Source of the DNA: a virus
Strand: one strand, 5' to 3'
DNA length: 25,944 bases
Virus record (IMG/VR): IMGVR_UViG_3300015199_000019
Coordinates: 1-25,944 of that record
Shown here: positions 1-25,944 of the stretch, piece after piece
Position numbering within the stretch: the first letter of the stretch is position 1
Layout: each line of letters opens with the position of its first letter
The notes under the pieces: generated by a model
What the model saw: the letters and a program-made list of their open reading frames with translations, nothing else
Databases searched by the model: none
What the model was told of the DNA's origin: nothing
Made by a program: the position numbers and the translations under genes

Positions 1-14
1 CCACGCTACCGGGA

Positions 15-503
15 TCAGATGTTTTTCCATAGCTTCCCCCGCAGCACTTGTCCGATCAGCGTCCCATGAACCCCATACATCTTGCCAATCGCCTTTTGCG
101 TCATTTGCCCTCTTAGCGCACGGATCGCCCGCACCCGCTCTGCGGTAAGCTTGGCCGACCCGTTCCGCTCGCCATAAATGGTGGACTGCACTCGCCGTCC
201 TTTCGTCCGCATGTCACTGACATTATCGAGTGGCGTGCCGACAAATAAGTGTGCTGGATTCACACATTCCGGAATGTCGCACCGGTGACAAACGTAATGG
301 CCAAGCGGCACGTCACCGTTGAACGCCAGGAACGACGCGCGATGTGCGCCCATAGCCCGCCCGCGATAATTGATAACGCCGTAGTTTCGGCTCGACGCGC
401 TACCTGACCGGAATGTGCCCTCCCATAGCCAACAACCACACCAAGGAACGGGCGTGCTTCGTCGTTCTATTTTCAGCGCAAGTTCAGGAATTTTTGCCTT
501 CAC
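15..503 (-). CDS. HNH endonuclease (HNH_3 type) with C-terminal helix-turn-helix
   Basis: This encodes 162 residues if it starts at the GTG at 503. That GTG overlaps the TGA of the upstream gene (GTGA) and has GGGAG 4 bases ahead. Seen: a CWLWEG opening typical of phage HNH_3 proteins, then GHYVCHRCDIPECVNPAHLF, which carries the paired cysteines and the HNH-type histidine and asparagine. A C-terminal segment, AIGKMYGVHGTLIGQVLRGK, looks like the DNA-reading helix-turn-helix found at the end of free-standing homing nucleases. The family nicks or cuts DNA. The role here could be homing or recombination, and the sequence does not decide. It is the last gene of the leftward operon inside this window. 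Confidence 0.85.
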   Translation of the reverse strand: MKAKIPELALKIERRSTPVPWCGCWLWEGTFRSGSASSRNYGVINYRGRAMGAHRASFLAFNGDVPLGHYVCHRCDIPECVNPAHLFVGTPLDNVSDMRTKGRRVQSTIYGERNGSAKLTAERVRAIRALRGQMTQKAIGKMYGVHGTLIGQVLRGKLWKNI

Positions 504-1258
504 GGCGCTCCCGCTCCTTCCTTGAGTGCAGCGCGGCAACGGCGTAACACATCAACGCGCACGATCATCGTGTCCTCGTTAGCGACTTCGGCCCGCTGGA
601 CCCATACGTTGAGATCGCGCATCAGTTCTTTATGCACTCCGGTAGTAGCTGCATTACCTTGGGCGGCCTTATCCCAAACGACGTGTCCAGTACGAACAAC
701 CGTCGGCTCTGGCGATTTCCAGCCTTCCTCGGTACTCTGTACGGCCTGCTCGGGGGCGGCAAGGGCGGGGACACGGCCCGACCCATTGCAGTCCGGACAG
801 GTCATGCTCTTGTCAAGCCACGGATCGCCGCTGCCCGGATTGACTATCGACTCCCCGAGGCCATCACAAATTGGGCAGACCACTGATGATTCGACCGCGA
901 GGCAGTACCTGAACATTGCCAGTGCCTGATCTGCGGTAAACAAGTTAGTTCCTACGGGCCAGCCCTTGTCGTACCCTCGAGCGTCCTTGCCGCGTCCATC
1001 GAAGCTAATCCCGCAGTCGGGGTGGAAATCCTCGGGCAGCTTCCATGCGAGGAACTTATCAACCGCTTTCCGCAGCCCATCCTCTCGCGCTGGCGCATCG
1101 GCTTCGGCTTCTAGCTCGGCAGCGAGGGCTTCAAGGAGACTAGCCGCGTTCTCTAATGTCCAATCGCCAGCGCTCGCTGAGGGCTTGCCATCGACGTATT
1201 CAGGAGCGGTCATGTCGCGCAACTCATCGGCTATTTGGCGCGCCTCGGTTGGCGTCAT
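500..1258 (-). CDS. Hypothetical protein with DnaJ-type zinc motifs
   Basis: The chosen start is the ATG at 1258, which overlaps the upstream stop as ATGA and gives 252 residues. An open frame extends upstream to 1495 but lies over the neighbouring gene. Residues 40-55 form a charged helix (LLEALAAELEAEAD). Two CxxCxGxG elements, CPICDGLG (about 128-135) and CPDCNGSG (about 154-161), match the zinc-binding repeats of the DnaJ central domain, but there is no J domain. Proteins with such a zinc module are common in phage early operons and their function is unknown. It may be a chaperone-like or nucleic-acid-binding accessory protein; that is inference. Confidence 0.75.
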   Translation of the reverse strand: MTPTEARQIADELRDMTAPEYVDGKPSASAGDWTLENAASLLEALAAELEAEADAPAREDGLRKAVDKFLAWKLPEDFHPDCGISFDGRGKDARGYDKGWPVGTNLFTADQALAMFRYCLAVESSVVCPICDGLGESIVNPGSGDPWLDKSMTCPDCNGSGRVPALAAPEQAVQSTEEGWKSPEPTVVRTGHVVWDKAAQGNAATTGVHKELMRDLNVWVQRAEVANEDTMIVRVDVLRRCRAALKEGAGAP

Positions 1259-1677
1259 TTGGTTTCCCCTTGTGCTGCGAATTTGTCTGGAACGTCCTGC
1301 ACCTGTTCGACAGTCCCATCGGACCAGAAGCGAAGGTGCGCGATGTAGAGACAATTGAGTCCAACTCCGCGCTCGGCGTCGAGCTCGCGTACGAATAGGT
1401 AGCCCCCTCCTTCGATAATACCCGCCCATCGCTCGAACAGCACCGTCCTCGGCTTCGGAGTCATGACGATGTCGTAGGGGCTTGGCCCTGAACAATGTAG
1501 TCGGCCATCGACGTATCGAGTGATGATTTTGCCATCCGGGTCAGTAAAAATTAACTGTTGGCTCGGCGTCGCATGTGGAAGGTGTTGTTCAAACCGCAAC
1601 GGCATGTTTTCGCGTGTCTGCACCGGCTCGCCACGTTTGGCGGCTTCTAGATCAAATGGTGTGCTATCGCTCATCAT
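1255..1677 (-). CDS. Hypothetical phage early protein
   Basis: This encodes 140 residues, with two adjacent ATG codons at 1677 and 1674. It overlaps the genes on both sides by 4 bases (ATGA at 1255-1258 and 1674-1677), so it is embedded in the coupled leftward operon. Near the N-terminus it has FDLEAAKRGEPVQTR, an element I associate with small accessory proteins of many temperate phages. The middle of the protein is rich in beta-prone and aromatic residues, with no catalytic motif that I recognise. The existence of the gene is well supported by its overlaps, but its function is unknown. Confidence 0.7.
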   Translation of the reverse strand: MMSDSTPFDLEAAKRGEPVQTRENMPLRFEQHLPHATPSQQLIFTDPDGKIITRYVDGRLHCSGPSPYDIVMTPKPRTVLFERWAGIIEGGGYLFVRELDAERGVGLNCLYIAHLRFWSDGTVEQVQDVPDKFAAQGETK

Positions 1678-1871
1678 TGCCCTTCCAACATGGTGAGCGA
1701 TAGCAGGCGCTGCGCCTCGGCAAGCTCTACGGTTAGGGCGTCGCGCTCGGCTGCGAGGGATTGGAGCATGTCGGCGGCGAAATATCTCGTATCGTTATCC
1801 CTGTAGCAACGGAGTTCATTAGCCGCGCGCGTCACTTCCTCCGTGCTTACCCTCGGCATGTTGTCGCTCAT
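1674..1871 (-). CDS. Small helical hypothetical protein
   Basis: This 65-residue protein starts at the ATG at 1871, which overlaps the upstream stop (ATGA at 1868-1871). The C-terminal half (SLAAERDALTVELAEAQRLL) is a regular charged and leucine-rich helix, likely a short coiled coil that could mediate dimerisation. There is no signal peptide, membrane segment or cysteine pair. The overlaps at both ends argue that it is real. Function cannot be assigned. Confidence 0.65.
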   Translation of the reverse strand: MSDNMPRVSTEEVTRAANELRCYRDNDTRYFAADMLQSLAAERDALTVELAEAQRLLSLTMLEGQ

Positions 1872-2110
1872 GGCGTCATCGGGATAAGTACGATTTCATA
1901 GCCGCGCTTGGCCCACGCTTTCCAATCCGGTCCGTAGGGCATGTGCGCTCCCATCTCCATACATTTACGCTTTGCTTCGTCCTCGGTCTTGCTCATGGTT
2001 TCGTAAATCATCGACCCGCCCGGAGTGAATACACAGTAGCTATGCCCCCTCGGCGCTCTCGGCATACCATCCCTCGCTTCCATGATTGCGGCTGAGTTAT
2101 TTCCCGTCAC
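1868..2110 (-). CDS. Small hypothetical protein, GTG start
   Basis: The open frame runs far upstream, but the supported start is the GTG at 2110. It overlaps the HNH gene stop as GTGA and has a near-perfect AAGGAGG site 4-5 bases ahead, giving 80 residues. The body contains HSYCVFTPGGSMIYETMSKT followed by an acidic and basic helix and WKAWAKRGYEIVLIPM. This alternation of short strands and a helix suggests a small alpha/beta domain. An internal ATG at 2083 is a weaker alternative start. Function unknown. Confidence 0.65.
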   Translation of the reverse strand: MTGNNSAAIMEARDGMPRAPRGHSYCVFTPGGSMIYETMSKTEDEAKRKCMEMGAHMPYGPDWKAWAKRGYEIVLIPMTP

Positions 2111-2586
2111 GCCGCCTCCTTGGCCATGGCATGAACTTCCCGATGGTGTGACGGGCACAACCACACCACGTCTAGCGGTCTTGAATAGTCGGGATGGTGC
2201 GCTTGTGGCTTTCGATCGCACTCCGGCACCGCACAGATGGGCCATGGTTTCAGCTTCCCGTCGCGAATTGCATTGCCGACGATATGGCTGGCTTGGCGTC
2301 GCAGCGGATGTGTCTGGGCCCATTTGTCGGCAGAACGACGATGTGACGCCTTGCCGGCAACGGTTGCCATGTACGCCTGTCGCGCCGCAACGCGGTTGGT
2401 CGCGTTAGCGCGCGATTTATCGAACGCCCGGTAATACTCCGCTCGACTGGCCCGATTTGACCGTACGTCAATTCGAGCGCAGTTTTTGCACTTGCCGAGC
2501 AAACCATCACCCATCCGCGGGTGTGCGTAAAAGTCAATGCGCGGCTTTGCGACGCCGCACTTGAAGCATGTTTTTAAGGTCGTCAT
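2107..2586 (-). CDS. HNH endonuclease with N-terminal zinc finger
   Basis: This encodes 159 residues. The N-terminus has CFKCGVAKPRIDFY followed by KCKNC, a two-CxxC zinc finger with the spacing usual in phage HNH proteins. The C-terminus has CAVPECDRKPQAHHPDYSRP and then VVWLCPSHHREVH, which supplies the HH pair and the second zinc-binding half of an HNH/beta-beta-alpha metal nuclease. It lies 7 bases downstream of ssb and overlaps the next gene by GTGA. The position next to SSB, the exonuclease and RecT makes a recombination or replication role plausible, but homing cannot be excluded. Confidence 0.85.
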   Translation of the reverse strand: MTTLKTCFKCGVAKPRIDFYAHPRMGDGLLGKCKNCARIDVRSNRASRAEYYRAFDKSRANATNRVAARQAYMATVAGKASHRRSADKWAQTHPLRRQASHIVGNAIRDGKLKPWPICAVPECDRKPQAHHPDYSRPLDVVWLCPSHHREVHAMAKEAA

Positions 2587-2593
2587 GCTCGAC

Positions 2594-3052
2594 CTAGTTA
2601 AAAGGTACGTCGGACGCTAGGTCGTCTGCGTGCTGCTTGTCGCTGGCCCGCGTCGGCGGCAGTCCCGCAGCCGGTCGTGACGCCTCGCGCGCCTCGCCAC
2701 CGTCGGCGTCGCGCGGCTTCGAGTCCAACATCTGCATGTTTTGCCCTTGCAGCTCGGTCGTGTACATCGTGACGCCGTCTTTGTTTTCCCACTTGCGCGT
2801 TTTCCAGCGCCCGCTGACGTAGACCTTGGCGCCTTTCTTCAAATACTCGGATGCGATCTCGGCCAGCTTGCCGAAGAACACCACGCGCACCCATTCGACA
2901 GCTTCTTTTCTTTCCCCGGTCGCCTTGTCGGTCCACTGCGAGCCGACGGCGATACTGATATTCGCCACCGCCTCGCCGCTGGCCATGTACTTTGTTTCGA
3001 CGTCCTGGCCAAGCCGGCCAATGAATTGGCATAAATTTAGGTCGTTCGACAT
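2594..3052 (-). CDS. ssb: Single-stranded DNA-binding protein
   Basis: This 152-residue protein matches bacterial-type SSB in length and layout. An OB fold occupies residues 1-110 (CQFIGRLGQDVETKY, then EWVRVVFFGKLAEIASEYLK, then KGAKVYVSGRWKTRKW). A flexible Gly/Ala/Arg/Asp linker follows, and the acidic tip DDLASDVPFN closely resembles the DDIPF tail through which SSB recruits partner proteins. It coats single-stranded DNA during replication and strand annealing. It sits downstream of recT and the exonuclease in the same operon, so it probably serves that recombination set as well as phage replication. Confidence 0.95.
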   Translation of the reverse strand: MSNDLNLCQFIGRLGQDVETKYMASGEAVANISIAVGSQWTDKATGERKEAVEWVRVVFFGKLAEIASEYLKKGAKVYVSGRWKTRKWENKDGVTMYTTELQGQNMQMLDSKPRDADGGEAREASRPAAGLPPTRASDKQHADDLASDVPFN

Positions 3053-3146
3053 TTGCCGCTCCTGTCTGGATAAAAAGGTGAGCTACTCGCAACCCCGCCG
3101 GCTTGGCCAGCCACGGCACTGTGCGGATCAGCTTTCGCCCGTCGTT

Positions 3147-3848
3147 CTACGCGCGCTTCTGCGACAAACCTTCCGTGGCCACCGCTTTGACGCCTGGAAT
3201 CTTCATTGCACCGTGCTCGAGCCGCGCCCGACCGTTCAAGTACGTCAGGTTTGCGCTGATGCACTCAATCGGCGCCTCGCCGGTCGCGACCGCTAGCGCG
3301 AGATCCACGAGGCTGACCAACTCGGCGCTCCATGTGACGCGGTGGCTCGTCGACTGCTCGGACTTCGGCACGCCGATGGGGATAACCGGCGCCGCGACCA
3401 TCTGCGACGCCTCTACGAGCGCCGTCGCCGCTTCCGGTGCTGATTCCCTCAGTGATTCGGCCTGCGCTTCCAACGCGGCCCTGGTGCGCGCCGCCTCCTC
3501 GTTGGCAAGCCGCTGCGCCTCGGCGCGCTTCTGCGCTTCGACGCGGTCATAGCCAAGAATCTTTTGCGTCCAGATTGCCTCAGCGCGCTCGAGAAACTCG
3601 GTTGCCGGCCGGTATTGGTCCATGACTGACTTCTTGGCCGCGTCGAGCGGCCCGGTAAGTGCCTTGCGCTTGACGTCGACCACCTTTTTCAGTGACTTCA
3701 CGGCCGACAGGTCTTTGTCGGCAAGCACGCGCAGCTCGGGACAGTCGATGTCGAAGCCTTCCGCGGCCTCGATCAGTGCGGTCGCATCCTTGGCGAACGT
3801 CGCGTCGACGGCTGGCAGTTGGATCCACGGGACAAGTGCTTCGCTCAT
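3147..3848 (-). CDS. Coiled-coil protein of the RecT/SSB recombination module
   Basis: This encodes 233 residues from the ATG at 3848, which overlaps the exonuclease stop (ATGA) and has AAGGAG about 7 bases ahead. The N-terminal two thirds form a long charged helix rich in Ala, Glu, Lys and Arg (for example EAQKRAEAQRLANEEAART), likely a coiled coil. The C-terminus carries a conserved-looking small domain ending in LNGRARLEHGAMKIPGVKAV. Proteins with this layout lie next to recT and ssb in many temperate phages (DUF1351-like, by memory only). A structural or loading role in recombination is inference. The 94 bases between it and ssb hold nothing I can support. Confidence 0.7.
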   Translation of the reverse strand: MSEALVPWIQLPAVDATFAKDATALIEAAEGFDIDCPELRVLADKDLSAVKSLKKVVDVKRKALTGPLDAAKKSVMDQYRPATEFLERAEAIWTQKILGYDRVEAQKRAEAQRLANEEAARTRAALEAQAESLRESAPEAATALVEASQMVAAPVIPIGVPKSEQSTSHRVTWSAELVSLVDLALAVATGEAPIECISANLTYLNGRARLEHGAMKIPGVKAVATEGLSQKRA

Positions 3849-4429
3849 TTTAGTGCTCCTTTTAACTGGTACACGCGGAGAATCGCCATCCAATCGGTGA
3901 TGTCCTTGTGGTCCTTGTGCTCGATAAGTTGCGCGATCGAGCCGTCGCGCTGGCAGTACAGGCAGCCGCGGCGCGTGGCCGGCGATGCGCCGATGCCAAC
4001 GTGATACCCGGCCGTCTGAATTTGATGCGTGAGTTTCGGCGCCGTCGTGGTCTTCCAGTCGATTTCCCACTCCTCGAGACCGATGGTCCCGAACCAGTCG
4101 TCGCATCCAGCGTACCCGAGCAACGAGCCAAATCGGCGCTCCGAGTACAGTGTGACGGCCGTATCCTCGACCAGCCGCCACCACTTGAGCCACGACTCGA
4201 ACAACGGCCGCACTTCGGCGTGCAGACTGTCGACGTTAAGTTTGCTGTCAAGGTAGAGCTCGATCGCCCGGTGCACCGCGGTGCCGATCTGCGCGCGTCG
4301 CATTAGGATGTGCTCGGGGATCCCGGCGTACAGGCCGGGAAACGTGTCGCCAAGGATTTGCGTCACGCTCGGCACGATGCGCCCGTTAATGCGGTACTCG
4401 TGCCGTTCCTCGTTAAATTCGACGTTCAT
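3845..4429 (-). CDS. PD-(D/E)XK exonuclease, RecB/Cas4-like, partner of RecT
   Basis: This encodes 194 residues. The motifs of the RecB-like nuclease superfamily appear in order: GTAVHRAIE (about 49-57, the motif I histidine), YAGCDDW (about 106-112, the metal-binding aspartate), EIDWKTT (about 122-128, the D/E-x-K catalytic element) and QIQTAGYH (about 136-143, the QxxxY motif). The family degrades duplex ends to make single strands for annealing. Its stop overlaps the coiled-coil gene, and its start overlaps recT, which lies directly upstream. This is the layout of a lambda Red or RecET-type pair, so it is most likely the phage recombination exonuclease. Confidence 0.85.
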   Translation of the reverse strand: MNVEFNEERHEYRINGRIVPSVTQILGDTFPGLYAGIPEHILMRRAQIGTAVHRAIELYLDSKLNVDSLHAEVRPLFESWLKWWRLVEDTAVTLYSERRFGSLLGYAGCDDWFGTIGLEEWEIDWKTTTAPKLTHQIQTAGYHVGIGASPATRRGCLYCQRDGSIAQLIEHKDHKDITDWMAILRVYQLKGALK

Positions 4430-5265
4430 GTCTTCGCCCAGGTCAACGCCGTGTTGATTTGTGACTTGGGCATCGACTCGATCGGAAAGCCAAAATTCTT
4501 GTGGAATGCGTCGTCGCTCTTAGCGTGCGCTGCCATCGTCGCGCGCAACGTCTTGAGCATCCCGTTGGTGGCAACGGGCTCGTCGCTGGCTGGCGCGGTC
4601 TTGACGGGTCCAAGCACTTCGCCGGTTTCTGTGTCGACGTCCAGTGTCGGCGCGGATTTCGGTGCCTCGCGCTGCGTCTCGGCGGGCATGAATTCGTTGA
4701 CCGGCTTGCCGTCGACCACTATGGCCATGGCCGATGCCTCGACGATGCGGACGGCCTCGTCCTCGTCGTAGATGCCGGCGAAGCCGAAGGCAACGCGCGA
4801 GCACTGGATCAGGGCTTTGTGTCGCAGCATCCGCGACGGGTGCGATGCCCATGGTGGTGTAGCGCGCTTTACTTCATTGAAACGCTCGCGCACCCTGGTC
4901 GGATGCTCACGGTCCTTGCGGTAGATGACACACTCGATCCACGCTGGCACGCCGGTTTTTGCGTCCTCCGGCCCGTCAACGAAGTCGATGCCATTCATCT
5001 GTGGGTGCTCATTGATGATGCGACACCAGCCGTCCACGCTTACCACCGGCACCACGCCGCCTCGGTCGGGGAAGGCGAAGATTTCTTTGGTAAACGGATT
5101 CAGTTTGTACTGGTCGGCCACGATCATCAGCGCCATCATCTGAACGTCCGTAACTGGCGCGCCGGACACCTTGAACGCTGTCGCCTTTAGCGTGTTGGAC
5201 AACTCCGCTTGATCGACGCCATACCGCTCCGCGAACCGAAGCGCGATATTTTTGCTGTCAGCCAT
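4426..5265 (-). CDS. recT: RecT-family single-strand annealing protein
   Basis: The start taken is the ATG at 5265 (GGAG 8 bases ahead), giving 279 residues. The frame continues upstream over the next gene but has no better start. The conserved RecT core is visible: a helical N-terminus, then YKLNPFTKEIFAFPDRGG, VVPVVSVDGWCRIINEHPQM, and later SRMLRHKALIQCSRVAFGF. These match RecT/Bet-like annealases that pair complementary strands exposed by the exonuclease. The C-terminal 80 residues are Pro/Ala/Asp-rich, variable and probably disordered. It overlaps the exonuclease by 4 bases and the endonuclease VII-like gene by 8, forming a compact recombination cassette. Confidence 0.93.
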   Translation of the reverse strand: MADSKNIALRFAERYGVDQAELSNTLKATAFKVSGAPVTDVQMMALMIVADQYKLNPFTKEIFAFPDRGGVVPVVSVDGWCRIINEHPQMNGIDFVDGPEDAKTGVPAWIECVIYRKDREHPTRVRERFNEVKRATPPWASHPSRMLRHKALIQCSRVAFGFAGIYDEDEAVRIVEASAMAIVVDGKPVNEFMPAETQREAPKSAPTLDVDTETGEVLGPVKTAPASDEPVATNGMLKTLRATMAAHAKSDDAFHKNFGFPIESMPKSQINTALTWAKT

Positions 5266-5719
5266 GATGTGACTCCAAGTAGGCGATGGCCTTGCGAAGC
5301 AGCGTGGGGTCATCGTTCATCAAGCCCACGCCACGATTACACTTGTCACACAAAATCCCGCGGTTCTTGCCGGTGTTATGGCAGTGATCGACCGGCAGGC
5401 GTTTTCCACTTTTGTTGGCAATCGCCCCGCAGATGGCACAACCACCGCCCTGCTTGTTCAACAACTCGACATAACAACTCGGCGTCATCCGATACCGTCG
5501 TTTCAATTCCGCTTTCCGCGAGGCCCGAGCTTGTACTACCTTCCCGGCTGGCGATCGTTGATATGCCCTGTCAGCCGCCTTCGCCTTCGGCGTTTGGCGG
5601 TACAGGCGCTTTTGCGCTAGGCGTTTTGGTCGCCGACCGTGCTCGTTTTGATAGCACTGGCGACAAAACCCGAGCGCCTCGTACTTACGCTCTGGGTGAC
5701 AAGTAGCCATGCGGTTCAT
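5258..5719 (-). CDS. T4 endonuclease VII-like HNH nuclease, left-arm copy
   Basis: This encodes 153 residues from the ATG at 5719, with AGAGGAA about 5 bases ahead; an alternative ATG lies at 5710. The N-terminus has an extra zinc finger (CHPERKYEALGFCRQC). The C-terminal half is the recombination endonuclease VII domain: KQGGGCAICGA, then PVDHCHNTGKNRGILCDKCN, followed by GLMNDDPTLLRKAIAYLE. The family resolves branched DNA such as Holliday junctions. It lies directly upstream of recT, which fits a junction-resolving role. A second gene with the same core occurs at 13062-13451. Confidence 0.88.
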   Translation of the reverse strand: MNRMATCHPERKYEALGFCRQCYQNEHGRRPKRLAQKRLYRQTPKAKAADRAYQRSPAGKVVQARASRKAELKRRYRMTPSCYVELLNKQGGGCAICGAIANKSGKRLPVDHCHNTGKNRGILCDKCNRGVGLMNDDPTLLRKAIAYLESHHG

Positions 5720-5835
5720 GATTTCCTCTTGGTCCGAAAATGTTGACCGACCGAACGTCGGACTGCGGTGCGCTGCGCTGGCGTAGTGCACTTGCGAAGT
5801 TTCCAACGCAGCATCACAAATTTAAGTAGGCCCAT
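5716..5835 (-). CDS. Small basic hypothetical protein
   Basis: This is a possible 39-residue product starting at the ATG at 5835. Its stop overlaps the endonuclease VII-like start (ATGA at 5716-5719). Its start overlaps the previous stop as TGATG, so it fits the coupled operon exactly. It begins MGLLKFVMLRWKLRKC, a short amphipathic or hydrophobic stretch followed by a very basic tail ending in RTKRKS. The ribosome binding site is weak, so translation would rely on coupling. Function unknown, and the gene is only moderately certain because of its size. Confidence 0.5.
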   Translation of the reverse strand: MGLLKFVMLRWKLRKCTTPAQRTAVRRSVGQHFRTKRKS

Positions 5836-6053
5836 CACGCCGCTCGCGCTACGGTCAGCGTTGGCACGTCGCGCACCTTGCGAACGTCGCGCTGCATCAT
5901 TCGCCACTTGCTGCCGAGGTAGCCGACCGCGGCGACCCACTTGCGCCGGTTCTCACATACCTGGGTGTGGCTCATGCCTTCCAAGTACGGGTAGACTTCC
6001 CGCGACCAACGGCGATAGTCGACGGACGGGCTCTTGCCTCTGCGTACGTTCAT
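5835..6053 (-). CDS. Small basic hypothetical protein
   Basis: This encodes 72 residues from the ATG at 6053. GGGAG lies 6 bases upstream, and the start overlaps the previous gene as TGATG. A TTG one codon earlier is less well spaced. The product is basic with many aromatic residues (DYRRWSREVYPYLEGM, then NRRKWVAAVGYLGSKWRMM), which suggests nucleic-acid binding without proving it. No family recognised. Overlaps on both sides support it as a real gene. Confidence 0.6.
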   Translation of the reverse strand: MNVRRGKSPSVDYRRWSREVYPYLEGMSHTQVCENRRKWVAAVGYLGSKWRMMQRDVRKVRDVPTLTVARAA

Positions 6054-6328
6054 CAATATCTCCCTTGGAATTCGGCGTTCAAACTTCTCGCTTCGGTCGC
6101 GTTGAATGCGTCGATCTCCGGCTGGTACGGGTCCGTCACCGAGTAATCCTCGGGCTCGGGGTGAAACTCACAGCCACGCGACTTGAGCCGATGCGGAAAC
6201 GGGAGACCGTCACACTGACAAGGACGGCGCGTTGCCGGTGCGTGCTTGCTCACCGCCTCGAGCGGGGTCTTGGCGGCGAAGCGAAGTTGCGACGCTGCCG
6301 CGCTGGCGAGAATAGTGTGCAGGTCCAT
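6053..6328 (-). CDS. Hypothetical early protein with a Cys/His cluster
   Basis: This encodes 91 residues from the ATG at 6328. That ATG overlaps the upstream TAA as TAATG and has GGAGG 7 bases ahead; another ATG at 6334 is too close to the ribosome site. The centre holds CQCDGLPFPHRLKSRGCEFH, a Cys-x-Cys / His / Cys-x2-His cluster that could bind one zinc. Similar clusters recur in small proteins of proteobacterial temperate phages. It is the second gene of the leftward operon. Function unknown. Confidence 0.65.
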   Translation of the reverse strand: MDLHTILASAAASQLRFAAKTPLEAVSKHAPATRRPCQCDGLPFPHRLKSRGCEFHPEPEDYSVTDPYQPEIDAFNATEARSLNAEFQGRY

Positions 6329-6702
6329 TACCATGCCTCCGTGGTGTAGGCGCCCGCGGCCAGAATCGGCGGCGCGTCGGGCGGGTCGTCGGTGATTTCG
6401 GCGATGCGGTCGAGTGTCGGAGGCGCGCTCAGACTGGCCACGCGGGCCGCTATGGCATTGGCGCGCTGCGCCCGGCCCCAAGGCGTCACCACGACGCGCG
6501 CGGCCAACGGCGAGCGTTCCATGCCCAACTGACGCAGAGCTGCGGACACGTCGGCCGAGCGGTTGAGTCCGTTGAGTGTCCACTCGACATCGAGTGCGTC
6601 GATCACGCTGATCTGTGAGCGAATGATCTGGCCGTCAAGCACGAGATCGAATCGCGTGTAATTTCCATCGTGGAGCGCGTTGCTACGAATGGCTATTTGC
6701 AT
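6328..6702 (-). CDS. First gene of the leftward early operon, hypothetical
   Basis: The start is the ATG at 6702, which follows a strong GAGGAGG site 5 bases away, giving 124 residues. The frame runs to 6744, but that upstream ATG lies almost on the predicted transcription start. The product begins MQIAIRSNALHDGNYTRFDL and reads as a small beta-rich N-terminal domain followed by an Ala/Arg helical region and a Pro-rich tail. It is in the position of lambda N but has no N-like arginine-rich start, so I do not call it an antiterminator. Function unknown. Confidence 0.65.
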   Translation of the reverse strand: MQIAIRSNALHDGNYTRFDLVLDGQIIRSQISVIDALDVEWTLNGLNRSADVSAALRQLGMERSPLAARVVVTPWGRAQRANAIAARVASLSAPPTLDRIAEITDDPPDAPPILAAGAYTTEAW

Positions 6703-6748
6703 CAAATCCTCCTCGTACGATTGTTGAAAAACGCGGAAGCACAATCAC

Positions 6749-6777
6749 AGAGTACTCCACGCTTGGAGCGTTGTCAA
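6749..6777 (-). promoter_or_regulatory. Leftward early promoter PL
   Basis: On the minus strand a consensus TTGACA (6777-6772) is followed after 17 bases by TACTCT (6754-6749). The start site would be near 6742, about 40 bases ahead of the first gene. The -35 box is shared with the distal operator, and the proximal operator fills the spacer, so repressor binding should block polymerase directly. The spacing and mirror match to the rightward promoter make this convincing even though the -10 box is weak. Confidence 0.75.
6755..6768. promoter_or_regulatory. Operator, PL proximal
   Basis: A 14-bp near-perfect palindrome reads CTCCACGCTTGGAG on the plus strand, lying in the -35/-10 spacer of PL. 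It shares the CTCCRC-NN-GTGGRG form with the three other sites near PL and PR. Confidence 0.72.
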
Positions 6778-6790
6778 CCCATATGTGGAG
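6777..6790. promoter_or_regulatory. Operator, PL distal
   Basis: The 14-bp site ACCCATATGTGGAG reads CTCCACATATGGGT on the minus strand. It abuts and overlaps by one base the PL -35 box. It matches the distal site of PR in 12 of 14 positions. Confidence 0.7.
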
Positions 6791-6800
6791 TGCGAGAGAC

Positions 6801-6831
6801 AAATAAAAGCCGCCAGGTCGAAACCGGCGGC
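6801..6831 (-). terminator. Intrinsic terminator after the lipoprotein gene
   Basis: On the minus strand a GCCGCC/GGCGGC stem (6831-6826 with 6814-6809) can be extended inward by two GC pairs with a one-base bulge. It is followed directly by TTTTATTT. It closes the repressor-lipoprotein transcript just before the PL operators. Confidence 0.8.
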
Positions 6832-6848
6832 CAATCAGGATGTTGGGG

Positions 6849-7166
6849 TCAGTCGTCTCGGCACGTAGTCAAACTGCCCACCGGCGTGCAAGTCATGCTT
6901 CGGCGTGGCGTTGCTGGCTCGGTGTGGCGCACCGCAGCAAGATACTGCTTCAGCTTGAGAACGAAGCAGGCGCCCTTAACGCGATCGGCGTTCGCCTCCT
7001 CGAGCGAAGTGGCCTTGCACGCGTCTAGGGCGTAGGCCATGGCGTACTCGATCAACGGATCGGGGGTAGCACTGGCCGCGGGAGTGGCTGGCGCTCGCTC
7101 GCGCGGTGCTGGACCGGCGCATCCCACGATTAATGCGGCCATGAACAGGATGGCTATACGACGCAT
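6849..7166 (-). CDS. Small lipoprotein co-transcribed with the repressor
   Basis: This encodes 105 residues, with AGAGGTG 6 bases before the ATG at 7166. The N-terminus is a lipoprotein signal: MRRIAILFMAALIVGCAG with a basic start, a hydrophobic core and the lipobox L-I-V-G-C (the cysteine at residue 16). A Pro/Ala/Thr-rich linker follows, then a small domain with three more cysteines that could form disulfides in the periplasm. It is the only gene between the repressor and the terminator, the position of rexAB in lambda, so it should be expressed in lysogens. This suggests a lysogenic-conversion or superinfection-exclusion role, by inference. Alternatively it could be a spanin-like lipoprotein, but its place in the immunity operon argues against lysis. 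Confidence 0.75.
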   Translation of the reverse strand: MRRIAILFMAALIVGCAGPAPRERAPATPAASATPDPLIEYAMAYALDACKATSLEEANADRVKGACFVLKLKQYLAAVRHTEPATPRRSMTCTPVGSLTTCRDD

Positions 7167-7216
7167 AGCGTCACCTCTTGTCTTTGGTGGACCGGCGCAG
7201 TCGTTTCGGTGGCTGG

Positions 7217-7678
7217 CTATCGTTGCTTGGCGCGCGACTTACCGGCGGGGAGGGGGGCAACACGCTTCCCCGACGAAGCCTCTCGATCAACAAAAGGCAT
7301 TCCAACAGTGGGTCTGTCCGTTTCGTCATCAGGTACTCGAAGATCTTTAATTTGCCCCTGGATTGCCGACCACCGCCGCTGCACCCGGCGCTTTACTTCC
7401 GTCTCGAGCTTGGCTTCTAGCGTGTCGTTGGCAACTGCATAAAGCCACCTGCGTTGATTTTCCGTAACGTTCGGAATAAGCAAGGCCCATGCCGGGATAC
7501 CGAACGCCTTGGCGACACCGCCCAGCACCACGAGCTGCACGTTTTGCTGGTTCAGTATTCGATTCACGGTGCCAGTGCCTATGCTGCCAGCCTTTGCAAC
7601 GTCCGCTTCGGCCCACCCGCGTTCATCCTTGAGCTTGCGGACGTTTTCCTTCAGCACCGCTTTCAAGTTTAGCTCCAT
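7217..7678 (-). CDS. Lysogeny repressor (CI-like, without peptidase domain)
   Basis: The start chosen is the ATG at 7678 (MELNLKAVLKENVRKLKDER), giving 153 residues; the open frame upstream runs through the operators. Residues about 5-70 form a helix-turn-helix_3 domain, with ADVAKAGSIGTGTVNRILN as the turn and reading helix. The remaining 80 residues are basic and variable, and no Ser/Lys S24 peptidase domain is seen, so classical RecA-stimulated self-cleavage is unlikely. It lies divergent to the Cro-like gene across the operator region. No ribosome site precedes the ATG, and the promoter spacing suggests a leaderless mRNA, as for lambda cI from PRM. Confidence 0.82.
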   Translation of the reverse strand: MELNLKAVLKENVRKLKDERGWAEADVAKAGSIGTGTVNRILNQQNVQLVVLGGVAKAFGIPAWALLIPNVTENQRRWLYAVANDTLEAKLETEVKRRVQRRWSAIQGQIKDLRVPDDETDRPTVGMPFVDREASSGKRVAPLPAGKSRAKQR

Positions 7679-7713
7679 GGCTGGATTAAAGCAAAATCGG
7701 TCCTCCACAGGTG
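7678..7713 (-). promoter_or_regulatory. Repressor maintenance promoter PRM
   Basis: On the minus strand an extended -10, TGCTTTAAT, has its TTTAAT at 7690-7685. It has only a poor -35 match (CACCTG at 7713-7708), which lies inside the distal PR operator. Counting seven bases past the -10 puts the start on the A of the repressor ATG. Repressor binding at the distal site should occlude the -35, which implies negative autoregulation. Confidence 0.6.
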
Positions 7714-7716
7714 GGT
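7703..7716. promoter_or_regulatory. Operator, PR distal
   Basis: The 14-bp site is CTCCACAGGTGGGT. It overlaps the first base of the PR -35 box and the -35 region of PRM, so it can control both promoters. Confidence 0.7.
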
Positions 7717-7744
7717 TGACATCCTCCGCGAGTGGAGCGACAAT
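7716..7744 (+). promoter_or_regulatory. Rightward early promoter PR
   Basis: A consensus TTGACA (7716-7721), a 17-base spacer and GACAAT (7739-7744, four of six matches) are visible. The start would fall at about 7750-7752, on the ATG of the Cro-like gene. Operators flank the -35 box on both sides. Confidence 0.75.
7724..7737. promoter_or_regulatory. Operator, PR proximal
   Basis: The 14-bp imperfect palindrome CTCCGCGAGTGGAG lies in the PR spacer. It is the counterpart of the proximal PL operator. Confidence 0.72.
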
Positions 7745-7749
7745 GAAGC

Positions 7750-7956
7750 ATGGGAAACGAACACGAATACGTCGTCGGACAGCTTGTAGCGATCCCACGC
7801 TCGGAATGGACTCAGCTTGCGCTGGACTCAGGAGTTCCACGGTCCACCATCGAAAAAATTGCGTATCGCGTCACCAAGCGGCCCTCGTTCACCACGATAA
7901 GCAATTTGTTCACGACGCTGCGGAAACGAATGGATGCGGGTGCGGCTCATGGCTGA
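7750..7956 (+). CDS. Cro-like helix-turn-helix protein
   Basis: This encodes 68 residues, MGNEHEYVVGQLVAIPRSEW onward. The segment WTQLALDSGVPRSTIEKIAY reads as helix 2, turn and recognition helix of a compact DNA-binding domain that fills most of the protein, the usual size for Cro. It is the first gene from PR, divergent from the repressor, so it is the expected lytic-side regulator competing for the same operators. No ribosome site lies before the ATG, and the predicted transcript begins at the ATG itself. It overlaps the CII-like gene by 8 bases. The role is assigned from position and fold, not from close similarity to a known Cro. Confidence 0.75.
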   Translation: MGNEHEYVVGQLVAIPRSEWTQLALDSGVPRSTIEKIAYRVTKRPSFTTISNLFTTLRKRMDAGAAHG

Positions 7957-8266
7957 ATCCTGCGCCGCGAATCCGGTCCTCGCACGAAAGTCGCAGTCGG
8001 CTGTCTTGCAGAGACTTTCATCGGTGGGTCAAAAGCCAGTCGCCGATGCGCTGTCTGTGAGTGAAGCAACGATCTCGCGCATGAAAGCCGAAGGGGTCGA
8101 AACTTTCACGGCCTTTCTCGCGGTGCTGGATCTCAAGGTTGTTCCAGCCACGCACCAGTGCTACGCGCCCGAGTACATCGATCACCTACGCTACTTCGCG
8201 CGGCTCGGTATGGCGGTCGATGACGGCACCCCGCCGCCCGCTGGACCATTGAGCTTTGACGAGTGA
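7949..8266 (+). CDS. cII: CII-like transcriptional activator
   Basis: This encodes 105 residues from the ATG at 7949; an in-frame ATG at 7934 would add five. Residues about 10-60 follow lambda CII closely in pattern: SAVLQRLSSVGQKPVADALS, VSEATISRMKAEG, then TFTAFLAVLDLKVV, matching CII's ESALLNKIAMLGTEKTAEAV, VDKSQISRWK and FSMLLAVLEWGVV. CII binds as a tetramer and switches on repressor and integrase promoters during infection. The C-terminal 30 residues differ from lambda. I did not find a clean TTGC-N6-TTGC target nearby. The 137 bases that follow hold no further gene that I can support. Confidence 0.82.
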   Translation: MAESCAANPVLARKSQSAVLQRLSSVGQKPVADALSVSEATISRMKAEGVETFTAFLAVLDLKVVPATHQCYAPEYIDHLRYFARLGMAVDDGTPPPAGPLSFDE

Positions 8267-8403
8267 CGCTGATCTTACTTGTGGAGCATTAAGTGCGGGA
8301 TTGTTGCGACTTTCTGCCGACAATGCGAGGACCGCGCGTCGGGTACTGCTGACCCGTTGCTCAGGGCGGTTTGCGTTGTTCAGTCTTTAATTGGAGAGAC
8401 AAA

Positions 8404-8742
8404 ATTTCCCTCGAATTGCGCGATCTCAGAGCCAAAGTAACTGTTGAGGCTGAATGTGCCCTCGACGCATACGCCATCGCCCACGAGATGGATAAATCCG
8501 AAGTCGTCCGCGAGGTCATCCAGAGATGGGCGATCAAGCAAATCCATGCAACCACTGTAATGGCTCGCTATTTAAAGCGCGAGGGACTCGACAGGGTTAT
8601 TGAGGGAATGGCTCGGTGTCCTGACGTAGCGCCACCACATACGAAGCCTGCACAGGGAGGCGAAGGCGGTCAGGGGGGCGACGGGGGCGACGGAACAAAG
8701 GGTCCGAAAGGGGCCAAGGGCGACAAAGGAGCGTCGGGTTGA
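8404..8742 (+). CDS. Small phage protein with ribbon-helix-helix-like core and collagen-like tail
   Basis: The product ends TGA at 8742. Its N-terminus reads SLELRDLRAKVTVEAE, then a helical segment DKSEVVREVIQRWAIKQIH, an arrangement I recall from many Burkholderiales-phage early proteins of unknown function. It resembles a ribbon-helix-helix regulator. The last 28 residues are uninterrupted Gly-x-y triplets (GGEGGQGGDGGDGTKGPKGA and on), a collagen-like tail. The start is uncertain. An ATT at 8404 sits 7 bases after GGAG and directly precedes SLELRD, while TTG codons at 8371 and 8416 are the standard-codon options. The next gene overlaps its stop. Confidence 0.7.
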   Translation: MSLELRDLRAKVTVEAECALDAYAIAHEMDKSEVVREVIQRWAIKQIHATTVMARYLKREGLDRVIEGMARCPDVAPPHTKPAQGGEGGQGGDGGDGTKGPKGAKGDKGASG

Positions 8743-9221
8743 GTAGTTTCCCAGGGTGGTCCGCTTTTAATCACGAAGCGTGGAAGAAGAAACAGGCCGA
8801 GAAAAAGTCGGCTGACATTCCGACGCTCTACGATTGGGTGAAGCGAGGCGACAAATTGCCATCGAAGAAACTTGCCGCAGTACCGACACCGCGAGCCGGC
8901 ACACCGATGTATCCCGTATTCGAGGCGCTGCTACGCACGAGCGGCCTTTCTCCGTACCGCACTGAATTCCAATTTTATTACCCGGCGCGTCTCTGGCGTT
9001 TTGACTTTGCTTGGCCCGATAACCCAGAGAACCTTGTGGCTCTTGAATGCGACGGAGGCGCTTTTGTTCCTGATGGCGGGAGACACAACCGCGGCGCCGG
9101 TTTTCTGGCCGACATGGAGCGATCGAACGCAGCCGTTTTGCTTGGTTGGCGTGTGCTGCGCTACCCGCCGGCGAAATTGAACGAAGCAATACCCGAATTA
9201 CAGCAAATTCTCGCGGGTTGA
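8739..9221 (+). CDS. Vsr/DUF559-like PD-(D/E)XK endonuclease
   Basis: This encodes 160 residues from a TTG at 8739 that overlaps the preceding stop (TTGA), with AAGGAG 7 bases ahead. The nuclease fold is suggested by RFDFAWPD (metal-binding aspartate after a hydrophobic strand), LVALECDGG (strand with an acidic residue), GGRHNRGAGFLADMERSNAA and LLGWRVLRYPPAKL. This order is typical of very-short-patch-repair-like and DUF559 nucleases and of some phage resolvase-like proteins. It lies between a regulator-like gene and the replication genes, so a role in DNA repair, resolution or host DNA breakdown is possible. The exact substrate is unknown. Confidence 0.72.
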   Translation: MSSFPGWSAFNHEAWKKKQAEKKSADIPTLYDWVKRGDKLPSKKLAAVPTPRAGTPMYPVFEALLRTSGLSPYRTEFQFYYPARLWRFDFAWPDNPENLVALECDGGAFVPDGGRHNRGAGFLADMERSNAAVLLGWRVLRYPPAKLNEAIPELQQILAG

Positions 9222-9246
9222 CGTCTGTGGTCATAGGAGGAGAGAA

Positions 9247-9408
9247 ATGGAATTGGTGAATATGTCTTTGCCCAAAGAATGCGCTAACAACCCACATCTT
9301 TCGTGGTGGCCGCGAGTAGGAGTGTGCGGCATGGTCACGCCTCGAGGTCTGGTCGATGTGCCTTGTCTTCAGTGGCATCGCTGGTGTGTTGCCTTCGTAC
9401 CACGTTAG
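9247..9408 (+). CDS. Small Cys/Trp-rich hypothetical protein
   Basis: A 53-residue gene fills most of the gap before the replication gene. It has an excellent AGGAGGAGAG site just before the ATG at 9247. The product (MELVNMSLPKECANNPHLSW and on) contains four cysteines and five tryptophans and ends LQWHRWCVAFVPR. No membrane helix or known domain was recognised. The strong ribosome site is the main support. Confidence 0.6.
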   Translation: MELVNMSLPKECANNPHLSWWPRVGVCGMVTPRGLVDVPCLQWHRWCVAFVPR

Positions 9409-9414
9409 GCGCGC

Positions 9415-10152
9415 ATGAATTACTACGAGCGGTATTGCGGCGATTACGGTCGCGACACAGCGCATTTGTCGCTCGTGGAGCACGGCGTGTACACGCTGCT
9501 CCTCGACGCCTATTACTCAACCGAGCGTCCGCTCCCCGAGCCTTACGCGTTGCTCTATCGCATCTGCCGGGCGATGGACAAGGCAGAGCAGGCGGCAGTG
9601 CGCGCGGTGGCTAACGCCTTCTTCCCGCTCGCTGAAGACGGGTTACGCCACAACGCACGGGCTGACCGCGGCTTGGCCGACGCCCTGCCACGAATCATCG
9701 CGGCCAGGTTGAACGGCCAACGCGGAGGACGTAAACCCGGTGGGAACCCACTGGGTTCCAAAACGGAAGCCCAACTGGAACCCAGTGGGGTGTCCAGTGG
9801 GGTGCCCAAGCTGAACCCATCGGCAACCCACTCTGGTGAAGCTTCTCCATGCACCAGTCTCCAAGATTCAAAAGCTATGCCCGTTTCTCGGTTCGTGGAT
9901 TTTTGGGCGGCATGGCCAGCCAGCAAGCGCAAGGTCGACCGCAAAGCATGCGAAATGAAGTGGGCAAAGCGCGGCCTTGACGCCCTTGCAGACGAGATTA
10001 TTCGCCACGTCGTGGCCATGAAAAAAACCGCGGCATGGCTTCCCGATCGTGACGGCGAAAGCTTCGAGCCGAGCCCCGAGACTTACCTGAACAACGACCG
10101 GTGGACGGACCCGCTGCCCGATGTCGGAACGATGAGGCGGGTGGCCCTATGA
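9415..10152 (+). CDS. DUF1376 replication initiator, lambda O analogue
   Basis: This encodes 245 residues. Residues 1-90 are a DUF1376 domain (MNYYERYCGDYGRDTAHLSL, EHGVYTLLLDAYYSTERPLP, ICRAMDKAEQ), found in phage replication proteins. A low-complexity Gly/Pro/Ser linker (about 105-145) follows. The C-terminal domain FVDFWAAWPASKRKVDRKAC...WLPDRDGE...PSPETYLNNDRW is the conserved tail of O-type proteins thought to contact the DnaB helicase. The stop overlaps the helicase gene (ATGA). The linker-coding DNA holds degenerate repeats that could be the origin, as in lambda O. The initiator role is inference from domain content and context. Confidence 0.85.
   Translation: MNYYERYCGDYGRDTAHLSLVEHGVYTLLLDAYYSTERPLPEPYALLYRICRAMDKAEQAAVRAVANAFFPLAEDGLRHNARADRGLADALPRIIAARLNGQRGGRKPGGNPLGSKTEAQLEPSGVSSGVPKLNPSATHSGEASPCTSLQDSKAMPVSRFVDFWAAWPASKRKVDRKACEMKWAKRGLDALADEIIRHVVAMKKTAAWLPDRDGESFEPSPETYLNNDRWTDPLPDVGTMRRVAL
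9734..9837. repeat. Iteron-like repeats inside the initiator gene, candidate origin
   Basis: About six degenerate copies of AACCCANTGGG occur within 104 bp: near 9735, 9745, 9779, 9792, 9814 and 9825. They include the perfect palindrome GGAACCCACTGGGTTCC (9743-9759). They lie in the stretch that encodes the flexible linker, the same place where lambda keeps its origin iterons. Confidence 0.5.
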
Positions 10153-11027
10153 GCATTCCGATCATGGACGCCTGTGCGCTGCAAGACGCGATCGAGCGGC
10201 TATACGCCACGGGCCTCCCTCGCGGCGACTTCACCGGCTGGCGGGCCATCGACGAGTTCTACACCGTGGCGACGAAGCAGTGGACCGTCATCACAGGCAT
10301 CCCAGGCATGGGCAAATCCGAGTGGCTCGATGCTTTGCTGGTGAACCTTGCCAGCAAGGGCGACTGGACGTTCGCCCTGTATTCGCCTGAAAACTTCCCG
10401 CAAGAGCTCCACGCGTCCAAGTTGCTCGAGAAGCGCACCGGACTGCCGTTCGGGCGCGGACCCAACACACGCATGACGGTCAAGGAAATGCGCGAGGCAT
10501 CGGCGTGGGTGCATGAGCATTTCATGTGGCTGACGCCATCGAACAACGACTACCGCTCGCTGCTCGAAGCGGCGATGCGCTTCCGGTCAGCCAACGCGAA
10601 ATTCGGTGTGGTGTTGGACCCTTGGAATGTGCTTGAGCACGGCGATCTCGGCAAACTTTCCGAGACGATGTACGTGAGCAAGGCGCTCACCGAAGTTACG
10701 AATTGGGTGCGCGAGCACGACATTCACGTCTGGATTGTCGCGCACCCATCGAAGATATTTAAAGACAAGAACGGCGATCGTCCAGTCCCCACGCCGTACG
10801 ACATCGCGGGCAGTGCCAACTGGTTCAACAAACCGGACAACATCATCACGGTACACCGCGACAAAGAAAACAAATCGCAGGACGTCGACATTCACATTCA
10901 GAAGGTGCGATTCAAGCACGTCGGAAAAATCGGGCTTGCGACGTTGCAGTATGACCGGACCACGGGAAAGTATTACGAACCGAATCCTTATCGTGTTGTG
11001 GGAGCCGGCAATGATCGTCAAGACTGA
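10149..11027 (+). CDS. DnaB/Twinkle-type replicative helicase (C-terminal domain only)
   Basis: The start is the ATG at 10149 overlapping the initiator stop; an upstream frame exists but is not needed. It encodes 292 residues. Walker A is GIPGMGKSE (about 50-58) and Walker B is GVVLDPWN (about 153-160). A sensor-like strand is HVWIVAHPSK (about 193-202), and DIAGSANWFNKPDNIITVHR with KVRFKHVG supplies the late RecA-fold motifs of DnaB-family helicases. There is no primase or zinc domain, so priming must come from elsewhere. As a hexamer it would unwind DNA ahead of replication. It is probably loaded by the O-like protein encoded just before it. Confidence 0.85.
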   Translation: MSIPIMDACALQDAIERLYATGLPRGDFTGWRAIDEFYTVATKQWTVITGIPGMGKSEWLDALLVNLASKGDWTFALYSPENFPQELHASKLLEKRTGLPFGRGPNTRMTVKEMREASAWVHEHFMWLTPSNNDYRSLLEAAMRFRSANAKFGVVLDPWNVLEHGDLGKLSETMYVSKALTEVTNWVREHDIHVWIVAHPSKIFKDKNGDRPVPTPYDIAGSANWFNKPDNIITVHRDKENKSQDVDIHIQKVRFKHVGKIGLATLQYDRTTGKYYEPNPYRVVGAGNDRQD

Positions 11028-11253
11028 AGCAAATTTTCCCGCACTCAAGCCAGTACGGTTGTGGATTGCGTTGGAGCCGAACGGGAAGTGCGGCATGTGG
11101 TTCAAAAACGAGCAGGACGCTATCGCGGTGATGAGCACGCTGCCGACGCTGGTGCCGGTCGAGGTGCCCGGCGTTTTGTACGCGGGTGTCGGCGTGGGGG
11201 CGCCGATGGAGACCGAAGAAGACATCGAACGTCTAGCGATACAGGAGGAGTGA
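11011..11253 (+). CDS. Small hypothetical protein after the helicase
   Basis: This encodes 80 residues from the ATG at 11011 (GGGAG 7 bases ahead), overlapping the helicase end by 17 bases. It begins MIVKTEANFPALKPVRLWIA and continues as beta-prone strands with an acidic C-terminus (METEEDIERLAIQEE). No domain recognised. Its stop overlaps the next start (TGATG). It is probably real because of the ribosome site and the overlaps, but its function is unknown. Confidence 0.6.
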   Translation: MIVKTEANFPALKPVRLWIALEPNGKCGMWFKNEQDAIAVMSTLPTLVPVEVPGVLYAGVGVGAPMETEEDIERLAIQEE

Positions 11254-11555
11254 TGCGAACGTCAGTCAAAGTTTCTGAAGACATTGTGTACGGGCTACTT
11301 TCTCGGCGTGGGCCGATGTTGGCGGCGGCGCTCGAAGCGGCGACCGGCGCGCCGCGGTCAAGCGTCAAAGGGGTGCTGTTTCGGCTGTGCGCGAAAAAAT
11401 GCGTCGAAGGCACTGGAAATAGCCGAGGCAAGACGTACGCGATCACTCGCGCCATGCCGCGACCGGAGGAAGTACGCGAAATGCGCGATCGGCGCGATCG
11501 CCTCAACTTCGACAAGATTGAGCTCGAGCGGTGCTGGCCGGAGGTACGCGCATGA
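11253..11555 (+). CDS. Small winged-helix-like protein
   Basis: This encodes 100 residues, with a GGAGGAG site immediately ahead of the ATG at 11253. The segment GPMLAAALEAATGAPRSSVK and VLFRLCAKKCVEGTGNSRGK reads as helix, turn, recognition helix and wing of a winged-helix DNA-binding domain. A charged tail follows (RDRRDRLNFDKIELERCW). It overlaps the next gene by ATGA. It may regulate early or replication genes, but no target is visible. Confidence 0.6.
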   Translation: MRTSVKVSEDIVYGLLSRRGPMLAAALEAATGAPRSSVKGVLFRLCAKKCVEGTGNSRGKTYAITRAMPRPEEVREMRDRRDRLNFDKIELERCWPEVRA

Positions 11556-11896
11556 ACACTCCCGCGTGTTTGATCCAGCAAGGACTGTCGATCATTCCCC
11601 GATCGCGTCGGGAAGACCCTCATACAAGTCACGCTGCAGGGGCGGAAATGGCCCAAGGCGCTCACCGGCATCGGGTGGTGGTGCTCACCTGCCTGCTTTT
11701 GTTTGGAGGGCAGACAATCCACCAAATAGCGGCCCGGACGGGTTTGACGCACGTTCAGGTCGCGCGGCGCACCGCGGAGTTGCACGACCACAAGACGATC
11801 GAGCGCATCGAGGTCGGCACCTACGACGGCAAGCCTCGGTATCAGACGCGCAACAGCCCGTCCGGTCGTCCCTGTTGCGTGTGGCGGGTGGCGTGA
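11552..11896 (+). CDS. Winged-helix (MarR-like) DNA-binding protein
   Basis: This encodes 114 residues. After an N-terminal region with DPHTSHAAG, an element often seen in phage winged-helix proteins, comes RVVVLTCLLLFGGQTIHQIA, ARTGLTHVQVARRTAELHDH and then a wing ending in RPCCVWRV. This is the pattern of a MarR/Gifsy-type winged helix. GGAGG precedes the ATG, and GTGA links it to the next gene. Two consecutive winged-helix genes suggest duplication or paired regulators. Confidence 0.65.
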   Translation: MNTPACLIQQGLSIIPRSRREDPHTSHAAGAEMAQGAHRHRVVVLTCLLLFGGQTIHQIAARTGLTHVQVARRTAELHDHKTIERIEVGTYDGKPRYQTRNSPSGRPCCVWRVA

Positions 11897-12153
11897 CCGA
11901 CGACAGGGTTTGGTGCAAGAGCGATTGCCGTCATTTCTCGAACGGCTGGTGCCGGAACATGGGCCGCAAATACCAGCCGTCGATTGACTTGCCTCGGCGC
12001 TGCGAGCAATTCGCGCCGTGGAAGAACGCCGAGGATCAGCGCACGGGCAAGGAGCGCTGGCCGGGACTTGATCAACCAGCGGGCGGGGGCTCGCCGCGTG
12101 CGAGGAGGCGCGCGGCGGATCCCGCTCGTGAGGTTGAGGGTGAGCTGTTATGA
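11893..12153 (+). CDS. Small Cys-rich, probably zinc-binding protein
   Basis: The start is the GTG at 11893 overlapping the previous TGA, giving 86 residues. The first half has WCKSDCRHFSNGWCRNM and later PRRCEQFAPW, four cysteines spaced to hold one metal ion. The second half is a Pro/Arg/Glu-rich, probably disordered tail. The family is not recognised. It is coupled to both neighbours by 4-base overlaps. Confidence 0.6.
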   Translation: MTDDRVWCKSDCRHFSNGWCRNMGRKYQPSIDLPRRCEQFAPWKNAEDQRTGKERWPGLDQPAGGGSPRARRRAADPAREVEGELL

Positions 12154-12710
12154 CTTTCGGTTGCGAAGTTCAACTGTTGGCGTGGTCCGAGACATCGCAG
12201 GGCGGCGCCCGTATCACCTTGCAGCTTGCCGATGCCGAGGATCTCTCGTTTTTTCAAGCGCTGACGATGAAAAAGGGTCGAGGCAAAGAAGCTATTGCCG
12301 GACAGCGGCTGATGGCTGGCTTCGCGGAGATCGGCGACGATGAAAAGCCGGTGAAGCACGAGCCGACCGAGCGCAACCTGGCGATCGAGGCAGAGACGCG
12401 CGAGATATCTGCGTTGGCCGGTAACGTCAAGATGCGGTCGTCGACGAGTCGCTTCCCCGACGGGCTGTGTGGACTGGCAGTCAAGTGGTTGGCAGACGAG
12501 CACTTTTTGCGGTGGATTGAGACTTGCTATCCATCCGTGTGGGACGCGCTACAGGGCGATAGTGAGGCGCGCGCGAAGTACATTATTTGTACGACGTGTG
12601 GGATTGAATCGCGCAGTGAGTTGAACACCAACGGAGTTGCGGCTGAGACGTTCAGGAGCGAGTTTTTGTTGCCGTATAGCGAACAAAGACGAAAGGACGG
12701 AATCGCATGA
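12150..12710 (+). CDS. Conserved phage early protein of unknown function
   Basis: This encodes 186 residues. The N-terminal 50 (MTFGCEVQLLAWSETSQGGA, RITLQLADAEDLSFFQALTM) look like a small beta domain that I recall at this position in many Burkholderia and related phages. The middle is charged. The C-terminus has SRFPDGLCGLAVKWLADEHF, LRWIETCYPSVWDALQG and a CTTCGIESRSEL cysteine motif. Such proteins sit among replication and HNH genes and have no proven role. Overlaps as ATGA on both sides support the coordinates. Confidence 0.7.
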   Translation: MTFGCEVQLLAWSETSQGGARITLQLADAEDLSFFQALTMKKGRGKEAIAGQRLMAGFAEIGDDEKPVKHEPTERNLAIEAETREISALAGNVKMRSSTSRFPDGLCGLAVKWLADEHFLRWIETCYPSVWDALQGDSEARAKYIICTTCGIESRSELNTNGVAAETFRSEFLLPYSEQRRKDGIA

Positions 12711-12784
12711 TGATATTCGTGTGGTTGATCGTTGCTTTGCTGGCGGTCGTGTCGTGGGGCTGTTTCATCATGGACGACGAGTGA
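12707..12784 (+). CDS. 25-residue single-membrane-helix peptide
   Basis: The ATG at 12707 overlaps the preceding stop (ATGA). The product is MMIFVWLIVALLAVVSWGCF plus five residues ending MDDE, one hydrophobic helix with a short acidic tail. AAAGGA lies about 10 bases ahead. The stop overlaps the GTG of the next gene. It is too short for similarity-based calling, and the support is its exact tiling between two coupled genes. Confidence 0.5.
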   Translation: MMIFVWLIVALLAVVSWGCFIMDDE

Positions 12785-13065
12785 CGCCAGCGCAGAGACA
12801 CATGGGTCGCGTGGCGCGCGTACCGTGCGTGCTCTGCACGCGCATGGGCTTGGGCGACTCGCCGGCTCTCGTTCATCACATGAAATTGGGCACTGGTGCG
12901 GCAGACCGCGCCAGCGATTTCCTGACAATCGCCTTGTGCCCCGAGCACCACGTGGGCGCCAGTGGTGTGCATACACTCAAAGAGCGAGGGTTACGTTTTC
13001 GGTACAACTGTTCTGAGATTGATCTGCTCGCCGACACAATCGGCGCCATCGCAAGGATGTTATGA
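12781..13065 (+). CDS. HNH protein, Ref/DUF968-like
   Basis: This encodes 94 residues from the GTG at 12781 (GTGA overlap). The pattern RVARVPCVLCTRMGLGDSPA, VHHMKLGTGAADRASD, IALCPEHHVGASGVHTL is the two-CxxC/HH layout of small phage HNH proteins related to the P1 recombination enhancement function (Ref) and to DUF968. P1 Ref uses RecA filaments to direct cutting. Whether this protein depends on RecA is unknown. It overlaps the endonuclease VII-like gene by ATGA, making a two-nuclease pair. Confidence 0.75.
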   Translation: MTPAQRHMGRVARVPCVLCTRMGLGDSPALVHHMKLGTGAADRASDFLTIALCPEHHVGASGVHTLKERGLRFRYNCSEIDLLADTIGAIARML

Positions 13066-13451
13066 GCCATTCAGCCGGCTATCAACAGCGGTACTTTGCG
13101 TCTCCGAACGGACGCGCAAAGGTATACGCGGGCACAGCGCGATACCGAGCGACCGAGAAGGGCCGGTTGCAGATGCGAAACCAGCAGTTACGCAAGTATG
13201 GGCTCGACGTTGACGGCTACGATGTGTTGCTGGCGAAGCAGGGCGGCGGATGCGCTTTATGTGGGGCCGCGAAAAGCAAACATGGAGCGCGGCTCGCTGT
13301 CGATCATGACCACGCGACAGGGAGAGTGCGAGGACTTTTGTGTATGAATTGCAATCGAAAACTCGGCTCTTTTGGCGACGATCCGGCACAGTTAATTGCC
13401 GCAGCCGAGTACCTTCAAGGAGAGGGCTTATGCCAGCGGTTGAAACTGTAG
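13062..13451 (+). CDS. T4 endonuclease VII-like nuclease, right-arm copy
   Basis: This encodes 129 residues. The core is KQGGGCALCGAAKSKHG, AVDHDHATGRVRGLLCMNCN and GSFGDDPAQLIAAAEYL, matching recombination endonuclease VII and closely matching the left-arm gene at 5258-5719, including the unusual KQGGGCA block. It lacks the N-terminal zinc finger of that copy. It probably cuts branched DNA. The start overlaps the Ref-like gene, and the end overlaps the next gene by 22 bases. Confidence 0.88.
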   Translation: MSHSAGYQQRYFASPNGRAKVYAGTARYRATEKGRLQMRNQQLRKYGLDVDGYDVLLAKQGGGCALCGAAKSKHGARLAVDHDHATGRVRGLLCMNCNRKLGSFGDDPAQLIAAAEYLQGEGLCQRLKL

Positions 13452-13720
13452 ACGTCAAGCACAACTGGAACCGCGTGTGCGGCTTGGCCATCGCAATGCT
13501 CAATAGCGGCATCGATGCAGGAGCCGAGTGTAAGGCCACGCCGGATGAATTGCTGGCGGCTGCGAACCTGGTGGTGCTCGAGCTGGTGAAGCAGGGCACG
13601 CGCGGCGCTGACAAGCACGTGATTATCGAACGCCTGCGGATAACGCAACGAATGTTTACAAACGACCTGCGGAGCGGCTTGACGCCGATCGATCTGTTGG
13701 TTGAGCCAGCCGTCAACTGA
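13430..13720 (+). CDS. Small helical hypothetical protein
   Basis: This encodes 96 residues from the ATG at 13430, preceded by AAGGAG about 5-6 bases upstream. The sequence (MPAVETVDVKHNWNRVCGLA, then NLVVLELVKQGTRGADKHVI) is mostly helical with no membrane segment. It starts inside the end of the endonuclease gene. No family recognised. It is followed by a GAGGAG site for the next gene. Confidence 0.62.
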   Translation: MPAVETVDVKHNWNRVCGLAIAMLNSGIDAGAECKATPDELLAAANLVVLELVKQGTRGADKHVIIERLRITQRMFTNDLRSGLTPIDLLVEPAVN

Positions 13721-13729
13721 GGAGAAAAA

Positions 13730-14041
13730 ATGTACGTGACAGAGGAGAAGGCCCGCGGCGACGCGAGCAAGAAGCCGCCAGTGCCGGGCATGCAGTGCCG
13801 GGCGGTGCCGATGCTGGCGATACCGAAGCAAGGGCTTGGCGGCATGCAAATGGACTTCAGCGTGCCGTCGTGCGTGGCATCGATGTGCATGCTTTGGCGA
13901 TGGGGCCCGCAGGCCGAGGGCGAGGAGCCGCGTGGCTGTTGCGGGTTAGCGATACCACCGCAGTTTCCAGATCCCGTCATGCCGGAGCGGGTAGGCGCGT
14001 CCATCACGATTCTGGCACCACGAGGCAACGAAGCAGCGTAG
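13730..14041 (+). CDS. Small phage protein with Cys-WRW-CGLA motif
   Basis: This encodes 103 residues, with GAGGAG just ahead of the ATG. It opens MYVTEEKARGDASKK, and the middle has SCVASMCMLWRWGPQ and RGCCGLA. I recognise this combination (MYVTE start, C-x4-C-M-x-WRW, then CGLA) from a widespread small phage protein family of unknown function. The cysteines may bind metal. It sits in the rightward early operon between a hypothetical gene and a homing-type nuclease. Confidence 0.68.
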   Translation: MYVTEEKARGDASKKPPVPGMQCRAVPMLAIPKQGLGGMQMDFSVPSCVASMCMLWRWGPQAEGEEPRGCCGLAIPPQFPDPVMPERVGASITILAPRGNEAA

Positions 14042-14100
14042 CAAACGGGTATTCGAGCGGGTGAGGCCGGCCATAACGCCGGTACGGAACAGGAGGCAAC

Positions 14101-14637
14101 GTGCAAGCAGAGGGGCTAATGGAACGATGGGTCGCTGTTGTTGGGCACGAGGGCTGGTACGAAGTGTCGACGCTTGGGCGCGTGCGGTCGATCTCGAGAG
14201 ACGTGCTTCGGCGCGGCCGGGGCACTGTCGCGTATCAGGGAGTCGTCTTGAAGACTTGGTTGGACCGCGATGGTTATGTGGAGGTCTCGCTCTGCCGTGA
14301 GGGGCGTCAGCGAACGCAGAAAGTACACACGCTTGTTGCCGCAAGCTTTTTGGGGCCGAAACCTGCCGGCACCGAAATAGCCCACGGGGACGGTGATAAG
14401 ACCAACTGCTCAGTTGACAATCTGCGATATGCAACTCCGGCTGAAAATTCGGCTGATCGCAAGAAACATGGCACTCAAGCCATGGGTCGCGAGGCGTTTG
14501 CGATAAAGCTATCCGCAGATGATGTCGCCGCGATCAGGTCAAGCAAGGATGGACAACGGCTGCTGGCGGCGCGGTTCGGCGTTACTCGCGGCAATGTTCA
14601 GCATGTCCAGAAGGGGAAATCATGGCGGCATGTATGA
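14101..14637 (+). CDS. NUMOD4-HNH homing-type endonuclease
   Basis: This encodes 178 residues from the GTG at 14101, with AGGAGG about 4 bases upstream; the ATG at 14119 is an alternative. The order is a NUMOD4 domain (ERWVAVVGHEGWYEVSTLGR, VRSISRD), then HNH_3 (KVHTLVAASFLGPKPAGTEI, HGDGDKTNCSVDNLRYATPA), then a C-terminal helix-turn-helix (LLAARFGVTRGNVQHVQKGK). This is the classic layout of free-standing phage homing nucleases. It overlaps the Q-like gene by 16 bases, which is unusual for a recent insertion and suggests a settled resident. Confidence 0.88.
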   Translation: MQAEGLMERWVAVVGHEGWYEVSTLGRVRSISRDVLRRGRGTVAYQGVVLKTWLDRDGYVEVSLCREGRQRTQKVHTLVAASFLGPKPAGTEIAHGDGDKTNCSVDNLRYATPAENSADRKKHGTQAMGREAFAIKLSADDVAAIRSSKDGQRLLAARFGVTRGNVQHVQKGKSWRHV

Positions 14638-15233
14638 CGACATTTTCCCCATGGGGCGAGTCAGCCCAGTCTTGTTGTCGGTGGGCTTATGCGCTCCTCG
14701 CGAGCGCCGATGCAATGCCTTCAATCCTGGGCAATCTGCGAACAGGATCGAAGGAAAGGAAGGAGCTGGTCGCGGCCGAGCTTCGGGCCCAGGGTGCCCA
14801 AATCAGAGGGCACGTGGAGCGGATTCACGACCCGATCGCACGGGCCTATCTCATCGCTTTCTACCTGCCGCGGCCGATGGAGGAGCGGCTCGAGGGTGGT
14901 GGCCGAGCGTTCATCGATCGCTTTGGCCAGGAGCGCAACGAGGTCGAGCAACAACTCGCCGTCTGGCTCATGGTGCAACAGGGCACCGGCGCGCACCGCA
15001 CACGCGGCTATCGCGAGATCGTTGCCCAATACTGCCTTGGCAACCGGCTCCTCGACCGCATTCGACGCCTGAGTCGCCAACCCATGGGCATCGATCGCAT
15101 CGCCAAGCTGCTCAAAATGAGGACCAGCGAGGCAACCAAGCGTCGCGAGGAGTGCCGACTGCTCTTGGCCGACCTGGAAAAGCGCGCGCACGCGCTGGCG
15201 GACGAGAAGCTCTACACGGCGGGAATCATCTAA
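14622..15233 (+). CDS. Probable Q-like late antiterminator
   Basis: This encodes 203 residues from the ATG at 14622, with AGGGG about 7 bases ahead; the ATG at 14634 is an alternative. The C-terminal third (GYREIVAQYCLGNRLLDRIR, IDRIAKLLKMRTSEATKRRE) reads as a helix-turn-helix like those of sigma-region-4-type and Q-type proteins, and the rest is helical. The call rests mainly on context. It is the last early gene, and it is followed directly by a consensus promoter, a candidate Q-binding repeat and a terminator, the lambda Q-PR'-tR' layout. I cannot match it with certainty to one Q family. It might instead be a sigma-like or Holliday-resolution accessory protein. Confidence 0.62.
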   Translation: MAACMTTFSPWGESAQSCCRWAYALLASADAMPSILGNLRTGSKERKELVAAELRAQGAQIRGHVERIHDPIARAYLIAFYLPRPMEERLEGGGRAFIDRFGQERNEVEQQLAVWLMVQQGTGAHRTRGYREIVAQYCLGNRLLDRIRRLSRQPMGIDRIAKLLKMRTSEATKRREECRLLLADLEKRAHALADEKLYTAGII

Positions 15234-15269
15234 TGTCGAAAGTGCTTGACAAGGCGGCAATGATCTATG
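15218..15269 (+). repeat. Direct repeat around the late promoter, candidate Q-binding element
   Basis: GGCGGGAATCATCTAATG (15218-15235) and GGCGGCAATGATCTATG (15253-15269) agree at 15 positions with one indel and start 35 bases apart. The second copy fills the promoter spacer, where lambda Q binds. The first overlaps the end of the Q-like gene. Confidence 0.55.
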
Positions 15270-15276
15270 CTAGAAT
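15246..15276 (+). promoter_or_regulatory. Late promoter PR'
   Basis: A perfect TTGACA (15246-15251) is followed 19 bases later by TAGAAT (15271-15276), preceded by TG for an extended -10 (TGCTAGAAT). The start would be near 15283. A -10-like TATTCT (15281-15286) overlaps the predicted start and could hold the sigma-dependent pause that Q proteins need. Confidence 0.75.
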
Positions 15277-15304
15277 TCACTATTCTTGCCATTGTTCCGT
15301 TCAG

Positions 15305-15328
15305 AACCCGCCCTTGTGGCGGGTTTTT
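15305..15328 (+). terminator. Terminator tR' just after the late promoter
   Basis: CCCGCC (15307-15312) pairs with GGCGGG (15318-15323) around a CTTGT loop, flanked by AA/TT pairs and followed by a T run. Without antitermination the late transcript would be only about 45 nt long. Confidence 0.88.
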
Positions 15329-15433
15329 GCGTTCAGTCGGCAGAATTTCCCTCATCGTCGGGGGCCCCGGCGAATGACCCTCCTCCTTCAAACGCTGGAC
15401 AAGCTCCCGGCACCCATCACGGAGACACCCATC

Positions 15434-15991
15434 ATGGCGTCGTTCAAATTCATTGCGGCAAGCAACAGGAAAGGCCCGGCGGGTTCTACCGGTGGTATTC
15501 GAAGTGGTGACCTGCCCGGCAGCGGCGGTGCCAAGCGCAACGTCGACGGCGGGATCAAGTCACGGCACGCCGGCGTTACCTCAAGCGGCACACAGATCAA
15601 GTCGGCCGTGGGCTCGCTAGCCCAACAGGCAACCAGGGTGGCGTCGAGTTACGCCGCCAAGGGTCAACCGCGGGGCTTCGCCGGCGACAAGCGCGAGAAC
15701 AAGGGCTATGTGATGGGCACCGGCACGACCGGCAAGGGCAAGCTGCCGTCCGGCTCGGCGTTTGGCACTCAAAACCTACGCGTCGCGGCCGAGGGCCCGA
15801 CCCCGAAGGGTGCCGACATCGACAATCACCCCAAGATTTACAGCCAAAAGAACAAGAGCCTGACCATGAACGGCATGAAAGCCAAGGTCAAGGGCTTGGT
15901 CGGTGGGTTGTCGGGATCGTTCAATGGCCGCAAGGCAATTGGCCAGACCGGCAATGGTATCGGCGGCAAGCGCAAGCGTTCCTTCGTGTGA
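15434..15991 (+). CDS. Basic Gly/Ser-rich hypothetical late protein
   Basis: This encodes 185 residues from the ATG at 15434, with GGAG 9 bases ahead; an in-frame ATG at 15374 would add 20 residues. The product is rich in Gly, Ser, Lys and Arg (GPAGSTGGIRSGDLPGSGGA at the start, GNGIGGKRKRSFV at the end) with few hydrophobic residues, so it is probably largely disordered and able to bind DNA. It is the first gene after the late terminator and so the first beneficiary of Q. A DNA-condensing or virion-interior role is a guess from composition. The roughly 100-base leader before it holds nothing further. Confidence 0.68.
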   Translation: MASFKFIAASNRKGPAGSTGGIRSGDLPGSGGAKRNVDGGIKSRHAGVTSSGTQIKSAVGSLAQQATRVASSYAAKGQPRGFAGDKRENKGYVMGTGTTGKGKLPSGSAFGTQNLRVAAEGPTPKGADIDNHPKIYSQKNKSLTMNGMKAKVKGLVGGLSGSFNGRKAIGQTGNGIGGKRKRSFV

Positions 15992-16128
15992 AAGCTGTGG
16001 CCACGCCAATCGTCCTTGGACTGTTGGTGCTGGCTATTGGAATTCTCATTGTTGCGTGTGGCGCAGGCCAGTTGGCCTACGTGGTGGACAAGTGGTTCAA
16101 GGAGGCGTTCGGTCAGGTTGAGCGGTGA
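15988..16128 (+). CDS. 46-residue membrane peptide with a lipobox-like site
   Basis: The GTG at 15988 overlaps the previous stop (GTGA). The product reads VKAVATPIVLGLLVLAIGIL, then IVACGAG, one long hydrophobic helix followed by a lipobox-like I-V-A-C, and a charged tail WFKEAFGQVER. It could be a tiny lipoprotein, a holin-like peptide or a small membrane protein. Its place at the start of the late operon is where many phages keep lysis genes, but no endolysin is seen nearby. Confidence 0.55.
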   Translation: MKAVATPIVLGLLVLAIGILIVACGAGQLAYVVDKWFKEAFGQVER

Positions 16129-16237
16129 CGATGTGGATCCCGAACTGGCGATTCTCGTCGAGCGCCTGCTCTGGGCTTTCATCGGAGGTCTGTTCGTGGT
16201 TGCGGTTCTGTGTCTCGGGTACGGAGGAGAGAAATGA
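16118..16237 (+). CDS. 39-residue single-membrane-helix protein
   Basis: The best start is the TTG at 16118, with a GTG at 16133 as alternative. The frame ends with a TGA that overlaps the next ATG (ATGA). It has an acidic N-terminus (LSGDDVDPELAILVERLL) and one hydrophobic helix (WAFIGGLFVVAVLCLGYGG). A competing frame from the GTG at 16125 gives a Ser/Trp-rich product that looks less natural. The start is uncertain because AAGGAGG lies 12 bases away. Confidence 0.45.
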   Translation: MSGDDVDPELAILVERLLWAFIGGLFVVAVLCLGYGGEK

Positions 16238-16410
16238 TGAATAAGACGTTCAAGCTGCGGGATGGTGACTCGGTCACGGTCGTCGAGCTCATCAAAAAAG
16301 TCATCCAGACCAAGGACTTCCTGTATCGCTGCACCACGCGCGGGGCGACCGGTGTTGTCAAGGATGACATCAATCTGACGGGACGCGAGCTACAACTTAA
16401 CCAACTATGA
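16234..16410 (+). CDS. Small hypothetical late protein
   Basis: This encodes 58 residues, with a strong GGAGGAGAG site ahead of the paired ATG codons at 16234 and 16237. The sequence MMNKTFKLRDGDSVTVVELI, IKKVIQTKDFLYRCTTRGAT mixes strands and one helix, with no membrane segment. It is coupled to neighbours by ATGA on both sides. Function unknown. Confidence 0.6.
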   Translation: MMNKTFKLRDGDSVTVVELIKKVIQTKDFLYRCTTRGATGVVKDDINLTGRELQLNQL

Positions 16411-16589
16411 GCATGGTCGACGCCTACATTCTCGCGATGCTGTTCCTCGGCTTCGGGGCTTTGTGCATTGGCATCGCATGGCTCGGGCGGTGGGTTATCT
16501 GGCGCGTTGGCCAGATGCGCTCTGATCGGAGGCTTAAGGCATATCTCGCCCGACCCCCGCGGCCCCGTTGCCAGATGGACCCGGAATGA
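16407..16589 (+). CDS. 60-residue membrane protein
   Basis: One or two hydrophobic segments (DAYILAMLFLGFGALCIGIA, then WLGRWVIWRVG) are followed by a basic, Pro-rich cytoplasm-like tail (KAYLARPPRPRCQ). This is holin-like in size and topology but has no specific family mark. The ATG overlaps the previous stop (ATGA at 16407-16410), and its own stop overlaps the next start. Confidence 0.55.
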   Translation: MSMVDAYILAMLFLGFGALCIGIAWLGRWVIWRVGQMRSDRRLKAYLARPPRPRCQMDPE

Positions 16590-16714
16590 AACCCAAGGCC
16601 AAGCCGGAGCCGTTCGCGGCCCCGACCATCGTAGGCTATTGCGACAAGTGCCGGGCGAAGCGGTACGTCTGTGCCGGCATCTGTTTGGCTTGCGGGTGCC
16701 GAGTCAAGCCATGA
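16586..16714 (+). CDS. 42-residue zinc-ribbon-like protein
   Basis: This gene tiles exactly between neighbours by ATGA overlaps at both ends. After a Lys/Pro-rich start the sequence is YCDKCRAKRYVCAGICLACG followed by C, giving CxxC, two single cysteines and CxxCxC, a likely small zinc ribbon. No known family. It is probably nucleic-acid or protein binding. Confidence 0.55.
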   Translation: MKPKAKPEPFAAPTIVGYCDKCRAKRYVCAGICLACGCRVKP

Positions 16715-16905
16715 GGGACAACATCAAGAACGCCGACACGCGCGCCGAGTGGGGCCGGGCGGTCGACAAGCTGTTGCCTGGTGACCACATTCATTACACC
16801 GCGCCGCTGAACCGGCCGACCATCGGCCTAAGCCCCGGCGGGCTGGACGCGATCGAGGCCGCGCAGCTCAAACGCCTGCGGAAGCAACAGAAGGCCGCGG
16901 CATGA
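16711..16905 (+). CDS. Small hypothetical protein
   Basis: This encodes 64 residues from the ATG at 16711 (ATGA overlap). The sequence MRDNIKNADTRAEWGRAVDK, LLPGDHIHYTAP ends in a basic Ala/Lys/Gln helix (AAQLKRLRKQQKAAA). No known domain. The overlaps at both ends support it. The longer frame upstream is a shadow of its neighbours. Confidence 0.55.
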   Translation: MRDNIKNADTRAEWGRAVDKLLPGDHIHYTAPLNRPTIGLSPGGLDAIEAAQLKRLRKQQKAAA

Positions 16906-17117
16906 AGCGCACCGCCCTACTCGCCACCATCAAGCGCAAGCCGCACCTGTGTCTGAATCCTATCCACCGCGGTTCTGGCATGTGGGTGTGCGTAGGCTAC
17001 TGTGGCGACCGGGTCATAAGCAGCCATGGGCTGACCCCGGCGGCGGCTTTCAGGCCATGGAGCGACGCCTATCAGTATCTCCGCTTCCGCAACACCGTCA
17101 CCGCGGGGATGGCGTGA
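16902..17117 (+). CDS. Small hypothetical protein before the terminase
   Basis: This encodes 71 residues. The sequence MKRTALLATIKRKPHLCLNP, MWVCVGYCGDRVISSHGLTP, AAAFRPWSDAYQYL resembles a small family often found near phage packaging or late genes, with a Trp/Gly-rich core and a helix ending. It has ATGA with the previous gene, and its TGA overlaps the GTG of the small terminase. Function unknown. Confidence 0.6.
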   Translation: MKRTALLATIKRKPHLCLNPIHRGSGMWVCVGYCGDRVISSHGLTPAAAFRPWSDAYQYLRFRNTVTAGMA

Positions 17118-17728
17118 GTCTGACCGCCAAGCAGGAGGCATTCGCTCAATTGGTGGCGAGGGGTACGCACCCCACGGACGCTTACCGGGAGGCATACAGT
17201 GCCACCAGTATGAAGCCGGAGAACGTGCGAACAGAGGGTAGCAAACTGGCACGCCACCCCACGGTGGCCCCACGGATAGCCGAATTGAGGGCGCCGGCGA
17301 TTGCCGTCGTCAAAGAGAGTATCGGCCTTGATTTGCAACGTGTTTTGTTGGAGCAGGGGCGACTGGCCACGTTTGACATTGGGTCGATCTATGACCCGGA
17401 GACGAATGAACTGCGCCCGATCAAGGAGTGGACCCCCGCGGCGAGGGCTTCGGTGAAGAAGATCAAGACCCGTGCACTGTTCGGCGAGGGGAGCGATGGC
17501 AAGGGTCAGATAGGGACGGTCACGGAGGTCGATCTTTGGGACAAGACTGGCGCGCTCGAGGCGCTAATGAAGAACCTGGGCGGGTATGCCAAGGATAACG
17601 AACAGAAGAACGACGGCCTGAATGGCCTGTCGCGTGAAGTGCTGAAATTGATCGAGGACCGCATTGGACGACTCATTGCCGGACGACCTGTCCTGGTTGG
17701 AGAAGTTACCGCTCGAAGCGTTAGCTGA
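17114..17728 (+). CDS. terS: Terminase small subunit
   Basis: This encodes 204 residues from the GTG at 17114, which overlaps the preceding stop; a longer frame to 16949 only shadows that neighbour. The opening LTAKQEAFAQLVARGTHPTD, AYREAYSATSMKPENVRTEG, SKLARHPTVAPRIAELR is the standard helix-turn-helix start of Terminase_2-type small subunits that recognise the packaging site. A central beta-rich part (IGTVTEVDLWDKTGALEALM) and a helical C-terminus follow. It overlaps the large subunit by 65 bases, which is long for this genome. Confidence 0.9.
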   Translation: MSLTAKQEAFAQLVARGTHPTDAYREAYSATSMKPENVRTEGSKLARHPTVAPRIAELRAPAIAVVKESIGLDLQRVLLEQGRLATFDIGSIYDPETNELRPIKEWTPAARASVKKIKTRALFGEGSDGKGQIGTVTEVDLWDKTGALEALMKNLGGYAKDNEQKNDGLNGLSREVLKLIEDRIGRLIAGRPVLVGEVTARSVS

Positions 17729-19115
17729 CATCCGAGGCAAGGTGCAGGAGCGTTTGAAGCGCAGCCGGATTTGGGATTTCTACCCCGATGATGGCCCGCT
17801 GCGGCGGGAGCTGTACCCGAAGCACCAGGAGTTTCTTGGTGCTGGCGTAGGCGCCCGGGTGCGAATGCTTATGGCGGCGAACCGGGTCGGCAAGACCGAG
17901 GGCTGCGGGCTCTACGAGACCGTGCTGCACATGACTGGGCTCTATCCGGCGTGGTGGAAGGGCAAGCGCTTCGATCGGCCAGTCAAGGTCTGGATCTGTG
18001 GGGAGTCGAACAAGGCGGTGCGCGAGTCGCTGCAATTCAAGCTCCTCGGGCCGTGGAATCACTTTGGCACTGGCCTGATCCCTGCCGAGCAGTTTGTGAA
18101 GCACACGTCTAAGGCCGGCGTCCCAGAGACCGTCGATACGTTCATGGTCCGCCACGTCAGCGGCAAGACCAGTACGGGCGTCTTCAAGAGCTACGAGCAG
18201 GGCGCCATGGAGTTTGCATCCTCGGAACAGGACGTGATTCTGCTCGACGAGGAGCCGAGTCTTGAAATCTTCGCCGAGTGCGTCATGCGAACCATGACGA
18301 CCGGCGGGATCATCATGCTCACCTTCACGCCCTTGGGCGGGGTGACGAAGCTCATCAAGCATATGCGCGAGTCGGGCGCCTACGAGGTCGGGGCGACGTG
18401 GGATGACGTGCCCCATCTGTCGGCGTCGATGAAAGAGGAATTGTGGAACGCGACGCCGGCCTACATGCGCGATGCGCGCGCCAAGGGCATACCAGCTCGA
18501 GGCAGCGGCGTGGTCTTCCCGGTGTCCGAGGAAACCATTACCTGCGAGCCGGAGCGATTGCCGGGCATCTTCCCGTCGATCATTGGGCTCGATTTCGGTT
18601 GGGATCACCCGAGCGCCGCGGTCAAGATGATCCACGACCGCGACAGCGACATCATCTACGTGGTGGCCATCCATCGGCAGCGCGAGGCGACGCCGCTCAT
18701 GTTCGCCGAGGGTATCAAGCCTTGGGGCACCTGGTGCCCGGTAGCGTGGCCACACGATGGCTTGCAGCACGACAAGGGATCTGGCATCGAGCTCGCCGAG
18801 TTGTACCGGAAGCAGGGTTTGAACATGCTGCCGAAGCCGGCGAGCTTCAACGACGACAAGCTGGACAACAGCGTCGAGGCGGGGGTCGCTGGCATGCTCG
18901 ACCGGATGCAGTCGGGGCGGTTCAAGGTCATGGAGCACCTGACCGACTGGTTTACTGAGTTCCGCGACTACTACCGTGAAGACGGGGTCATCGTGAAAGA
19001 GAACGATGATTTGATGTGCGCGACGCGGTACGCCTACATGATGCTGCGCTACGCCAGGACCAAGCCGCGGACGTCGAATCTCGAGGAACGGCCGAGAAAT
19101 TGGCGAGTGACGTGA
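17664..19115 (+). CDS. terL: Terminase large subunit
   Basis: This encodes 483 residues from a TTG at 17664 with GAGGA 5 bases ahead. The N-terminal ATPase has Walker A AANRVGKTE (about 71-79), Walker B with catalytic glutamate DVILLDEEP (about 190-198) and coupling motif TFTPLGG (about 220-226). The C-terminal RNase-H-like nuclease has IGLDFGWDHPSA (first aspartate about 310), WPHDG (about 362-366) and NDDLMCATRYA (last acidic residues about 448-449). It is full length for a P22/podovirus-type packaging motor. It powers DNA translocation through the portal and cuts the genome. Confidence 0.95.
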   Translation: MDDSLPDDLSWLEKLPLEALADIRGKVQERLKRSRIWDFYPDDGPLRRELYPKHQEFLGAGVGARVRMLMAANRVGKTEGCGLYETVLHMTGLYPAWWKGKRFDRPVKVWICGESNKAVRESLQFKLLGPWNHFGTGLIPAEQFVKHTSKAGVPETVDTFMVRHVSGKTSTGVFKSYEQGAMEFASSEQDVILLDEEPSLEIFAECVMRTMTTGGIIMLTFTPLGGVTKLIKHMRESGAYEVGATWDDVPHLSASMKEELWNATPAYMRDARAKGIPARGSGVVFPVSEETITCEPERLPGIFPSIIGLDFGWDHPSAAVKMIHDRDSDIIYVVAIHRQREATPLMFAEGIKPWGTWCPVAWPHDGLQHDKGSGIELAELYRKQGLNMLPKPASFNDDKLDNSVEAGVAGMLDRMQSGRFKVMEHLTDWFTEFRDYYREDGVIVKENDDLMCATRYAYMMLRYARTKPRTSNLEERPRNWRVT

Positions 19116-19195
19116 GAGACCTGCTGCGCGCCCTGGTCGTCAATCTGGCGATCTGGACGGCGGCGCTGGTGCTGGTGTTCTGTAACCTTCAATGA
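19112..19195 (+). CDS. 27-residue membrane peptide
   Basis: The GTG at 19112 overlaps the terL stop (GTGA). The product VRDLLRALVVNLAIWTAALV plus seven residues is one hydrophobic helix after a basic start. It follows the pattern of tiny membrane peptides in this operon. Support is the overlap and the clean hydrophobic composition only. Confidence 0.4.
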   Translation: MRDLLRALVVNLAIWTAALVLVFCNLQ

Positions 19196-19196
19196 T

Positions 19197-19463
19197 CTGC
19201 GCTCGACGAAGCTGCTGGCACCAGGTGGCGACCCCGTCAAAGTAGAAGACGGCTTCCCAGCAACCCTACTTGCAGAGGGATTATCAGCGACTCTAGCCGG
19301 AGTCGGCGATGCAAGGCAGATCACCCAAACGCCCGAAATCAGCATGCAGTTGATGCTGTCCTGTGACCCGCAAATCTGTGGCGAGGATAGGGCGCCCTAT
19401 TCTATATGGCGGCTAGTTGTTTGCGAAAAATTGATAACTACTACCTCACGGAGGGCCCAATGA
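19197..19463 (+). CDS. Protein-like open frame without a standard start codon
   Basis: An open frame ends with TGA at 19461-19463 that overlaps the next ATG as ATGA, exactly as other genes in the operon do. Its 88 residues read like a real protein (LAPGGDPVKVEDGFPATLLA, EGLSATLAGVGDARQITQTP, then SIWRLVVCEKLITT). No ATG, GTG or TTG opens it. The nearest ATG (19192, overlapping the previous stop) is in another frame and ends after 17 codons. A CTG at 19197 is the first near-start. The gene may have lost its start, carry a frameshift, or use recoding. Confidence 0.4.
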   Translation: MRSTKLLAPGGDPVKVEDGFPATLLAEGLSATLAGVGDARQITQTPEISMQLMLSCDPQICGEDRAPYSIWRLVVCEKLITTTSRRAQ

Positions 19464-19609
19464 ACGTGCATCTGTTTCTCGAAGTACTCGCGGCATGGCT
19501 GATTGCCTTGGCTGCGTTCAAGTGTCCCGAGCCGCCGCACGTGTCGTTTGCGTGGCTCGGCGTATTCATTCTGGTGCTCGTTCTTGTTTTGGGCGGGCTT
19601 CGGTTATAG
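19460..19609 (+). CDS. 49-residue membrane protein
   Basis: The ATG at 19460 follows a CGGAGGG site about 5 bases away. There are two hydrophobic segments, HLFLEVLAAWLIALAAF and AWLGVFILVLVLVLGGL, separated by KCPEPPHVS, giving a hairpin-like two-helix membrane protein of a size seen in holins. It ends 5 bases before the tRNA-like element. A lysis role is possible but unproven. Confidence 0.6.
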   Translation: MNVHLFLEVLAAWLIALAAFKCPEPPHVSFAWLGVFILVLVLVLGGLRL

Positions 19610-19614
19610 ATCAA

Positions 19615-19677
19615 TGGGCGGCATGGTAGCCCCTGTGCACATCGGCAGGGGAGCTGGTATCGAATCCAGCCCGCCCA
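19615..19677 (+). ncRNA. 63-nt tRNA-like element lacking a D arm
   Basis: TGGGCGG (19615-19621) pairs perfectly over 7 bp with CCGCCCA (19671-19677), like an acceptor stem. Inside are a 6-bp stem CCCCTG/CAGGGG around a 10-base loop, in the anticodon-arm position, and a T-arm look-alike, GCTGG-TATCGAAT-CCAGC. That arm is a canonical GCTGGTTCGAATCCAGC with one extra A. CATGGTAG replaces a D arm, and no CCA is encoded. It is not a standard tRNA. It could be a decayed tRNA gene or a functional tRNA mimic. Confidence 0.6.
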
Positions 19678-19735
19678 CTTAATCACGCAAAGTACCAGCG
19701 ACCAGGGCATATTGCTCGGCTGGCGACGTGACGCT

Positions 19736-19754
19736 TGGCTGGCGTAACCAGCCA
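19736..19754 (+). other. Hairpin upstream of the UUCG terminator
   Basis: TGGCTGG and CCAGCCA pair over 7 bp around CGTAA. A second GGCTGG copy at 19718-19723 could pair with the same right arm, allowing alternative structures. Confidence 0.45.
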
Positions 19755-19762
19755 CTTATTCA

Positions 19763-19790
19763 GAGGCACCTTCGGGTGCCTTTTCTTTTT
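19763..19790 (+). terminator. Intrinsic terminator with UUCG loop, inside the late operon
   Basis: GGCACC (19765-19770) pairs with GGTGCC (19775-19780) around the stable TTCG tetraloop, followed by TTTTCTTTTT. It lies between the tRNA-like element and the genes leading to the portal, so portal expression needs antitermination or partial read-through. Confidence 0.9.
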
Positions 19791-19817
19791 CCGTGGAGGC
19801 AACGATGGGCAAAACGA

Positions 19818-20234
19818 GTGGCTAACGTCACCTTCGGCGAGAACGCGCGCAAGCAGGGCGTCTACGGCGACATCGCATGGAGCCTTCAGTACGTCAACGC
19901 CGAGGAAAGCCTAGTGCTGACCCGCGCGCTGGCACTGACCAAGGCGAATTCGGGCGAGCACCGGCCGATCGTGGTCATTGGCCTGTCGTCGGCGCACAAG
20001 TACACCGCATCAAACGAGCGTGAGCTGCGCTGGCTCATCCGGGCGACCAAGAGTTACGCCGAGTTCCTCGGCTTTGAGCCCTCCAAATTCATCGTCCATC
20101 GCCTGATCGACTTGATCCAGAAAATGCTGATCGAGCTGGTTGTGATGAAGCCGATACCACAATCGTTGTTGCCCAAGCAGGAGCAGGTTCACATGGAAAT
20201 CAAGGGCAACAAGGTCGACCTGGTACTCCATTGA
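19818..20234 (+). CDS. Hypothetical protein upstream of portal, start possibly frameshifted
   Basis: The frame gives 138 residues from the GTG at 19818 (VANVTFGENARKQGVYGDIA, then IVVIGLSSAHKYTASNEREL). No domain is recognised, but it reads as a mixed alpha/beta protein. The only good ribosome site, GGAGGC, serves an ATG at 19805 in another frame that stops after six codons (MGKTSG). Dropping one A from AAAA (19811-19814) would join that ATG to this frame as MGKRVANVTFGEN. So either a one-base insertion has occurred or the ribosome slips or reinitiates. The stop overlaps the portal start. Confidence 0.65.
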   Translation: MANVTFGENARKQGVYGDIAWSLQYVNAEESLVLTRALALTKANSGEHRPIVVIGLSSAHKYTASNERELRWLIRATKSYAEFLGFEPSKFIVHRLIDLIQKMLIELVVMKPIPQSLLPKQEQVHMEIKGNKVDLVLH

Positions 20235-22906
20235 GCGAGTACGACGCGACGCAAAACTTCGCAATGTCGCCCATGGAGTCAACGCTCGGCGGTCAGAAGT
20301 CACCGAGCGACAGCAAGAGCACGTCCAAGGCTTCGACCAAGCTCGATAGTCCAGAAAACAAGAAGGTGCTGCGGCAGCTCGAGGAGTGGTACGAGGTCGA
20401 GCGCATCCGCCAGGCGCCGAATCGCTATCAACAGGCGATCGACGACGACTTCTACGACGGTTTGCAGTGGTCCGATGAAGACGCGCAGGAGTTGGCTCTG
20501 CGCGGTCAGGCGCCACTGGTTTACAACAAGGTGCAGCCGGCAGTGAAGTGGCTCACCGGTACGGAGAAGCGGACCCGGATCGACTACAAGATCCTGCCGC
20601 GCAAGGACAACGGCGTCAACGAGGCCGAGAACCTCACCAAACTGCTCAAGTACGTGCAGGACGTGAACAAGGCGGCGTATGCGCGCTCCCGCGGCTTTGA
20701 GGATGCGATCAAGGTCGGCTGCGGCTGGCTCGAATGCGGTATTCGCGGCGACCCCACCAAAGAATTGCTGTACAGCCGCGCCGAGTCGTGGCGGAACATC
20801 ATTTACGACAGCCAGGCGTGGGAGTTCGACCTGTCGGACGCGCGCTATATGTTCCGGCAGAAGTGGACCGATCTGGACATCGCTGAAGCGTTGTTTCCGA
20901 AGCGGGCCCAGGCGCTCAAGAGCGCCTCGGTCTATTCCGACTACAGTGATGCGCAGGACAACGAGGAGTGGTATCTCGGTCAGATCTTGCAGGAGCGCGC
21001 TGCCGATGGCTCGGTGATGAACCGGCGCACGTTCGTCGATACCAGCTCGAGCCTGTTCAACCGCCGCTCGCGGGTCAAGATGATGGAGTGCTGGTTTAGG
21101 AAGCCGACGGCGATCAAGTACATCGATTCGTCGGGCACCGAGCATCACAGCAAGGAATACGACCCCGAGAACGAAGCGCACGTTCAGCTCATCAAGGCCG
21201 GCAACGGTGACTTGTACGACCGGTTGGGGATGAAAATGTGGTGCGCGATCTACATTCGCGGCACCTTGCTTCAGTTGATGAAGTCGCCGTACCGGCACAA
21301 CGACTTTCCGTTCACGCCGATCTGGGGCAATCGCCGGGCCCGCGACCACGCGCCCTACGGGATCATTCGCGTCATTCGCGACCCGCAGGAGGACTTCAAC
21401 AAGCGGATGAGCAAGGCGCTGCACGCCCTGTCGAGCCGGCGCATTGTCATGGACGTGGGTGCGGTCGACGACATCGAGGAATTGCGGCTCGAGGCAGCGC
21501 GGCCGGACTCGATCATCGCCAAGAACAAGGGTTCCGAGCTTGAAATGCACACCGACGCGGACATCGCGGAGGAGCACATCAAGTACGCCAACCTGGATGA
21601 GAAGGCGATTCAGGATAACAGCGGCGTGACCGACGAGTTGATGGGTCACAAGACCAATGCCGTTTCTGGCATAGCGATCGAGAAGCGGCAGGACCAAGGC
21701 AGTACGGTCACGACCGACTTCTTCGACAACCTGCGTCTGGCGACTCAGCTCCATGGCCAGAAGGAATTGTCGCTGATCGGCCAGTACTACTCGGAGGAGA
21801 AGCAGATCCGGGTCATCGGCTCGAAGCGGCCGGACGACTTTGTGACGATCAATCAGCGTCAGCCGGACGGCTCGATTCTGAACGACATCACACAGACCGA
21901 GTGTGACTTCGTGGTTGACGAGACCGACTTCAAGGCCACGGCGCGACAGGCAATGTTCGAGACGCTCCTCGCCATGGTGACGGAGCTGATGAAGGTCAAT
22001 CAGAACCTTGGCATGTTGCTGCTCGACGACGTCATGGAATTCTCGGACATTCCGGGCAAGGAAGAAATGGTCGCGACGATTCGCCAGATCAGCGGCAAGC
22101 CGGACCCGAACAAGAAGCTCACGCCGCAGGAGCAGCAAGCGGCGCAACAGAAGGCGCAGCAAGACCAAGCCGAGCAGGATGAAATGAAGCAGCTACAGGT
22201 TCAGGAAGTCCAGGGCAAGGTCGCCGGACTCATGGGCAAGGCCAAGGAGCTTGACGCGCGCGCAGGGCTCCTTGACGCGCAGCGCCAAGAAATCGGACAG
22301 GGCGACGGCGGGGCGAGCGATTTGGCGCAGAGCTACAACGACAAGATGCAGTCGCTCCACGACGACACGGCGAAGGTCATCGATCAGCTTCGCAAGGAAA
22401 TCCTCGTGTTGGAGAAGCAGGTCTCGACCGCCGATGTACGTGCGGTCGATCACTCGCGCGACGCCGCGGTGAAGCAGCACGGCATCGAGCGCAAGTATGA
22501 GGCCGACATGGCCAAGATCGCCAGCACGGAGAAGATCGCGGCAATGAACGACCGCACCCAAGAGGCCATTGGCAAGAACGACCGGGTCATCGAGGGCTTG
22601 AAGGAGCAGGAGGCGAGCCTGTCGCAAATGCTCGGCGAGCTCGACCAGAAGAAGGCCGATAAGCCAACGCCGCAGGAAGAAGCAAAGGCGATGATTGATG
22701 AACACAACACGCAGATCGCCGCCAAGGCCAAGGACGATCAGACCAAGGATGCGATTGGCGCAGTTAAGGACGTGGCGAGCACGCCAGATCCGCGACTCGA
22801 GCGGTTGGCCTCCTCGGTGGAGAAGGCTCACGCCGCCGTTAAGGATCTACACGAGAAGCACGCTACGTTAGCGAAAAAAATGACCAAATCGAGGAACGAC
22901 AAATGA
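20231..22906 (+). CDS. P22-type portal protein with a long C-terminal helical extension
   Basis: The start is a TTG at 20231 overlapping the preceding stop; the ATG at 20264 is an alternative. It encodes 891 residues. The first 620 resemble P22-family portals: RQAPNRYQQAIDDDFYDGLQ, LVYNKVQPAVKWLTGTEKRT, then FPFTPIWGNRRARDHAPYGI, IRVIRDPQEDFNKRMSKALH and GVTDELMGHKTNAVSGIAIE. The portal forms the ring through which DNA enters and to which TerL docks. Residues about 630-891 are Gln/Lys/Glu-rich with heptad-like helices, longer than the P22 barrel (P22 portal is 725 residues). This extension might act as an extended barrel or replace a separate scaffold. Confidence 0.92.
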   Translation: MSEYDATQNFAMSPMESTLGGQKSPSDSKSTSKASTKLDSPENKKVLRQLEEWYEVERIRQAPNRYQQAIDDDFYDGLQWSDEDAQELALRGQAPLVYNKVQPAVKWLTGTEKRTRIDYKILPRKDNGVNEAENLTKLLKYVQDVNKAAYARSRGFEDAIKVGCGWLECGIRGDPTKELLYSRAESWRNIIYDSQAWEFDLSDARYMFRQKWTDLDIAEALFPKRAQALKSASVYSDYSDAQDNEEWYLGQILQERAADGSVMNRRTFVDTSSSLFNRRSRVKMMECWFRKPTAIKYIDSSGTEHHSKEYDPENEAHVQLIKAGNGDLYDRLGMKMWCAIYIRGTLLQLMKSPYRHNDFPFTPIWGNRRARDHAPYGIIRVIRDPQEDFNKRMSKALHALSSRRIVMDVGAVDDIEELRLEAARPDSIIAKNKGSELEMHTDADIAEEHIKYANLDEKAIQDNSGVTDELMGHKTNAVSGIAIEKRQDQGSTVTTDFFDNLRLATQLHGQKELSLIGQYYSEEKQIRVIGSKRPDDFVTINQRQPDGSILNDITQTECDFVVDETDFKATARQAMFETLLAMVTELMKVNQNLGMLLLDDVMEFSDIPGKEEMVATIRQISGKPDPNKKLTPQEQQAAQQKAQQDQAEQDEMKQLQVQEVQGKVAGLMGKAKELDARAGLLDAQRQEIGQGDGGASDLAQSYNDKMQSLHDDTAKVIDQLRKEILVLEKQVSTADVRAVDHSRDAAVKQHGIERKYEADMAKIASTEKIAAMNDRTQEAIGKNDRVIEGLKEQEASLSQMLGELDQKKADKPTPQEEAKAMIDEHNTQIAAKAKDDQTKDAIGAVKDVASTPDPRLERLASSVEKAHAAVKDLHEKHATLAKKMTKSRNDK

Positions 22907-23007
22907 CCGACTTGAGTGAAATGTTCAGCGCGCACGGCGAGGGCTATGTCGTGCCGCCACCCAAGCCGGAGCCCACGGCCGAGGATGAGTCATGTCTTCA
23001 GTCGTAG
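22903..23007 (+). CDS. Short acidic Pro-rich peptide
   Basis: A 34-residue frame opens with ATGA overlap on the portal stop. The sequence MTDLSEMFSAHGEGYVVPPP, then KPEPTAEDES, is acidic and Pro-rich, with an amphipathic start. It overlaps the next gene by 16 bases. Short peptides of this kind occur between portal and capsid genes in some podoviruses. Support is moderate. Confidence 0.5.
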   Translation: MTDLSEMFSAHGEGYVVPPPKPEPTAEDESCLQS

Positions 23008-23390
23008 TCGCTGACGTCGCGACCAAGTCTGCGGTACTGGGCGCCTTGCTTGGCACGCAGTTCAATGGCGGCAGCATCTTGTGGACGACTGCGGCTGACG
23101 TCGCGATCTGCTCCTCGGCGTTCGATATTGCTTCGGTGTTCACGACCACGTTGGGTGTGTCTTCGTTGAACAAGGGCGGCTCGGTGGTCTCCGGCAGTAA
23201 CCCGCTCGACAGCACGGCGAACGCCGGCGGGTCCGCTACGGTGGCCAAGGCCAAGTTTCTGAAGTCGGACGCGACGCTCATCGTCACGTTCGACGTTGCG
23301 GTCTCTGGCGCTGTCATCAATTTGCAAAACGTGGTGATTGCCAACGGGGCGTCGATTCGTCTCGTTGGCTTCACGATCGGCGTCAACTAA
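22992..23390 (+). CDS. Small beta-rich, probably virion protein
   Basis: This encodes 132 residues, with GAGGA 6 bases ahead of the ATG at 22992. It is rich in Val, Ser, Thr, Ala and Gly, with strand-like repeats (TAADVAICSSAFDIASVFTT, SDATLIVTFDVAVSGAVI, NLQNVVIANGASIRLVGFTI). The composition fits a capsid-associated or decoration protein. No family recognised. It lies directly after the portal, where P22-like phages would have a scaffold and coat gene. Confidence 0.65.
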   Translation: MSSVVVADVATKSAVLGALLGTQFNGGSILWTTAADVAICSSAFDIASVFTTTLGVSSLNKGGSVVSGSNPLDSTANAGGSATVAKAKFLKSDATLIVTFDVAVSGAVINLQNVVIANGASIRLVGFTIGVN

Positions 23391-23795
23391 ATGGTCGACG
23401 AGACGACGCCGAGCGAGTCATCGCCCGGCGGGGAGACGTTCGCCGACAATTCCGACGCGACCTATGCACAAGACTTGTCACCGGGGGATCCGCTCAAAGG
23501 CGTCGCCGGTGGTCCGCTGCCGAAAGTAGTGACCAGGCACGGCAATTTCCTCACCAGTGAATACCTGACGACGACCAAGAAAGAAGAAAAGTTCTTGATC
23601 GGCCAGATCACTCGCTGCGGGTGCACGGAAGAACAAAAAGCGGCTCCTGATTTTCACGCCAAGCGCAACGTCGCTTGTCACCAGCCGCGCGTTATCGAGC
23701 CCGAAATGGAGCTCGCGTATTGGCACCCTTCTATGTTGCGTCGGACTACGCGGCGCCTTTTGAGATTGTTCAATCATCCTAAAGGAGTCTCGTAA
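23391..23795 (+). CDS. Hypothetical late protein with a Cys cluster
   Basis: This encodes 134 residues, with the ATG immediately after the preceding TAA. It has an acidic Thr/Ser-rich disordered start, a middle TTTKKEEKFLIGQITRCGCT, then CHQPRVIEPEMELAYWHPS and a basic end (LRRTTRRLLRLFNHPK). Three cysteines and two histidines could bind metal. The family is not known to me. The TAATG overlap with the next gene and its AAAGGAG site support the arrangement. Confidence 0.6.
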   Translation: MVDETTPSESSPGGETFADNSDATYAQDLSPGDPLKGVAGGPLPKVVTRHGNFLTSEYLTTTKKEEKFLIGQITRCGCTEEQKAAPDFHAKRNVACHQPRVIEPEMELAYWHPSMLRRTTRRLLRLFNHPKGVS

Positions 23796-24202
23796 TGCCA
23801 TTTGGAACAGCAACAGTCATCACCAACGTCGGTGTTTCCGTCCAGGCCAAGCGCCAGATCGGAGCCACGCCGACGCAGACAGAGCCGAAGTTCGCCGCAA
23901 TGGGCACTGGCGCGACCGCGGCAGCTCGTACCGCAGCCGTCGCTGACTCGGCGTTGTCGGTCGAAGTGGAAACGCGCACATCAGGCGCCGCCTCGACAGT
24001 GACCACGACGCAGACCAACGACACCTACCAACTGGTTGCCACGATTGCGGCAACGGCTGGTCGGGCAATCGATGAAGCTGGCCTGTTCGATCAGCTCGCG
24101 CTAGGCGGCAACATGATGCTGTCGGCCACCTTCCCGGTACAAAACCTTTTGAATGGTGACTCCATTCAATTCACCTGGAAAAACAAGTTCGTGGCTGGCT
24201 GA
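23795..24202 (+). CDS. Small virion-associated protein (tail or head decoration)
   Basis: This encodes 135 residues from the ATG at 23795 with AAAGGAG upstream. The pattern is familiar from many environmental phage genomes: FAAMGTGATAAARTAAVADS (a G-x-GTGAT-like turn), then TTTQTNDTYQLVATIAATAG, AIDEAGLFD, and SIQFTWKNKF as the last strand. Those relatives are annotated as hypothetical or as structural beta-sandwich proteins. A virion role is likely from context. Confidence 0.68.
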   Translation: MPFGTATVITNVGVSVQAKRQIGATPTQTEPKFAAMGTGATAAARTAAVADSALSVEVETRTSGAASTVTTTQTNDTYQLVATIAATAGRAIDEAGLFDQLALGGNMMLSATFPVQNLLNGDSIQFTWKNKFVAG

Positions 24203-24236
24203 TAAGCCATTGATATAAAAGGAGATAATAGGTCAC

Positions 24237-25790
24237 ATGCCAATAACAATCATACGGACGATCAGGGCGGCGCCGGTAGTCATTCCGCCGGCGCCCCTGC
24301 CGCCCTCGCCGTGGAACGCGGTGACGAGTCTCCGCATACCCGCGGGGCAGACGTATGACTTGAGCAAGCTGGTAAGTGGGGCCGGGCCTTATCTGTTCTC
24401 TGCGACCGGTGCGCAAACGCAGGCGTATCAAGATAGAGGAAAAGACGAGCCTGGAATCACAGTTAACTCGGCTGGTTTGCTAACAGTTGGCGCGTCGGTA
24501 GATAGCACCAGACCATTCGGCGTCCATGTTTTTGTAGATGATCAGGCTGCGACTACGCCGCGAATCGTTGTAACGAATGGCGGCGGCGGGACAGTCGGGA
24601 CATACACGAATTTCTATGCGGCTATTTCAGCGTGTCCAGCGGGCGGAACACTGACTGCCGATCCGGCCATTTACGGCGTCAATGGAAACTACATTACCAA
24701 CGCCAACATCACGATCAAAAGCTCCGTGCCGGGGACGAAGTTTACCTGCATCAATAGCGGTAGTCAGTACGGCAGCGGCTTCACGGTTGCTGGCGATAAC
24801 TTCACGCTGATCGACTGTTACCTCATTGGCTTTCGTCTGCCGGTGGGCTTGGGTGGCAGCGTGCCATCGCAAATGTGCGGTATTTATGACCAGCACTATT
24901 TCCAGCAAACGGCGTATAGCATCACCTGCACTAATTGCAAGTTCGAGGGCTGGCCGCTTGCGATTGAGACATCTGCGGGCGCCAATTGCAATCTGACGAT
25001 GACGAATTGTGAAGTCTACAACTGCGGCGATAACGGGACTTACACAGAAAACGTCAGCGCAGATCACGGCATTTATCACGGCGGTTATGGGCGCGGGTAC
25101 TTCACGGCTACGGGTTGCTGGTTTCACAACGATGGATGGGCGCAAGATAGAACGACGGATCAGCATCGCTTTCCGATGTTCCCGACGACCGGCCACTTCA
25201 TTAAGTCGAACGCGATAAAAACGATAGTAAAAGCATGTCGTCTCGGTAATCAGTATTCGCAATGCTCGGACCTCGTGGGATGCGAGTCGGGCGGCGAAAT
25301 CATCATTCAAGGATGCCTGCTTTACGCTTCTGGCTATTCGGACAACGTTGCGCGAGTCATGCGCTCGGGGCGCGGTGCGGACCCCAGCGACATTACGATG
25401 CCGTTGTACGCGTTCACGTTCGAGCAGAATACGTTGATGTATCCAGATCAGACGCTCGATGTTGGTGGCTTTGCCTACAGCAAGGGGCTGCTGAGTGTGG
25501 ATACGATCAACACTCCGACGCTTTCGATTCGCGGGAACATTTTGCCTAACACTCTACCGCGTGGTGTGTTCTATCAGGGCACGACCACGGAAGTTGCGGG
25601 CGGAGCTTTGACTGACCTTGCGGCGAACAATACCTTTGTCGCTCGAAATAAGTTCTCGGATATGTACGATCAAATGACGTGGGGAACTCCGGTGGTCGCA
25701 GGAACGGCTAACTACGCGAGCTTGCAATACGTCCATCCAGCGCAGAGCAAGGCGAGGTCTGGAACTGAGCGCGGAGGGCTGGGAACATGA
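24237..25790 (+). CDS. Right-handed beta-helix protein, tailspike-like
   Basis: This encodes 517 residues, with AAGGAG about 13 bases before the ATG. An N-terminal Pro-rich segment (VVIPPAPLPPSPWNAVTSLR) and a small domain precede a long run of short strands and turns: NFYAAISACPAGGTLTADPA, ITNANITIKSSVPG, GDNFTLIDCYLIGF, SITCTNCKFEGWPLAI, LTMTNCEVYNCGDNG and so on. The repeated x-hydrophobic-T/N-N-C pattern is that of pectate-lyase-like beta helices used by tailspikes and polysaccharide-degrading virion proteins. It may bind or cut a host surface glycan. Catalytic residues are not identified. It is coupled to the next gene by ATGA. Confidence 0.72.
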   Translation: MPITIIRTIRAAPVVIPPAPLPPSPWNAVTSLRIPAGQTYDLSKLVSGAGPYLFSATGAQTQAYQDRGKDEPGITVNSAGLLTVGASVDSTRPFGVHVFVDDQAATTPRIVVTNGGGGTVGTYTNFYAAISACPAGGTLTADPAIYGVNGNYITNANITIKSSVPGTKFTCINSGSQYGSGFTVAGDNFTLIDCYLIGFRLPVGLGGSVPSQMCGIYDQHYFQQTAYSITCTNCKFEGWPLAIETSAGANCNLTMTNCEVYNCGDNGTYTENVSADHGIYHGGYGRGYFTATGCWFHNDGWAQDRTTDQHRFPMFPTTGHFIKSNAIKTIVKACRLGNQYSQCSDLVGCESGGEIIIQGCLLYASGYSDNVARVMRSGRGADPSDITMPLYAFTFEQNTLMYPDQTLDVGGFAYSKGLLSVDTINTPTLSIRGNILPNTLPRGVFYQGTTTEVAGGALTDLAANNTFVARNKFSDMYDQMTWGTPVVAGTANYASLQYVHPAQSKARSGTERGGLGT

Positions 25791-25944
25791 CACAGGCCAT
25801 CCGCGACTTTGCTATCACTGTCCAGCCTGCGCTACAAACGGGATTCAGCGCGTCGGCTGGTTCTGGCTCTATCGTCGGCAATGTCTGGACGCCAGCCAAG
25901 GACGCAAACGGCATTATCACGCAGGCATCGGTTAACACGCTGAC
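25787..25944 (+). CDS. Start of another virion protein, cut by the window end
   Basis: The ATG at 25787 overlaps the preceding stop, and the frame is open to the window end (52 codons). It begins MTQAIRDFAITVQPALQTGF, then SASAGSGSIVGNVWTPAKDA, a Gly/Ser/Thr-rich start that resembles fibre or spike proteins. Too little is present to assign it. Confidence 0.6.
   Translation, partial: MTQAIRDFAITVQPALQTGFSASAGSGSIVGNVWTPAKDANGIITQASVNTL

Follow-up and report, generated by a model that had tools for sequence, protein, structure and literature searches.

A proposed Q-type late-gene switch with an unfamiliar Q-like protein in a lambdoid podovirus record

Does a strong promoter that runs almost at once into an intrinsic terminator, directly behind an orphan gene at the end of an early operon, mark a phage late-gene switch of the Q type, and does the orphan gene encode its antiterminator? 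We addressed this question for the IMG/VR virus record IMGVR_UViG_3300015199_000019, a likely fragment of 25,944 bp that was analysed over its whole length (the window). A sequence-only reading had proposed a compact switch of a Q-like gene, a late promoter (PR') and a terminator (tR') with a direct repeat as candidate Q site. The follow-up makes it likely that the locus is a Q-type late-gene switch, and its Q-like protein appears to come from a family not described before. The novelty lies in that family; the layout is that of the textbook switch of lambda and P22.

Lambdoid gene plan of the record

The record is best read as a temperate lambdoid podovirus. It has a lambdoid control region with a CII homolog (7934..8266, + strand; PF05269, E 4e-7, over the Pfam cut-off), and weak HTH matches in Pfam were obtained for a minus-strand cI-like repressor-like gene and a cro-like gene. 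CII is followed by genes for DUF1376, a DnaB-like helicase, a Ref-type nuclease, an endonuclease VII-like protein and NUMOD4/HNH, then by the Q slot, and beyond it by Terminase_2, TerL and a P22-like portal (20231..22906, + strand; PF16510, E 8e-155). The nearest named relatives of the portal are Bcep22-like podoviruses, and EBPR podovirus 1 heads the phage relatives of TerL among the matches listed. The regulator gene at 14634-15233 closes the early rightward operon, with CII, replication and nuclease genes before it and the late genes behind it.

At 13062 and 14634, neighbouring genes share an ATGA, a kind of overlap typical of the nin regions of lambdoid phages (PMC8022706). The second of these overlaps, with the stop of the HNH gene, favours 14634 as the start of the Q-like gene; the start at 14622 given in the sequence-only reading is possible but less likely. 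The NUMOD4/HNH gene itself (14101-14637), of the homing endonuclease type, is inserted immediately before the Q-like gene. At the other end of the switch, the small Lys-rich protein that stands first behind the Q switch of MW202481.1 may be compared with the product of 15434-15991. The features of the locus are collected in Table 1.

Table 1. Features of the early and late control regions in the window; positions with a sign are relative to the predicted start site.
Feature	Position	Strand	Remarks
Probable PR of the early operon	7716..7744	+	TTGACA-17-GACAAT; 11.2 bits; second-best + strand promoter
Q-like protein gene, proposed processive antiterminator	14634..15233	+	199 aa
Upstream repeat copy, over gene end	15218..15232	+	GGCGGGAATCATCTA; about -65 to -51
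-35 element of proposed PR'	15246..15251	+	TTGACA
Spacer repeat copy, candidate binding element	15253..15267	+	GGCGGCAATGATCTA; about -30 to -16
Extended -10	15268..15276	+	TGC-TAGAAT; -10 hexamer 15271-15276; spacer 19 bp
-10-like element, candidate sigma-dependent pause element	15281..15286	+	TATTCT; about -2 to +4
Intrinsic terminator, proposed tR'	15305..15328	+	from about +23
First late gene	15434..15991	+	185 aa; basic, Gly/Ser/Lys-rich orphan
Small terminase subunit	17117..17728	+	Terminase_2 (Pfam)
Large terminase subunit (TerL)	17664..19115	+	
Second strong intrinsic terminator, late operon	19762..19790	+	terL–portal interval

Promoter, terminator and direct repeat

With a sequence score of 14.2 bits, PR' is the best promoter on both strands of the record, and its score was equalled in one of 60 single-strand shuffles of the window. 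At 19 bp the spacer is long and suboptimal, so PR' probably depends on the extended -10. With the predicted start at about 15283, the terminator would span roughly +23 to +46. Its hairpin (15305-15325) reads AACCCGCC-CTTGT-GGCGGGTT, with a stem of eight pairs followed by TTT in a U tract, and the hairpin in the leader RNA has a predicted energy of -18.7 kcal/mol (z -3.25). Within 15277-15302, TATTCT is the top hexamer of the -10 matrix (5.5 bits). PR' and tR' form the sole pair of promoter and terminator no more than 70 nt apart in the window, and the pair scores 19.0, against a maximum of 18.4 among 133 related loci (1.56 Mb, both strands). The promoter, -10-like and terminator elements all lie where the sequence-only reading had put them, far above chance as judged by scores, shuffles and related loci.

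The same reading had called the leader unusually short. It is of ordinary length: in the P22 record, PR' starts at 37887 and tR' spans 37917-37945, hence about +31; the terminator of EBPR podovirus 1 begins at +23; and in one AlpA target, PA0807, it lies 26 bp past the start (PMC7969949).

From 15.3 to 25.6 kb, the + strand contains no promoter above 9 bits besides PR'. A promoter that has to overcome two terminators for genes with no other promoter is, we infer, the situation that calls for processive antitermination. A single gene at 15233-15991 was considered and rejected, since the frame is open but the terminator would be translated (NPPLWRVF).

The direct repeat, described in the sequence-only reading as a candidate Q site, is real and only moderately unlikely. 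Its copies agree at 13 of 15 positions and stand 35 bp apart on either side of the -35 element. An equally good repeat arose in one of 200 shuffles for 15-mers and in two of 200 for 18-mers, or about 1 in 100 by chance, and the score was reached in five of the 344 150-bp windows of the record. In phage 21, the 6-bp repeats recognised by 21Q lie near -21 and -13, 8 bp apart and inside the spacer (PMC6606751), and AlpA uses a 6-bp element from -25 (PMC9371919). Because the spacer copy covers the zone bound by 21Q and AlpA, 15253-15267 is taken as the likely binding site of the Q-like protein. Only this half of the earlier claim is convincing; the copy over the gene end (-65 to -51) falls outside that zone, and its role as a binding element is hypothetical. 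An element of the 21Q type (two 6-bp direct repeats with 8-bp spacing in the spacer) is absent, the best candidates at such spacing being 5-mers with four of five positions matched.

Whether the repeat is instead a chance or structural similarity, with the switch using another sequence in the spacer, is evenly balanced. The shuffles and window counts above show that scores as high do occur by chance, and the upstream copy shares its bases with codons, further out than known Q complexes reach; against this, 13 of 15 identities are uncommon and one copy sits in the spacer zone of 21Q and AlpA binding. The point concerns a detail and is compatible with a Q-type switch either way.

The Q-like protein and its relatives

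The Q-like protein had no match in Pfam (none at E<=1), PHROG, NCBIfam or PDB sequences, and direct searches of phages, plasmids, viral contigs, genome contigs and 398 genomes returned only chance hits in antisense frames. Matches to L052-L054 were dismissed as noise. The Pfam models of lambda Q (PF03589), 21 Q (PF06530) and 82 Q (PF06323) did not match the protein either, and the known Q models found nothing in 25 TerL-related records. These models are narrow, because they also miss gp41 of EBPR podovirus 1, a likely Q.

Relatives of the protein were reached through profiles. In 36 loci related to the window via the helicase gene, a family of orphan proteins of about 160 aa (L074, L065 and others; the L074 family) is encoded where the early operon ends. 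A profile of this family built without the window put the window protein at the head of the window's ORFs, at an E-value of only 0.07, and in hhalign it outscored 899 of 900 unrelated ORFs and each of 200 shuffles. A profile scan then yielded a protein of a provirus, L182, that bridges the two. It shares 27% identity over 124 aa and a TGxHxxRG motif with the window protein, at a raw score of 73 that was reached by none of 1000 shuffles and none of 3,885 unrelated ORFs. Of the five ORFs ranking next, four are members of the L074 family. The L182 protein matches that family in hhalign at 97.4% (E 1e-11), and the profile of the window and L182 proteins does so at 94.6% (E 6.5e-8). By these sequence comparisons, the window protein is assigned as a homolog of the L182 protein and joins, via L182, a family made up of some 35 orphan proteins of environmental phages.

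The L182/L183 provirus is lambdoid, with a minus-strand HTH repressor-like gene, DUF1376, a DnaC-like gene, a NinB-like gene, a Ref nuclease (PF16786) and a gene in the RusA position, names without a Pfam match having been assigned by eye. The homolog (3001-3513) is followed by a small gene, a promoter at 3721 (TTGATT-17-TAGAAA) that is weak (6.8 bits), a terminator near 3787 and, on the same strand, an M15-peptidase-like lysis gene. This gene order places the homolog in the classical Q slot there too.

The L074-family phages inspected have convergent genes downstream, so membership in that family does not by itself imply a Q function; the ends of its genes, where promoters and terminators are frequent, were for the same reason rejected as proof of it. 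As an observation in its own right, the genes L074:12273-12860 and L088:4380-4975, those of L065 and L067, and others often have a strong promoter in the same direction behind them, with a terminator close by, the next genes inspected running the opposite way.

Structure prediction depended on the family. AlphaFold2 on the single sequence gave a model of no use (pLDDT 44), whose fold matches did not include AlpA. With 24 family members, the model reached a pLDDT of 67 and a pTM of 0.55 and is predicted to be all helical, with a C-terminal HTH-like region. In VIA-align, the best solved match of this family-based model was AlpA in its loading complex (7xya_G), at Z 7.8 with the next at 5.2, where values below 8 can reflect a chance arrangement in helical proteins; the alignment covers 128 residues at an rmsd of 5.0 and 17% identity. 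Foldseek gave AlpA an E-value of 2.8, yet the highest TM among the matches listed (0.43/0.53). No AlpA chain was among the PDB sequence hits at E<=10. AlpA and 21Q are alike in fold but not in sequence (PMC9371919). With moderate confidence, we take AlpA as the best structural match of the model, a match that is suggestive only, because the tool itself gives this warning, and that becomes more telling because the chain ranked first acts in antitermination, as the layout had already suggested for the window protein.

It is conceivable, though we consider it rather doubtful, that the window protein, the L182 protein and roughly 35 L074-type proteins constitute a new antiterminator family that has its origin and its mechanism, a ring in the RNA exit channel, in common with AlpA and possibly with 21Q. 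Such a family would link phage Q to a bacterial death-pathway regulator and would load via a two-site element flanking the -35.

Proposed switch, known systems and alternatives

In the switch that we propose, the strong, constitutive sigma70-type PR' (15246-15276) would start transcription near 15283, and unaided RNA polymerase would stop at tR'. The last early gene (14634-15233) would supply a helical DNA-binding protein that acts by antitermination. While the polymerase pauses at the -10-like TATTCT, this protein would bind the promoter spacer at the copy 15253-15267 and load onto the enzyme, which would then read through both tR' and the later terminator at 19762. Transcription would thereby extend over the late genes, from 15434 through terminase and portal and beyond. 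The core of the sequence-only reading, a late switch of this type with an unfamiliar Q-like protein, is well supported by the layout, the lambdoid gene order, the arrangement in EBPR podovirus 1 and the homolog in the Q slot of L182. Counted against it are a protein without a match to known Q families, a model of moderate quality, the weak promoter of L182 and the suboptimal 19-bp spacer.

Among described systems, P22 gene 23 and lambda Q (PF03589) show the same order of a Q gene last in the early operon, a promoter directly after it, a near terminator and the late operon behind; the window differs from both in the lack of a PF03589 match, in the combination of a TTGACA -35 with a 19-bp spacer and in the sequence of that spacer. 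Phage 21 Q (PF06530) is comparable in the direct-repeat element lying partly in the spacer, the -10-like element, here a candidate pause element, and the HTH protein, but its 6-bp repeats, 8 bp apart, are both at the spacer, whereas here 15-bp copies 35 bp apart flank the -35, and PF06530 does not match. Pseudomonas aeruginosa AlpA is alike in being the best structural match of the model, in the terminator at +26 of one of its targets and in a single, here putative, spacer element; unlike the window protein, to which it has no detectable sequence similarity, it governs host lysis genes and not a phage late operon. Caulobacter GTA GafZ resembles the proposed switch in a binding element between -10 and -35 and in antitermination by a new protein type, but needs GafY and IHF and has its terminator after the first gene (PMC11150451).

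A parallel in arrangement is EBPR podovirus 1 (JF412294.1), whose TerL is 43% identical to that of the window. Its promoter (TTGACA-17-CAGAAT) and terminator lie directly after gp41 and before terS and terL, and the pair ranks third best in the 133 related loci. Its gp41 resembles a phage protein annotated as antitermination protein Q (38.5%, E 2e-7) and not the window protein. The gp41 gene (L049:7250-7850), hypothetical in the annotation, likely encodes a Q with its own promoter-terminator switch before terS.

Initiation-type late activators are used by other phages. By this precedent, the protein could be a conventional activator or repressor of initiation at PR', with a terminator that either leaks or closes the early operon, and with no antitermination; the C-terminal HTH-like region would suit such a role, and the repeat around the -35 would suit a two-site operator. 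We consider this improbable: the promoter is near consensus with an extended -10, so no activator is needed, a terminator 23 nt past the start would block the promoter anyway, and the homolog and the neighbouring genes fit a Q slot. It is very improbable that the terminator merely ends the early operon and that the promoter-like sequence is accidental or the source of a small RNA of roughly 45 nt. Terminators at operon ends are common, and L074-family genes often have them there between convergent genes; in the window, by contrast, the downstream genes are co-directional and without another strong promoter up to 25.6 kb, and no promoter in the record outscores this one, whose pair with the terminator beats all others in the related DNA. 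The Q-type switch with a Q-like protein is the reading that we retain.

At least five types of Q protein have been described (PMC8022706), and Q proteins are a standard case of unrelated sequences with the same job. A further type, known only from uncultured phages and one provirus and perhaps with an AlpA-like fold, would test a single origin of these antiterminators. It would also show a route to unrecognised Q genes, by way of a promoter-terminator pair right behind the last early gene.

A search for CII boxes of an antisense promoter in the Q gene gave matches at chance level, none of them perfect inside the gene. Elsewhere on the minus strand, a promoter-like site in the nin-like region (13085-13057, TTGATA-17-TAACAT, 12.0 bits) could give an antisense transcript, and TTGACA-17-TACTCT at 6777 (11.5 bits) is possibly the leftward early promoter.
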